Positions 1-64,000 of a stretch of 64,000 nucleotides of DNA are shown here, piece by piece. The stretch is from NCBI RefSeq assembly GCF_000473165.1, contig NZ_KI421504.1, positions 2,875,719-2,939,718 on the forward strand. The letters are read 5' to 3'. The stretch is from Leisingera aquimarina DSM 24565 (GTDB taxonomy: Bacteria; Pseudomonadota; Alphaproteobacteria; Rhodobacterales; Rhodobacteraceae). Made by a program: the position numbers and the translations under genes. Every line of letters begins with the position of its first letter. The first letter of the stretch is position 1. Below the pieces are notes generated by a model. It made no database searches. It had not been told where the DNA came from and was given only the letters and a program-made list of their open reading frames with translations.

Positions 1-206
<206 letters not shown>

Positions 207-302
207 CTACAGACTCTCAAGGGCCGTGGTTCACGCGCCGTTAAGCCTGATCGGAAATTCTGGTGTCAGACCTCAACGAACAAGATCTTCGAGGGAAGAA
301 AT

Positions 303-590
303 ATGTTTTTGAAGAAAGTGGACGGGCCGCGCGCCGTCACCCTGCCGGATGGCACCATCATGACCCAGGCGGACCTGCCGCCGAAAACCACCAGGCGCTG
401 GGTTGCCTCGCGCAAGGCCGCGGTGGTGCGCGGTGTTCTGTACGGGCTGCTGCCTCAGAAGGAGGCCATGCAACGGTACGGGCTGAGCGAGGAAGAGTTC
501 CGAAGCTGGGTTGCAGCGGTTGCAGACCATGGCGAAGAGGCCCTGAAAACCACACGTCTCAAGAAATTCCGCAGCCCTGACGCAAAATAG
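303..590 (+). CDS. sciP: SciP-like CtrA inhibitory protein (DUF1153)
   Basis: This 95-residue protein starts MFLKKVDGPRAVTLPDG and carries a compact helix-turn-helix around residues 38-80 (RKAAVVRGVLYGLL, then YGLSEEEFRSWV). That pattern is DUF1153, the family of Caulobacter SciP, which binds CtrA and blocks its transcriptional activation in G1. The frame is open further upstream, but the ATG at 303 has a good GAGGGAAG ribosome site and gives the family's normal length. It lies 117 bp upstream of ctrA on the same strand, so repressor and target sit together. Function is inferred from the family. Confidence 0.88.
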   Translation: MFLKKVDGPRAVTLPDGTIMTQADLPPKTTRRWVASRKAAVVRGVLYGLLPQKEAMQRYGLSEEEFRSWVAAVADHGEEALKTTRLKKFRSPDAK

Positions 591-620
591 CCAGGCCCGC
601 CCTTGAGTTGCATTTGTAAA

Positions 621-668
621 TTAACCATCATGGTAACGAGGCATTAACTTTTTTCCACCAAGGTTAAC
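621..668 (+). promoter_or_regulatory. Cluster of CtrA-like half-sites upstream of ctrA
   Basis: Within the 117 bp between sciP and ctrA there are TTAACCAT at 621, GGTAAC at 632, ATTAAC at 643 and GTTAAC at 663. CtrA recognises TTAA-N7-TTAA and also the half-site TTAACCAT. Bases 621-637 read TTAA-N7-GGTAAC, a near match. This fits autoregulation of ctrA, as known in other alphaproteobacteria. Binding itself is inferred. Confidence 0.55.
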
Positions 669-707
669 GCGACCTGAGGGAAACAGTGTACAGGCGGAGA
701 AAATAAT

Positions 708-1427
708 ATGCGCATTCTGCTGGTTGAGGATGATCCGACCACGGCCAAAAGCATCGAACTGATGCTGACCCATGCCAACCTGAACGTCTATTCGACGGAT
801 TTGGGGGAAGAAGGGATCGATCTGGCCAAACTTTACGACTACGACCTGATCCTGCTGGATCTGGGGCTGCCCGATATGAACGGCCACGAGGTACTGCGCC
901 AGCTGCGCATGTCCCGTATCGAAACGCCCATTCTGATACTGTCCGGTGCCGATGATACCGACAATAAAATCAAGGGCTTCGGCTTTGGCGCGGATGACTA
1001 TCTGACCAAGCCGTTCCACCGCGAGGAACTGGTGGCGCGGATCCATGCGATCATCCGCCGTTCCAAGGGGCATTCGCAGTCTATCATCAAGACAGGCAAG
1101 ATCTCGGTCAACCTGGATGCCAAAACGGTTGAGACCGATGGCAAGGCGGTGCATCTGACTGGCAAGGAATACCAGATGCTGGAGCTTCTGTCGTTGCGCA
1201 AGGGCACCACGCTGACCAAGGAGATGTTCCTGAACCATCTTTATGGCGGCATGGATGAGCCTGAACTGAAGATCATTGATGTTTTCATCTGCAAGTTGCG
1301 TAAGAAGCTTAGCAATGCAACAGGTGGCGAGAATTACATCGAAACCGTCTGGGGACGCGGCTATGTGCTGCGGGATCCGCAGGAAGACCACATGTCGGGC
1401 GGCCAGCGGATGGCTGTCGGCGCCTGA
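708..1427 (+). CDS. ctrA: Cell-cycle response regulator CtrA
   Basis: A 239-residue OmpR-type response regulator. The receiver domain (about 1-115) has the acidic pair in VEDDP, phosphoacceptor Asp51 in LLDLGLPD and the K of TKPF. A winged-helix DNA-binding domain covers about 125-230, with [12 protein letters not shown] and the ending [11 protein letters not shown]. This is typical CtrA. In Rhodobacteraceae, CtrA controls motility and gene transfer agent genes and is usually non-essential. The ATG follows GGCGGAGAAAATAAT. The adjacent SciP probably modulates its activity. A double hairpin terminator follows the gene. Confidence 0.96.
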
Positions 1428-1442
1428 AAGGATGATCACCCG

Positions 1443-1500
1443 GCCGGCACATGATGATGTGCCGGCGGTTGCAAGGACCTGCCGGTTGGCGGGTCTTTTT
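1443..1500 (+). terminator. Tandem hairpins ending ctrA transcription
   Basis: The first hairpin is a perfect ten-base inverted repeat, GCCGGCACAT (1443-1452) and ATGTGCCGGC (1457-1466), around a GATG loop. The second pairs GACCTGCC (1476-1483) with GGCGGGTC (1488-1495) and is followed by TTTTTGCTTTTT. The second is a standard intrinsic terminator. The first may be a backup or a 3' stability element. Confidence 0.85.
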
Positions 1501-1509
1501 GCTTTTTGA

Positions 1510-5936
<4,427 letters not shown>

Positions 5937-5951
5937 TACGCGTTTTAAAGC

Positions 5952-6028
5952 GTTCTCTCTTGTGGTGTTCCAGTTTGTTCGCAAATGTTCTCAGAAAGTT
6001 CTTTACAGGTGTTCTTAAAAATGAGAAC
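5952..6028 (+). promoter_or_regulatory. GTTC repeat cluster with a LexA-type box
   Basis: Six GTTC words occur at 5952, 5967, 5977, 5987, 5998 and 6011, followed by GAAC at 6025. The pair at 5987 and 5998 is exactly GTTC-N7-GTTC (GTTCTCAGAAAGTTC), the LexA operator known for Rhodobacter, Caulobacter and rhizobia. The other spacings are 6, 6 and 9 bases, with an inverted GTTCT/AGAAC pair at 6011-6028. The cluster lies between recG and the small gene at 6085, so it probably controls the latter. LexA binding is inferred. Confidence 0.6.
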
Positions 6029-6084
6029 AAAGAGGCAACAAACTTGCCAGAGAGCGAAGAGACTGACCGGAGGAGGCCCGAGCC

Positions 6085-6207
6085 ATGATTGCACAGATCA
6101 AAACCACTATGCAGAACGCCCATTCGACGTTGCTGGAGGACGCCATCGGAGCGGCCTCGCTGATGGTGATGCTGGTGGCGGCGTTGCATCTTCCAGGGCT
6201 GTTCTGA
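6085..6207 (+). CDS. Unrecognised 40-residue single-span membrane peptide
   Basis: The frame begins MIAQIKTTMQNAHSTLLEDA and ends in a hydrophobic segment of about 20 residues (GAASLMVMLVAALHLPGLF). The N-terminal half is polar and probably amphipathic. The ATG follows a very strong ribosome site (GGAGGAGG, nine bases upstream). An intrinsic terminator lies at 6363. Upstream is a LexA-type box, so it may be damage-induced. Small SOS-induced membrane peptides that block division are known (SidA of Caulobacter, 29 residues), but I see no sequence match and do not assign that role. I recall similar short proteins in Rhodobacteraceae without a function. Confidence 0.7.
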   Translation: MIAQIKTTMQNAHSTLLEDAIGAASLMVMLVAALHLPGLF

Positions 6208-6362
6208 TCCGCTTTTCCCATTCCTGATTGCATCTGCTGTGCCGGGCCGGCCCTTTCCTGTCCCGGACTGTTCGAGGGATCAACCGCCTGTCCCGATCCC
6301 CAATTGGATTGCCTCAATATCCAGCCTGGCCTGCCCGGGTCCCGCACAGCAGAGCATGACTG

Positions 6363-6398
6363 CCGCCGCCATCCTGCCCGGATGCGCGGCGGTTTTTT
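6363..6398 (+). terminator. Intrinsic terminator after the small membrane peptide gene
   Basis: The stem CCGCCGC/GCGGCGG is extended inward by CATCC/GGATG and followed by TTTTTT (6393-6398). The 155 bases between the peptide stop and this hairpin contain no gene that I can support. Confidence 0.85.
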
Positions 6399-6497
6399 CA
6401 TGCGAGGAAAGAGTGCTCAAGCAGCGTAGTGATTTGCACAGGTGCAGGCCGCGTTGCTGTATTTCGGACTACCTGTGCAGGGCTGCAAACTGCCGCG

Positions 6498-6950
6498 TCA
6501 GGCGCAGTGTTGCTTGGCGGCTGTTTGCATGGCTTCCAGCGTTGCCTCCAGCGCCAGCATGATCGAGGCGTGGCGGTTCTTGAACTCGCGCGCAGGCTGC
6601 AGCACTTCCAGCCCGTCAAAAGGCGCGTCCGGCACCGGGCCGTTCTGGGTCAGCATGGCTTTCAGCTGGTCGCGGGCGGTCTCGACCTCTTCCAGAGAGC
6701 GGCCGATGACATGGGCACCCACCACTGCCGCCGAGGCCTGTCCCAGCGCACAAGCCTTTACGTCTTGGCCGAAATCCGCGATCCGCCCGTTTTCCATAGA
6801 AATGTCGACGGTCACGGCAGAGCCGCAGAGCGGCGAGCGTTTCTTAACTGTGGCGCTGGGAGATTCGAGCCTGTCGAGATGCGGGATATCCGCGGCCAGC
6901 GCCAGAATACGGGTGGAGTACAGTTTGATCAGATCACTTTCGCCAGCCAT
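6498..6950 (-). CDS. SufU/NifU N-terminal-like iron-sulfur scaffold protein
   Basis: A 150-residue IscU-superfamily protein. Cys42 (SPLCGSA) and Cys67 (VKACALGQAS) sit where two of the three cluster- or zinc-binding cysteines of SufU/IscU are expected. The third position has His127 (NRHAS) instead of cysteine. The family helps build or transfer Fe-S clusters in the cytoplasm. The missing third cysteine is usual in my memory of the Rhodobacteraceae branch, so this may be a zinc-binding or accessory member, not the main scaffold. It is divergent from hisI with a 77 bp gap. Confidence 0.8.
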   Translation of the reverse strand: MAGESDLIKLYSTRILALAADIPHLDRLESPSATVKKRSPLCGSAVTVDISMENGRIADFGQDVKACALGQASAAVVGAHVIGRSLEEVETARDQLKAMLTQNGPVPDAPFDGLEVLQPAREFKNRHASIMLALEATLEAMQTAAKQHCA

Positions 6951-7027
6951 GTCTTTCCCGGGCTTTCCCTGCTTGGTTCTTCCCCATACATAGGGAGCCG
7001 AACAGCAGATGCAAAAGGTTTTTATCC

Positions 7028-7399
7028 ATGACTATTGCCGCGTCCTTTGATCCCGCCAGCCTGGTCTATAATGACGCCGGGCTGATCCCCTGCATTGCGC
7101 AGGACGAGGCCTCGGGCGAAGTTCTGATGATGGCCTGGATGAATGCCGATGCGGTAGCCCGCACACTGGAGACCCGCAAAGTCACCTACTGGTCGCGCTC
7201 GCGCCAGTCGTTCTGGATAAAGGGGGAAACATCCGGCCATGTGCAGGAGCTGGTGGACCTGCGGATAGATTGCGACCGCGATTGCCTGCTGGCGCTGGTG
7301 CGTCAGACCGGGGCTGCCTGCCACACCAACCGGCGGACCTGTTTCTATACAGCGGTGCGCGGCGGCGAAGAGATTGAGCTGATGAAACCGATGGGCTGA
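7028..7399 (+). CDS. hisI: Phosphoribosyl-AMP cyclohydrolase HisI
   Basis: A 123-residue protein catalysing the third step of histidine synthesis. Family landmarks are MMAWMNADAV, the WSRSRQSFWIKGETSGH stretch and the zinc/magnesium residues in DCDRDCLLALV with GAACHTNRRTCFY. The length matches monofunctional HisI, without a fused HisE. It stands alone here, downstream of a divergent promoter region. The repeat element at 7408 starts just after the stop. Confidence 0.95.
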   Translation: MTIAASFDPASLVYNDAGLIPCIAQDEASGEVLMMAWMNADAVARTLETRKVTYWSRSRQSFWIKGETSGHVQELVDLRIDCDRDCLLALVRQTGAACHTNRRTCFYTAVRGGEEIELMKPMG

Positions 7400-7407
7400 A
7401 CAAGGAT

Positions 7408-7459
7408 ACGGCCCTGGCGGGCCGTGCCTCCGGCGGGGATATTTTCAGCCAGAAGAAGC
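7408..7459 (+). repeat. Bipartite intergenic repeat, copy A
   Basis: A perfect hairpin, ACGGCCC (7408-7414) and GGGCCGT (7419-7425), is followed by GCCTCCGGCGGGGATATTTT and then CAGCCAGAAGAAGC. The same order (hairpin, CCTC-rich segment, TATTT, CCAGAA(A)GAAG) recurs at 12974 and 62661. It overlaps the last codons of gluQ, supplying the residues SSG and the stop. It may act as a terminator for hisI. Confidence 0.65.
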
Positions 7460-8305
7460 GTGCAGGCCGGTCATTTCACGGATGTCTTGCGGGGTGGCGC
7501 CCTCGATACGGTATTTGGCTATGGCGCGGGCGTCGTCGCGTTTGGCGAGGCGTTTGCCGGTGTCATCGCGGATCAGGCGATGGTGGTGGTAAACGGGCGT
7601 GGGTAAGCCAAGCAGGCTTTGCAGCAGCACGTGGATCTGTGTGGCCTCAAAAAGATCAGCACCGCGTACTGCATGTGTGATGCCTTGATCCGCGTCATCC
7701 ACAACGACGGACAGATGGTAGGATGTGCCCATGTTCCGGCGCACCAGGATGATGTCGCCAACGGTCATGATCAGTTGTTCCGGGTCCAGAGGATGGATGC
7801 CTTCGAACTCCGGGCAAGTCTCGGTGAAGCTGCGTAAATCAGCTGCCTGGACGGCTTTCATCATGTTCAACCGGATCACGTCCTTGTCCGTGGCCTCGGA
7901 TGCCGGGCGATCGCGGCAGGTGCCTGGGTAGATGCGCCCGTCGGGGCCGAATTGCGGCACCCCTTCTTGCGGGGCGCCTGCGGCGGTTTCGATATCGGCA
8001 CGGTTGCAGCGGCAGGGATAGGTCAGGCCCATCACTGTCAATTGGTCCAGTACGGCGCGATACCGGGGCAGGCGGTCCGACTGGCGCATTACCGGCTGCG
8101 GCCAAGTCAGGCCGAGCCAATCCAGATCCTCAAGAATCTGCGCCTCCCATTCGGAACGCGCGCGGGACTGATCGATATCTTCGATACGCAGCAGGAAGGT
8201 GCCGCCTTCCGCCATGGCCATATCGTGTGCCAGGATGGCGGAATAGGCATGGCCCAGGTGCAGCGGTCCGGTTGGCGACGGCGCGAAACGGGTGGTGAAT
8301 GTCAC
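7445..8305 (-). CDS. gluQ: Glutamyl-Q tRNA(Asp) synthetase
   Basis: A 286-residue truncated GluRS paralogue that attaches glutamate to queuosine in tRNA Asp. It shows RFAPSPTGPLHLGH with the HIGH-type motif at 16-19, zinc-ligand cysteines in PCRC and GTC, and a KRLAKR motif standing in for KMSKS. It lacks the anticodon-binding domain, as expected. The last codons lie inside repeat copy A. The start overlaps the stop of the upstream methyltransferase gene by four bases, so the two are probably co-transcribed. Confidence 0.93.
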   Translation of the reverse strand: MTFTTRFAPSPTGPLHLGHAYSAILAHDMAMAEGGTFLLRIEDIDQSRARSEWEAQILEDLDWLGLTWPQPVMRQSDRLPRYRAVLDQLTVMGLTYPCRCNRADIETAAGAPQEGVPQFGPDGRIYPGTCRDRPASEATDKDVIRLNMMKAVQAADLRSFTETCPEFEGIHPLDPEQLIMTVGDIILVRRNMGTSYHLSVVVDDADQGITHAVRGADLFEATQIHVLLQSLLGLPTPVYHHHRLIRDDTGKRLAKRDDARAIAKYRIEGATPQDIREMTGLHASSG

Positions 8306-8916
8306 GCTTTCTCAATTACATAAACTGTGGACTTCAGGTCGATGCCAGGGAGGTGATCCCCGTGTTCCCGGAATAGCAGCCGCGCTGCTGAACAGTCCAG
8401 CCATTCATTGAGTTTACCGGTATAGGCCCGGTCCGCCAGCGCGTGATCATTGTAGGAGAAGGCAAACAACCCGCCGCGCGGCAAGGCCTGCAGGATCATG
8501 TCGAACACCGCAGGCGGTGCCGCACCGGTGCCTAAAACGCCGCAGCCGGTGATCAGCCGGTAGGCACCCTGCGGGATCGGCTTGCTGTCTGTGACGTCAA
8601 TCTGTGTCAGTGTGCGGTAGGCGCCCTTGCTGCGGGCCTGGGTGATCATCTCGTCAGACGGTTCCATTCCGTCTATGTTTTCAAACCCTTGCATTCTCAG
8701 CGCCAGGCCTGACAGGCCGGTGCCGCAGCCAAAGTCGAGAACAGGCACGCTCATGTCCGGCTGAAACTTTGCCAATGCTTCGGCGATACGGCCCGGTGTG
8801 GCGTAACCGTTTTCGGCAATTTCGGCGTCATAAGAAGCGGCCCATTGGTTGTAGTGCTCCAGGGTCGCTTCCGGTGTTTCAAGGTCGTAGGCCTTGTCCA
8901 GAAACTTTTCGCTCAT
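8302..8916 (-). CDS. Class I SAM-dependent methyltransferase
   Basis: A 204-residue protein with the Rossmann SAM motif VLDFGCGTGLSG (about 64-75), a second acidic strand (GMEPSDEM) and a FAFSYNDHA strand near the C-terminus. It resembles the Williams-Beuren type small methyltransferases. The substrate cannot be told from sequence. It overlaps gluQ by four bases, with trmFO 33 bases upstream on the same strand, so a tRNA-related role is possible but unproven. Confidence 0.85.
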   Translation of the reverse strand: MSEKFLDKAYDLETPEATLEHYNQWAASYDAEIAENGYATPGRIAEALAKFQPDMSVPVLDFGCGTGLSGLALRMQGFENIDGMEPSDEMITQARSKGAYRTLTQIDVTDSKPIPQGAYRLITGCGVLGTGAAPPAVFDMILQALPRGGLFAFSYNDHALADRAYTGKLNEWLDCSAARLLFREHGDHLPGIDLKSTVYVIEKA

Positions 8917-8949
8917 GTAGCAAGTTTAGGCCCGGCAGCAGCAGTCCGT

Positions 8950-10305
8950 CTAGGAAAAGTTGCGGAGCCACTCTTGCCAAACGTCCTTGGCGCGGTCGGT
9001 GTAGGCCTTGTAGCGGTCCTTGCGGCCGCGGCGGCCGCCTTTGAGGCCGTCAACCGGGCGGAACAATCCGAAGTTCACGTTCATCGGCTGAAAGGTCTTG
9101 GCCTCGGCGCCGCCGGTGATGTGATGGATCAGCGCGCCCATAGCACTGTCCTGGGGAACTTCTGGCAGGTCCTGAGCAAGGATTTCCGCAGCAGCCAGCC
9201 GGCCTGCCAGCAGGCCCATCGCTGCGCTTTCCACATAGCCCTCGACCCCGGTGATCTGGCCGGCAAAGCGGATGTTGGGTTTCGTCTTCAGCCGCATCTG
9301 CGCATCCAGCAGGGTGGGCGAGTTCAAAAACGTGTTGCGGTGGATGCCGCCAAGGCGGGCGAAGCTGGCGTTCTCCAGCCCCGGGATCATCTTAAAGACC
9401 TGCGCCTGGGCGCCGTATTTCATCTTGGTCTGGAAGCCGACGATGTTGAACAGTGTTCCCAGCGCGTTGTCGCGGCGCAGTTGCACCACCGCATAGGCCT
9501 TGACGTCCGGCTGATGCGGATTGGTCAGGCCCACCGGCTTCATCGGGCCGAAGCGCAGCGTCTCACGGCCGCGATCTGCCATCACTTCGATCGGCAGGCA
9601 GCCGTCGAAATATCCGGCGGTCTCACCCTCGTGAAACTCGGTTTTGTCAGCTGACAATAATGCGTCGATGAAAGCCTCGTACTGGTCCTTGTCCATCGGG
9701 CAGTTGAGGTAGGCAGTGCGCTCCTCCTCGGTCTCGCCTTTGTCATAGCGCGATTGCATCCAGGCCTTCGACATGTCGATCGACTCGGCGTAGACAATCG
9801 GCGCTATGGCATCGAAGAAGGCCAGCGCCTCAGCCCCGGTTTCGGCCTGAATGGCCTTGCCCAGTTCCGGCGAGGTCAGCGGGCCGGTGGCAAAGATCCA
9901 GTGGCCGTCGGTCGGCAGTTCAGTGATTTCCTGATAAGAAACGCTGACATTCGGGTGCGCCTTCAGCTTGGCTGTCACGCTTTCGGCAAAGGGATCGCGG
10001 TCCACCGCCAGGGCGCCGCCGGCGGGCAGGCGGTGTTCATCGGCGGTGGTCATGATCAGCCCGCCTGCGGCGCGCATTTCCCAATGCAGCAGGCCCACGG
10101 CGTTCTGCTCGTCATCATCCGAACGGAAGGAGTTGGAGCAGACCATCTCGCCCAGGTTGCCGGTCTGGTGGGCAAAGGTTTCCACCTTGGGGCGCATTTC
10201 GTGGATCACCACCGATACGCCCATGTTCGCCGCCTGCCAGGCGGCCTCGGACCCGGCCATGCCGCCGCCCACGATATGCAATGTCTGTGCCGAATGATCT
10301 GTCAT
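8950..10305 (-). CDS. trmFO: Methylenetetrahydrofolate-tRNA U54 methyltransferase TrmFO
   Basis: This flavoprotein makes 5-methyl-U54 in tRNA with methylenetetrahydrofolate as carbon donor. The 451-residue protein begins with the FAD-binding turn [11 protein letters not shown] (11-21) and has [10 protein letters not shown], a family signature. It ends [19 protein letters not shown]. The frame is open for 25 more codons upstream, but the ATG at 10305 gives the usual N-terminus close to the dinucleotide fold. With mnmA and gluQ it makes this end of the window rich in tRNA-modification genes. Confidence 0.95.
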
Positions 10306-10428
10306 GCCCGCCACATAGGACAGGGGGAGGGTCTGCGCAACAGGCTTGGCAGTTCTATACGGGTCGCAGAGCTGCCACAATTCGCACGGGGCTTGCCAAG
10401 TACGTGTGATCTGTCCGGGAGAGAGGGG

Positions 10429-10511
10429 AATTTGGGGCCGCCGCTGCGGGAATGGTACACCGGTGAGAGAGAACCGGTTGGAGGGACCCTTCCGCAGCAG
10501 CAGCCCAAATT
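10429..10511. repeat. Long imperfect inverted repeat in a 384 bp gap
   Basis: The gap 10306-10689 has no supportable gene. At its centre, AATTTGGG plus a GC-rich arm ending GCTGCGG (10429-10450) faces GCAGCAG...CCCAAATT (10489-10511). The loop contains a second hairpin of two ACCGGT palindromes (10459-10464 and 10473-10478) around GAGAGAGA. Either strand would fold into a stem of about 20 pairs. It could be a structured RNA, part of the trmFO leader, or a relic of a mobile repeat. I do not recognise a known RNA family. Confidence 0.5.
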
Positions 10512-10642
10512 GTGCCGGTCAGTGATTAATCAGCGACCGTGCCCAATCTTTGCCATCTTTCCGCCCGAATTGAAAGGCGTTTGGCTGGCGTCTTAAGGAA
10601 ACAATATGTTCCGATTGGTAAACAAAGCCTAAAATTTTCGGA

Positions 10643-10668
10643 GAATTCCGGAGGTCAGGCCGGAATTC
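10643..10668 (-). terminator. Hairpin downstream of the enoyl-CoA hydratase gene
   Basis: GAATTCCGG (10643-10651) and CCGGAATTC (10660-10668) form a perfect nine-base stem. On the minus strand it lies just after the stop at 10690 and is followed by TCCGAAAATTTT, a weak U-tract. Confidence 0.6.
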
Positions 10669-10689
10669 CCGTAAATTTATCCGGCGGGA

Positions 10690-11478
10690 TCAGCTTTCCT
10701 GCCAGTCGGGCGCGCGTTTTTCGATAAAGGCGGCCATGCCTTCGATGGTGTCGCGGTACATCAGATTCTCGACAATCACGCCGCTGGTATAGTCATAGGC
10801 CTGATCCAGCGGCATTTGAAGCTGCTCGTAAAACGCCTGTTTGCCGACTTTCACCGCAGTGCCGAGCTTGGAGGCGATGGTTTCCGCCAGCCGGGTGGTT
10901 TCCGCCTCCAGCTCCTCCAGTGGCACGGCACGGTTGGCCAACCCCAAGTCCACCGCGCGGGCGGCGTTGATGAATTCACCCGTGGTCAGCAGCTCAAACG
11001 CCTGTTTACGGGGGATGTTGCGCGACAGCGCTACCATCGGGGTGGAGCAGAACAACCCGATGTTCACCCCGTTGACGCCGAATTTGGTGTCTTCCGCGGC
11101 CACCGCCAGATCGCAGGAGGCCACCAGCTGGCAGCCCGCCGCCGTGGCGATGCCATGCACCTGGGCAATCACGACCTGGGGCAGGGACTGCAATCCGGTC
11201 ATCACGCTGGTGCAACGGGCAAACAGATCCTGGAAATAACCTTTGCCGCCATCGTCGCCTGTGCGGCCTGCGGTCATCTGCTTGATGTCATGGCCCGCAC
11301 AGAACCCTTTGCCGGTGCCGGACAGGATCACCACCTTGATACTGCTGTCTTCACGCAGGGCGTCGATCTGCGCCTGCAGTGCGGCCAGCATCTCGTCCGA
11401 CAGTGCGTTCAGTTTTTCCGGCGTGTCCATCGTCAGCCGGGCAATGCCGCCCGTGTCGTGACGTTTCAGAATTGTCAT
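10690..11478 (-). CDS. Enoyl-CoA hydratase/isomerase family protein (ECHDC3-like)
   Basis: A 262-residue crotonase-fold protein. The oxyanion-hole segments are GKGFCAGHDIK and HGIATAAGCQLVAS. The segment FGVNGVNIGLFCSTP has Gly where classical hydratase has its first catalytic Glu, while the second Glu (KQAFELLTTG) remains. This pattern matches the ECHDC3-type branch, whose reaction is not well defined, so a hydratase reaction should not be assumed. It is divergent from the thioesterase gene, which could also handle acyl-CoA. Confidence 0.88.
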   Translation of the reverse strand: MTILKRHDTGGIARLTMDTPEKLNALSDEMLAALQAQIDALREDSSIKVVILSGTGKGFCAGHDIKQMTAGRTGDDGGKGYFQDLFARCTSVMTGLQSLPQVVIAQVHGIATAAGCQLVASCDLAVAAEDTKFGVNGVNIGLFCSTPMVALSRNIPRKQAFELLTTGEFINAARAVDLGLANRAVPLEELEAETTRLAETIASKLGTAVKVGKQAFYEQLQMPLDQAYDYTSGVIVENLMYRDTIEGMAAFIEKRAPDWQES

Positions 11479-11536
11479 CTTGCCCTCCTCGCAAATCTCG
11501 GGGCAACTCTATGCAGGGACAGGGGAAAGGGAAAGC

Positions 11537-11959
11537 ATGGCGCTGGCATTTGATGTCGCAGGTCTGACGGATTACCTGCATGAGATTTTTCCGCAGGTGA
11601 AAGGCGAATTTGCCATTGATGCGATGGATGAAAGCGGCCTGCGGATGCGGCTGCTGACAGCCGAACGGCATCTACGGCCCGGCGGCACGGTGTCGGGGCC
11701 GTCGATGTTTGCGCTGGCCGATTGCGCGATCTATGCGCTGATCCTGTCGCAGCTGGGGCGCGAGGCGCTGGCCGTCACCACCAATTGTTCGCTGGATTTC
11801 ATGCGCAAACCCGTGGCCGGCGCGGATATTATCGCCGAGGCGCGGCTGTTGAAACTGGGCCGGGCTCTGGCGGTCGCCGATGTGCTGATGTACTCTGAAG
11901 GGCTGGCAGAGCCGGTGGCACGTGCCAGCATGACCTACTCGGTCCCGCCTAAGCGTTGA
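11537..11959 (+). CDS. Hotdog-fold PaaI-type thioesterase
   Basis: A 140-residue hotdog protein with RPGGTVSGPSMFALADCAIYAL around the catalytic region and TTNCSLDFMRKPVAGADI in the second half, as in PaaI/YdiI acyl-CoA thioesterases. I chose the ATG at 11537 because GGGGAAAGGGAAAGC precedes it. It probably hydrolyses acyl- or aroyl-CoA in the cytoplasm; the substrate is unknown. Its end overlaps the end of psd (convergent) by 11 bases. Confidence 0.85.
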   Translation: MALAFDVAGLTDYLHEIFPQVKGEFAIDAMDESGLRMRLLTAERHLRPGGTVSGPSMFALADCAIYALILSQLGREALAVTTNCSLDFMRKPVAGADIIAEARLLKLGRALAVADVLMYSEGLAEPVARASMTYSVPPKR

Positions 11960-12845
11960 TCGCGGTGGCAAAGGGCTGGCCGACCTTCACCAGCGTCTCC
12001 CGGCCTTTGGCGCTGTTGGCCAGCAGATCGTCCGAGAAACGGACCTTGCCGGGCTCAAACACCACCACCACGGTGGAGCCGCCGAATTTGAAGTAACCCT
12101 TTTCGTCCATCTTCTGCACTGCGCCTGCGGTACGGGTGTTGACGATGCTGCCCACACCAAAGGCGCCGACCTCGACAAAACAATAGGTGCCCAACGTCTC
12201 CGTCTCGACCAGGGTCCAGGAGCGCTTGTTCTCTCCGAACACATCCGGTCCGGCCCCCAGCGCAATCGGGTTCACCGAATGCAGCGCGCCGGCAATGTCC
12301 TGGGCGCCGGTGATCCGGCCCGCGGCAGGGAAGTGGTAGCGGTGGTAATCCGCCGGGCACAACCGCACGATGGCCAGCGCGCCGCCGATGAAACGCTCCG
12401 CAATGCTGGGCAGCATAGTGCGGACTGACATCGGGTGGCCTTTGACGGGAACAAAGACGTCCTCGGCTAGCTCCGGAAACACCAGCACCCGGCCGTCTGC
12501 CGGGGAGACGATGTCCCGCGGATCTTTGCTGTAGGGGCGGGCCTCAGACTTCAGGTTCCGCACAAAAAAGTCGTTGAAACAGCCATAGCTCTCCGCCGGT
12601 GCGGTGGCTTCCGCCATGTTGATGGACAACTCGTTGATCACCGCGCTGATCTTGGCCTTGGAAAACCGCGAGCCGAACCAGGCGCCCATGCACCGGCTGA
12701 CCAAAGCCGAGCGGAACAGCAGCTTTTCCACCGGCTTTGCGCTGGCGTTCTGATAGGCCCAGCGGATCCACTTCTCGCCCAGCACCACCTCTTCAAAGGT
12801 CTCGCCGGTGTCGCGGTCAACAACAAGGATCGGATCACGCTGCAT
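11949..12845 (-). CDS. psd: Phosphatidylserine decarboxylase proenzyme
   Basis: Psd converts phosphatidylserine to phosphatidylethanolamine at the inner membrane. The 298-residue proenzyme has the conserved CPADYHRYHFP segment and the self-cleavage motif FGGST, with Ser257 becoming the pyruvoyl cofactor. GGST replaces the LGST of E. coli. I took the ATG at 12845; a TTG at 12887 would add 14 residues but has no ribosome site. There is no adjacent pssA in the window. Confidence 0.92.
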   Translation of the reverse strand: MQRDPILVVDRDTGETFEEVVLGEKWIRWAYQNASAKPVEKLLFRSALVSRCMGAWFGSRFSKAKISAVINELSINMAEATAPAESYGCFNDFFVRNLKSEARPYSKDPRDIVSPADGRVLVFPELAEDVFVPVKGHPMSVRTMLPSIAERFIGGALAIVRLCPADYHRYHFPAAGRITGAQDIAGALHSVNPIALGAGPDVFGENKRSWTLVETETLGTYCFVEVGAFGVGSIVNTRTAGAVQKMDEKGYFKFGGSTVVVVFEPGKVRFSDDLLANSAKGRETLVKVGQPFATAINA

Positions 12846-12973
12846 GGGGCCTGCCAGGTTCGGTTTCAATTCTTCTGCGCCTAGCAAGATGCGCGGCCGG
12901 GGCCAAGGGGGAATTGCGCAGCAGAGAGGGGCGCTGCCCGGCAGGTGCGAAAAGAACAGAGGCGCTGCCCCTC

Positions 12974-13021
12974 TTGGCCTTTGGCCAATTCACCCTGAGG
13001 TATTTGGGACCAGAAAGAAGC
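12974..13021 (+). repeat. Bipartite intergenic repeat, copy B
   Basis: The 325 bp gap 12846-13170 holds no gene. It contains the hairpin TTGGCC/GGCCAA (12974-12979 and 12983-12988) followed by CACCCTGAGGTATTTGGGAC and CAGAAAGAAG, the same arrangement as copies A and C. Just upstream, GAGGGGCGCTGCC and GGCGCTGCCCCTC form another partly paired GC-rich repeat. Confidence 0.6.
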
Positions 13022-13138
13022 TGCTGTCAGTCATTGCCCGCCGAGGGCACCGGTCCGGGCAAACTGACAGCCGGCCAGGGGGAGGGGCTGGCTGCAAGCG
13101 CAAAGGCCGTGCAATTGCAGTAAAGAAATACAGTAGAG

Positions 13139-13158
13139 AAAAGGGGGCCGAAGCCCCC
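13139..13158 (-). terminator. Intrinsic terminator of speD-speE
   Basis: On the minus strand GGGGGC-TTCG-GCCCCC is followed by TTTT. It is a UUCG tetraloop hairpin 12 bases after the speE stop. Confidence 0.9.
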
Positions 13159-13170
13159 TTGTGCATGCCC

Positions 13171-14030
<860 letters not shown>

Positions 14031-14034
<4 letters not shown>

Positions 14035-14537
14035 GCGGCAACCTCTTTGGCGATCAGTTCCTCTCCGCGCAGCAGTTCGCGCACTTCCACCATGTCAGTG
14101 TTGAAGGCCTCTTTCAGCACGTCGACGGCTTTCCACGGCTCGGCATCGCCGCACATGAAGACGTCAAAGGCGCCATAGCCGATTTCAGGCCATGTGTGCA
14201 CCGAGATATGGCTTTCCGCCAGCACGGCCACGCCGGAGACGCCCTGGGGCGAAAACTTGTGGGTGTGGATGTGCAGCAGGGTGGCGCCGCAAATGTCAAC
14301 GCAGTCGCGAAACGCTTTCTGGATGCGGGCTTCGCAGTCCAGGCCGGTGCCTTTCATTACTTCGATGATCAGATGGGTCCCAGCAAACACCTTGCCATCC
14401 TTGCGGATGAAATGGTCTTCGCGGTCCGAGTCCACAACGGAGTCGATATTCGCGGCTGTTACACCGCGGGCGGTATCTTCCTCATGGGCGCCTGTCTCCA
14501 GACCGATCCCCAGTTGGAAGAGGTTGGCGTCTTTCAT
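14031..14537 (-). CDS. speD: S-adenosylmethionine decarboxylase proenzyme, prokaryotic type
   Basis: SpeD makes decarboxylated SAM for SpeE. The 168-residue proenzyme has the autocleavage site in LAESHISVHTWPE, with Ser109 becoming the pyruvoyl group, plus HIHTHKFSPQGVSG. The ATG at 14537 has GGGGAG six bases upstream, so the longer frame beginning at 14567 is not needed. Upstream (14538-14782) there is only promoter-like and terminator sequence. Confidence 0.94.
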
Positions 14538-14728
14538 GACACTCCCCTTCGTTCCAGTAGATTGCAATCCAGCCGGTTCCTTAGCGCCCCCCCGAATAAG
14601 GGTCCGGGGTTGGGATCGGTACCGAAAGTGAGGGGCATTTAGGCCGGGGGGAAGATTCGATCAACCTTTAATTTTTGCATAGCCGGTAACGTGCAAGGAC
14701 CTGCATCCTGCGGATCATGAGGGCGGGC

Positions 14729-14756
14729 AAAAAAAGGGCCGGGGCGAACCCCGGCC
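14729..14756 (-). terminator. Intrinsic terminator of the DUF1127 gene
   Basis: On the minus strand GGCCGGGG-TTCG-CCCCGGCC is followed by seven T, 27 bases past the stop at 14783. Confidence 0.92.
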
Positions 14757-14782
14757 GTCAGGTTGTTCTATTGCCCAGGGGA

Positions 14783-15016
14783 TCATGGGCGCCAGAACGG
14801 AAGAGTGGCTTCATAATGGGCGTCCTGGCGGCTCAGCCCGATGTCCTTAAGCTGTGCTGCGCTTAGGTGTTTGAGATGGGTCCTTGTGCGGCGGCGCAGG
14901 CTCCACTTGGTGACCAGCACAGCAAAGAGGACGGCCCATTGCGCCAGCACCGGCAGGCCCGGGCGGCTGATCAGATAGGACATGTTCGAATGTGCCATTT
15001 GCGTGTGCTGTACCAT
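14783..15016 (-). CDS. DUF1127 domain small protein
   Basis: A 77-residue protein. After a hydrophobic stretch (LAQWAVLFAVLVTKW) it ends in the DUF1127 pattern RRRTRTHLKHLSAAQLKDIG followed by LSRQDAHYEATLPFWR. DUF1127 proteins of alphaproteobacteria are small, basic and often RNA- or stress-linked; exact roles vary. The ATG follows AGGAAACCTCCC. It is divergent from a MocR regulator and shares its operator-like promoter region, so it is the likely target of that regulator. Confidence 0.88.
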   Translation of the reverse strand: MVQHTQMAHSNMSYLISRPGLPVLAQWAVLFAVLVTKWSLRRRTRTHLKHLSAAQLKDIGLSRQDAHYEATLPFWRP

Positions 15017-15030
15017 GGGAGGTTTCCTAT

Positions 15031-15121
15031 ATTGTGTTGATACAATCCTGTTGATTTGTCGTGATGTTTTGATACAAAGGGGTGAGCATGTTGTCCAAGG
15101 ATGGATTGTAATGGGTACAAT
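15031..15121. promoter_or_regulatory. Shared promoter with ATTGT/ACAAT inverted repeats
   Basis: Three inverted pairs lie between the divergent genes: ATTGT (15031) with ACAAT (15042), TTTGT (15055) with ACAAA (15074), and ATTGT (15105) with ACAAT (15117) over the mocR start. A further GATACAAT lies at 15174. They look like operator half-sites for the adjacent MocR protein. Confidence 0.5.
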
Positions 15122-16514
15122 ATGGCCGCAGAGCCTGGGTGAGGCGAAAGGTCCTAAGTATAAAAAGGTGGCAGATACAATCCGGTCTGCTGTTGAATTG
15201 GGCAGTTTGAAAATTGGTACAAAGCTGCCGCCGGTGCGCGACCTTGCATATCAATTAAGCATAACGCCCGGCACCGTTGCCCGCGCCTACAGCATTCTGA
15301 CTGATGAAGGCGTGCTGGAGGCCGAGGTCGGGCGCGGCACCTTTGTAGCCGAAAAGAAAAAGCCGGTGCCCGATGACGTATGGTCGCGGGAGCTGCATTT
15401 GCTGGAGGCGCGCGATCCCGGTCATGTCAGCCTGTTCAGCCCGCGGATTGCCGATATGGGGCAGGTGGCCGCGGTGCGCGAGGCGCTGCACAAAGTGGCG
15501 GAAGGCGAGGCGCGGAAATTCCTGAATTATCCGACCCGTGACGCCTATCTGCCGGTGCGCCAGGCGGCGGCGGCATGGGTGGGGCAGTCGCCGGTCGGCA
15601 TGGTCACAGAAAACGACATTGTCCTGACCCACGGCGGTCAGAACGGGCTGATGGTGGTTCTGCAAGCGATCCTGGAAGGCCCGCAGCCGGTTATCATGGT
15701 TGAGGATTTGACTTATGCCGGGTTCCGCCGCGCTGCGGAACTGCTGAGGGCGCAGGTGGTCGAAGTCGCCATGGATGAACACGGCATCCGGCCGGATTCA
15801 ATGGAGCTGGCGATCCGCAAGACCGGCGCCACGGTGCTGTGCACCAGCCCTGAGGTTCACAATCCGACCGGGCTGCACACACCGCTGGAGCGCCGCAAGG
15901 AAATTGTCCGCATTGCCCGCCGCCACGGGGTGCAGATCGTCGAGGATGATTGCTACCGCCTGGGCGAGTCGCGCGCACCCAGCTACCGGTCGCTGGCGCC
16001 GGAGCTTGCCTGGCATGTGTCCTCGATCTCCAAGATCCTGACACCGGCCCTGCGCGTCGGTTTTGCGCTGGCGCCCGAGGGCCGGTCGACAGACCTGCGG
16101 CGGGTGGCGGAGTACGGATACTTCGGCCTGGCGCAGCCGCTGGCAGAACTGGTGCGGATACTGCTCACCGATCCGCGGCTGCCTGATCTGGTGGCGGCGG
16201 TGCGCGGGGAAATGGCCCGCTATGTCCGGGTCGCCGTCAATGCGCTTGGCGGGTTTGATCTGACCTGGAACCCGGATGTGCCCTTTGTCTGGCTGCGGCT
16301 GCCCTCCGGCTGGCGCGCCGCCGCCTTTACCCGGGCCGCCGAGTCAAACGGGGTGCAGATCCGCTCGGCAGATGAATTTGCCCTGCGCGACGGCCGCGCG
16401 CCCCATGCGGTGCGCATTGCCATCAACGCGCATGTACCGCTGAAACAGTTCGAGGAGGCGATGCTGCGCCTGCGCTCCCTGCTGGACAACCCGCCCGAGC
16501 AGATCAGCGTTTGA
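15111..16514 (+). CDS. MocR-family regulator (GntR wHTH fused to PLP aminotransferase fold)
   Basis: A 467-residue protein. Residues about 15-85 form a GntR winged helix (YKKVADTIRSAVELG, then LPPVRDLAYQLSITPGTVAR). Residues about 115-460 form a fold type I aminotransferase domain, with NPTGLHTPLERR, DDCYR and the PLP-lysine segment SSISKILTPALRVG. Such proteins use PLP or an amino compound as ligand and often control the neighbouring gene. I used the ATG at 15111, preceded by AAGGATGG; it sits inside an inverted repeat, which suggests autorepression. The ligand is unknown. Confidence 0.88.
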   Translation: MGTIWPQSLGEAKGPKYKKVADTIRSAVELGSLKIGTKLPPVRDLAYQLSITPGTVARAYSILTDEGVLEAEVGRGTFVAEKKKPVPDDVWSRELHLLEARDPGHVSLFSPRIADMGQVAAVREALHKVAEGEARKFLNYPTRDAYLPVRQAAAAWVGQSPVGMVTENDIVLTHGGQNGLMVVLQAILEGPQPVIMVEDLTYAGFRRAAELLRAQVVEVAMDEHGIRPDSMELAIRKTGATVLCTSPEVHNPTGLHTPLERRKEIVRIARRHGVQIVEDDCYRLGESRAPSYRSLAPELAWHVSSISKILTPALRVGFALAPEGRSTDLRRVAEYGYFGLAQPLAELVRILLTDPRLPDLVAAVRGEMARYVRVAVNALGGFDLTWNPDVPFVWLRLPSGWRAAAFTRAAESNGVQIRSADEFALRDGRAPHAVRIAINAHVPLKQFEEAMLRLRSLLDNPPEQISV

Positions 16515-16569
16515 AAATGGAAAGAGGCCGCTTTGGCAAGCCGCCCCCACCGGGTTGAAATGCTGCTGA

Positions 16570-17106
16570 TTACTCTTCCAGTTTAACCCACAGCGGGACA
16601 TCGTTGCCACCAAAGGACCAGTTGTCTTTGCCGGGGGCAATTCCGGCAGTGACCGCCGAAGCGACCAGTCCGGCGACCGATCCGCGGGCAACGATAACCC
16701 CGTCAAGTGTTGGCTGAACTTTGGTGTCCGCCGACCTGCCGGGCGCTTTGCAATTCACCCGCAGCGATGTTGGCCGATCTTTGAGCTTGGGCAAGCGAAC
16801 CACCGCCGGCGTCGTGAACGAGGCGGAAAACTCGGCGGAGTCCAATGTTCAGACAGCTCCAGTCACTTCAATGCGTTCGGTGACGGAGGAGCGGTTGTTT
16901 CCGGACAAAACCTGCTGTCGCCGTTCTTCTTCATCCAGTTCAAAGAAGAAAGTGCGTATGAAGGGCTCGGTGTAGCCGGTAACGCGTGCTGCGGTGAGGC
17001 CGGTCTTGTAGGATACGGCAACCGGCGGCTGTTCCGCGGGCGCATATTGCATGCAACCAGTGACCAGCAGGGCCAAGGGAAAGGGGGCTAATTTGGAGAG
17101 TTTCAA
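16570..17106 (-). pseudogene. Lipoprotein gene interrupted by an in-frame TGA
   Basis: One minus-strand frame runs from a TTG at 17106 to a TAA at 16570, broken only by TGA at 16849-16851 (codon 86 of 178). The N-terminus (KLAPFPLALLVTGC) is a lipoprotein signal with Cys18. After the TGA the frame continues TLDSAEFSASFTTPAVV and contains a Cys in LRVNCKAPG. Roseobacter lipoproteins of this type, as I remember them, carry CTL at that point, so the TGA probably replaces a Cys codon (TGC or TGT). It is either a recent nonsense mutation, a sequencing error, or much less likely recoding. If translation stops, an 85-residue lipoprotein is made. Confidence 0.7.
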
Positions 17107-17406
17107 AACGGTGCTCTCTTGGTTGAATTTTGCCGGGTGGCTAGCCGGAGCAAATGCCTTGGTGCAAGGTGGGGAGATAAATCAATAGAAAGTGTTGTCT
17201 AATCCGCTCTCCGCTTTGCCTGATAGTGCGGAAGGTGCGAGATTTGTGGGGTAAAATGATACCTAATTCTCAACATGTTGTTTTTGCTTATTTTATTATA
17301 GCTCGCCTCTGTTGACGTGGCTTTGTGATCCCCGTAAACCCCCTCCATCGCATTCAGGCGTTTCCTTCCGGGATTCTGCCGTCACGACAAACAGGATTAA
17401 CCTGCC
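17107..17406 (+). promoter_or_regulatory. Leader and promoter region of rplM-rpsI
   Basis: This 300 bp gap has no gene. TTGACG at 17312 and TAAACC at 17335 are 17 bases apart and could be the promoter. An AT-rich block at 17278-17301 precedes it, and the palindrome CAACATGTTG is at 17271. No known ribosomal leader fold was recognised. Confidence 0.4.
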
Positions 17407-17865
17407 ATGAAAACCTTCTCTGCTACACCGGCAGACATCGAGAAGAAGTGGATCCTGATCGACGCCGAGGGCGTTGTTCTGGGCCGCCTTGCCTCGATCG
17501 TTGCCATGCGCTTGCGTGGCAAGCACAAAGCGTCCTTCACTCCGCACATGGACATGGGCGACAACGTTATCATCATCAACGCCGACAAGGTGCAGATGAC
17601 CGGTAAGAAGCGCGAAGAGCACTTCTACTGGCACACCGGCCACCCGGGCGGCATCAAATCGCGCACCAAACAGGAAATCCTGGAAGGCGCGCACCCCGAG
17701 CGCGTTGTGACCCAAGCGGTCAAGCGCATGCTGCCGGGCAACCGCCTGAGCCGTCAGATCATGACCAATCTGCGTGTCTATGCCGGTGCCGAGCACCCGC
17801 ATGAAGCACAGGCCCCTGAAGTTCTGGATGTTGCATCCATGAACAAGAAAAACACCCGGAGCTAA
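17407..17865 (+). CDS. rplM: 50S ribosomal protein L13
   Basis: A 152-residue L13 with the start [19 protein letters not shown], the central [18 protein letters not shown] and the [19 protein letters not shown] segment. L13 is an early assembly protein of the 50S subunit. It forms the usual two-gene operon with rpsI five bases downstream. Confidence 0.98.
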
Positions 17866-17870
17866 TGTAG

Positions 17871-18356
17871 ATGTCTGATCAGATCAACACTCTTGAAGAG
17901 CTCGCAGCTGCAACCGGTGTGGAAGCAGTGGCTGAAGAAACCATCACGCGTGAGCCGGTTCGCGACGAACTGGGCCGCGCCTATGCCACCGGCAAGCGTA
18001 AAGACGCGGTTGCCCGTGTCTGGATCAAGCCGGGCTCCGGCAAGGTCGAAGTGAACGGTTTGGAAATCAACAAGTACTTCGCGCGCCCGGTGCTGCAGAT
18101 GATCCTTCGTCAGCCGTTCCAGGTTGCCGGTGTCGAAGGCGAATTCGACGTCTATGCCACCGTCAAAGGCGGCGGCCTGTCCGGTCAGGCCGGTGCGGTC
18201 AAGCACGGCATCTCCAAGGCGCTGCAGCTCTATGATCCTGCACTGCGCGGCGCGCTGAAAGCGGCAGGTTTCCTGACCCGCGACAGCCGTGTTGTGGAAC
18301 GTAAGAAATACGGTAAGGCTAAAGCCCGTAAGAGCTTCCAGTTCTCCAAGCGCTAA
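17871..18356 (+). CDS. rpsI: 30S ribosomal protein S9
   Basis: A 161-residue S9 with the usual alphaproteobacterial N-terminal extension. The core starts at [15 protein letters not shown], contains [19 protein letters not shown] and ends in the basic tail that reaches the decoding site, [11 protein letters not shown]. An intrinsic terminator follows 27 bases later. Confidence 0.98.
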
Positions 18357-18383
18357 GGTTCACGCTTTTGCTATTATTGGAAA

Positions 18384-18411
18384 GGGCTGCCTGCTGGGCG
18401 GCCCTTTTTTT
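18384..18411 (+). terminator. Intrinsic terminator of rplM-rpsI
   Basis: GGGCTGCC (18384-18391) pairs with GGCGGCCC (18397-18404), followed by seven T. Confidence 0.93.
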
Positions 18412-18503
18412 GGTACTGGAGCAGGTGACTGATCAGCACCGTTAACATTTTCGCAAAAGTAACGTAACATGGCCGGCACCGCTTTCTGTTGGGGGGAGCT
18501 GCA

Positions 18504-18872
18504 ATGCCGCAAACCATCTATGAGAAATACGGCGGGTTCAGTGCCATCAGCCGGGTCGTGATGACCTTTTATGAGATGGCGCTCGATTCCGATCAGATCG
18601 GTGATTACTTTGCCGAGGTGGATATGGCGCGGCTGATCGACCACCAGACCAAGTTCATTTCCTCGCTTTTGGGCGGGCCTGCCTCATTCAGCGACGAGCG
18701 GCTGGAGACGGTGCACCGGGCCTTAGCAATAACCCATGATGACTTTGACGAAATGGGCGCGCTGCTGAAAGACGCGCTGGAGCAGCACGGGTTGTCCGAA
18801 CCGGATGTCCGGGCCACGCTTGCCGCAATCGAATCAAAGCGCAACGTCATCGTCCACCGGGACGCCGCATGA
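18504..18872 (+). CDS. Group 1 truncated haemoglobin
   Basis: A 122-residue 2-over-2 globin. Aligned by eye to mycobacterial trHbN, the proximal haem ligand is His71 (VHRALAIT), B10 is Tyr24 (TFY) and E11 is Gln48 (DHQTKF); LLGGP follows the E helix. Tyr B10 and Gln E11 are typical of oxygen-stabilising or NO-reacting members. The ATG follows GGGGGGAGCTGCA. The stop overlaps the start of the cyclase gene as ATGA, so the two products are made together. This suggests the globin is the gas-sensing partner of the cyclase, which is an inference. Confidence 0.85.
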   Translation: MPQTIYEKYGGFSAISRVVMTFYEMALDSDQIGDYFAEVDMARLIDHQTKFISSLLGGPASFSDERLETVHRALAITHDDFDEMGALLKDALEQHGLSEPDVRATLAAIESKRNVIVHRDAA

Positions 18873-19927
18873 GCATTGCCGCCATCAACGAGCAGCTGCT
18901 GCGCGCTGTTGGCGTCGGGATCGCCGTTGTCCGCGCCTCTGATCTTGGATTTGTCTTTCACAATCAACTTTTTGCGGAGTGGTTTGGCACGCCTGGCCCG
19001 GACGCGGCGCTTACGGATGCCATCGAAGGCTTGCAGCCGGACGACCTCGGCCCGCTGTGCGACGAAGGGCTGCGCTATTCGGCGGAGCTGAAGATCAAGC
19101 GCAAGCGGCGCACACTGGTTTTCGCCATCAATATTTCGCAGGCCAGCCATCTGAACGAGGCGCTTCTGGTGGTGGAATGCCAGAACATCACCCGGATCCG
19201 CGAGCTGGAAAGCATGATTGACAGCTATTCTGCCATGGTGGAGCGCAACACCCGCGAGCTGGAACGTGAAAAGGAGCGGGTGGAGCGGTTGTTGCTGAAC
19301 CTGATGCCGCGTTCGGTCTATGAGGAATTCAAGACCTTCGGCGTGGTGACCCCGCAGCTTTACCCCAAGGTCTCGGTGGTGATGCTGGACTTTGTGAATT
19401 TCACCGATTTCGCGTCCCGCACAGACCCGACTGTGACCCTGGGTGAGCTGAACGATATTTTCACGGCCTTTGACCGCATCGTCGAACAATACGGCTGCGA
19501 GCGGATCAAGACCATTGGCGATGCCTATCTAGCGGTTTCCGGAATGCCAGAACCGGCGCCCGACCACGCCACTGCGGTGGCCCATTGCGCTACCCGCTTC
19601 CTTCGGTATCTGGACCGGCGCAACCAGAGCCATCAGCATAAATGGCAGGCGCGCATCGGTCTGGGAACCGGCTCTGCTGTCGGCTCGGTGGTGGGCATTC
19701 AGAAGTATGTCTATGATGTCTTCGGCCCGGCGGTGAATCTGGCTTCCCGCCTGCAAGTCTTCGCCAATCCAATGAAAATCGTCGCCCCGGATGAAATGAA
19801 GGAAGCCCTCTCCGAAGAATTCCGCGTCACCGATATTGGCCTCGAGGATATCAAAGGCATCGGCGAGGTGCATCTGGTCAATGTCGGTGATGAACTGGGT
19901 GCCCGGCAACCCAGCGGACGGTTCTAG
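18869..19927 (+). CDS. Class III nucleotidyl cyclase with PAS-like and coiled-coil domains
   Basis: A 352-residue soluble protein. Residues 10-110 resemble a PAS fold, 112-160 form a charged coiled coil ending in the cyclase transducer segment LLLNLMPRSVYEEF, and 167-345 form the catalytic domain. Metal ligands are Asp174 and Asp218 (TIGDAY). Lys214 and Asp283 are the pair that selects adenine, and Asn290 and Arg294 complete the site, so cAMP is the expected product. It has no membrane segment and no built-in globin, but its gene overlaps a truncated haemoglobin gene by four bases. Confidence 0.88.
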   Translation: MSIAAINEQLLRAVGVGIAVVRASDLGFVFHNQLFAEWFGTPGPDAALTDAIEGLQPDDLGPLCDEGLRYSAELKIKRKRRTLVFAINISQASHLNEALLVVECQNITRIRELESMIDSYSAMVERNTRELEREKERVERLLLNLMPRSVYEEFKTFGVVTPQLYPKVSVVMLDFVNFTDFASRTDPTVTLGELNDIFTAFDRIVEQYGCERIKTIGDAYLAVSGMPEPAPDHATAVAHCATRFLRYLDRRNQSHQHKWQARIGLGTGSAVGSVVGIQKYVYDVFGPAVNLASRLQVFANPMKIVAPDEMKEALSEEFRVTDIGLEDIKGIGEVHLVNVGDELGARQPSGRF

Positions 19928-19934
19928 AGGGGCT

Positions 19935-20552
19935 CTAGCCGTCGGGTGCAATCAGCCCCAGCCCGCGCAGGTAAATACCGATACCGCTTTCCAGCAAGTC
20001 CTCAGGCGGGAAAGGGGAGGCGGCCCCCGGAGAATTCCGAGCATAAAGCTCCACCACCCCGTGGCTCATCGCCAGCACATGGGCCGAGAACATTGAGGCC
20101 GGCGGGCGTTTATCTTCCGGGATATGCTGGCTGAGGTCCGCAGCGGCGCGCTCCAGGATCGCCCGTGCCCGTGCGGCGGCATCAGCCAGTTCCGGCGTCC
20201 GGTTCACCGAAATGCCGCTTTCGAACATGGCTATGTAGTGCCCCGGATGCTTGCGGGCAAAGGCGAGATAGGCGCGCCCTGTGGCCTCGAACGCGGCCAG
20301 GGCCGAGGGCTGGTATTTATCATAGGCGTGCTGCATGAGGTCAGCAAACATCGCATAGCCCTGCCGCCCGGCCTCGGCGATCAGATCCTCGCGCCCCTTG
20401 AAATGACGGTAGACGGCGGCGGGGGTCACACCTGCCTGTTTGGCAGCCTCCGACAGGGTGAACCCGGTCGGGCCCTTGGCCTCAATCAGATGCAGGGCCG
20501 CTTCGACCAGCGCCTGGCGCAGATTGCCGTGATGATAACCGCGTTTAGGCAT
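19935..20552 (-). CDS. TetR-family transcriptional regulator
   Basis: A 205-residue regulator with an N-terminal TetR helix-turn-helix ([21 protein letters not shown], residues about 29-49) and a C-terminal domain of the WHG type ([21 protein letters not shown]). The ATG at 20552 gives the family's usual [12 protein letters not shown] start. It overlaps the end of ppk2 by eight bases, so it lies downstream in the ppk2 operon. Its target and ligand are unknown; ppk2 is a candidate. Confidence 0.88.
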
Positions 20553-21414
20553 CCCAGATATCCGGGCCTCCGCAAATTCCGGTGTCCAATTCGCCAATCG
20601 CGTCGGCGGTCTTGCTGTCATAGTCGACGGCGTGCAGAACGCTGCGCATTGCTGCCAGCCTGGCCCGCCTTTTGTCATCCGAGCGGATGATGGTCCAGGG
20701 GGCCTCGGCGCTGTGGCTGTGTGCAAAGGTTTCGGAAATGGCGGCGCTGTACTCGTCCCATTTCTCCAGCCCCTTCACGTCAATCCGGCTGAGCTTCCAT
20801 TGTTTCAATGGGTCGGACTCGCGGGACAGAAACCGGCGCAGCTGTTCTGCCCGGCCGACATTCAGCCAGAACTTGAACAGATGCACGCGATCCTCGGCCA
20901 GCGCCCGTTCAAAACCCAGAACCTGACGAAAGAAGCGCTCGCGTTGTTCATCGGTGCAAAAGCCAAAGACCTTCTCTACTACGCCGCGATTGTACCAGCT
21001 GCGGTCAAAGAACACGATTTCGCCGCCCGACGGCAAGTGCTGGACATAACGCTGGAAGTACCACTGGCTCTGCTCGGCCTCGCTGGGTTTCGAAAGCGCC
21101 ACGATCCGCGCGCCGCGGGGGTTAAGGTTCTCGCGAAAGCGCTTGATGGTGCCGCCCTTGCCGGCCGCATCCCGGCCTTCAAAGACAATGGCAATGCGGG
21201 CACCGCTGGATTTGACCCAGGACTGCAGCTTGACCAGTTCGATCTGCAGCGCTTCCAGCTCTTTTTCATAGGCCTTGCGCTTCATGCGCTCCCGGTACGG
21301 GTAGCTTGGGCTGAGGATCCCGTCTTTATCGGCGCCTTTGATGGCCTCGCGGATCTCCTCCGGCGCGCCGGTCCGGTAAAAGCGGCTGATGGCCCCGTCA
21401 AATGGCAGCGGCAT
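20545..21414 (-). CDS. ppk2: Polyphosphate kinase 2
   Basis: A 289-residue PPK2 that interconverts polyphosphate and nucleoside di- and triphosphates. The Walker A motif is [15 protein letters not shown], the [16 protein letters not shown] block follows, and the lid has [17 protein letters not shown]. The size and single domain fit class I. It starts a two-gene transcript with the TetR gene. Confidence 0.93.
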
Positions 21415-21475
21415 GTGAAAAACCCTTCTGTCCTCAACCCTTTATATGGGCAAGAACTATGGAATGTGAATCGTT

Positions 21476-22456
21476 TTAACGCAAATGTGCGCGGGCGGCG
21501 GCGCGGCGCACGGCGGCGGCCACCTCGTCTGTTGCCACTTGGTGCGGCATATGGCCGACACCCTGCAGCAGGGTCAGGGCGGCACCGGGGACATCGCGGG
21601 CAAGCTGCCGGGCGTGGAGATCCGGGTTGACAGTGTCATCCGCGGTTCCATGGATGATTTCGACCGGAACGCCGATGCTGCTGTAGTGCGGCGTCAGGGA
21701 TTTCACCTCGTCCAGCAGGTTGGCGCGCTGGCGGGCATTGGCCCGCAGGGATCCGCGCCTCAGTGTCAGGCCGATGCCGAAATGCTGGGCATATCCCTCA
21801 GGGACAGGCTGGGGGGCAAACACGGCGTCCAGCGTCTCCATAACGGTTTTGCGGGAGACAAAGGCTGTGAGGGCGGGCACGGCGACAACACTGCCGAGCG
21901 GCGAAGAGGTCACCCGGTAAAAGGTGTCCAGCGGTGTGTCCCAAGGGTACGAAACCCCGGCAACCGACACCAGGGCCGACAGGCTGCCGGGATAGTCAAC
22001 GGCCCAGGCCAGCGCAACCGCGCCGCCATAGCTTTGGCCCAGCACGATAGGCCTGTCCGCCCCCATTTGCGCCGCAGCCGCGCGCAACAGGCCGGCCTGC
22101 TGGCGGATGGTGGCCCCGGTGCCATTGATGCGGTCCGAATACCCCAGTCCGGGCCGGTCAAAGATCAGGATGCGGAAGTCCTCTGCCAATGCAGGAGCCA
22201 GCCGGAAGGTCATATCGCGCGTACTGCCGCTGGAGCCGTGGATCAGCACCAGATCCGGCGCGCTGCCTTTGGGCCGCCCCATCTCCACTACATGCACCCG
22301 GTGGCTGCCCACCACCAGGGATTGCCCCAATGGCGGGTGGCTTGCGACAGCCGCTGCCTCGCGGCGGCCCGCCTGCCAGTTGGTCAGCACAGCAGCGGCC
22401 GCCAGTGCAAGGCCTGCATAAACCAGCACTTTAGCGGCCGATCTGATCCATTTCAT
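21476..22456 (-). CDS. Membrane-anchored alpha/beta hydrolase
   Basis: A 326-residue protein with one N-terminal membrane anchor ([18 protein letters not shown]). The hydrolase domain has the oxyanion HGSSGS, the nucleophile elbow GQSYGG, the acid in [10 protein letters not shown] and the His in GVGHMPH, so the triad is complete. The substrate is unknown. The ATG at 22456 lies within the last codons of metA (26 base overlap), so it depends on metA transcription and perhaps translation. Confidence 0.83.
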
Positions 22457-23348
22457 AAGGCGTGGTCTGGTAGATCTCATTGATCCAATTGCCATAAAGA
22501 AGATGCGCGTGGCTGCGCCAGCGGTTTTGCGGCGGCTGGCTGGGGTCATCGTCCGGATAATAGTTGCCCGGCACGTTGATCGGGGTGCCATTGGCCACGT
22601 CCCGGTCGTACTCCTGCTTCAGCGTATCATTGTCATACTCGAAATGGTTGAAGATATAGAGAGCGTTGTGCGCCTTGTCCTCAACCAGGCAGGGGCCGAC
22701 CTCGTCGCTGCCGAGCAGCGTCTTCAGCCCTGGTGCCGCGCTGATTTCGGCCTGCTTCATCTCGGTCCAGCGGCTGACCGGAATCACGAAATCATCCGAA
22801 AACCCGCGTAAATAGGGCGAAGCAGGCGCCAGGTTCCGGTGCCGGAAGCAGCCGAACGCCTTGTGATCCAGCATATGCTTTTTCACGCCATGGAAATGAT
22901 TGATCATCGCCATGCCGCCCCAGCAGACGCCAAAGGTGGAATGCACGTTGGTCTGGGTCCACTCGAACACCTCCCGCATCTCGTCCCAATAGGTGACCTC
23001 GGGGAAGTCGAGATGCTCAATCGGCGCGCCGGTGATGATCAGCCCGTCGAACTTTTGGTGCTTCACTTCCTGGAACGAGTGATAGAATTCGGCCATATGC
23101 TCAGCCGCGGTGTTTTTGGTGCGGTGCTCGCTCATCCGGATCAGGCTCAGATCTATCTGCAGCGGGGTCGCCCCGATCAGCCGGGCAAACTGGTTCTCGG
23201 TCTGGATCTTCTTGGGCATCAGGTTCAGCAGGCCGATGCGGATGGGGCGGATGTCTTGACGCGCCGCTTGATCCGGCGACATCACCATCACGCCTTCGTT
23301 CGTCAGAACGTCATAGGCGGGGAGATCTGCGGGCATCTTGATGGGCAT
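22431..23348 (-). CDS. metA: Homoserine O-acyltransferase, MetA type (acetyl-CoA form predicted)
   Basis: A 305-residue enzyme of methionine synthesis. The nucleophile is Cys142 in GVCWGGMA. Residue 111 is Glu (ITGAPIEH). In this family Glu111 gives acetyl-CoA specificity and Gly111 succinyl-CoA, so O-acetylhomoserine is the expected product despite the common succinyltransferase label. Numbering matches E. coli and Bacillus cereus MetA exactly. It overlaps the hydrolase gene downstream. Confidence 0.94.
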
Positions 23349-23407
23349 GTCAGTGTCCTGATTTGCGGAAGGGTGTACGATATAGCGGAATTCGACAGAT
23401 AGGCGGC

Positions 23408-24271
23408 TTAGCCGCGGGCCTCAAGAGCGGACGCGATCAAATCCTCGAAATCCCCCTCATCCCTGACGGCAGAGATCTGATCGGCGGTGACCGTGACACC
23501 CCAATTGTCCGCCATCGCCTGATAGCGCGGCTGTCGGTGCGCCAGCGCCTGGGCATAGGTCCAGCGGATGAAGGCATCGGGGTCCACATCCCCTTCAGCT
23601 ATGCCATTTTCCTTGAGATACTCTTGCCAGACCCGGTCCAGAAACTCCGGCTGATAGGACATCGGTTTGGGCGCGCGGTCAAAACGGCGGACCAGCTCGG
23701 CGGTATGGGCGTCGCTGCCCTTGATCCAGACCATCAGCGTGTGTTTGCTGAGTTCCGACAGGACCTGATCGTGCGGGTCATTGGCATCGACCCATTCGCA
23801 GATCGACCCGCCCGTATCGCAGATGAAATTCGGATAGCCGTAAAGCTGTTCAGCGCGGCCCGCGAAATACTCCGTATCCAGCAGCGCCCGGATTTCGGCG
23901 ACCCGGAACTGTTCCTGGCGGCGCTTATATTCGCCAATCGGCAGCCCGCCTTTGGCCTTATCGCCTGGTTTGCCCAAGTAAGAGGCAACCGGGGTCAGAT
24001 TCTCGAACGTGATGTTGGAGCCGATGAAGATCGAATCCGACAATAGAAGGTCCCGCAGAAACGGAACTTTCATCGCTTCCGCCTTGGCGTTGTCAGCGAT
24101 GTATTCGCCCATGTAGCGGGTGCCGATACGGTAGTCGACCGAGTAGTGGAACCAGCTGCCGGCGCCGCGCAGGATGTTGCTGACATAGGTTTTGCCAAGC
24201 CCGGACATGCCAAAGAACAGCACCCGTTTGTTCGGCGCATCGCGCCAGTCCTGCGCAGAAGTGTAAAGCAT
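23408..24271 (-). CDS. P-loop ATPase of unknown function
   Basis: A 287-residue protein with Walker A GMSGLGKT at 21-28 near the N-terminus. Other visible blocks are [28 protein letters not shown], and a C-terminal helix-rich part. It looks like a nucleotide kinase-type P-loop protein. I recall relatives in Rhodobacteraceae without an assigned role. I used the ATG at 24271; a GTG at 24298 is also in frame. The neighbours (metA, EamA exporter) do not clearly reveal its task. Confidence 0.72.
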
Positions 24272-24326
24272 GAGATCCCAAGTCCCTGAAGGTTTCACGC
24301 CTTGCTAATCACCTGCGCGGGCTTGG

Positions 24327-25250
24327 TCAATTCCGTGTGCGTTTGCGCCGCAGGACCGGTTTGCCGTTCAGGACCATAAGCCCGGCTGCCAGCAGGGCAA
24401 AACCGGCGTAGGCCTGCGGTTTCAACTCTTCTCCCAGCCACCAGGCGCCCAGCAGGATGGCAACCGGCGGAATGATCAGGGTGACCAGCATCAGGTTGCC
24501 GCTGCCCGCCAACGCTAGCACCCGGTAATACAGCAGATAGGCGCCAGCAGTGGCAATCAGCGAAAAATAGGCAATGGATAGCCAGGTGCCGGTTTCCAGG
24601 CTCAGCGAAACCGGGCCGTCAACCAGCAAGGCTGCCGGCAGCAGGCAGAGGGTGGAGCCGGTCAGCATACCGGCAGCCGCTACCTGCGGCGGCAGTCCGG
24701 ACAGTTTCAGCCGCGCCCAGGCACTGGCAAAGGCATAGGACACGGTGCCGGCCAGAACTGCCAGTTGCGCGGTGCTTCGGATGTCGAAATTGGCAAATTG
24801 CTCCAACCCGATGGCGGTGGCCACGCCGAGAAACCCCAGCGCCACTCCCAGTACCTTGCGTGCTGCCAGCCGTTCGTCGGCAAACACCAGCGCAGCGACG
24901 ATGACGCCGAAGATGGCTGTGGCCGCATTCAGGATCGAGGTGAGGCCGGTCTCAATATACAGCTGTCCCCAGGTCATCAGGCCGAAGGGGATGATGTTGT
25001 TCAAAAGGCCCATCACCAGAAAGGCGCCCCAGATACGCGGCTCCTTTGGCACCGGCAGCCGCATCAGCACCACCACGCCCCACAGGAACAGCGCCGCCCA
25101 GCCGCAGCGATGCAGCACAAGGGTAACAACGGGGATTTCGTCCAGGGCGATGCGGATCGACAGAAACGAGCCGCCCCAGATCACGCCGAGCAGTATCAGC
25201 TCGGCCCAGGCGCGGGGGGATATGGTTTTTTGAGGGCTCATGCGGGTCAT
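24327..25250 (-). CDS. EamA/DMT-superfamily transporter
   Basis: A 307-residue integral membrane protein with ten predicted helices in two EamA repeats (first begins AELILLGVIWGGSFLSIRIA, second about residue 155). It fits drug/metabolite exporters; the substrate is unknown. It may start at 25250 or nine bases later. A second, more distant EamA gene lies at 26552. Confidence 0.88.
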   Translation of the reverse strand: MTRMSPQKTISPRAWAELILLGVIWGGSFLSIRIALDEIPVVTLVLHRCGWAALFLWGVVVLMRLPVPKEPRIWGAFLVMGLLNNIIPFGLMTWGQLYIETGLTSILNAATAIFGVIVAALVFADERLAARKVLGVALGFLGVATAIGLEQFANFDIRSTAQLAVLAGTVSYAFASAWARLKLSGLPPQVAAAGMLTGSTLCLLPAALLVDGPVSLSLETGTWLSIAYFSLIATAGAYLLYYRVLALAGSGNLMLVTLIIPPVAILLGAWWLGEELKPQAYAGFALLAAGLMVLNGKPVLRRKRTRN

Positions 25251-25291
25251 CTAACCCGCCGGGCGCGGCCAGGCGACCCGGATCTTGCGGC

Positions 25292-25322
25292 AAAAGAAAA
25301 CCCCGCCCGAAAAGGGGCGGGG
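25292..25322 (-). terminator. Intrinsic terminator of the FadL-like gene
   Basis: On the minus strand CCCCGCCC pairs with GGGCGGGG around CTTTTC and is followed by TTTTCTTTT. Confidence 0.9.
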
Positions 25323-25345
25323 CTGGAACCGGAACTGCGGCAGGA

Positions 25346-26440
25346 TCAGAAGTGGTAACCAACCTTGAAGCCCACTCCGACCGAGGTGTTGTCGCCGAAT
25401 TGCGACGTGGCAAAGGGCGCCTGGCTGACCACGGTTTGGGCACTGCCGACGCGGGTGATGTTCACACCGCCGGAGATGCTCATGTTGCCCTGCTTGTATT
25501 TGGCGCCGATGGTCAGGCCCAAACGGCCGTCCTGCGGGCTGAGGTTGGACTGGAAGCCGCCCAGCGTTTCCTCATAGCTGACCGACACCGAGCCCGACCA
25601 GTTTTCGTTAAACTTGCGGCCCACACCCAGAGTGTAGGTGTAGCGGTCATCCGCAAAGGAAACCAGCGGCCGGCCGATCAGCGTTCCGGTGTAGAAGGAA
25701 GGCGAGATGTTGAACTTGGACCATTCCACCCAGCGCACGCCGCCAAACAGCAGCGTGTCCTTGGCAATGCCGGTCTGGAAATCCAAGTTTACTGCCTGCG
25801 GCGTGTTGATGGCAGTTGTCGAGGTGAACGGTCCCGGCAGGCCGCCTCCGGTTTCCGTTGTGCTGACGTCGTGGTCGATTTCCGAGAAATATGTCAGTGC
25901 AATCCGCAGCGCGATGTCCGGGCGCTCATAGGCAACACCCACCAGATAGCCAAAGCTTTCATCGCGGTCGCCGCTTGCTGCATAGCCGCCGAACACAGGG
26001 ATCGAGACTTCGGCTTCCATTGTCTGCAGCCGCACGCCGCCGTAGGCGCTGAAGTTCTGGTTGAATTTATAGCGCAGCACCCCGGTTATCGCATTGGAGT
26101 TGAGTTCAGCAGTTGCCCCCTGAAAAACATAGCCGGTGCCAGCGGGGTATTCCACGTCGGCGCCGAAAGGCTGATCGAAAATCAGCGCAAAACTCAGCTT
26201 GTCATTGATGTCGCGTTTGTAAGCAGCGCCGAGCTGCAGGTGCGAGCCGACCATGTCGCCAGAATTTGCGCCAATTGCCGTGCCCGACACATCCGGACTC
26301 ACATGGCCGATCGAGAACTCGGCGTAAGTGCCCTCTTCAAACAATGCACCAAGAGTTTGGCCGGAGCGGTCAACGCCGCCAGCCATGGCAACACCCGGCA
26401 GCAGCGCCAGCGCCAAGGGCGCAGCGTGGATCTTCTTCAT
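25346..26440 (-). CDS. OmpP1/FadL-family outer membrane protein
   Basis: A 364-residue protein with a signal peptide (MKKIHAAPLALALLPGVAMA) and a beta-rich body of alternating aromatic and polar residues that ends in a terminal Phe (GVGFKVGYHF), as outer membrane barrels do. FadL proteins import long-chain fatty acids or other hydrophobic compounds. It is shorter than E. coli FadL. The ATG at 26440 has GGAGGAACAA upstream. It is transcribed alone, with its own terminator. Confidence 0.87.
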   Translation of the reverse strand: MKKIHAAPLALALLPGVAMAGGVDRSGQTLGALFEEGTYAEFSIGHVSPDVSGTAIGANSGDMVGSHLQLGAAYKRDINDKLSFALIFDQPFGADVEYPAGTGYVFQGATAELNSNAITGVLRYKFNQNFSAYGGVRLQTMEAEVSIPVFGGYAASGDRDESFGYLVGVAYERPDIALRIALTYFSEIDHDVSTTETGGGLPGPFTSTTAINTPQAVNLDFQTGIAKDTLLFGGVRWVEWSKFNISPSFYTGTLIGRPLVSFADDRYTYTLGVGRKFNENWSGSVSVSYEETLGGFQSNLSPQDGRLGLTIGAKYKQGNMSISGGVNITRVGSAQTVVSQAPFATSQFGDNTSVGVGFKVGYHF

Positions 26441-26551
26441 TTGTTCCTCCCTGTACGAAAGCCTTTCCGGCTTTTTGTCACAGAACCGTAACCAGCAGGA
26501 ATTCGTCAAATCAATGCTAACGGCACGGAAACCTGCCGCAATCGATCAATC

Positions 26552-27418
26552 TTAAGCGGGCTTTGCGGGTTTCTTGGCAACAATGTTGAGATAATTCGCA
26601 ATGCAGATGACCGCGGCGCCGCTCAGCACCCAGGCATCCAGCGCTTCACCGTAGATCACCATGCCAAGGATCGCGATGGCAGGAAGGCGGGCAAAGTCAA
26701 CTGGCACCACAACGCTGGCCGGCGCCAAGGACAGCGCGGTGGTCAGGCAGAAATGAGCGGTCAACCCGGCAATGCCGATCAGAACAAGCCAGGGCAGGGT
26801 GGTGGCGTCCGGCAACGCCATGTCGCCGTCCCAGCCTGCCGCCAGCAGACCCATCACCAGCTGCATGGAGGTGAGCCAGAACAGGATAGAAGCAGTTTTT
26901 TCGTTCCGGGTCAGCCGCTTGGTGAGGATAGCTGTAAGCGCAAAGAAGATGGCGCAGCTGGCAGCGGCTATGATGCCAAGGTTCAGCGTTTCCGGACTGG
27001 GGCGGGCAACAATCAGGATGCCGGCAAAGCCGATGCCTGCGGCAAGCATACGGCGCCGGCTGAGGGCTTCTCCCAGTAAGAACGGCGACAGGATGATCAC
27101 CCACAGGGGCGAGGTGAACTCCAAGGCAAAGACCTGCGCCAGCGGCACCAGCGTCACCGCCAGAAACCAAAGGTTCTGACCGGTGAAATGGAAGAGGTTG
27201 CGCACAGCATGAACACTCAGCCGGGCGCTGCTGACCTGATGCCAGCTGCCCGCTACCGTCAACAGGCTTACGACAATGATGACCCCGACCAGGCTGCGAT
27301 AGGCCATGATCTCGAAGGTATCCAGCGTCAAACCGGCTTCACGCCCGGCAATCGCCATGGCGGAGAACGAGACAATGGCGCCGATCATCCAAAGGGCGGC
27401 CTTGGCGGTGTCAGTCAT
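26552..27418 (-). CDS. EamA/DMT-superfamily transporter
   Basis: A 288-residue protein with ten hydrophobic segments and two EamA repeats (AALWMIGAIVSFSAMAIAG and a second repeat after about residue 145). The start ATG overlaps the TGA of the upstream YdcF-like gene as TGATG, so translation is probably coupled. The substrate is unknown. Confidence 0.88.
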   Translation of the reverse strand: MTDTAKAALWMIGAIVSFSAMAIAGREAGLTLDTFEIMAYRSLVGVIIVVSLLTVAGSWHQVSSARLSVHAVRNLFHFTGQNLWFLAVTLVPLAQVFALEFTSPLWVIILSPFLLGEALSRRRMLAAGIGFAGILIVARPSPETLNLGIIAAASCAIFFALTAILTKRLTRNEKTASILFWLTSMQLVMGLLAAGWDGDMALPDATTLPWLVLIGIAGLTAHFCLTTALSLAPASVVVPVDFARLPAIAILGMVIYGEALDAWVLSGAAVICIANYLNIVAKKPAKPA

Positions 27419-28074
27419 CAGTGCAGCCAATCGTCATTTTGCAACTCCACGGTGGAGGCCGCGCTCCAGGCGGCGGCCCTGAACAGGTTGAACCAGACCG
27501 CAGCAGATTCCCGCAAGAGAATACGGATACTGGGCCAGCCGGTTTCCGGATCCCTGCGCACATCCTCAGATGCAGCAAGATGCAGTCTGCGCGCTCCGGC
27601 CCAGCGGAAGGACGCCCAGGACCGAGGCAGGTGAAAAGCTTCGGTTATCAGGATCAGGTTTTCGGATGCGGGCAGCAGCGGCACAGTGAACAGCGCGTTC
27701 TGCAGGGTCGACTGCGACTCGTGCTCGATCAGGATGGCGTCCGGCGGCACATCGAACTGTTGCGCCAGCCGTGCCATTTGCGCGCCCGCTGAAGGCCCGT
27801 CCGGAACCGCGCGCCCGCCGGTGAACACCACAACCGGCGCCAGCCCTGCATGGTAAAACCGGGCGCAGGCCTCAACCCGCTTGCGCGTCGGGGCGTGCAG
27901 GGTACCGTCAGCGGACATGCCGCCGCCCAGACAGATGATCGCATGCGCTGCTGGCAATTCCGCTAGATCATTGTCCGGCCATAGAAAAGTCCAGCAAAGC
28001 ACCGCCAGAAAAGTAAAAAGCCCAGCGGCAGCAAACCACTGGGCCAATTTTGCGATCCGCCGGATCACTCCCAC
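27418..28074 (-). CDS. YdcF/SanA-like DUF218 membrane protein
   Basis: A 218-residue protein with one N-terminal membrane helix ([19 protein letters not shown]) and a DUF218 domain: [29 protein letters not shown] and [14 protein letters not shown]. Members are linked to envelope and vancomycin-related phenotypes, but the chemistry is unclear. The GTG start lies inside the last codons of guaA (ten base overlap). Confidence 0.85.
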
Positions 28075-29633
28075 TCGATGGTGCCCGGAGGCTTCGAGGT
28101 GATGTCATAAGTGCAGCGGTTGATGCCTTTGACCTCGTTGATGATCCGCGTGGCGGTCTCGCCCAGGAACTCATGGCTGAACGGGTAGTAATCCGCCGTC
28201 ATGCCATCAACCGAGGTCACCGCGCGCAGGGCACAGGCAAAATCATAGGTGCGCCCGTCGCCCATCACGCCGACAGTGCGGACCGGCAGGATTGCCACAA
28301 AGGCCTGCCAGATATCATCATACAGACCATGTTTGCGGATCTGGTCGATATAAACGGCATCGGCCTCGCGCAGGATCTCCAGCTTTTCGCGGGTGATCTC
28401 GCCGGGGCAGCGGATCGCCAAGCCTGGTCCGGGGAAGGGGTGGCGGCCGATGAAGCTTGCGGGCAGGCCCAGTTCGCGGCCCAATGCGCGGACCTCGTCC
28501 TTGAACAGCTCGCGCAGCGGCTCGACCAGTTTCAGGCCCATCTTCTCCGGCAGGCCGCCCACATTGTGGTGCGATTTGATGGTGACTGACGGGCCGCCCG
28601 AGAAGGACACCGATTCAATCACATCCGGGTACAGGGTGCCCTGCGCCAGGAACTCGGCGCCCTCAATCGTGTTGGCGTGTTTCTGGAACACGTCGATGAA
28701 CAGCTTGCCGATGATCTTGCGCTTGGTTTCCGGGTCGCTTTGGCCGTCCAGCTCGCCCAGGAACAGCTCCTGCTCATCCGCGTGGATCAGCTGGATGTTA
28801 TAGTTGTCGCGGAACATCGCGACGACTTCTTCCGCCTCGTTCTTGCGCAGCAGCCCGTGGTCGACAAACACGCAGGTCAGCTGGTCGCCGATCGCCTCGT
28901 GGATCAGGATTGCGGCTACCGAGGAGTCCACGCCGCCGGACAATCCGCAGATCACCTGCTTGTCGCCAACCTGCTCGCGGATCTTCTCGATCATCTGCTC
29001 GCGGTAGGCACCCATGGTCCAGTCGCCTTCGAATCCGGCCAGACGCACGAAGTTCTCATAGAGCTTGGCGCCGTTCGGGGTGTGATGCACTTCCGGGTGG
29101 AACTGCACCGCATAGAAATTGCGGGAGACATCGGCGGTGATGGCATAAGGCGCGTTGGGGGAGGTGCCGTAGACCTCGAACCCCGGGGCGATCTTGCTTA
29201 CGTGGTCGCCGTGCGACATCCAGACCTGTTCGCGGTCGCTGTCATTGGCAAACCAGCCTTCCAGCAGCGGCGGAGTCTCCACGGTAGGCGTCACAAAGGC
29301 GCGGCCGAATTCGGCGGTGCCATGGCCGCTCTCAACCATGCCGCCCAGCTGGTGCATCATCACCTGCTGGCCATAGCAGATGCCCAGGATCGGCACGCCA
29401 TAGTCGAAAATCTCCTGCGGAGCGCGCGGGGAGCCCTCGCGGGTCACACTGTCCGGCCCGCCGGAGAATATCACCGCTTTGGGCGCCAGTTCGCGCACAA
29501 ACTCCATGGTGACATTCTGATAGGGGTGGATTTCGCAATAGACATTCAGCTCGCGCAGGCGGCGTGCAATCAGCTGCGTGACCTGGCTGCCGAAGTCGAT
29601 GATGAGAAGGCGGTCATGGGATGTCTCTGTCAT
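28065..29633 (-). CDS. guaA: GMP synthase (glutamine-hydrolysing)
   Basis: A 522-residue enzyme converting XMP to GMP. It has the glutamine amidotransferase domain with Cys in GICYGQQ and the HPEV His, the PP-loop [12 protein letters not shown], and the C-terminal dimerisation domain with [13 protein letters not shown]. It heads a run of overlapping genes (YdcF-like, EamA). No guaB is nearby. Confidence 0.97.
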
Positions 29634-29876
29634 GTACGCGCCATAGGCCAGGAACAGGTTTTCCGCAAGAGGGTTTGGGCTTGCTCCTGCCCGCAGTCCT
29701 GATTTTCACGGCAGACCGGCCGGGAACCTGCCAAAGGTATGCCAAAGTCCACGGTCGCAGTGCAAAATGCCCCACCAATGTCGCTTTTCAACTTGAATGG
29801 CCGTAATCCTGCGGCGGCGTGGTGTGAGGTGGCTATAATACCCATCGCAATGAAATGCCTGTGGTGAGGATAAACC

Positions 29877-31421
29877 ATGACAGAAGCAGCACCGCGCCGT
29901 CGCGCACGGGGTGGCGGCGGCGCCGCCCGCCGCGCCGAACGCACCAGCGTCAAGATCGAGACCGCGAAGTACATTGAGCGCAATATTCCGAACTTCGAGA
30001 TCCTGAACGAAGAAGCGCTGGAGATCATCGAATACAACGCCGATACCATCCTGGAAGAGGTCGGCGTCAACTTCGTTGACAACCCGGCGGCGCTGGAGCG
30101 CTGGCGCGAAGCGGGCGCGGATGTGCAGGGCGAGCGCGTGCGCATTCCCCGCGGCCTGGCCCGCAAGCTGTGCGAAACCGCTCCGTCCGAGTTCACCCAG
30201 CACGCCCGCAACCCGGAGAAATCAGTGGTCATCGGCGGCCGCAACATGGTGCTGGCGCCAGTCTACGGCCCGCCGTTTGTGCGTGACGCCCAAGGCGGCC
30301 GCCGCTACGCGACCATGGATGACTTCAACAAGTTCGTGAAGCTCGCCTATATGTCCAAGTGGCTGCACCACTCCGGCGGCACCGTGTGCGAGCCGACCGA
30401 CATCCCGGTGAACAAGCGCCACCTGGATATGCTGATGGCGCATATGACCCTCAGCGATAAGCCGTTCATGGGCTCCGTGACCGAACCCAGCCGCGCGCAG
30501 GACTCGGTCGACATGGCCAGCATTCTGTTCGGCAAGGAGTTCGTCCAGAACAATACCGTGATGACCTCGCTGACCAACATCAACTCGCCGATGACTTTCG
30601 ATGATGTGATGATGGGCTCGCTGGAAGTCTACGCGAAGAACAACCAGGCCTGCATCATCTCGCCCTTTATCGTCGGCGGCGCCATGGCGCCGGTGTCGGT
30701 TGCGGGCACCCTCACGCAGGTGCTGGCCGAAGTGCTGGCCGGCGTTGCTTACAGCCAGCTGTGCCGCGCAGGCGCGCCGGTGATCTTCGGCGCCATGGTG
30801 ACCTCAATCGACATGAACTCGGGCGCGCCGACCTTTGGCACCCCGGAAGCGTCCCACATCACCTATGGCGCAGGCCAGCTGGCCCGCCGGATGAACCTGC
30901 CGTACCGTTCGGCCGGCTCCTTCTGCGGCTCTAAACTGCCCGACGCGCAGGCCGCCTATGAGACCGCCAACTCGCTCAACATGGGTCTGTTGTCCGGCGT
31001 GAACTTCCAGCTGCACTCCTGCGGCTGGCTTGAAGGCGGCCTGGTTGCGGACTTCGAGAAGTTCGTGATGGACGCCGATCAGCTAGGCGTGTTGCACGGC
31101 CTGGCCAAGGGTGTCTCGGTGGACGAGAACGCCCAGGCGATGGGTGCCATCCGCGAGGTTGGCCCCGGCGGCCACTACTTGGGCTGCGCCCACACTCAGG
31201 AGAACTTCAAATCGGCCTTCTGGAAGTCTGAGCTGCTCGACTACAAGCCGTTCGAGACCTGGGAAGAGGAAGGCGCGCGCGACACTTATGTGTTGGCGAC
31301 CAACCGCGTCGAGAAGCTGTTGGCCACCTACGAGCAGCCGGCACTGGACCCGACTATCAAGATGGCGCTGGACGAGTATGTAGCCGAGAAAAAGGCCTCG
31401 ATGCCAGACGCGTTCATGTAG
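29877..31421 (+). CDS. Trimethylamine methyltransferase family protein (MttB, non-pyrrolysine)
   Basis: A 514-residue COG5598 protein with the MttB TIM-barrel blocks (EEALEIIEYNADTILEEVGV, GGAMAPVSVAGTLTQVLAEV, NFQLHSCGWLEGGL). There is no in-frame amber codon, so it belongs to the large pyrrolysine-free branch that includes glycine betaine and other quaternary amine methyltransferases. The N-terminus is Arg/Gly-rich (RRRARGGGGAARR), which is unusual for a catalytic domain. No corrinoid protein gene is adjacent. TATAAT at 29834 could be the -10 element. A hairpin terminator follows. Confidence 0.85.
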   Translation: MTEAAPRRRARGGGGAARRAERTSVKIETAKYIERNIPNFEILNEEALEIIEYNADTILEEVGVNFVDNPAALERWREAGADVQGERVRIPRGLARKLCETAPSEFTQHARNPEKSVVIGGRNMVLAPVYGPPFVRDAQGGRRYATMDDFNKFVKLAYMSKWLHHSGGTVCEPTDIPVNKRHLDMLMAHMTLSDKPFMGSVTEPSRAQDSVDMASILFGKEFVQNNTVMTSLTNINSPMTFDDVMMGSLEVYAKNNQACIISPFIVGGAMAPVSVAGTLTQVLAEVLAGVAYSQLCRAGAPVIFGAMVTSIDMNSGAPTFGTPEASHITYGAGQLARRMNLPYRSAGSFCGSKLPDAQAAYETANSLNMGLLSGVNFQLHSCGWLEGGLVADFEKFVMDADQLGVLHGLAKGVSVDENAQAMGAIREVGPGGHYLGCAHTQENFKSAFWKSELLDYKPFETWEEEGARDTYVLATNRVEKLLATYEQPALDPTIKMALDEYVAEKKASMPDAFM

Positions 31422-31436
31422 TCGCGCGGGAACAAC

Positions 31437-31796
31437 CTAGGGGCAGGGGACGTTACCCTCTGCCGCAGCAGAACGGCGGTCTTGAAAGGCCGCCGTTTGT
31501 GTTTTTGGCCGGGCGGCTGTATTGCGCAGGAAGGCGGCTTCGCCCGCCAGCGCGATCAGCACATCCACATGCCGGATCAGCGAATATCCCGCTTCACCTG
31601 CCTTGCGCGCGCTGTCCTGAGCGCTTTCCAATTCCAGAAGTTGCATCACTGCGGCCGCGGGCTTGGGCAGGATTCCATACCCCAGGATCCGGCGCAGATC
31701 CCGCTGGCGGCAATAGTTCTGCGCCCCCAACCGGGCAGCCCGTGCCAGGATCCGCGGGCGCCGGAGCAACGTAAGCCGGGTGAATGCGTCCTGCAT
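31437..31796 (-). CDS. DUF6477 family protein
   Basis: A 119-residue basic helical protein beginning MQDAFTRLTLLRRPRILARA and containing RDLRRILG and SLIRHVDVLIALAGEA. I recognise the pattern as DUF6477, confined largely to Rhodobacterales, function unknown. The ATG follows GGAGAGGACC. It is divergent from the DUF6456 regulator with a 233 bp gap, a pairing that may be functional. Its last codons overlap the region of the mttB terminator. Confidence 0.7.
   Translation of the reverse strand: MQDAFTRLTLLRRPRILARAARLGAQNYCRQRDLRRILGYGILPKPAAAVMQLLELESAQDSARKAGEAGYSLIRHVDVLIALAGEAAFLRNTAARPKTQTAAFQDRRSAAAEGNVPCP
31472..31506 (+). terminator. Intrinsic terminator of mttB homologue
   Basis: AACGGCGG (31472-31479) pairs with CCGCCGTT (31490-31497) followed by TGTGTTTTT. 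It lies within the 3' end of the convergent DUF6477 gene. Confidence 0.8.
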
Positions 31797-32029
31797 GGTC
31801 CTCTCCTTTCAAATCTGTGTACCGGACTTGCTATAACACAACCTATCGTGGTGTTGCGGCTAGGGGGCTACCGGCGAACGGTACGTTTTGTGATGATTAT
31901 GTTTTTTCTGGAAACAATGGGGCCTGATCCGCGCATTTGTTCAACTACAGTCAGGCGTACGTGGAAAAGCCTCAGGCGCTATTGAGTGCGGCTGACAGGC
32001 TGGCCTGGCTGACGACCGGGGCTTGATAT

Positions 32030-33100
32030 ATGCAAAACATACCGCACGCGTCCCTGCCTGGCTGGGTGCCGCTTGAGACATGCCGTTACCTTCAGCACAC
32101 AGAGGCGGGCCGCCCGATCCGGCAATTGGCCCGCAAGGCGGGGTGCCATCCTTCCACCATCCTGCGGCAGGTCAGACGGGTAGAGACCTTGCGGGATGAT
32201 CCGCTGATCGACGAAGTTCTGACTTACCTTGCCGGGCGTTACCAGGCAGCCCCCGGCAAATCCGGCACTGGCCTGGGCAAACCGGCCGGGCGCGGATTGA
32301 CTGCGGGGTTTGAACAGGAGGCGGCCAGTGTTCTGACCCTGCTCAGCCGCGGCGGTGCGGTTCTGGCTGCGGCCGAGGGCATGGAAATGGCCGTTGTCGT
32401 GCGCGAAGGCGCAGAGGCGGACGGGCAGAAGGTGGCGGTCTCCCGCCCCCTTGCCGGTGCTTTGGCTTTGACCGGCTGGATTTCCTGTGCCCGCCGAAGC
32501 CGGATCAGCCGTTATGCCATCACACCGGCCGGGCGCAGTGCCTTGAACCGGATCATTGCAGATCAGGAAAACCGGGCGCGAGCGCGTCTGGAGGGCGGCT
32601 TTGCCGAAGCCCAGACGCCGTTTCTGGCACCCGAGGACAGCGACAAATCCAGCTATGGCCGCAAGCCGCGCTACAGCAGTTCCGAAACGCCGCTGGAGAT
32701 GCTGGCCCGGCTGTCGGACAAGGGCGGCAATTCCTTTTTGACCCCAGGTATGATCAGCGCCGGTAAACGCCTGCGGGAGGATTTCGAGCTGGCCCAGATC
32801 AGCAGCCACCTGATGCAGGAAAAGCTGTATTTTACCCAGAGCAGCCAAGCGCTGCGCAGCAGCAGCCAGGAAGCCGGGGACGCGGCGCGCACGCGCATGA
32901 CAGAGGCGCTGCAGACGCTGGGCATGGGGCTGAGCGACATCGCTCTGCGCTGCTGCTGCCATCTGGAAGGGCTGGAAACCGCTGAACGCAATCTTGGCTG
33001 GCCGGCCCGATCGGGGAAGGTGGTGCTGCGTATCGCTCTGCAGCATTTGGCAGATTACTACGGCGAGACCAGCGCGCAGGAGGCTGAGCTGATCGGTTGA
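32030..33100 (+). CDS. GafA-like regulator (N-terminal HTH plus DUF6456)
   Basis: A 356-residue protein. Residues about 15-52 form a helix-turn-helix (RQLARKAGCHPSTILRQVRR). About 95-180 resembles a winged helix (ISRYAITPAGRSALNRI). About 220-345 is DUF6456 (PLEMLARLSDKGGNSFLTPG, then AGKRLREDFELAQ). Rhodobacter capsulatus GafA, the direct activator of gene transfer agent genes, has this DUF6456 architecture, and Caulobacter splits it as GafY and GafZ. An in-frame TGA lies six bases before the ATG, so the start is secure. No capsid genes are in the window. The orthology is inferred. Confidence 0.75.
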   Translation: MQNIPHASLPGWVPLETCRYLQHTEAGRPIRQLARKAGCHPSTILRQVRRVETLRDDPLIDEVLTYLAGRYQAAPGKSGTGLGKPAGRGLTAGFEQEAASVLTLLSRGGAVLAAAEGMEMAVVVREGAEADGQKVAVSRPLAGALALTGWISCARRSRISRYAITPAGRSALNRIIADQENRARARLEGGFAEAQTPFLAPEDSDKSSYGRKPRYSSSETPLEMLARLSDKGGNSFLTPGMISAGKRLREDFELAQISSHLMQEKLYFTQSSQALRSSSQEAGDAARTRMTEALQTLGMGLSDIALRCCCHLEGLETAERNLGWPARSGKVVLRIALQHLADYYGETSAQEAELIG

Positions 33101-33116
33101 CCGCACAGGCCCGGCA

Positions 33117-33149
33117 AACGAAAACGGGCCCGCATTTGGCGGACCCGTT
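33117..33149 (-). terminator. Intrinsic terminator of the peroxiredoxin gene
   Basis: On the minus strand AACGGG-TCCGCC pairs with GCGGGCCCGTT, followed by TTCGTTTG, 24 bases after the stop. Confidence 0.75.
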
Positions 33150-33172
33150 AAACTGCCTGAATTGGCAACGCC

Positions 33173-33721
33173 TTAGGCGGCGACTTCTGCCTTGGCTTCT
33201 TTCAGGTGCTTCAGCACGGTTTCGGGCGAAGACACGCCATAGGGATCATCGCCGTGGTTGTCGGACAGGCCCGGCTCTTCGAACCATGCTTCAACAACAC
33301 CGTTGTTGATGATGGCGGCATAACGCCAGGAGCGGTTGCCGAAGCCCAAGTTGTCCTTGGCGACCAGCATGCCCATCTTGCGGGTGAATTCGCCAGAGCC
33401 GTCGGGGATCACGTCCACGTTTGCCAGGTTCTGCGCTTCGGCCCATTTGTTCATCACAAAGCTGTCGTTCACCGACATGCAATAGATCGCGTCGATGCCT
33501 TCGGCCTGGAAGTCGGCAAAGCCGTTCTCAAAACCCGGCAGCTGGTAGGTCGAGCAGGTCGGGGTGAAGGCGCCGGGCAGCGAGAACAGCACAACGCGCT
33601 TGCCTGCAAAATAGTCAGCGGTGGTTTTGTCTTCCCAGCGGAAGGGGTTCGGGCCTTCGACCGCTTCGTCACGGACGCGGGTGTGGAAGGTCACGTCGGG
33701 CAGCTTAACGCCAGCTTTCAT
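33173..33721 (-). CDS. Prx5-type peroxiredoxin
   Basis: A 182-residue thiol peroxidase. Cys56 in LPGAFTPTCSTYQLPG is the peroxidatic residue, with the family threonine at 53. A second Cys is at 80 (YCMSV). It carries the Prx5 features SVNDSFVMNKWAEA and LGFGNRSWRYA. It reduces hydrogen peroxide and alkyl peroxides in the cytoplasm, probably with glutaredoxin or thioredoxin. Transcribed alone with its own terminator. Confidence 0.93.
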   Translation of the reverse strand: MKAGVKLPDVTFHTRVRDEAVEGPNPFRWEDKTTADYFAGKRVVLFSLPGAFTPTCSTYQLPGFENGFADFQAEGIDAIYCMSVNDSFVMNKWAEAQNLANVDVIPDGSGEFTRKMGMLVAKDNLGFGNRSWRYAAIINNGVVEAWFEEPGLSDNHGDDPYGVSSPETVLKHLKEAKAEVAA

Positions 33722-33893
33722 TTCGGAATGCTCCTGCAGGTGGATGTTCGTTCGGCGGGCAGGCTTAAAACGATTCTAAGCCGGTATCAACAAGTCCGTG
33801 AGCAAGATGTGAAGGTTCCGGACAAGACGCCGCAGATGCGCCGCCCGGACGCCAAAAGGCGGCACGCCGGGCGCGGGTTTTGCTGCCATCAGG

Positions 33894-34579
33894 TGTAAAA
33901 CTTCAGACCTGATCTGACGGACACCGCAGCATTCTGTGCTGAGAATGGGTTGCCGACTGTCCGATGGATCGGAAGCCATGATCGTCTTATCCCTGGCAAT
34001 ATGCAGCGTTTCGCGGAAGGACTGCATAGGCGTCTTGCCATAGCAGTATCTTCCCGAATGCGGCCGCTGCTCGTTGTATCTGGCCAGCCAGGCGTCCAGG
34101 CCCACCTGCAATTCCTCCACCGGCCGGTAGAGCTTCTTGCGGAAGGCGATGTCGCAGAACTCATCCTTGGTGGTCCGGTGGAAGCGCTCGCAGATCCCGT
34201 TCGCCCTGCAATCGATTTACTGGATCGATTGCCTTACGGTCTCACTCTGGGGGCTGTTCGCCTTGGTTCTCGTGTGGTCCACGTCCCCGGCCGCCAAGTA
34301 GAGCTGATAGGCATGGCTTCCGGCTTTGCCGCAATATTCGGTGCCGCGGCCCGTCAGGATGCGCAACAGGCTGATGCCGTGTCCGGCAAAGAAGGGGTAA
34401 CCCTGTCATTCAGCAGACCGGCGGCGGTGATCGCCGTTTTCCCGGTGTAGAGCTTACCGGCCGCCACCCGCGCATAGGTACCCCATCACCTTGCAGGCCT
34501 GCGAAACGCTGCCGAGCTGCTTCCCAAGCTCCAGCAGCCCCAGCTTCGGCTTGATGATCTTGTTCTGAATACTCGTCAT
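33894..34579 (-). pseudogene. IS481 transposase remnant
   Basis: Starting at the ATG at 34579 the frame gives MTSIQNKIIKPKLGLLELGK and VSQACKVMGY, then shifts. Later fragments are AAGKLYTGKTAITAAGLLN, LTGRGTEYCGKAGSHAYQL, DHTRTKANSPQ, NGICERFHRTTKDEFCDIAF and ARYNEQRPHSGRYCYGKTPM. Together they match the N-terminus and the last third of an IS481 transposase. The central part, including two of the catalytic acidic residues, is missing, and at least one stop and several frame changes are present. It cannot be active. Confidence 0.82.
34191..34248. repeat. Palindromic 42 bp insertion inside the transposase remnant
   Basis: Between the codons for NSPQ and ANGICERF, which adjoin in intact relatives as I remember them, there are about 42 extra bases. 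They contain the perfect inverted repeat GCAATCGAT (34208-34216) and ATCGATTGC (34224-34232). The insertion is a multiple of three but brings an in-frame TAA. Confidence 0.5.
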
Positions 34580-34665
34580 TGATCGGCACTCCTTGCTTGC
34601 GCTCCTGAAGAGCAGAAATGTCGGATCAAGTCGCGTGTTCTACACAAGAGGAGAGGTGCTCCCGG

Positions 34666-35580
34666 TCAGGCCGCCGCCTTCCTAATTGTCACTGTGGTGC
34701 CGCGCAGCTTGCGCTCGGCCGCCGTGGTAAGGTCATTGAACTTCTTCAATGTGGCCAGCAGCTTCTTCTTATCCTTTGAGTCGTTGATTATGCCGGGGAA
34801 CTTCTTTTTCACCGTTTGGTACTGGTCGTTGATTTTCTTCAGGTCCTTGAACTTCGCCGCTGCCGCCTTCAGATCCGGCGCCGCCGTCTTCAGGTCTTGC
34901 CCGGCCTTGTCGACCGCCGACACGCAATGGGAGTTGATCGCTTTCACCAGCGCTCCGACCCGATTGGTGTATTTCTTCAGGTTCCGGTCCACCAGCAGCT
35001 GCGGCAGCTCGGTTGCATCCAGCTTTTTGTCCTGAGAGTCATCGCTTTCCTTCAGGATCTTGGCCACGGTTTTCTGGAAGTTGGCGGCATAGAATTTCTG
35101 TGCGGCGTTCAGCTTGCCCTCATACTGAACCGCTTTCTTCACCTCAGCGGCTTCCTTGGCCAGCGCGCCCTGCAGCGCCTCGATGTCTTTTTTCGAGTCT
35201 GACGTCTTGGATCGCTTTTTCAGATCCTTGGTGATGTCGGCCAGCAGTTTGTCCAATTTGGCCAGATGCGCCTTGGCGTCGCCGCAAAAGCCCAGCATCG
35301 CATCCAGCTCTTCCTGATGAATGTCCACCGCCTTGTTCCAGGTGGTCAGACCGTCCTTGAAGCTCTTGTTCTTTTGCAGGTCGGCCATCTTCTTGGACTC
35401 GACCCCGTCCTTGCGCGCCTTGGCGAGGCTTTCGCGGAAGTAATCTTCGCCTTCCCAGGCGTTGCCCAAAGAAATGCCAACCCGTTTTCTGAGCTTATCG
35501 CCCTCAGCGGTGGTGTATGTCTTGGTGCCTGCAGCCAGTTTTTTGTGCTCTGCTTTGAACTTTTCCAGCTCCTTGGCCAT
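34666..35580 (-). CDS. Lysine-rich helical protein of unknown function
   Basis: A 304-residue protein with about 56 lysines by my count, mostly as KK or KKK within long heptad-like helices (for example FKDLKKINDQYQTVKKK). It has only two cysteines, no signal peptide and no membrane segment. The ATG at 35580 has AGGGAGGG upstream. I do not recognise a family; long coiled-coil structure is likely. It lies directly beside the IS481 remnant and is divergent from lipA, so horizontal arrival is possible. Base composition is slightly lower in GC than its neighbours because of the AAG/AAA codons. Confidence 0.75.
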   Translation of the reverse strand: MAKELEKFKAEHKKLAAGTKTYTTAEGDKLRKRVGISLGNAWEGEDYFRESLAKARKDGVESKKMADLQKNKSFKDGLTTWNKAVDIHQEELDAMLGFCGDAKAHLAKLDKLLADITKDLKKRSKTSDSKKDIEALQGALAKEAAEVKKAVQYEGKLNAAQKFYAANFQKTVAKILKESDDSQDKKLDATELPQLLVDRNLKKYTNRVGALVKAINSHCVSAVDKAGQDLKTAAPDLKAAAAKFKDLKKINDQYQTVKKKFPGIINDSKDKKKLLATLKKFNDLTTAAERKLRGTTVTIRKAAA

Positions 35581-35801
35581 GGGGCCCTCCCTGAACTTTT
35601 TAACGGCGCATTTCCTTTGCACAGCTAAACTATGTGTGCCTGGGCGGCGCTTTGGCAAAAGAAAACGGCATGGGTGCCAGTGTTTGACCCGTCTTTGAGC
35701 CATGACGAGGCAGCAAGGCAGGGTTGAAGATATGACCGTGCCAAGCCAAGCCTGCTATGTTAAACCCGCACAGAACGCCAAAGGCCGGAAGGGAAACCCA
35801 C

Positions 35802-36755
35802 GTGAGAGACCTAAAGATCCCGGAACAGCGCCACCCCGAAAAGGCGCATCGTCCCGACAACGCTCAGCCCAAAAAGCCAAGCTGGATCCGGGTCAAGGCG
35901 CCCGGCGGCAAAGGTTATGCCGACACGCATAAGATCATGCGCGACAACAAGCTGACCACGGTCTGCGAGGAAGCGGGCTGCCCCAACGTCGGCGAATGCT
36001 GGAGCCAGGGCCACGCCACCATGATGATCATGGGCGAGGTCTGCACCCGGGCCTGTTCTTTCTGCAACATCGCCACTGGCAAGCCGCCGGAAGCACTGGA
36101 TGTGTTTGAACCGGGACGCGTGGCGGATGCTGTGCAGAAACTGGGCCTGAACCACGTGGTGATCACCTCGGTCGATCGCGACGATATCGAGGACGGCGGG
36201 GCAGAGCATTTTGCCCAGACCATCCGGGCGGTGCGCCACCGCAGCCCGAAGACGACAATTGAAATCCTGACGCCGGATTTCCTGAAGTGCGCCCCCTCAG
36301 TGCTGGAGACCGTGGTCGAGGCGCGCCCCGACGTGTTCAACCACAATCTGGAAACCGTGCCGGGCCTTTACCCCGAAGTCCGCGCTGGTGCGCGCTACTT
36401 CCACTCCCTGCGCCTGCTTCAGCGGGTTAAGGAACTGGACCCGTCGATGTTCACCAAATCCGGCATCATGGTCGGCCTGGGCGAGGATGCACAGGCGGTG
36501 AAACAGGTGATGGATGACATGCGCGCTGCAGACATCGATTTCCTGACCATCGGCCAGTATCTGCAGCCGACGCCGAAACACCATGCGGTGGACCGCTTCG
36601 TGACGCCGGATGAATTCAAGACTTATGAGAAAGCCGCTTATGGCAAGGGGTTCCTGATGGTTTCGGCGACGCCGCTGACGCGGTCTTCCTACCATGCCGG
36701 TGATGATTTTGCCCGCCTGCGCGAGGCGCGCAACAAAAAGCTGGGGCTTGCATGA
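35802..36755 (+). CDS. lipA: Lipoyl synthase
   Basis: A radical SAM enzyme inserting two sulfurs into octanoyl groups on lipoate-dependent enzymes. With the GTG start at 35802 (AAGGGAAA upstream) it has 317 residues. The auxiliary cluster cysteines are Cys55, Cys60 and Cys66 (CEEAGC, GECW). The radical SAM cluster is Cys81, Cys85 and Cys88 (CTRACSFC). The closing [10 protein letters not shown] supplies the conserved RSSY. An ATG at 35757 is in frame but gives an atypical extension. It overlaps the M20 gene by four bases. Confidence 0.96.
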
Positions 36756-37894
36756 CGCCCGAGCGTTTGGCGCGGCTCACCCGGCTGCGCCATGCACTGC
36801 ATCAGATCCCCGAAGTGTCGGGCGTCGAGGAAAAGACCGCCGCCATGGTGGCGGACTACCTGCGCCAATTTGAACCGGATCAGCTGCTGACCGGGCTGGG
36901 CGGCCACGGAATTGCCGCGGTTTACAATGGCAGGGCAGACGGACCCACCGTCCTGATCCGCTGCGAGCTGGACGGGCTGCCGATCGAGGAGCTTTCGGAT
37001 CAGCCTTACCGCTCCACCCATCAGGGCCGCGGCCATCTATGCGGTCATGACGGTCATATGACCATGGTTGCTGCCCTGGCAGAAGATCTCTCTGCCAGCC
37101 GCCCGGCCATGGGCCGCGCAGTGCTGCTGTTCCAACCGGCTGAAGAAACCGGCAAGGGTGCGCCTGCGGTCATCGCCGATCCCGCGTTTCAGCAGATCGC
37201 ACCGGACTATGCATTTTCTCTGCACAATCTGCCGGGCTTGCCAGTGGGGCAGGTGGCTTTGTCTGCAGGTTCCGCCAACTGCGCGTCGCGCGGAATGCGG
37301 ATCCGGCTGGTCGGCAAGACCTCCCATGCGGCGGCCCCCCAGGACGGGATTTCACCTGCCAATGCCATTGCGCAGCTTTTGTCAGGCTTTGCGGGCTTGG
37401 GTAGCGGCGCTGAACTGGGGCCGGAGTTTGCCCTGGTCACCCTGACTCATGCGCGGCTGGGCGAGGCCACTTTTGGCATTGCGCCCGGTTATGGCGAGGT
37501 TTGGGCCACGCTGCGCACCGTCACCGATGCCCGCATGGAGCAGTTGATTGCTGCTGCAACGGCGCATGTGGAACAGGCCTGCGCTGCAGCAGGGCTGACA
37601 TTTTCAATCGAATTTGATGACGTATTTGACGCCTGCACCAACCATCCTGAAGCGGTCGCCGTTCTGCGCGCGGCTGCCGCGGCGGCGGGGTGCCCGGCAC
37701 AGATGCAGGACGTGCCTCAACGCTGGTCCGAGGATTTCGGCCAGTTCGGCAAACAGGCGAAAGCGGCGATGTTCTGGCTCGGCTCCGGCGTGGATCAGCC
37801 GCAGCTGCACAATCCGGATTACGATTTCCCGGATCCGGCGATCCCGGTCGGGGCCGGGATTTTCCTGCACACGGTCAGAAGCCTGCTGGGCTGA
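36752..37894 (+). CDS. M20 family amidohydrolase
   Basis: A 380-residue zinc hydrolase of the hippurate/N-acyl amino acid hydrolase type. Metal-site motifs are [20 protein letters not shown] and [10 protein letters not shown]; the lid has [18 protein letters not shown]. The likely reaction is hydrolysis of an N-acyl amino acid or similar amide. Its start overlaps the lipA stop (ATGA), so it is co-translated with lipA, though no shared pathway is known to me. Confidence 0.88.
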
Positions 37895-37897
37895 GCG

Positions 37898-38227
37898 TTA
37901 CTTCAGCAGCGCGTCGACAACGGCAACCGCGCCGATAATGGCCAGGGTGTCTTTCACGACCTCATAGATTTTGCCGTTCTGACGCACGTACCGGTGACCG
38001 TCGCGCGGCGGATTTAGGCCCCAGCGATCGTAGTCTTTCACATAAATCCAGTCGCCGCCCTGGATATGGCCTTGCCTTGCCTGGCGGTTTTTCACCTGGC
38101 CGGGCGCATGATGGGCGGCACTGTTGTTATGGCCCGGCGCCTGTTTTTTCGGTCCTGCAAGGGTCGCGGCGGGGGCAAGGGCGAGGCTTGCTGCTGCAAT
38201 TGCGGCCACTATCGCGGTCTTTTGCAT
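37898..38227 (-). CDS. RcnB-like periplasmic protein
   Basis: A 109-residue protein with a signal peptide (MQKTAIVAAIAAASLALAPA, cleavage about residue 24). It has a His/Gln-rich linker and the RcnB-type block YVKDYDRWGLNPPRDGHRYV. A hydrophobic C-terminal stretch (TLAIIGAVAVVDALL) follows. E. coli RcnB affects nickel and cobalt homeostasis; the role here is unknown. It ends only three bases from the M20 stop (convergent). Confidence 0.78.
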   Translation of the reverse strand: MQKTAIVAAIAAASLALAPAATLAGPKKQAPGHNNSAAHHAPGQVKNRQARQGHIQGGDWIYVKDYDRWGLNPPRDGHRYVRQNGKIYEVVKDTLAIIGAVAVVDALLK

Positions 38228-38321
38228 TGCGGATTTCCTGTGATCACTGCTTTGGGTTCACAGATGATCAAGGCTGACAGAAAAGGCAAATCCGCTGCGC
38301 CGGAAAGCGCCGGCGGCGGGT

Positions 38322-38349
38322 GGAAACCGGCGGTCCGGCGCCGGTTTCC
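38322..38349. repeat. Perfect ten-base hairpin between hpt and the RcnB-like gene
   Basis: GGAAACCGGC (38322-38331) and GCCGGTTTCC (38340-38349) form a stem with an eight-base loop. It lacks a U-tract on either strand, so it is either a weak terminator for hpt or another structural element. The rest of this 254 bp gap shows no gene. Confidence 0.5.
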
Positions 38350-38481
38350 TTGCACACTTTGCCCGGGTGCGTTTTTCTGCGGATTGTGGCTTTGCTGCAT
38401 ATGCGGGCGCAATGAACCTGCTGGCGGTTGTGCAGGCCGCAGGAGTGCAAAACTCTTAGGGTGCGGCGGGCCGGAAGCGGA

Positions 38482-39027
38482 TCAGCCCTCGTCCGTGAAC
38501 CGCACCTTGCCAATGTGCGGCAGGTTCCGGTTGCGTTGCGCATAATCGATGCCATAGCCCACGACAAATTCGTCCGGGATTTCAAAACCCACCCAGTCAG
38601 AGCGGAAATCCACCTCGCGCCGCGACGGCTTGTCCAGCAGCGCAATCGATTTCAGCCGCGCCGGATTGCGGCTTTGCAGCAGATGGGTGACGTGATTCAG
38701 CGTGTGTCCGGTGTCGACGATATCCTCGACCACCAGCACGTCGCGCCCTTCAATAGCGCCGCGCAAGTCTTTGAGAATGCGCACTTCCCGGCTGCTTTCC
38801 ATTGCGTCACCGTAAGAGGATGCCTCCAGGAAATCGACCTCGATCGGCAGGTCCAGCTCGCGCACCAGGTCGGCGATGAACACGAAACTGCCGCGCAACA
38901 GGCCAACCACGACCAGCTTGTCGGTATTGCCGAACTCTGCCTGGATTTCCTCGCAAAGCTCCTCGATGCGTGCTGCAATGGCCTTGGCCGAGATCATCAC
39001 ATCAATGACATATGGACGCTGTGACAT
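38482..39027 (-). CDS. hpt: Hypoxanthine phosphoribosyltransferase
   Basis: A 181-residue purine salvage enzyme making IMP or GMP from free bases and PRPP. The PRPP loop is [14 protein letters not shown] and the base-binding region includes [17 protein letters not shown]. It is divergent from the RatA/Coq10-like gene with a 74 bp gap. Confidence 0.95.
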
Positions 39028-39101
39028 GGCTGCCCCCTTGAATTTCCCGCGCGTTCATAGGACATGACGCGGCACAATTGTAGCAGAAAATCAGCAGGCC
39101 G

Positions 39102-39548
39102 ATGCCCACACACTCGGAAACCCGCCAGATGCCCTATTCGGCGCAGCAGATGTACAATCTGGTGGCCGACGTCGCGCAGTACCCGAAATTCTTGCCCTGG
39201 TGTGCCGCAGCCCGCATCCGCAGCCGCGCACCGATGGGCGAGGCTGAGGTGATGGAAGCGGATTTGGTGATCTCCTTCAAAGTGTTCCGGGAACGTTTTG
39301 GCAGCCGGGTGACGCTGTATCCGGGCGCGCGCAAGATCGATACCGAATATCTGGACGGACCGTTCCGACATATGAAATCCCACTGGGCCTTTGCCCCGCG
39401 CGAGGACGGATCTTGCGACGTGTCTTTCTTTGTCGATTTCGAATTTAGGAACGCGGTGCTGCAGGGCATCATCGGCGTGGTTTTCAACGAGGCGATGCAG
39501 CGCATCGTGCGCGCTTTTGAACGCCGGGCGGCGGAGCTCTACACCTGA
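39102..39548 (+). CDS. RatA/Coq10-type START-domain protein
   Basis: A 148-residue SRPBCC-fold protein with the family start YSAQQMYNLVADVAQYPKFLPWC, the LDGPFRHMKSHW strand and the C-terminal helix AMQRIVRAFERRA. Members are annotated as the RatA toxin or as Coq10-like ubiquinone-binding proteins. With no antitoxin gene alongside, a quinone-carrier role is more plausible than a toxin. I infer cytoplasmic or membrane-associated action. Confidence 0.85.
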   Translation: MPTHSETRQMPYSAQQMYNLVADVAQYPKFLPWCAAARIRSRAPMGEAEVMEADLVISFKVFRERFGSRVTLYPGARKIDTEYLDGPFRHMKSHWAFAPREDGSCDVSFFVDFEFRNAVLQGIIGVVFNEAMQRIVRAFERRAAELYT

Positions 39549-39644
39549 CACAGGCTTTGGCCGGAATTTTTTGGTTTGACCTGAGGCCCACTTGAAGTTG
39601 TGTCGACTCTGGTCTCAAGATCAATCAGGAAGGATTTCGGCGGG

Positions 39645-40286
39645 ATGGAACAGGATTTTTGGCAGGCGCGCTGGCGCGAGAACCGGATCGGCTTTCACGA
39701 AGGCGCGCCCAACACCCTGCTGACGCGGCATTTTGCGAATCTGGGCTTGCACGCCGGCCAGTCAGTTTTTGTGCCGCTTTGCGGTAAGGCGCTGGACCTG
39801 GACTGGCTGTGCACTCAAGGGTTGCGGGTGTCCGGGGTTGAATTCAATCAGGGCGCAGTTGAGGAGGTCTTTGGCCGGCAAGGGCTGGCGCCAGAATTGA
39901 CCCGGGAAGGAGACCTTACTCGGTTCCACGCGGGTGCGTTGACTCTTTTTGCGGGTGACTTCTTTGCACTGACCTCGGCGCATATTGGCCAGGTGGATGT
40001 GGTTTACGACCGGGCGGCATTGGTGGCGGTCAAGCCTGAGGATCGCGAGGCCTATGCTGCGCACATCAACAGGATTGCAGGCCCGGCACAACAATTTCTG
40101 GTCGGGTTTGACTATGATCAGTCTTTGATGCAGGGACCGCCGTTTTCGGTGCCAGGTGAGACCGTGCAGGTATTGTATCAGGAAACCCATTCAATCACGC
40201 TTGTCGAGGAACGCGCGGCAGACGGCCGGATCGGCGAGCGCTGCAATGCGCTGGAACAGGCCTGGCTGCTGAAACCGCTGGCTTAG
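39645..40286 (+). CDS. tpm: Thiopurine S-methyltransferase family protein
   Basis: A 213-residue class I methyltransferase. The TPMT signature WQARWRENRIGFHEG starts at residue 6; then come VFVPLCGKALDLDWL for SAM binding, GVEFNQGAVEEVF and YDRAALVAVKPEDR. Bacterial members methylate thiols and selenium or tellurium compounds; the natural substrate is not known. The ATG at 39645 gives the normal family length. Confidence 0.87.
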   Translation: MEQDFWQARWRENRIGFHEGAPNTLLTRHFANLGLHAGQSVFVPLCGKALDLDWLCTQGLRVSGVEFNQGAVEEVFGRQGLAPELTREGDLTRFHAGALTLFAGDFFALTSAHIGQVDVVYDRAALVAVKPEDREAYAAHINRIAGPAQQFLVGFDYDQSLMQGPPFSVPGETVQVLYQETHSITLVEERAADGRIGERCNALEQAWLLKPLA

Positions 40287-40296
40287 AACGCAAGAC

Positions 40297-40314
40297 GGGC
40301 CCCCGAAGGGACCC
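40297..40314 (-). terminator. Terminator hairpin between tpm and amt
   Basis: On the minus strand GGGTCCC-TTCG-GGGGCCC is followed by GTCTTGCGTTCT. It can serve amt and, less well, tpm on the other strand. Confidence 0.7.
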
Positions 40315-40371
40315 GCCCGGTGCGGAAATTGCACCGTCTGCCGTGAGTGGCGGCATACGTCACAGCCAGGG

Positions 40372-41553
40372 TCAGCTGTTCATGTCATACGCACGCTCGC
40401 CATGTACAGATAGATCGAGGCCGTTGGTCTCGCTTTCAAGATCCACGCGCAGGGATGTGATCAAAGCGGAGACTTTGACCAGCACGATGGTCACAACAAC
40501 GGTGAAGATGCCGACGATCACCAGCGCACCCAATTGCGCGGCCCAGGCACCGGCGCCGAAAACGGCGATCATGATTGTGCCAAAGATGCCGCCGACGCCA
40601 TGCACGGCAAACACATCCAGCGTGTCGTCAATCTGCATCTTGTTGCGGATCAGGTTGACCATTTCCTGACACAGCACGCCGGCAATAGCGCCGATGATCA
40701 GTGCTTCCACCGGGCCGACAAAGCCGGAGGCAGGGGTGATTGATGCAAGGCCTGCGATGGTGCCGGTCACCAGCCCAACGAGGGAGGCCTTGCCGTATTT
40801 GATCTTTTCCCAAAACGCCCAGGAGAGCGAAGCCGTGGCGGCAGAAAGATGGGTCACGGTCAGCGCCATTGCAGCACCGCCATCAGCGGCCAGTTGCGAG
40901 CCGCCGTTGAAGCCGAACCAGCCAACCCACAGCATCGCGGCCCCGATCATCACATAGCCGGGATTGTGCGGCGGGATGGTGCGGTTTTTACGCGGGCCGA
41001 GGAAAAAGGCGATGATCAGTGCAGCCAGGCCTGCGGTTTCATGCACCACGATGCCGCCGGCAAAGTCTTTGACGCCGGTCTCACCGAAGATGCCGCCATC
41101 CGCCAGAAAGCCGCCACCCCAGATCCAATGCACCACTGGCGCATAGCACAGCAGCATCCAGAGGCCTGAGAACACGAGAACGAAGCCGAAGCCTACGCGC
41201 TCCACATAGGCGCCGACGATCAGCGCGGGCGTGATGATGGCAAATGTCATTTGGAAGGCAAAGAACAGAACCTCGGGCAGGGTGCCCGACAGGCTGCCGG
41301 CGGTGACGCCGTTGAGGAACATCTTGTCCAGCCCGCCCCAGATGCCGGAGGTGCCGCCGCCAAAAGCGATGGTGTAGCCGAAGGCCAGCCACAGAACGCT
41401 CATCAAACAGGCAATGGCGTAGCAATGCATGAAGACGCTGAGCACATTTCGGGCACGTACCAGCCCGCCGTAAAACAGGGCCAGCCCTGGCAGTGTCATA
41501 AACAGGACCAGGGCCGTGGCCACTATGATCCATGCGGTGTCCGCTCCGTTCAT
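40372..41553 (-). CDS. amt: Ammonium transporter
   Basis: A 393-residue Amt/MEP/Rh channel with eleven predicted helices. The twin His residues are in VVHETAG and AVHGVGG, and the ammonia-site residues include FWEK in the middle of the protein and WIWGGGFL. The ATG at 41553 has AAGGAACAGACGG upstream. It is not accompanied by glnK, which usually sits next to amtB, so its PII partner must be encoded elsewhere. Confidence 0.93.
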   Translation of the reverse strand: MNGADTAWIIVATALVLFMTLPGLALFYGGLVRARNVLSVFMHCYAIACLMSVLWLAFGYTIAFGGGTSGIWGGLDKMFLNGVTAGSLSGTLPEVLFFAFQMTFAIITPALIVGAYVERVGFGFVLVFSGLWMLLCYAPVVHWIWGGGFLADGGIFGETGVKDFAGGIVVHETAGLAALIIAFFLGPRKNRTIPPHNPGYVMIGAAMLWVGWFGFNGGSQLAADGGAAMALTVTHLSAATASLSWAFWEKIKYGKASLVGLVTGTIAGLASITPASGFVGPVEALIIGAIAGVLCQEMVNLIRNKMQIDDTLDVFAVHGVGGIFGTIMIAVFGAGAWAAQLGALVIVGIFTVVVTIVLVKVSALITSLRVDLESETNGLDLSVHGERAYDMNS

Positions 41554-41692
41554 CCGTCTGTTCCTTCCCCTCAAAAACCGGTGGGATCAGGAAAAAGCGT
41601 AAGCGGCGCGCAGAAAAAAGAGGCGGGTGCCGGAACGGCGCACAAAATGCGGGCTTTTGCAGGAGTGCTGAAAAATTGAGCGCTGCCGCGGG

Positions 41693-42184
41693 TCAGCTGC
41701 CCGTTTCGCGTTCGATTTGGGAAATGGCCTGCGCCAGCAGTTCCAGCGCGTGGTCGCAGGTGGCGGCGCGGACATTTGCGCGGCCGATGGCACCGAATTC
41801 GACGGTTTCAGTCTCGGCCGCCCGGCCTGTGCGGGCCAGGCCAAAGCAGACGCGGCCCTCGGGTTTGAACTCCGATCCTCCAGGGCCTGCGATGCCGGTG
41901 ACAGAAACAGCCAGGGTGACGCCCGCGTTCCGCACTGCGCCGATCGCCATTTCCGCGGCGACTTCCTCGCTGACGGCGCCCACGGCGTCCAACGTATCTG
42001 CGCTGACCCCCAGCATCTGCATCTTGGCGGCGTTGGAATAGGTGACAAAGCCCCGGTCCACCACAGCGGAGGAGCCGGGAATATCGGTGAGCGCTGCCGC
42101 AATCATGCCTCCGGTGCAGCTCTCAGCCGTGGCGATGGTGATGCCTGCAGCAGCCGCGCGTTTGATCAGCTCACCCGTGTCCAT
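41693..42184 (-). CDS. CinA C-terminal domain / NMN amidohydrolase (PncC-like)
   Basis: A 163-residue protein consisting of the CinA C-terminal domain only: TIATAESCTGGMIAAALTDIPGSS, FVTYSNAAK and VSVTGIAGPGG. Stand-alone PncC deamidates nicotinamide mononucleotide to recycle NAD. It starts two bases after the pgpA stop in a three-gene run ispDF-pgpA-cinA. Confidence 0.9.
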   Translation of the reverse strand: MDTGELIKRAAAAGITIATAESCTGGMIAAALTDIPGSSAVVDRGFVTYSNAAKMQMLGVSADTLDAVGAVSEEVAAEMAIGAVRNAGVTLAVSVTGIAGPGGSEFKPEGRVCFGLARTGRAAETETVEFGAIGRANVRAATCDHALELLAQAISQIERETGS

Positions 42185-42186
42185 GC

Positions 42187-42684
42187 TTACATTCCCAAAA
42201 CGCCGTGCGACAGGAAGGCGAGCGCGGCGACACAGATGGCGGCCAGGATTCCCGCGATTATATCATCCATCATAACGCCTGTTGCGCCCTTCTGCCGGTC
42301 GGCCCAGCCGACGGGGCCGGGTTTCAAGATGTCGAACAGGCGGAACAGCACAAAGGCGGCAATCCAGCCCGGCCACAACGCGGTGATCTCGATGCTATGC
42401 AGCCATGCCGGCAGGGAAATGGCCCAAAGCGCAATCCATTGACCCGCGACCTCATCCACCACGATTTCCGACGGGTCGTGGTCAGCGCTGCCCGCGGTCA
42501 TTACCTTGGTGGCCCAGATACCGGCGGGAATGCTGGCCAGCGTTGCCAACGCCAGCAGAGGGAAGCCGCCCAGCTGGTGCAGCCCGTAGGCCAGCGGCAG
42601 CGCGGCCAGCGAGCCCCAGGTGCCGGGGGCGGGGCGCAGATAGCCAACGCCGCAGACGGTGCCGATTGCTTGCGCCGGGGTCAT
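42187..42684 (-). CDS. pgpA: Phosphatidylglycerophosphatase A
   Basis: A 165-residue membrane enzyme that dephosphorylates phosphatidylglycerophosphate. It has [17 protein letters not shown], the catalytic [17 protein letters not shown] segment and several membrane helices. The start overlaps the end of ispDF by four bases. Confidence 0.93.
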
Positions 42685-43817
42685 GCCTTCACCAGGGCGG
42701 CAGTTGCCAGTGCCGCGATGCCCTCGCCGCGGCCGGTGAAGCCGAGGCGTTCGGAGGTGGTCGCCTTGATCGAGACACGGTCCGCATCGATGCCCAGGAT
42801 TTCGGCCATCACTTTGCGCATCTTTGCAGCGTGAGGGCCGACCTTGGGGTATTCACAAACGAGGGTGCAATCGACATTCGACAGGGTGAACCCCATCTCG
42901 CGCGCCAGGTTGGCGGCGTGGCGCAGGAAGATCTCGCTGGCGGCGCCTTTCCACTGCGGGTCGGAGGGCGGGAAATGCTGGCCGATGTCGCCGCGCGCCA
43001 GGGCGCCATAGATGGCGTCGGTCACCGCGTGCATGCCGACATCGGCGTCGGAGTGGCCCTGCAGGGTTTTCTCATGCGGGATTTCCACCCCGCAAAGGAT
43101 CACGCTGTCACCGGGGCCGAAGCGGTGCACGTCGTAGCCGTTGCCAAGCCTGATGTCCATGTCAGCTCCCAGAATGCGGCCCGCCCGGGTGAAATCCTCG
43201 GGGCGGGTGATTTTGATATTGTCCGGCTCGCCCGGAATGATGCGGACGTCAAGTCCTGCGGCGCGCGCCACCTCCACGTCATCCGCGGCGCCGCCAGGAT
43301 GGGCCTTATGGGCGGCAAGGATGGCCTCATAGCGAAAGCCTTGCGGGGTTTGCGCCGCAAACAGTCCGTTGCGGTCCTGAGTTCCTGTGACAGTGCCGTC
43401 TGTTCCAGTCCACAAAGCATCCGTAACGGCAAGTGCAGGAGCTGCAGCAGATGTCTCGTCCAAGGCGTTGATAATGTTGTGGATCAGGTCGGTGCCGACG
43501 CAGGGTCGGGCGGCATCATGGATCAGTACCTTGTCCACATAATGCGGCTTCAGCGCTTGCAAGCCGTTCATGACGGAGGCTGCACGCTCAGCACCGCCTT
43601 CGGCCAGGATCAGGTCGGGTTTGCCGGAGAATTCTTCCCAGGCTTCCTGATCAGCAGCAGAGAGGACAAGCGCGGTGAGGTCCACGCCCGCCTTTTCAAA
43701 GGCTTCGAGGGTCCAGTCTATCACCCGGCGTCCCTTCAGCGGGCGCCATTGCTTGGGTGTGCAGCCGCCTGCGCGGGTGCCGCGGCCGGCAGCGACGATC
43801 AGGGCGGCTGTTGTCAT
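42681..43817 (-). CDS. ispDF: Bifunctional IspD/IspF isoprenoid enzyme
   Basis: A 378-residue fusion catalysing two steps of the MEP pathway. Residues 1-222 are IspD ([32 protein letters not shown]). Residues 223-378 are IspF ([15 protein letters not shown], the zinc-binding [26 protein letters not shown]). The fusion is common in alphaproteobacteria. The ATG at 43817 follows GGACGAGGACCGC. It heads the operon with pgpA and the cinA-like gene. Confidence 0.95.
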
Positions 43818-43999
43818 GCGGTCCTCGTCCGATAGGTCCCGCATTGTTTATGAGGTGGCGCAGGAAGTGGCAATCACCCTGCGGAATGTGCTTAAAAAAT
43901 AGGCAAATGAAGTTCAGGAACCGCTTGCGGAGGCGCATTTCATTGCTGCATAGCAAGTGCTTCGGGTAAAAACCTCTCAGTTGCACAAGGATTAGGCAG

Positions 44000-44986
44000 T
44001 TGTCCTTCACGCTTGGAACCACCTCTATGTCCCCGCCGATTGCGCTGGCGCCGATGGCGGGAATCACCGATCGCCCGTTCCGGGACCTGGTCCGCTCCTT
44101 TGGAGTTGGGCTGATGGTGAGCGAGATGGTAGCCAGCCAAGAGATGGTGCAGGCCAAGCCCGGCGTGCGCGAACGCGCCGAGCTGAGCGCTGATGCGGAG
44201 AACACTGCAGTGCAGCTGGCGGGCCGCGACGAATACTGGATTGCTGAGGCTGCGAAGCAAGTTGCCGGGCAGGGCGCACGGATCATCGACATCAACATGG
44301 GCTGCCCGGCCAAAAAGGTGACCAATGGTTATTCCGGCTCAGCCTTGTTGAAAACACCGGATCACGCGTTGAATCTAATCGAGGCTGTGGTGAAAGCTGT
44401 CGATGTGCCGGTCACACTGAAAACCCGGCTGGGCTGGGACGGCAATTGCCTGAACGCGCCGGATGTGGCGCGACGCGCCTGCGAGGCCGGGGTGCAGATG
44501 ATTACGATTCATGGCCGCACCCGCTGCCAGTTTTATAAGGGTTCGGCGGATTGGAAGGCGATCCGGACGGTGAAGGAGGCAGTCAACGTGCCACTGCTGG
44601 CCAATGGCGACATTGTGGATACTGCGAGTGCACGGCAGGCGCTGAATCTCTCCGGTGCGAACGGAGTGATGATCGGGCGCGGGGCTGAAGGCAAGCCTTG
44701 GCTGCTGGCAGAGGTGGCACATCGCATCTGGGGCACACCGGCGCCAGAGGTTCCAGAAGGAAATGCGTTTATCGAAATGGTTTCAGATCATTATCGGGCA
44801 ATGCTCGACTTCTACGGGCCCGATCTGGGCGTGCGCGTTGCCCGTAAGCATCTGGGCTGGTACATGGATGAGGCCGGAACCGGATCAGCCATGCGCCGGG
44901 CGGTGCTGACAGAGAAAAAACCGGCAGAAGTCCTTGCCCTTATTCCGGAGGCTCTGAGTGTGCAACAGCCGGAAGCCGCCGCATGA
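44000..44986 (+). CDS. dusB: tRNA-dihydrouridine synthase DusB (NifR3)
   Basis: A 328-residue flavoprotein reducing uridines in tRNA. FMN site and family motifs are LAPMAGITDRPFR, INMGCPAKKVTNGYSGSALL, ITIHGRTRCQFYKG and ANGDI. The TTG at 44000 has AAGGA eight bases upstream; the ATG at 44027 is the alternative. In Rhodobacter this gene (nifR3) heads the ntrBC operon, and here it also overlaps ntrB by four bases. Confidence 0.94.
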   Translation: MSFTLGTTSMSPPIALAPMAGITDRPFRDLVRSFGVGLMVSEMVASQEMVQAKPGVRERAELSADAENTAVQLAGRDEYWIAEAAKQVAGQGARIIDINMGCPAKKVTNGYSGSALLKTPDHALNLIEAVVKAVDVPVTLKTRLGWDGNCLNAPDVARRACEAGVQMITIHGRTRCQFYKGSADWKAIRTVKEAVNVPLLANGDIVDTASARQALNLSGANGVMIGRGAEGKPWLLAEVAHRIWGTPAPEVPEGNAFIEMVSDHYRAMLDFYGPDLGVRVARKHLGWYMDEAGTGSAMRRAVLTEKKPAEVLALIPEALSVQQPEAAA

Positions 44987-46062
44987 GGGATAGTGCCGCC
45001 CTCTGGGCCTCCTTGCCGGTGCCCGCGTTCTTGATCGACGCTTGGGACAGGATCGCCGATGTGAATGCGGCGGGTGAGGGGTTTCTGAATACCTCGCGTA
45101 AGGCCCTGGTAGGGCAACCCGTCTGGGACACGCTTGCCATTGACGCCCCGATTGAAGAAGCCTTTGCCCGCGCCCGTGTTCAGGGCACGCCGTTGTTCGT
45201 GAACGACATCGATGTCGGTTCGGGAAGCCGGGCGCCACTGCAATGCGGGGTGCAGATCGCGCCCTTGCAAGGGCAGGACAGGGTGATGCTGCTGATGGTC
45301 ACCCCGCGGGAACTGGCCGGGCGGATGACACAGACCCATTCCGCCAAATCCGCCGCTGCCTCGGCCATTGGGATGGCGGAAATGCTGGCGCACGAGATTA
45401 AGAACCCGCTGGCGGGAATCACTGGCGCGGCCCAGCTATTGAGTATGAACCTGAGTTCTGAAGACTTGGAACTGACTGAACTGATCGTCAGCGAAAGCCG
45501 CCGGATCGTGAAACTTCTGGATCAGGTGGAGCAGTTCGGCAATCTGACCGAGCCGGCGTTCAAGCCGGTGAACCTGCATGATGTGCTGGACCGGGCCCGG
45601 CGGTCGGCGCTGCTGGGCTTCGGTGCCCGTATGACCATAACGGAAAACTACGACCCCTCGCTGCCGATGGCCTGGGGCGATGCGGACCAGCTGCTGCAAG
45701 TGGTGTTGAACCTTCTCAAGAATGCCTCGGAAGCGGCTGATTCGAAGGGGGGGAAAGTGTCCATCCGCACTTTCTACGAACACTCCTTCCGGCTGCGCCG
45801 CAGTGACGGAACCGGCAAGCTGCTGCCTTTGCAGATCGAGATCACCGACGATGGTCCAGGGCTGCCGGACAAAATCAAAGATGACATTTTCGACCCGTTT
45901 GTATCGGGCCGGGAAAATGGCACCGGGCTGGGGCTTGCGTTGGTGAGCAAGATTATCTCGGAACACAATGGCTGGATATCCGTAAGCTCGGTTCCCGGGC
46001 GCACGGTGTTCCGGCTGTCGCTGTCGCGCGTGCCGCGTGACGCAAAACCGCAGGAGAGCTGA
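44983..46062 (+). CDS. ntrB: Nitrogen regulation sensor kinase NtrB
   Basis: A 359-residue soluble histidine kinase. An N-terminal PAS domain (10-110) is followed by the phosphoacceptor His137 in EMLAHEIKNPLAG, an N box (LLKNASEA), and GTGLGLALV in the ATP lid. It phosphorylates NtrC when nitrogen is scarce and is controlled by PII. Translation is coupled to dusB. Confidence 0.95.
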   Translation: MRDSAALWASLPVPAFLIDAWDRIADVNAAGEGFLNTSRKALVGQPVWDTLAIDAPIEEAFARARVQGTPLFVNDIDVGSGSRAPLQCGVQIAPLQGQDRVMLLMVTPRELAGRMTQTHSAKSAAASAIGMAEMLAHEIKNPLAGITGAAQLLSMNLSSEDLELTELIVSESRRIVKLLDQVEQFGNLTEPAFKPVNLHDVLDRARRSALLGFGARMTITENYDPSLPMAWGDADQLLQVVLNLLKNASEAADSKGGKVSIRTFYEHSFRLRRSDGTGKLLPLQIEITDDGPGLPDKIKDDIFDPFVSGRENGTGLGLALVSKIISEHNGWISVSSVPGRTVFRLSLSRVPRDAKPQES

Positions 46063-46065
46063 TCC

Positions 46066-47433
46066 ATGGACGGCACCGTTCTGGTCGCAGATGACGACCG
46101 CACAATCCGCACTGTTTTGACCCAGGCACTGACGCGCGCGGGCTGCAAGGTGCATGCGACCTCCTCGCTGACAACGCTGATGCGCTGGGTGGCTGAGGGT
46201 AAGGGCGATGCCGTCATTTCAGACGTGATGATGCCTGATGGAAACGGGCTGGAGATGCTGCCCAAGATCCAGGCCGACCGGCCCGGCCTGCCGGTGATTG
46301 TGATTTCGGCGCAGAACACCATCATGACTGCCATCAAGGCAGAGGAAGCCGAGGCATATGATTACCTGCCTAAGCCCTTTGATCTGCCGGAGCTGATGAA
46401 GCGCACCGCCAAGGCACTGGCAGCCAAACGGGTGGCGCCTGTTGCCTCGAAGACCGCGGTGCAAGACCATCCGGAAGAGCTGCCGTTGATTGGACGCAGC
46501 GAGGTCATGCAAGCGTTGTACCGGCTGATTGCGCGGGTGATGAATACTGAGCTTCCGCTGTTGATCACTGGTGAAAGCGGCACCGGCAAGTCTCTGATTG
46601 CGCAAGCTATTCATGACTTTTCAGACCGGCGGACTTTGCCCTTTATCCACGCGGATGCGGCGGCATTGATCGAGCTGGAAGGCCCGGCGCGGCTGCTGGC
46701 CCAGGCCAAAGGCGGCTCGCTGGTGATTGACGAATTGGCGGACCTTCCGGAAGAAGCGCAGGCTCGGCTGGTGCGGATGATGGACACACCGGGCGACCAT
46801 GCCCCGCGCTTCATTGCGTCCAGTCAGAAAGACCTGACCGCGGCCATGGAGGCCGGTGAGCTGCGCCAGGATCTCTACTACCGGATCTGCGGCACCGCGC
46901 TGCATGTGCCGGCGTTGCGTGAGCGGGTGGAGGATATTCCGCTGCTGGCGGAGCATTTTCTGATCCGGGCCGAGAACGAAGGCGCGCCGCACCGCGAGCT
47001 GAGCGAGGGCGCGCGCGAAGCGCTGCGCCATTTCGGCTGGCCTGGCAACGTCCGCCAGCTGGAAAACACCGTCCGGCGACTGGCGTTGACGGCCCGCGGC
47101 GAGGAAATCAGCCAGGCCGATGCCGCCGCTGTGCTGGGGCCGCAGAGCGGGCCGGAGCCCGCGGTGGCTGGCCTTGCCAATGAAAAGCTTTCTGAGTCGG
47201 TGGGTCGTCATCTGCAGCGGTATTTCGATCTGCATGGCGACTTGCTGCCACCGCCAGGCCTCTATATGCGGCTGCTGCGCGAAGTAGAGACGCCGCTGAT
47301 CGAAATCGCGCTGGCGGCGACCGGCGGCAACCAGGCAAAATGCGCCGAATTGCTGGGGATAAACCGGAATACTTTGCGAAAGAAGATCACCGATCTGGAT
47401 ATTGAGGTGACACGCCGCCGCAAACTGATGTAA
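46066..47433 (+). CDS. ntrC: Nitrogen regulator NtrC lacking the sigma-54 contact loop
   Basis: A 455-residue regulator. The receiver has phosphoacceptor Asp53 (ISDVMMPDG). The AAA+ domain has Walker A GESGTGKS and Walker B SLVIDEL. The stretch between them that normally holds the GAFTGA loop is shortened to [19 protein letters not shown], so the sigma-54 contact is missing. The C-terminal Fis-type helix-turn-helix is [19 protein letters not shown]. This matches Rhodobacter capsulatus NtrC, which activates sigma-70 RNA polymerase. Confidence 0.95.
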
Positions 47434-47495
47434 TATCGCCACAGAAATGTGACCTTGTTGTGAATTTCCTAGGCAGGGCCACGAGATATGGCGGT

Positions 47496-47510
47496 GACTC
47501 GCAAAGAGTC
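47496..47510. promoter_or_regulatory. Paired GANTC sites ahead of ntrY
   Basis: GACTC (47496) and GAGTC (47506) form an inverted repeat in the 100 bp ntrC-ntrY gap. GANTC is the CcrM methylation site of alphaproteobacteria. The arrangement may also form a small hairpin. Any regulatory role is conjectural. Confidence 0.35.
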
Positions 47511-47533
47511 GCACATCAGGATGAGGGCAGTCA

Positions 47534-49813
47534 GTGGCGCATAAGTCACATCTGAGGGCGGCATACGGGCCTTTTGCGGCCTTGGACCGGTGGCGGAGAA
47601 CCCGCCGGGCGCGCAATATCGGTACCATCGGCCTGGTTCTGCTGGGACCGGTGCTGGCGCTGGCGACCTTCCTGATTATCGGCCCGTTCGGGCAAGGAGC
47701 ATCTTCCCGGCCATTGCGGCTGATTCTGCTGGCCGACCTGGTTTATATTCTCACCATCGCAGCGCTGGTTATGGCCCAGATCGTTCGGCTGTTTGCGGCG
47801 CGGCGCTCCAAATCAGCGGGATCCCGCCTGCATCTAAGGCTGATCGGCGCCTTTGGATTTCTGGCGCTGATCCCCACCGTCATCGTCGCTGTGTTTGCCG
47901 TGCTGACGGTGAATGTCGGGCTTGAGGGCTGGTTTTCCCAGCGGGTGCGGCAGGTGATCGGCAGTTCGCTGGCGGCGGCGGACGCCTATCAGGCGCAGCA
48001 GAAAAACGACCTGAGCGAAGATGCCCGGGCACTGGCGCGCTATCTGGATAACAGCCGTGCTCGCAGTTTCTTCATCAATGATGCTGAGCTTCGTCTGGTG
48101 CTGTCACAAGGCCAGCTGCAAATCCAGCGCGGGCTGCGCGAAGCTTATATTGTCGACAGTGCCGGCCTGATCCGGGCGCGGGGCGAGCGGTCTTACGAGT
48201 TCGATTTTGAGAAGCCGAACGACCGCCAGATCGGTGTCGCCCGTGCGGACGGTTTCCTGCTGATCGAGGATTGGAGCAACAGTGAATTCCGCGCGCTGGT
48301 GCGGCTGGAGGCGTTTGTCGACCGGTTCCTCTACATCAGCCGCGATGTGGACGGCGAGCTTCTGAACCTTCTGGATGACACCCAGGAAACAGCCCATCTG
48401 TATCAGCAGCTGGAAAGCGAGCGCGGCAGGGTGCTGTTTGAATTTGCGCTGCTCTATCTCGGTTTTGCAGTGATCCTGATCCTTGCGGCGATGTGGCTGG
48501 GTATGTGGTTTGCCGAACGGCTGTCACGTCCGGTCGGACGGTTGACGGTGGCGGCGCAGCGGGTTGGTTCCGGCAATCTGGATGTGCAGGTGCCGATTGA
48601 TGACGGCGGTGATGAAATCTCCCAATTGGGTCAGTATTTCAATCAGATGACGCGCGAACTTAAGGCGCAGCACGGGCGCCTTGTGGACAATACCCGCCAG
48701 ATTGAACGCCGCCGCCGCCTGTTCGACTCGGTGCTGTCATCCGTGACGTCCGGGGTTGTCGGGCTGGATGCCGACGGGCGTGTCACCTTTGTGAACCGCT
48801 CGGCTGAGCGGCTTCTGGACTGGCAGGAGGATCAGCAATCGCTGGCGCTGTCTGTAGCAGTGCCGGAGTTCGGGCCGCTGTTTGTGGAATTGATCGAAAC
48901 CAGCGCCGAAGTGGTGCAAGAGGAAATCAAAGTTACTCGTCAGGGCCGGCTTGAAAACCTGCTGGTTCGGATGTCGCCGCGCCGGTCGGAACAGGGCCGG
49001 TTGGAAGGTTATGTGGTGGCATTTGATGATGTGACCGACCTTGTCAGCGCCCAGCGGATGGCGGCCTGGGGCGATGTGGCGCGCCGGATTGCCCATGAGA
49101 TCAAGAACCCGCTGACCCCGATCCAGCTGAGCGCGGAGCGGATCAAACGCAAATTCGCTCCCAAACTGGGTGAGGAGAACAGCGATCAGCTGCAATCCAT
49201 GACTGATGTGATCGTGCGCCAGACCAATGATTTGCGCAGGATCGTCGATGAATTCTCGAAATTCGCCCGCATGCCGGAACCGGAGCGGCGCGAAGAGGAT
49301 CTGGTCAAACTGCTGCGGGATGCAGTCATCCTGCAGCAGCAGGGCCAGCCCGGTGTCCGGATCAAGGCGGAGCTGTCCGAGGCAGCCATGCCTTCGGATC
49401 TGGATGCCACAATGATTGGTCAGGCCTTGACCAATCTGATCAAAAACGCAGGCGAAGCCATTGAAAGCCTGCAGATAAAGAAAAACCCGCAGGGGCTGGT
49501 GCCGGAAATCCGGGTGGCGGCAGTCAAGGCGGGCAATTTCTATGAAGTCCGTATTGCCGACAACGGCATCGGCTTGCCCGAAGACCGGGCCCGGCTGTTT
49601 GAGCCTTATGTGACCACGCGGGATGCGGGCACCGGGCTGGGGCTGCCGATCGTTAAAAAAATCATCGAAGAGCACGGGGGCACGCTGACGCTGGAAGACG
49701 CCCCGGTATTCGAGGGACACGCGCATTACGGCGCGATGGCGGTAATCCGCCTGCCCGCCGCAAACCGGGCAGCGGCGCCAAACAAGAGCACAGTGAAAGC
49801 AGGTCTGACATGA
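47534..49813 (+). CDS. ntrY: Membrane nitrogen/redox sensor kinase NtrY
   Basis: A 759-residue histidine kinase. Three hydrophobic segments lie in the first 140 residues, with a fourth (LLYLGFAVILILAAMWLGMW) near 312-335. These enclose a periplasmic sensor part. A HAMP domain, a PAS domain (about 385-500), phosphoacceptor His521 in RRIAHEIKNPLTP and the ATP lid GTGLGLPIV follow. The GTG start has GAGGG upstream. The stop overlaps ntrX by four bases. In relatives NtrY senses nitrogen or redox state. Confidence 0.94.
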   Translation: MAHKSHLRAAYGPFAALDRWRRTRRARNIGTIGLVLLGPVLALATFLIIGPFGQGASSRPLRLILLADLVYILTIAALVMAQIVRLFAARRSKSAGSRLHLRLIGAFGFLALIPTVIVAVFAVLTVNVGLEGWFSQRVRQVIGSSLAAADAYQAQQKNDLSEDARALARYLDNSRARSFFINDAELRLVLSQGQLQIQRGLREAYIVDSAGLIRARGERSYEFDFEKPNDRQIGVARADGFLLIEDWSNSEFRALVRLEAFVDRFLYISRDVDGELLNLLDDTQETAHLYQQLESERGRVLFEFALLYLGFAVILILAAMWLGMWFAERLSRPVGRLTVAAQRVGSGNLDVQVPIDDGGDEISQLGQYFNQMTRELKAQHGRLVDNTRQIERRRRLFDSVLSSVTSGVVGLDADGRVTFVNRSAERLLDWQEDQQSLALSVAVPEFGPLFVELIETSAEVVQEEIKVTRQGRLENLLVRMSPRRSEQGRLEGYVVAFDDVTDLVSAQRMAAWGDVARRIAHEIKNPLTPIQLSAERIKRKFAPKLGEENSDQLQSMTDVIVRQTNDLRRIVDEFSKFARMPEPERREEDLVKLLRDAVILQQQGQPGVRIKAELSEAAMPSDLDATMIGQALTNLIKNAGEAIESLQIKKNPQGLVPEIRVAAVKAGNFYEVRIADNGIGLPEDRARLFEPYVTTRDAGTGLGLPIVKKIIEEHGGTLTLEDAPVFEGHAHYGAMAVIRLPAANRAAAPNKSTVKAGLT

Positions 49814-51219
49814 GTGACATTCTGATTGTAGATGACGAGCGCGACATCCGGGAACTGGTCTCGGATATTCTGGAGGATGAAGGCTACGCCACTCGAAAGG
49901 CTGCCAATTCCGACGAATGCATGGCCCGTCTTGAAGACGCCGAGCCGGCGCTGATGATCCTGGATATCTGGCTGAAGGACAGCCAGATGGACGGTATCGA
50001 TATCCTGAAGGCAGTTAAGCGCGACAATCCGGAAGTTCCGGTGGTGATCATTTCCGGTCACGGCAACATCGAAATTGCTGTCGCAGCGATCAAGCAGGGG
50101 GCCTATGATTTCATCGAGAAGCCCTTCAATATCGACCAGCTGATGGTGGTGATCCGCCGCGCCATGGAAACCTCGCGTCTGCGCCGGGAAAATTCGGATC
50201 TCAAGCGCAGGGATACAGGCCCGGCGGAAATGATCGGTACCTCTGCGTCGTTCCGGACGTTGATCAGCCAGTTGGACAAGGTGACCAAGTCGAACGGCAG
50301 GGTGATGCTGACCGGACCGGCCGGCAGCGGCAAGGAAATTGCCGCACGCTATATTCATGCCAATTCCAACCGGGCGTCCGCGCCTTTTATCACTGTCAAC
50401 TGTGCCAGTATCGAACCCGACCGGATGGAAGAGGTTCTATTCGGCCGCGAATCCTCCGAGCGCGGGGTGGAACCCGGCTTGCTGGAGCAGGCGCATGGCG
50501 GCGTTGTGTTCTTTGATGAAGTTGCCGATATGCCGCTGGGCACCCAGTCCAAAATCCTGCGAGTGCTGGTGGATCAACAGTTCCAGCGGGTTGGCGGTTC
50601 GGACAAAATCCGTGTCGATCTGCGGGTGGTTTCCGCCACCAACAAGGACCTGGATGCAGAAATCGAAGCAGGCGGCTTCCGTCAGGAGCTGTATCACCGG
50701 TTGAATGTGGTGCCGGTTGCGGTGCCGTCGCTGGCGGACCGGCGCGAGGATATCCCGCTGCTGGCCGGCCATTTCATTGCCCAGTTCAATGAAGCCCAGG
50801 GTCTGCCGCTGCGGGTGCTGACCGAAGAGGCGGTGGCGCTGATGCAAACCATGCTGTGGCCGGGCAACGTGCGCCAGCTTAAGAATCTGGTGGAACGGGT
50901 GCTGATCCTTGGCGATGGCAGCGGCCCGATCGAGGCCAAGGATTTGCCGCGCGAAGAAGACAAGCCGCAGGAAGAGGGCCGGGTAGTGCTGTCCGGCGCG
51001 CTGGCAACGCTGCCGCTGCGCGAGGCGCGGGAGGCGTTTGAGCGCGAATACCTGCTGACCCAGATCAACCGCTTTGGCGGCAACATCAGCCGTACAGCGT
51101 CGTTTGTCGGCATGGAGCGTTCAGCGTTGCATCGCAAGCTGAAGTCGCTGGGGGTGGTGACCTCCAACAAGGCAGGTGCCCGGGTGGCGCATGTAGAAGC
51201 CGAGGAGGAACAGGCCTGA
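49810..51219 (+). CDS. ntrX: Response regulator NtrX
   Basis: A 469-residue NtrC-family regulator. The receiver has Asp52 (MILDIWL). The AAA+ region has Walker A GPAGSGKE and Walker B GVVFFDEVADMP, but the GAFTGA motif is replaced by RESSERGVEPG, so it should not open sigma-54 complexes. The C-terminal HTH is NISRTASFVGMERSALHRKL. Coupled to ntrY. Confidence 0.94.
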   Translation: MSDILIVDDERDIRELVSDILEDEGYATRKAANSDECMARLEDAEPALMILDIWLKDSQMDGIDILKAVKRDNPEVPVVIISGHGNIEIAVAAIKQGAYDFIEKPFNIDQLMVVIRRAMETSRLRRENSDLKRRDTGPAEMIGTSASFRTLISQLDKVTKSNGRVMLTGPAGSGKEIAARYIHANSNRASAPFITVNCASIEPDRMEEVLFGRESSERGVEPGLLEQAHGGVVFFDEVADMPLGTQSKILRVLVDQQFQRVGGSDKIRVDLRVVSATNKDLDAEIEAGGFRQELYHRLNVVPVAVPSLADRREDIPLLAGHFIAQFNEAQGLPLRVLTEEAVALMQTMLWPGNVRQLKNLVERVLILGDGSGPIEAKDLPREEDKPQEEGRVVLSGALATLPLREAREAFEREYLLTQINRFGGNISRTASFVGMERSALHRKLKSLGVVTSNKAGARVAHVEAEEEQA

Positions 51220-51274
51220 TCAGACCGTCCTTGCGCCTGGCACCACCGGGCGCGGGCGGTACAGCATCACAGGG

Positions 51275-53608
51275 TCAGAACAGGTCCTGGCGGATCGGGT
51301 TCAGCGCAAAATGGACCTGCGCGGCCAGTTGCAGCTGGCTGATGGCATCGCCGGGAACGGTTGCAGGCAGACCTGCTTTGCGCGCCCAATTGCCCAGTTG
51401 CTTGCGGGATGCCGGGCCGAACTGGCCGTCGAGGGCAATCCCGGCCCCCAACTGGCGCAGGATGTACTGGGTGCCTGCGGCAACGTCTGTTTCGGCCATG
51501 CCGGACAACAGTTCGCGCGCTGCGGCGCGTGCATCGGGATCATTCAAAGCCATGGCCTTGCCTGCCCGCGCAGCAGCAGCATGGGCGGGGATCCGGTTCG
51601 GCAGCCTGTTGAGGGCCACCCAGGCGCCGTTCGAACCGCCCCAGGCGTCGCCTCGTGACAGCCCCATGTCATACCATTCCAGTGCTTCGGCTGCGTCGCT
51701 GCCGGGCAGGTCGCCGCCCATGATCATCCGGCCGATCTCAGCCGGGGCATGGGGATGGCCCAGCTGTGCGGCCTCGGCGAACAGCGCGCGCGCTTTTTCC
51801 TTGTCCACCGCCTGGCCCGCGCCGCCATCGCGGTAGACATAGCCAAGGTTGGCAGTGCCATAGATATCGCCGCGCCCGGCAGAGGCTTGCAGGTAGGAGA
51901 AGCCGCGTTCCGGCTGCGCCAGCTCATCGCCGCTCCACAAGAAGAAAACCCCGAGTTCGTTCATCGAATAGGTATGGCCCAGCTCTACCGCGCGACTCAG
52001 CAGGTCAAAACCGCGCCGCTTTTCCTCGGGTGTGCTGCTTTTACGCAAAAGCCGCTTGCCGCGGGCGTGCATTGAGAAGGGATCACCTGCCTCAATCCCC
52101 TTGTCCCATAGGGCAAAAGCCTTGTCCGGGTTGTAGGGGATGGGCACGGTTTCGCGATCGACATTCGGGGTGACATGCAAATAAGCGACTGCGTTATAGG
52201 CGCGGATGTGGTCCAGTTCCGCTGCCTTTTCAAAGGCTTCATAGGCTTCGATCAGGCGGCCCTGACCCTGCAGCGCTCGGCCAAGCTGATAGTGCAGCCG
52301 ACCGATTTCAGGCGCTGCCCCGACAGCGTCGCGGCAGGCTGTCTCGGCTGCCTTCAGATTGATTTCATTAGGATAGCGGTAAAGGCCAACCCCCTGAAGA
52401 TCCAGCAGGTCCCCGGCTTCGAGATCGCATTGCCGGGCGATCATTTCCAGGTTCACGGTCACGTCGCGCACTGCCCCGGCCTGCGCCAGACGCAGCACCA
52501 TCCGGTCCTTGCGGACCTGTCCGCCGTCCTTGCGGGCAGGAAGCTCGGCCAGTTTCGGTGCGTAGCTGAGGCTGAGACCGCCGCTGTCCCCGGTTTGCAG
52601 GGATGTCACCCCGGCCGAAGGCGTTTCAACAATCGAAACCGTTGTGCCAGCGGTGACATAGGGGCTGATTTCCGGCGCCAGCTCCAGCGCGCGGCCCAAT
52701 GGGACTTTCACCGACAGTTCGGCAGGCAGCTGATCAAGGCCGGCCACTGCGGTTTCGGTGTCTGCCGTGGCAATGTTCAATGACCGTTCTGCCGGGCGCA
52801 GGTAGACTTTTTGCATCAGCGTTGAGCTTTCCCAGGGCACCTGCGTGTTGCCGGTGGCTGCATAGACATCGCCGCGTATTGCCGAAAGGACGGTCATCGC
52901 GTCCTCCTCAGGCCGGTTCGGAAAATGCCGCACGACCGAGGCAGTATAAGGGCTGTTGCCGCCCGGCTCGCCATCCAGTGCCGTGGCGCCGGGGGAGGTG
53001 GAAAATGCCACCAGCGTGTTGAGCGGCGGGCGGAACACGTCAAATCCCTCGCGCGCTTCATAGAGCTGGGCGCCGACCTCAGCATTGAGCTTGGCATCCG
53101 GCACGGGGTTGTTGCGGCAGGAATCCAGCATCAGGATCTGGCTGCCTGCCTTGCCGCCGAGAATGGCGGAGACGCGGTCAAGGGTGACTGACTGGAAAGG
53201 CAGATCGTGAATGCCGGACAGCTCGGCGTCGCTGGTCAGCAGATAGTTGCGCCGCCCCAGCTGGATCCCATGGCCAGCGTAGTAGAAGAACACCTGGCTG
53301 CCGTCGCGGATATTGAGGGCGGCCTGGCGCAGCAGCGCCTCAAACCCGCGCTTGTCCAGGTCATAGCCTTCGTAGACCGTATAGCCGAAGGAACTGAGCA
53401 TCTCCGCCATGGCTTTGGCATCCTGGCGGGTGTTGGTCAGGTCAGTGACGTGGTCGTAGTCCTGAATGCCGACAACGATGGCGGTTTCCGGGGCATTGCC
53501 CCGTCCGCTGGTTTCATATGCTGCCTGGTCAACCGGCGCCGCCAGCAGTGCTGTGCCGGATAAAAGGGCTGCTGCAAGGGAAGGGGCTGTGGAACGATGG
53601 GGGATCAT
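51275..53608 (-). CDS. Caspase-like (C14) protein with Sel1 repeats
   Basis: A 777-residue protein with a probable signal peptide (PSLAAALLSGTALLAAPV). The caspase fold spans about 40-270, with catalytic His113 (YYAGHG) and Cys164 (LDSCRNNP). A linker follows, then TPR/Sel1 repeats (about 440-690), for example YSMNELGVFFLWSGDE and GTANLGYVYRDGG. The C-terminus has a peptidoglycan-binding-like segment (LDGQFGPASRKQLGNWARKAG). It may be a periplasmic metacaspase-type protease or scaffold; the substrate is unknown. It is the last gene of a minus-strand trio set between ntrX and trkA. Confidence 0.85.
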   Translation of the reverse strand: MIPHRSTAPSLAAALLSGTALLAAPVDQAAYETSGRGNAPETAIVVGIQDYDHVTDLTNTRQDAKAMAEMLSSFGYTVYEGYDLDKRGFEALLRQAALNIRDGSQVFFYYAGHGIQLGRRNYLLTSDAELSGIHDLPFQSVTLDRVSAILGGKAGSQILMLDSCRNNPVPDAKLNAEVGAQLYEAREGFDVFRPPLNTLVAFSTSPGATALDGEPGGNSPYTASVVRHFPNRPEEDAMTVLSAIRGDVYAATGNTQVPWESSTLMQKVYLRPAERSLNIATADTETAVAGLDQLPAELSVKVPLGRALELAPEISPYVTAGTTVSIVETPSAGVTSLQTGDSGGLSLSYAPKLAELPARKDGGQVRKDRMVLRLAQAGAVRDVTVNLEMIARQCDLEAGDLLDLQGVGLYRYPNEINLKAAETACRDAVGAAPEIGRLHYQLGRALQGQGRLIEAYEAFEKAAELDHIRAYNAVAYLHVTPNVDRETVPIPYNPDKAFALWDKGIEAGDPFSMHARGKRLLRKSSTPEEKRRGFDLLSRAVELGHTYSMNELGVFFLWSGDELAQPERGFSYLQASAGRGDIYGTANLGYVYRDGGAGQAVDKEKARALFAEAAQLGHPHAPAEIGRMIMGGDLPGSDAAEALEWYDMGLSRGDAWGGSNGAWVALNRLPNRIPAHAAAARAGKAMALNDPDARAAARELLSGMAETDVAAGTQYILRQLGAGIALDGQFGPASRKQLGNWARKAGLPATVPGDAISQLQLAAQVHFALNPIRQDLF

Positions 53609-53622
53609 GGCAGCGCCCGGGG

Positions 53623-53907
53623 TTAACCCCAGCCTCCGCCGCCGCCGCCACCGCCGGAACCGCCACCTCCGCCACCGCCGGAACCTCCGCCACCGCCGCC
53701 TTGATAGGCGGGTTCAGGCGCTTCTTCTGCCGGGATCACCGGGGCCCTGGTCGCCGCTGCAGGTGCCGGCCGCGTTGTCGGCGCGCTGTAAGTTGCAGGT
53801 GCCGGCGCCGGGGCTGCCGTAGGTGGAGGGGCAATCGGGGCCACTGGTTCGCAGGCGGCTGTCACAGCTGCAAAAGGCAGCGCGGCAAACAGGAAATGTA
53901 TCCGCAT
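53623..53907 (-). CDS. Small lipoprotein with a glycine-rich tail
   Basis: A 94-residue protein. The signal MRIHFLFAALPFAAVTAAC gives a lipobox with Cys19. A Pro/Ala-rich linker (about 21-60) follows, then a tail of glycines broken by single serines (about 69-94) ending WG. The tail is encoded by a CCGCCACC-type low-complexity tract, prone to length change. The ATG has AAGGAGAAAGG upstream. It sits 14 bases before the caspase-like gene, so they form one transcript. No family recognised. Confidence 0.75.
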   Translation of the reverse strand: MRIHFLFAALPFAAVTAACEPVAPIAPPPTAAPAPAPATYSAPTTRPAPAAATRAPVIPAEEAPEPAYQGGGGGGSGGGGGGGSGGGGGGGGWG

Positions 53908-54020
53908 CGGGTACCTTTCTCCTTGAAATACTGATCAACAAACATTCCGGCATCAGCTTACTTGATCCGGTGACGCAATTCAAAGTTAGCCTGCCGCGCA
54001 CCTTCGGCAAGGAAGTGACA

Positions 54021-54467
54021 CTAGCCGCCGGTGCGGATGCTGACGCTGCCATCCTTGTTGCGCTGCGCGCAGGATGCTTCGCTCAGCGGGGCCAGCTGCG
54101 GCCCGGGCACCGCAGCCGCGTTGCTTCGGGTGCAGCGTTTCAGTGTGATTTGCTGGTAGCCCTTGGCCGTCATGCAGGATTTCTCCAGCCGAAGGCGCAG
54201 GGGCTTGTTCACATCCACTGTGTAGATGCCGCCGTCTACCCAATAGCCGGGGCGGTAATAACAGCTGCCGCCGGAACAGACCTTGCGGCCGGGATAAAAA
54301 ACCGGAGGGTGCTGGCGGATTTCATTCGCGACAGGCGCATCCTGCAGCGCTTGTGCTGCACAGCCGAGTTCATCGCTTTGCAGGCGGGAGACTTCTGCCC
54401 CCTGCCTGTAGTAAACAGGAACCGGGCCGCAGGCTGCCGTGCCAAGCAGCAGGACCAAGGCCGCCAT
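54021..54467 (-). CDS. Putative cysteine-rich lipoprotein
   Basis: A 148-residue protein with a short lipoprotein signal MAALVLLLGTAAC. The mature part has several cysteines (DELGCAAQ, KVCSGGSCYYRPGYWV, EKSCMTAKGY, KRCTRSN, EASCAQRN) that could pair as disulfides in the periplasm. An ATG at 54488 is an alternative start; AAGGA lies before 54467. It heads the minus-strand trio with the Gly-rich lipoprotein and the caspase-like gene. No family recognised. Confidence 0.68.
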   Translation of the reverse strand: MAALVLLLGTAACGPVPVYYRQGAEVSRLQSDELGCAAQALQDAPVANEIRQHPPVFYPGRKVCSGGSCYYRPGYWVDGGIYTVDVNKPLRLRLEKSCMTAKGYQQITLKRCTRSNAAAVPGPQLAPLSEASCAQRNKDGSVSIRTGG

Positions 54468-54589
54468 GATCGTTCGATCCTTGCACATACGCGAAGAATG
54501 GCTGCAATCAGAGCGAGTTACAATTAAATTGACCGTGAAAGCGGCTTCTGTCATTCACATCGGACGAATTTCCGCCAAGGGACACGCAA

Positions 54590-55966
54590 ATGAAGGTCAT
54601 TATCTGCGGTGCGGGCCAGGTCGGCTGGCAGATCGCCCGGCACCTGTCCGGCGAGCACAATGATGTGACGGTTGTCGACAACAACCCGGAACTGGTGCGG
54701 CGGGCGACCGATACGCTGGACGTGCAGGGGATCCATGGTTTTGCCTCTTATCCGGATGTGCTGGACCGGGCCGGGGCGCGGGACGCCGACATGATCATCG
54801 CGGCCACCCATTCGGACGAGGTCAACATGGTGACCTGCCAGGTGGCGCATTCGGTCTTCAAGATCCAGCGCAAGATCGCGCGCCTGCGGGCCAAAAGCTA
54901 TCTTACGGCGATCTACTCCGACCTGTATCAGCGCGAGCATCTGCCGATCGACGTGGTGATCAGTCCCGAGCGGGAGGTGGCGGCAGCAGCGATGCAACGG
55001 CTGTCAGCGCCGGCGGCGTTTGACACCGAGACATTCATGGGTGGCAAGGCGCAGCTTCTTGGTATCCAAATCGACGCCGATTGCCCGGTGGTGAATACGC
55101 CGCTGCGGCAGCTGACCGATTTGTTCTCGACGCTGCGCGCGATAGTGGTCGGGGTGCGGCGCGACGGCAGTTTGTTTGCGCCGGAACCGGGTGATCAGTT
55201 GTTCGTGGGCGACAGCTGCTATGTGTTCAGCCACGCCGACGACGTGCCCCGCACCATCGAAGTGTTCGGCAAGCACGAAAAGCGCCAGGACCGGGTGGTT
55301 GTGGTCGGCGGCGGCAACGTCGGCCTGGAAGTGGCCAAGGCGCTGGAGGCCAGCACAACACGGATCCGGGCCAAAATGATCGAACGCGACCGCGCCTGTG
55401 CCGAGCGGGCGGCGGAAACCCTGGAACGCACCATCGTGCTGAACGGCGACGGGCTGGACCGGGCGCTGATGATCGAAGCGGGCATCGACAAGGCAGACGC
55501 GATGTTGGCGGTGACGGATGATGATAAGACCAATATGCTGGCCGCGGTGCGCGCCAAGGCCGAGGGCTGCCCGCTGGCGATTGCACTGATCAACGATCCG
55601 ACGCTGGTGCCCCTGCTGCCGCATCTGGGCATCGATGCCTATATCAATCCCCGCTCCACCACCGTCAGTTCTATCCTGCGCCATATCCGCTATGGCCGGG
55701 TGCGGCAGGTCTATTCTTTGGGCGATGCTGAGGCTGAGATGATCGAGGCCGAGGTTTTGTCGACCTCGCCGATTGCCGGGCAGATGATCCGCGAGACGGA
55801 TTTCCCCGAAGGCGTGCTGGTCGGCGGCGTTCTGAAGAACGGCGAAATGCTGCGCCCCTCGGGTCAGATGCGGATCGAGGAGGGTGATGTGATTGCGCTC
55901 TTTGCGGTGGCAGCGGACGTGCCCGAGGTCGAGCGCCTGCTGCAGGTTTCGATCGACTATTTCTAG
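54590..55966 (+). CDS. trkA: Trk potassium uptake protein TrkA
   Basis: A 458-residue cytoplasmic subunit with two RCK modules. The first starts MKVIICGAGQVGWQIARHL, the second VVVVGGGNVGLEVAKALE, each with an NAD(H)-binding GxGxxG. TrkA_C domains follow each. It gates TrkH, whose gene begins two bases after the trkA stop. Confidence 0.96.
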   Translation: MKVIICGAGQVGWQIARHLSGEHNDVTVVDNNPELVRRATDTLDVQGIHGFASYPDVLDRAGARDADMIIAATHSDEVNMVTCQVAHSVFKIQRKIARLRAKSYLTAIYSDLYQREHLPIDVVISPEREVAAAAMQRLSAPAAFDTETFMGGKAQLLGIQIDADCPVVNTPLRQLTDLFSTLRAIVVGVRRDGSLFAPEPGDQLFVGDSCYVFSHADDVPRTIEVFGKHEKRQDRVVVVGGGNVGLEVAKALEASTTRIRAKMIERDRACAERAAETLERTIVLNGDGLDRALMIEAGIDKADAMLAVTDDDKTNMLAAVRAKAEGCPLAIALINDPTLVPLLPHLGIDAYINPRSTTVSSILRHIRYGRVRQVYSLGDAEAEMIEAEVLSTSPIAGQMIRETDFPEGVLVGGVLKNGEMLRPSGQMRIEEGDVIALFAVAADVPEVERLLQVSIDYF

Positions 55967-55967
55967 G

Positions 55968-57503
55968 ATGCGCCGCCCGGTCAAAGCTCCCATTGGCGTG
56001 CTGCGCCTGCCGCTGTTCCTGCTGATCTGGGGCATTGCCTCGCTGGCGATGTGGCTGCCGGCCGTTCATGCGCTGGTGCTGGACGACCATCACACTTCGC
56101 GCAGTTTCTTCTATGCCGGTGTTGCCGGGCTTATTCTGGTGGTGCTGATCGGCTTGTCGATAGGCAACCGGGTGCCGCGCTACGGGATGCCGGGGCAATT
56201 GCTGTCGCTGCTGGCAACCTTCGCCGTGCTGCCGCTGTTCCTGGCGGTGCCGGTTCAGGATGCGCTGGTCAGCACCCGTTTTCTGAACGCTTATTTCGAC
56301 ATGGTCAGCGCCATCACCACCACCGGCACCGATGTCTGGGGCGATCCAGACCGGTTGCCGCCCAGCGTGCATCTGTGGCGGGCGATTGTCGGCTGGCTTG
56401 GCGGGCTCTTGATGTGGGTGGCGGCGTCGGCGGTGCTGGCGCCGATGTCTTTGGGCGGCTTCGAGGTCACCGCCAAAGGCGAGCCCGGCGGCGGCACCGC
56501 CGCGCCTGCGCATATGGAGAAGGCGGACCCGCGCCGCCAGCTGGTTCTGGTGACGCGCACTTTGGCGCCGGTTTACGCCGGGCTGACCTTGGTGCTGTGG
56601 CTGTTGCTGATGATCACCGGCGAGCAGGCCTTGGCAGGTCTTAGCCATGCGATGTCAGTGATGGCGACCTCGGGTATATCCGCGACCGGCGGGGTAGAGA
56701 ATGCCGCCAGCGGCCTGGCGGGTGAGATGGTCATGTTCCTGTTCATGTTCTTTGCGCTGTCGCGGCTGACCTTTTCCAGTGACACGGTCACCGCAGGGCA
56801 GGGGCGGCTGGACAAGGATCCGGAATTCCGCACCGGGCTGTTGATTGTCTTTGGGGTGCCACTGCTGCTGTTTCTGCGTCATTGGCTGGCCGCCTATGAG
56901 GTGGATGCCGGCGAAGATCTGCTGCAAGCTCTGCGGGCGCTGTGGGGCACCTTGTTTACGGTGATGTCCTTCCTGTCAACCACCGGATTTGAAAGTGCTC
57001 ATTGGGAAGCCGCTCAGGCCTGGTCCGGGCTGGAGACGCCGGGCATGATCCTGCTGGGGCTGGCGGTGTTCGGCGGCGGTGTCGCCACCACCGCAGGCGG
57101 GGTCAAGCTGCTGCGGGTCTATGCGCTGTATCTGAACGGGCTGCGCGAAATGGAGCGGCTGGTGCATCCCAGCTCAGTCAGCGGCGAAGGCAACCGCACC
57201 AAGCGGCTGCAGAAAAACGGTGCGTTTGTGGCTTGGGTGTTCTTCATGCTGTTTGCCCTGTCGCTGGCTGTGGTCAGCACTGCGCTGGCCGCAGTCGGCA
57301 CGGATTTTGAACAATCGCTGGTGCTGGCGGTTGCTGCCCTTTCAACAACCGGCCCGCTGGCTGATACCGCAAGCAGCACGCCAATCGTGCTGAACCTGCT
57401 GACAGATCCGGCAAAGATGATCCTATGCATCGCGATGGTGCTGGGGCGGCTGGAGACCCTGGCCTTCATTGCGCTGTTGTCGCCCAACCTCTGGCGCAGC
57501 TGA
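55968..57503 (+). CDS. trkH: Trk potassium uptake protein TrkH
   Basis: A 511-residue membrane transporter. The four selectivity-filter loops can be read: AITTTGTDVWG, MATSGISATGG, FLSTTGFES and ALSTTGPLAD. The ATG at 55968 follows TTCTAG of trkA with one base between the genes. Confidence 0.95.
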   Translation: MRRPVKAPIGVLRLPLFLLIWGIASLAMWLPAVHALVLDDHHTSRSFFYAGVAGLILVVLIGLSIGNRVPRYGMPGQLLSLLATFAVLPLFLAVPVQDALVSTRFLNAYFDMVSAITTTGTDVWGDPDRLPPSVHLWRAIVGWLGGLLMWVAASAVLAPMSLGGFEVTAKGEPGGGTAAPAHMEKADPRRQLVLVTRTLAPVYAGLTLVLWLLLMITGEQALAGLSHAMSVMATSGISATGGVENAASGLAGEMVMFLFMFFALSRLTFSSDTVTAGQGRLDKDPEFRTGLLIVFGVPLLLFLRHWLAAYEVDAGEDLLQALRALWGTLFTVMSFLSTTGFESAHWEAAQAWSGLETPGMILLGLAVFGGGVATTAGGVKLLRVYALYLNGLREMERLVHPSSVSGEGNRTKRLQKNGAFVAWVFFMLFALSLAVVSTALAAVGTDFEQSLVLAVAALSTTGPLADTASSTPIVLNLLTDPAKMILCIAMVLGRLETLAFIALLSPNLWRS

Positions 57504-57623
57504 CAACCCTTAAGGGTGAAAAGTGTTTTTCGGGTGGAAACTTGCATTTTCTCCGTCCATACTGAATTTAATGTGCGTGCTGGTCCGCAGCGCGCGGCAA
57601 GAACAAAGGCGAGATAATAAAAA

Positions 57624-57863
57624 ATGGCTTCGGACAGACAGAATCTTCAGGATGCCTTCCTGAATCACGTTCGCAAAACCAAGGTTCCGGTTACAATCTT
57701 TCTGATCAACGGGGTCAAGCTGCAGGGTGTGATCACCTGGTTCGACAATTTCTGCGTGCTGCTGCGCCGCGACGGACAGTCGCAGCTGGTCTACAAACAC
57801 GCGATTTCGACCATCATGCCGGCCCAGCCGATCAGTCTCTATGAGGGTGAAGACTCCAATTGA
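57624..57863 (+). CDS. hfq: RNA chaperone Hfq
   Basis: A 79-residue Sm-like protein that pairs small RNAs with mRNAs. It begins [19 protein letters not shown] and has Sm1 [12 protein letters not shown] and Sm2 YKHAISTI. Its TGA overlaps the hflX ATG as TGATG. The 120 bp upstream contains the palindrome ACCCTTAAGGGT and probable promoter sequence. Confidence 0.97.
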
Positions 57864-59134
57864 TGGAGCATGAAAGGACGCGCACCCGCGCCTGGGTGCT
57901 GCATCCGGAAATCAAATCCGACAGCAGGCGCCGCGACGCAGGTCCCGCGCTTGAGGAGGCCGTTGCGCTGGCAGCGGCCTTGCCCGATCTCGATGTGATC
58001 GGCTCCAACGTGGTGCGCCTGCCCAAGGCGCATGCGGGGATGCTGTTCGGCTCTGGCAAGATCGAAGAGCTGGCAGGCATTCTGAAAGCGAATGAGGTGG
58101 AACTGGTCCTGATCGACGGGTCGGTGTCCCCGGTGCAGCAGCGCAATCTGGAAAAAGCCTGGAAGGTCAAGATCCTCGACCGGACCGGGCTGATCCTTGA
58201 GATCTTCTCGGATCGCGCGGCCACCCGTGAAGGCGTGCTGCAGGTCGAAATGGCGGCGCTCAGCTATCAACGGACCCGGCTAGTGCGGGCCTGGACCCAC
58301 CTGGAGCGCCAGCGCGGCGGATTGGGCTTTGTCGGCGGACCCGGCGAAACCCAGATCGAAGCTGACCGCCGTGCTATCGACGATCAGCTGGTGCGCTTGC
58401 GGCGGCAATTGGACAAGGTGGTGAAGACCAGGACCCTGCACCGCGCCTCGCGCGCCAAGGTGCCGTATCCGATTGTGGCGCTGGTGGGCTACACCAACGC
58501 AGGGAAGTCGACGCTGTTCAACCGGCTCACGGGGGCTGAGGTGATGGCCAAAGACATGCTCTTTGCCACCCTGGACCCGACCATGCGCAGGGTCCAGATC
58601 CCCGATGGGCCGGAGGTGATCCTGTCCGACACCGTAGGCTTTATTTCGGACCTGCCGACCGAGCTGGTCGCGGCTTTCCGGGCCACGCTGGAGGAGGTTC
58701 TGGCGGCCGATGTGATCCTGCATGTGCGCGACATCAGCCATGATGAAAGCGAGCAGCAGGCCAAGGACGTGGAGGCGATCCTGGCCTCATTGGGGGTGGA
58801 TGAAAACCGCGCCCGAATCGAGGTCTGGAACAAGCTGGACCAGTTGCCTGAGGAGGACGCCGAAGCCCGCCGCCAGCGTGCGGAACGTGAGGGCGGAATC
58901 CATGCGATCTCGGCCTTGACGGGCGAGGGGCTGGATGGGTTGCTGGCCGATGTTGCTGAGCAGTTGCAGGGCGTGCGGCATGAGGAGCAGTTGAACCTCA
59001 GCTTTGCCCAAGGAAAGCAGCGCGCTTGGCTGTTCAAGGAAGATCTGGTTCAGAGCGAAGAACAGACTGAGACCGGTTTCGACATCACAGTTCTGTGGAC
59101 CGACCGGCAGAAGGCGAAATTCGAGAGGCTGTGA
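57863..59134 (+). CDS. hflX: Ribosome-rescue GTPase HflX
   Basis: A 423-residue GTPase that splits stalled ribosomes. The N-terminal part has HAGMLFGSGKIEEL and a coiled-coil hairpin with RTRLVRAWTHLERQRGG. The G motifs are GYTNAGKSTLF, DTVGF and NKLD. It is coupled to hfq and followed by an intrinsic terminator. Confidence 0.96.
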   Translation: MEHERTRTRAWVLHPEIKSDSRRRDAGPALEEAVALAAALPDLDVIGSNVVRLPKAHAGMLFGSGKIEELAGILKANEVELVLIDGSVSPVQQRNLEKAWKVKILDRTGLILEIFSDRAATREGVLQVEMAALSYQRTRLVRAWTHLERQRGGLGFVGGPGETQIEADRRAIDDQLVRLRRQLDKVVKTRTLHRASRAKVPYPIVALVGYTNAGKSTLFNRLTGAEVMAKDMLFATLDPTMRRVQIPDGPEVILSDTVGFISDLPTELVAAFRATLEEVLAADVILHVRDISHDESEQQAKDVEAILASLGVDENRARIEVWNKLDQLPEEDAEARRQRAEREGGIHAISALTGEGLDGLLADVAEQLQGVRHEEQLNLSFAQGKQRAWLFKEDLVQSEEQTETGFDITVLWTDRQKAKFERL

Positions 59135-59160
59135 AGACCTCCCGTTGTGCTGAAATGAAG

Positions 59161-59184
59161 CGGGCGCCGCAGCGCCCGTTTTTT
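59161..59184 (+). terminator. Intrinsic terminator of trkA-trkH-hfq-hflX
   Basis: CGGGCGC-CGCA-GCGCCCG is followed by six T. The T run touches the stop of the convergent acylase gene. Confidence 0.93.
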
Positions 59185-61690
59185 ATTGCCTCGGGGTGAT
59201 CCGGGTGACGCCGACAGCTGCGGCGCGGGCCAGATCCTCGTCCAGAGACATGGGAATGTATTCGCCGCGCCGCCAGAGCTGGGCCATGTCGTCATAGTAG
59301 CGCGACAATGGATGCCCGGATTGGCCGGTTGATACGACAAAGACTGAACTGTCGGGGTCGGCGAAGTCATAGACCCCGCGGTAGCCGGCGGCGTGTGTGT
59401 TTTGGAAAGGGTCCGGTCCCTTGCCCGAGCTTTTGCCGCGCTGCAGAGTGTTGTCGCTGCCGCTGGTGGACTGGCGGATGTTCACGAAATAGCGCAGCAG
59501 CGGCACTTCGCCCAGCACCGGGTGGTCCTGCGTGGCCTGATGCGCATCGCCCCATCGCAGCGACTCCAGCGCGGTGCCATAGCGTTCTTCGATCCAGATC
59601 AGAGCATCATCCAGTGCCAGTCGGGCCATATCAGTACAGCTTTCTTCCGGAGCGCTTTGGCGCACGTCGCACCAGACGGCGGCACCCTCCACATCGCGGT
59701 AGACCCGTTCGATGAACAACGGCTCAACATGGCGGAAGGTCTTTGCCACCGGACCCAGTTCATCAGTGATCAGCCGGGCTTGCAGCGCCCGCAGCCAGGC
59801 CGCATAGATCAGCGGTTCGGGCAGATGCTCGTTCATTTCGCCGTTCCATTCCGACAGCAGGGTCAAGGCAATCTGGCGCTGGCGTTCGCGGGTGCCTGCA
59901 GGCGCGGCTTCGCCGGTGAACCACAGGTCGGCGCCGATCAGCGGCAGCAAGGTGCGGGCGGTGTAGGAAACCGTGTCCAATTGCGCCTCGATAAAGCTGT
60001 CGCGGGTATGCACCTCGCGGTTTTGCATCAGCTTTTGCCAGCGGTGAATGCGCTGGGTGTCGCCCCAATCAAAGGAGACGTGTTTCGGGAAGGGGCGGTC
60101 CAGGATCTTGTTGTTGGTATTGCCGAGGATGCCGCCTGCGGGGGCGAGAAATTCCGGGTTCTCGGCGTAAGGCGCGCGGCCCTGCCATTGGTTTTCCGGG
60201 CGCCAGCCCTGGCTGGGCATGCGGCCCTTGCTTTGGTGGGCAATGTCACGGACGGGGAAGGCGCCGACTGTCTTAAGCGCAATGGTTTCCCTGTCCGCAA
60301 GCGTCAGGTTCTGCGATGGAGCGATGAAGCCTTCGCCGGCCGTGATCGCGTCCTGAACCGAGGTGCTGCGCATCAGGTTGATGGCGGCAGTCATCGAGGT
60401 GTCCTTGGGGCTAAGAACGGTCCAGCTGAGCGATACCACATGGCCGGGCGGGGTGATTTCAGCCAGCTTGAACATTGAGCCGGGCAGGACAGGGCCATTG
60501 TCTGTCCAGCGCAGTGTCAGAGTAACCGGCGCCTGATCCTTGATCTTGATGATCGACGGGCGGGAGATGAAATCCTTATACCCTTCAACGCTCAGATACT
60601 CCTGAGGATTTTCCGGATTGAGACGTTCGATAAACAAGTCCTGGTCGTCAAGATAAGACGAGGTCACGCCCCATCCCAGCACGTCAGAGCGCCCCGTGAT
60701 TACCGCCGGGATGCCGGGGATGGTGCCGCCGATCACCCCGCCGGTGCCCAGTTCAAGCCGTGCCAGATACCAGACGCCGGGCGCGCTGAGGCCCAGGTGC
60801 GGGTCATTGGCCAAAAGCGTGCCGCCCGCCGTCGAACGGCTGGGGGCGGCGGCCCAGGCGTTGGAGGCACCGGCCAGCCCGCGCGGAGCAACCGGGAACA
60901 GCAGGCTGTCTTCCTCTGCGGGCATGGCAGCGGCGAACTGCCGGACGCCGGGAACCAGTGCTGCATATTCAGGCAGGGCAGTCAGGCCTTTGCCCGGCGC
61001 ATCCGGCAGGATGTCCTTGATCCTGGCGGCATCATCCAGTGCCAACGAAGTCCGGGCGCGCAGAATCTCTTCCTTCATGTGGCCGGACAGCTGCAGCGCC
61101 ATCAGCTTCATGATTGCGATGCTGTCGGCGGGCTGCCAGGGCGCAACCGGCATGTTGAACAGGAACATCTCGGGCGCACCGCGGCCAAGCGCGTCTTCAT
61201 TGATCTCCTGAAGGCGGGCGTTGACGCCGGCGGCATAGGCCTTGAGCGCGGCCAGTGCCTCGGGCGACTGCACGGCCACAGACTCCTGCGCCAGACGGTA
61301 GATATCCAGCCGGCGCAGATATGTGTCGGTCTCAACCGTGCGGGTGCCGAAGATTTCCGACAGGCGGCCCTTGGCCGTACGCCGCATCACTGCCATCTGC
61401 CACAGGCGGTCCTGAGCATGGGCATAGCCGAGGCCGAAGTAGACATCCTCGTCGCTGGCGCCGAAACTGCCGAAGATATGCGGCACATTGGCGTTGTCGC
61501 GGACAATCTCGACCGGCGAGGAAAGGCCGGGCAGGGCCAGTTCCTTGTCGTATTCAGGCAGTGACTGCGAAGCGAGGTAATAGACCAGCGCAGCGGCCAG
61601 AACGCTCAGCAGAATCAGGCTGGCAGCAATGCGCAGAAGCCAGCGGAAAAGATGTCCCATCAGCGGTTGTTTTCCCTTGGGTTTTGTCAT
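59183..61690 (-). CDS. Penicillin/AHL acylase-type Ntn hydrolase
   Basis: An 835-residue precursor. Residues 1-40 contain a membrane anchor (LLRIAASLILLSVLAAALVYYL), so the enzyme faces the periplasm. The alpha part runs to Gly274-Ala275. Ser276 of the SNAW motif is the expected N-terminal nucleophile of the beta chain after self-cleavage. Later motifs are GGTLLANDPHLG and GNTNNKILDRPFP. Members cleave penicillins, N-acyl-homoserine lactones or other amides. Quorum-signal hydrolysis is attractive in a roseobacter but cannot be decided here. Confidence 0.9.
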   Translation of the reverse strand: MTKPKGKQPLMGHLFRWLLRIAASLILLSVLAAALVYYLASQSLPEYDKELALPGLSSPVEIVRDNANVPHIFGSFGASDEDVYFGLGYAHAQDRLWQMAVMRRTAKGRLSEIFGTRTVETDTYLRRLDIYRLAQESVAVQSPEALAALKAYAAGVNARLQEINEDALGRGAPEMFLFNMPVAPWQPADSIAIMKLMALQLSGHMKEEILRARTSLALDDAARIKDILPDAPGKGLTALPEYAALVPGVRQFAAAMPAEEDSLLFPVAPRGLAGASNAWAAAPSRSTAGGTLLANDPHLGLSAPGVWYLARLELGTGGVIGGTIPGIPAVITGRSDVLGWGVTSSYLDDQDLFIERLNPENPQEYLSVEGYKDFISRPSIIKIKDQAPVTLTLRWTDNGPVLPGSMFKLAEITPPGHVVSLSWTVLSPKDTSMTAAINLMRSTSVQDAITAGEGFIAPSQNLTLADRETIALKTVGAFPVRDIAHQSKGRMPSQGWRPENQWQGRAPYAENPEFLAPAGGILGNTNNKILDRPFPKHVSFDWGDTQRIHRWQKLMQNREVHTRDSFIEAQLDTVSYTARTLLPLIGADLWFTGEAAPAGTRERQRQIALTLLSEWNGEMNEHLPEPLIYAAWLRALQARLITDELGPVAKTFRHVEPLFIERVYRDVEGAAVWCDVRQSAPEESCTDMARLALDDALIWIEERYGTALESLRWGDAHQATQDHPVLGEVPLLRYFVNIRQSTSGSDNTLQRGKSSGKGPDPFQNTHAAGYRGVYDFADPDSSVFVVSTGQSGHPLSRYYDDMAQLWRRGEYIPMSLDEDLARAAAVGVTRITPRQ

Positions 61691-61776
61691 TTCCAGCCGC
61701 CAGGCAGATTGCGCCCCGTGGCGGCGGTGTTAGGGTTGGCGCCAACATAAGCGAAGACAGATCAAGGGAAAAGCAG

Positions 61777-62649
61777 ATGGCAAAAATCGCGTTTCTAGGG
61801 CTGGGTGTCATGGGCTATCCGATGGCCGGGCACCTGCAGGCCGCAGGCCATGAAGTCACCGTCTACAACCGCACCGAGGCCAAGGCCAAGGCCTGGGCTG
61901 CCGAGCACGGCGGCCGGTTCGGCGCCACACCGCGGGCGGCTGCAGCGGGGGCAGAGTTTGTAATGGCCTGCGTTGGAAATGACGACGATCTGCGTTCGGT
62001 CTGCCTAGGGGCGGATGGCGCCTTTGCCGGGATGGGCGAAGGGGCGGTGTTTGTTGATCACACGACGGTGTCGGAAACCGTGACCAGGGAACTCTATGGC
62101 GCCACAGAGGAGAAAGGCGTGTTCTTTGTTGACGCACCGATTTCCGGCGGCCAGGCAGGGGCGGAAAACGGCGTGCTGTCAGTGATGTGCGGCGGTGATG
62201 AGGGCGCTTACTCCCGGGTTGAGCCAGTGATTGATGCCTACTCCAAAATCTGCCGCCGGATCGGTGGCAGCGGAGCTGGGCAGCTGACGAAGATGTGTAA
62301 CCAGATCGCTATTGCCGGGCTTGTTCAAGGCTTGAGCGAGGCGCTGCATTTTGCAGAGAGGGCTGGATTGGACGGGCACTCGGTGGTTGAAGTGATCAGC
62401 CAGGGCGCGGCCGGCAGCTGGCAGATGGCCAACCGTTACGAGACCATGCTGGACGATCACTTTGATCATGGCTTTGCGGTGGACTGGATGCGCAAGGATC
62501 TGGGCATCTGTCTGGATGCAGCGGATGAAACCGGTGCCAGCCTGCCGGTGACTGCCTTGGTGGATCAGTTTTACAAGGACGTGCAAAAGATGGGCGGTGG
62601 GCGCTGGGACACCTCTTCGCTGTTCAAGCGGCTGCGCAAACTGGATTGA
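61777..62649 (+). CDS. 3-hydroxyisobutyrate dehydrogenase family oxidoreductase
   Basis: A 290-residue NAD(P)-dependent beta-hydroxyacid dehydrogenase. The nucleotide-binding start is IAFLGLGVMGYPMAGHL. Substrate-binding motif DAPISGGQAGAENG and the catalytic Lys in GAGQLTKMCNQ are present. Possible substrates are 3-hydroxyisobutyrate, tartronate semialdehyde or succinic semialdehyde. The ATG at 61777 follows CAAGGGAAAAGCAG. Repeat copy C lies just after the stop. Confidence 0.9.
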   Translation: MAKIAFLGLGVMGYPMAGHLQAAGHEVTVYNRTEAKAKAWAAEHGGRFGATPRAAAAGAEFVMACVGNDDDLRSVCLGADGAFAGMGEGAVFVDHTTVSETVTRELYGATEEKGVFFVDAPISGGQAGAENGVLSVMCGGDEGAYSRVEPVIDAYSKICRRIGGSGAGQLTKMCNQIAIAGLVQGLSEALHFAERAGLDGHSVVEVISQGAAGSWQMANRYETMLDDHFDHGFAVDWMRKDLGICLDAADETGASLPVTALVDQFYKDVQKMGGGRWDTSSLFKRLRKLD

Positions 62650-62660
62650 GACAAGCGAAA

Positions 62661-62722
62661 ATGGCCTTTCCTGCGGGAAAGGCCATGCCTCCGGCGGAGG
62701 TATTTCCAACCAGAAAGAAGCG
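62661..62722 (+). repeat. Bipartite intergenic repeat, copy C
   Basis: A perfect eleven-base hairpin, ATGGCCTTTCC (62661-62671) and GGAAAGGCCAT (62676-62686), is followed by GCCTCCGGCGGAGGTATTT and CCAACCAGAAAGAAGC. It is the clearest of the three copies; CCTCC/GGAGG (62688-62700) forms a second small stem before TATTT. Confidence 0.7.
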
Positions 62723-62755
62723 CAGGCTGTGAGCCACGGCCGCGTCCCGGATCAA

Positions 62756-63331
62756 TTAGGGGATGATACGGGTGTATTTGGTGCCTTCCAGCGTGGCACC
62801 GACGCGCAAGCCGGCTTGGCCGAACACCACAGCCAGCACTGGGGAAGTGAGCGTATTTGTGTCAGCGGTCAGCGCGTTGCCTTCATCCTTGATCACATAT
62901 TCCACATCGGCCCCGGCGGCCCAGCCGGTGGAGCGGCGGAAGCCGGCCAGCGCGTCTTCGGTCATGAAAAACAGAACATGGGCATATTGCTGGGCGCCGA
63001 TCTGCAGGCCTGCGTTGCCTTTGACGGTGGAGTAGTAATCCACGGTCACACCGTTGATCTGCAGGGCGCCGCGGCCGAAGGCGCCGCCAAAGACAAAGCC
63101 TGCCTCGGTGACCAGCGGCATCACCAGCATGCCTGTTGCCTTATCTGCCAGGGTGCGGGTGTTGGGGTACTGGCTGTACATCTGGTTCAGTGTTGCGTCG
63201 ACGCGGGCGTCGATCTTGGCGCCGTTGCTGTTGCCGACGCCGTTGCCGCAGGCGGCGGTAACGCCGGCGCCGGCCAGGGCGGTCAGGGCAAAACCGCGGC
63301 GGGTCATGCGGGAAGAGGAAAAACTGCTCAT
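62756..63331 (-). CDS. SYLF-domain (YSC84-like) lipoprotein
   Basis: A 191-residue protein. The N-terminus has a twin-arginine pattern (RMTRRGFALTALAG) followed by a lipobox GVTAAC with Cys28, so it may be exported by Tat and lipidated. The rest is the SYLF domain (KATGMLVMPLVTEAGFVFGG, then GAQQYAHVLFFMTEDAL), which binds lipids in other proteins. Its function in bacteria is poorly known. It is transcribed alone, convergent with the dehydrogenase gene. Confidence 0.86.
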   Translation of the reverse strand: MSSFSSSRMTRRGFALTALAGAGVTAACGNGVGNSNGAKIDARVDATLNQMYSQYPNTRTLADKATGMLVMPLVTEAGFVFGGAFGRGALQINGVTVDYYSTVKGNAGLQIGAQQYAHVLFFMTEDALAGFRRSTGWAAGADVEYVIKDEGNALTADTNTLTSPVLAVVFGQAGLRVGATLEGTKYTRIIP

Positions 63332-63482
63332 TTCTCAGGTGCCTGTAATGATTTGCTCCAAGGCCGGTATGCTCCGGCTCTGGGCAAATGTATACGCGGA
63401 AAACCGCTGCCTGTCATCCGCTGCCAGCCGGACAGCGGCGGCTTCCCGCTGAAGTGATCCGCAACCGCGGCATTTGGCAGGG

Positions 63483-64000
<518 letters not shown>

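Follow-up and report, generated by a model that had tools for sequence, protein, structure and literature searches.

Is the truncated haemoglobin whose gene overlaps that of a class III adenylate cyclase the sensor of this enzyme, or are the two proteins only made together? The question is raised by a gene pair of Leisingera aquimarina DSM 24565, which is located in a stretch of 64,000 nucleotides on contig NZ_KI421504.1 (positions 2,875,719 to 2,939,718; the window). Truncated haemoglobins are common and have mostly been discussed as O2 or NO enzymes. The comparative analysis presented here suggests that in some Alphaproteobacteria such a haemoglobin is a detachable gas or redox sensor of a predicted cAMP-making enzyme.

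The gene pair and its two products

The features of the locus are listed in window coordinates, each with its strand and the evidence for it.

18379..18409, +: hairpin 3' of rpsI, probable terminator setting the pair apart from rplM-rpsI (RNA fold -22.1 kcal/mol, z -4.8)
18442..18470, +: promoter-like site TTAACA-17-TAACAT (consensus match only, 9/12)
18491..18498, +: purine-rich stretch GGGGGGAG, possible ribosome-binding site of the globin gene (read from the sequence)
18504..18872, +: group 1 truncated haemoglobin gene, 122 aa, putative sensor subunit (PF01152 at 61.5 bits, cut-off 21; PDB relatives)
18639..18656, +: E-helix codons D46-H47-Q48-T49-K50-F51, with H47 = E10 and Q48 = E11 (alignments)
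18714..18716, +: codon of H71, the predicted proximal haem ligand F8 (invariant in 81/81; alignment to HbN)
18869..18872, +: ATGA overlap of the globin stop with the cyclase start (read from the sequence; gap -4 in 69/81 pairs)
18869..19927, +: gene of the PAS / signalling helix / class III cyclase protein, 352 aa (PF00211 at 141 bits, cut-off 21.9; structure model)
18869..19186, +: PAS domain, residues 1-106 (PAS_8 in 21/24 members at E 0.01; model and Foldseek)
19187..19348, +: signalling helix and transducer, residues 107-160 (95% mean identity over 106-160; C-terminal end of HNOBA)
19349..19888, +: class III catalytic domain, residues 161-340 (Pfam, structure match, six catalytic residues)

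The overlap of the two genes, already claimed in the earlier note, holds in its coordinates and in both reading frames. Upstream of the pair are two genes that we take, from their translations, to be rplM and rpsI, and a convergent tetR-type gene is located downstream. The hairpin behind rpsI, which is absent from the list of a terminator scan, and the single promoter-like site 5' of the pair (mean of 0.0 in shuffled sequences) make the pair look like its own transcription unit.

The closest solved chains in a PDB comparison are group 1 truncated haemoglobins, and by sequence similarity the window globin is a member of this group (TrHbN). The test for a protoglobin-type protein gave a Protoglobin score of 13.8 bits, below the cut-off of 25, and NCBIfam returned no globin match. 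Alignment to HbN of Mycobacterium tuberculosis assigned Y23, L44, Q48 and H71, which we take to be Tyr B10, Leu E7, Gln E11 and the proximal His F8, and thereby confirmed the proximal His71, Tyr B10 and Gln E11 of the earlier note. Haem binding by the globin and its coordination are what we infer for this protein. The window genome harbors one second PF01152 globin (L001, C1:367426-367779), which shares Asp-His-Gln in the alignment of the E helix, yet reaches only 24 bits against the profile of the cyclase-linked globins; a His at E10 alone is therefore no marker of the family. PMC4319818 concerns a group II roseobacter globin, distinct from the window globin.

The cyclase is one of 17 PF00211 matches in the window genome, and NCBIfam returned no cyclase match over its cut-off. 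All six catalytic residues are present, namely the Asp pair for metal binding (D174, D218), the Lys and Asp that select adenine (K214, D283) and the Asn and Arg of the transition state (N290, R294), and they predict a class III adenylate cyclase with cAMP as product. K214 and D283 occupy the positions at which the C2 domains of mammalian adenylyl cyclases carry their Lys and Asp, in line with the earlier prediction of cAMP from these two residues. An AlphaFold model of the cyclase built from 44 rows (pLDDT 78.2, pTM 0.52) had a bacterial adenylyl cyclase as its top match, and human soluble guanylate cyclase appeared from the third rank onwards, with about 300-390 alignment columns. The matches to soluble guanylate cyclase span model residues 11-345, but with 261-274 residues aligned their rmsd is 13-19, so that the two agree in domain order and not in orientation.

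A PAS-like N-terminus had been proposed before, and the model of residues 1-112 (pLDDT 83.3) indeed has PAS/LOV domains as its fold matches in Foldseek; the 50 matches listed for this PAS model alone do not include soluble guanylate cyclase. The following helix is the most conserved part of the cyclase: mean identity to the window copy over 80 loci is 95% for residues 106-160, compared with 80% for residues 161-340, 62% for the PAS part and 66% for the globin. The C-terminal end of HNOBA was found here in 24/24 members at E 0.01, and in the window cyclase this profile scores 19.9 bits with the whole protein and 21.7 bits with residues 1-160, under its cut-off of 23.4 and with its last quarter only. 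HNOB, the H-NOX haem domain, had no match at E 1 in either the globin or the cyclase protein.

The PAS domain might itself be the true sensor, to which the globin delivers haem, O2 or NO, or for which it scavenges them. The PAS model does match the haem-PAS sensors DosP, EcDOS and FixL among many PAS folds, but none of the His or Cys residues of the PAS part that might bind haem is kept throughout the 128 cyclase rows (H31 in 70, C104 in 107). The globin is for this reason the likelier haem carrier on the sequences compared, and we regard a sensing PAS domain served by the globin as very improbable.

Linkage of the globin and cyclase genes

A scan of genome contigs retrieved 151 relatives of the cyclase. 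The best 80 of these 151, with 57-95% cyclase identity, all have a globin gene directly upstream on the same strand (80/80), and paired loci occur in Leisingera, Ruegeria, Tritonibacter, Roseibium, Stappia, Hoeflea, Nitratireductor, a Sneathiellales bin and others. The 80 loci and the window copy make 81 pairs; 69 of them have a gap of -4 (ATGA), and the rest lie between -11 and +9, the start positions having been extrapolated from the alignment. Among 385 genomes of Alphaproteobacteria, a sample that includes the window genome, 17 harbor the N-terminal half of the cyclase, and a globin adjoins it in 17/17; L092 and L094, which belong to these 17, each have one TAA in the N-terminal frame of the cyclase, by assembly error or decay. 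A sample of 299 genomes of the phylum contained three matches, of which two were already counted and the third is also paired, and none outside Alphaproteobacteria. PLSDB holds a single record, pLA3 of Novosphingobium pentaromativorans, with an annotated group 1 truncated haemoglobin beside the cyclase (1/1).

The neighborhood of the pair varies with the lineage. The Leisingera/Ruegeria group has tetR, ppk2, metA and partly rplM-rpsI as neighbors, whereas these window neighbors are absent at L057, L059, L060, L062-L066, L068, L069, L071, L073-L079 and L082, and some Hyphomicrobiales have genes for an abhydrolase and a UbiE-like methyltransferase upstream. The flanks of eight distant loci contain no constant third partner (10 ORFs, 6 loci scanned). 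The linkage counts and the persistence of the pair among different neighbors document that the pairing is not chance. A conserved gene pair across Rhodobacteraceae, the first check that had been proposed for this locus, was thus found at every locus inspected from the cyclase side (80/80 of the best 80 of 151, and 17/17), also beyond the family.

The view from the globin is less uniform. Its profile has 60 matches in the same 385 genomes, 30 loci of which were read; 18 matches reach at least 108 bits, the next one 85, and 16 of the 18 are the paired globins. Close relatives, defined by at least 96 bits in the class sample and in three order-level searches, number 51 (18 + 4 + 5 + 24), leaving out two fragments: G027, which scores 74.5 bits and adjoins a cyclase interrupted by a stop, and G660, which scores 83.5 bits. 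A cyclase adjoins 43 of these 51 (16 + 0 + 5 + 22), so that the claim of genes staying together is true of every cyclase locus examined but not absolute for the globin. The remaining eight have no intact cyclase alongside: three are without partner (L116, L131, L164), four precede a PAS-like ORF, and one, L157 (1180-1900), has a remnant: its intact globin is followed by only the C-terminal end of a cyclase, a decaying pair. With a globin match in 23 of the 244 genomes of the home order, the pair is an accessory module.

Globin and cyclase are separate proteins, as was stated from the outset: the window has two ORFs, and no globin-cyclase fusion occurs among the pairs read. Two candidates for a fusion were rejected, L136 (globin in a 486-aa ORF) because the genes are separate and L102 (494-aa frame) because the frame counts a TGA read through. 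The partial correlation of distances gave a co-variation of 0.40 for globin and cyclase and of 0.52 for globin and metA, and thus does not favor the partner.

The E helix of linked globins and the variants of the partner

The alignments comprise 101 rows of cyclase-linked globins and 128 rows of cyclases, each joined from two collections in which the same species may occur twice. H71, G10-G11, G57-G58 and Y23 are kept in all 101 globin rows, and so is H47, a His at E10 that directly precedes Gln E11. This His is missing from all 11 less related group 1 globins compared (Met 5, Lys 5, Ser 1); they are 11 of the 41 matches below 85 bits, with the fragment G027 set apart. The E10 column holds His in two cyanobacterial globins and Lys in Chlamydomonas THB1. 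The distal residue of THB1 is LysE10 (PMC7082302), and GlbN with its distal His and THB1 with its distal Lys ligand are described as coupling the loss of this ligand to a conformational change (PMC11904497); a residue at E10 is accordingly able to ligate the iron and to be released in concert with such a change (PMC11904497, PMC7082302), and His or Lys at E10 has been flagged as a possible sixth ligand (PMC4720485). The location of His E10 where cyanobacterial GlbN holds its distal haem ligand makes a ligand-displacement switch at His47 of the linked globins plausible. What speaks against it is that group 1 globins commonly have Lys at E10 and that a potential E10 ligand is not always bound: the Met E10 of a Shewanella globin is a potential ligand, yet the ferrous form is five-coordinate (PMC11904497).

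Further residues of the helix distinguish the linked globins. Thr49 is present in 99 and Lys50 in 100 of the 101 rows, and both positions are occupied by other residues in the genus with PAS-like partners only, in L116 and in the 11 less related globins. Asp46 is found in 101/101 rows and also in L116, but neither in the PAS-only genus nor in the 11 others. The Novosphingobium globin has Gln at 50, the globin of L164 has Glu-Ser-Lys at 46, 49 and 50, and that of L157, whose cyclase has just been lost, still has the full motif. The outward face of the E helix (Asp46, Thr49, Lys50) may accordingly be a docking surface.

All six catalytic residues are intact in 122 of 128 cyclase rows; Arg for K214 is the sole change in two (L171, L172), and the row of L180 is broken. 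N290 and R294 are lost in the other three, from two lineages, and are replaced by Ile and Gln in L165, by Ser and Ser in L158 and by Ser and Ala in L159, the latter two also with Arg at 214. A histidine kinase gene is located directly downstream on the same strand at all three loci, as seen for L158 and L159 in their wider regions L186 and L187.

The main rival to a sensor subunit is co-expression without contact. The globin would then be an NO dioxygenase or another O2/NO enzyme like HbN of M. tuberculosis, with which it shares Tyr B10, Leu E7 and Gln E11, and the cyclase would answer another signal via its PAS domain. A translational overlap can by itself hold two genes together, and the partnerless copies L116, L131 and L164 also speak for this alternative. 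It is less apt to explain a globin at all 97 cyclase loci (best 80 of 151, plus 17), E-helix residues specific to linked globins, and a globin that is kept beside a cyclase without its transition-state residues. We therefore consider co-expression without contact unlikely, though it deserves to be taken seriously.

The loci with lost residues bear on a second alternative, namely that the cyclase domain is mainly an adaptor, that the globin-PAS core usually acts on a histidine kinase whose gene lies elsewhere, and that cAMP is secondary. The three cyclases without N290 and R294, each followed by a kinase gene, would fit, but two of these three cases come from one genus. A query with the L165 kinase found no directly downstream match at the other loci with 1.5-4 kb of flank, although unrelated kinases would escape it. 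In wider regions, a kinase of the L165 type was found upstream of the pair in L167, L174 and L184, while L171 and L175 have weak matches downstream, at a distance of 4-5 kb. A related kinase with its regulator is thus present near the pair in other lineages, yet within about 6 kb in only 3 of 19 distant pair regions (L167, L174, L184), while the search among the neighbors of the window pair and its near relatives revealed no kinase, nor did the L165 query match there. PAS-like partners without cyclase also occur, but the catalytic residues are intact in nearly all rows, and a kinase as the usual target appears improbable.

Partners without a catalytic domain were found in one genus (L118, L132, L133, L135), where the globin is followed by a PAS-like ORF of 146-168 aa, again with the -4 overlap in two of the four loci. 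The label is based on position, overlap and pattern; homology to the PAS part of the cyclase is weak (hhalign probability 9%, E 0.0036), and PAS_8 was matched at E 0.08 in 1/4. The stretches L188, L189, L190 and L191 from the order of G310 contain a globin followed by a conserved PAS-like ORF of 146-168 aa, with no cyclase or recognised kinase within the stretch.

Loss of catalysis, or absence of the catalytic domain, leaves the globin and the PAS/helix part in place, which argues that the two would form the sensor core. A bolder reading is a portable haem-sensor subunit, in which a truncated haemoglobin with a His-E10 ligand switch uses its E-helix face (Asp46, Thr49, Lys50) to dock on an adaptor of PAS domain and signalling helix, and in which the output was swapped in evolution among cAMP synthesis, a histidine kinase reached via a dead cyclase, and a PAS-only adaptor. 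The kinase variant is known from two lineages and the PAS-like variant from one genus. We consider the bolder reading possible but doubtful.

On pLA3 of N. pentaromativorans (L165, 1-5990) the pair is part of a six-gene row of two NAD(P)/FAD oxidoreductases, the globin, the cyclase without N290/R294, a hybrid histidine kinase and a response regulator. L164 (L194, 6687-13953) is a second, partnerless globin copy beside a convergent gene whose product is an AAA ATPase / hydrolase protein of 1762 aa, and the two Novosphingobium oxidoreductases have homologues there with 47-48% identity.

A proposed split haem sensor and its known counterparts

The reading that we favor with some confidence is a two-protein haem sensor that controls cAMP synthesis by contact between the two proteins, with the displacement of His47 as its switch. 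The globin would be the sensory subunit, a chain of its own, and would set the activity of the class III adenylate cyclase, a predicted homodimer, by docking on its PAS / signalling-helix part. Its resting haem iron would probably be bound by His71 (F8) and His47 (E10). O2, held by Tyr23 and Gln48, or else NO, CO or a redox change of the iron, would displace His47 and shift the E helix, and the conserved helix would carry the change to the catalytic dimer, raising or lowering cAMP. What the sequences show are the two proteins with their residues, the gene overlap and the conserved linkage, whereas physical contact, ligand and sign of the effect are inferred. With Tyr B10 and Gln E11, O2 is expected to be bound firmly, and O2 or redox state would hence have a slight edge over NO as the signal under everyday conditions. 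The relation of the two residues to O2 binding may be compared in PMC4720485.

This reading draws on the linkage counts, the persistence of the pair with other neighbors, the intact catalytic residues and the His E10, Thr49 and Lys50 specific to linked globins, and also on the order of PAS, helix and catalytic domain as in soluble guanylate cyclase. The lack of any fusion, the eight of 51 close globins without an intact cyclase, the higher co-variation of distances for metA than for the cyclase and the PAS domain, which could carry a ligand of its own, weigh against it. A split sensor and enzyme with cAMP as product, the central proposal of the earlier note, is still the best reading of the sequences, but His E10 adds an option by redox change or ligand displacement that had not been considered.

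Stand-alone haem proteins encoded beside their partner enzymes (H-NOX) and globins joined to an enzyme in one chain (globin-coupled sensors, HemAC) are already known. The stand-alone bacterial H-NOX proteins, with an adjacent histidine kinase or diguanylate cyclase/phosphodiesterase, are a close parallel of a separate small haem protein encoded beside an enzyme, and the gene adjoins that of the enzyme regulated (PMC8738867); the haem fold of the present pair is instead a globin, and its regulation is a prediction. Soluble guanylate cyclase (H-NOX, PAS, coiled coil, catalytic domain) has PAS, helix and catalytic parts in the same order. Its haem input works by way of PAS and helix: on NO binding the H-NOX and PAS domains turn, and the coiled coil becomes straight (PMC6839917). 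Unlike it, the cyclase of the pair has no haem domain in its chain and is predicted to use ATP rather than GTP and to be a homodimer; by analogy, the globin would replace the H-NOX domain as a separate protein.

The control of a signalling enzyme by a globin, predicted here, is also the principle of globin-coupled sensors and of HemAC from Leishmania. The globin of HemAC is reportedly a 3/3 globin within the chain of the enzyme. HemAC figures as an adenylate cyclase that senses O2 in PMC12755159, and globin-coupled sensors have a 3/3 globin in the same chain as the output (PMC7082302), whereas the globin of the pair is separate and of the 2/2 type. GlbN of Synechocystis and Synechococcus likewise belongs to the group 1 truncated haemoglobins and has His at E10, but it has Gln at E7, where the linked globins mostly have Leu. 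We know of no linkage of GlbN to a cyclase.

Group 1 truncated haemoglobin domains were also observed within CheA-type kinases (L119 964-3357, L122 2-1471, L128 1-2382, L129 1033-3354). Three of the four have the order Hpt, globin, dimerisation, HATPase and CheW, and the kinase of L122 runs off the stretch past the dimerisation domain; E10 is Met in all four. A search of the open-access literature found no description of globin domains in CheA-type kinases. Nor did full-text searches of an open-access library yield a description of the globin-cyclase pair.

If the proposal is true, a truncated haemoglobin would act as a subunit in signalling, its partner named and its output accessible to measurement, and class III cyclases would gain a haem input from outside their own chain. 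The gene pair, kept across many families, would then represent a natural two-part counterpart of the layout of soluble guanylate cyclase.
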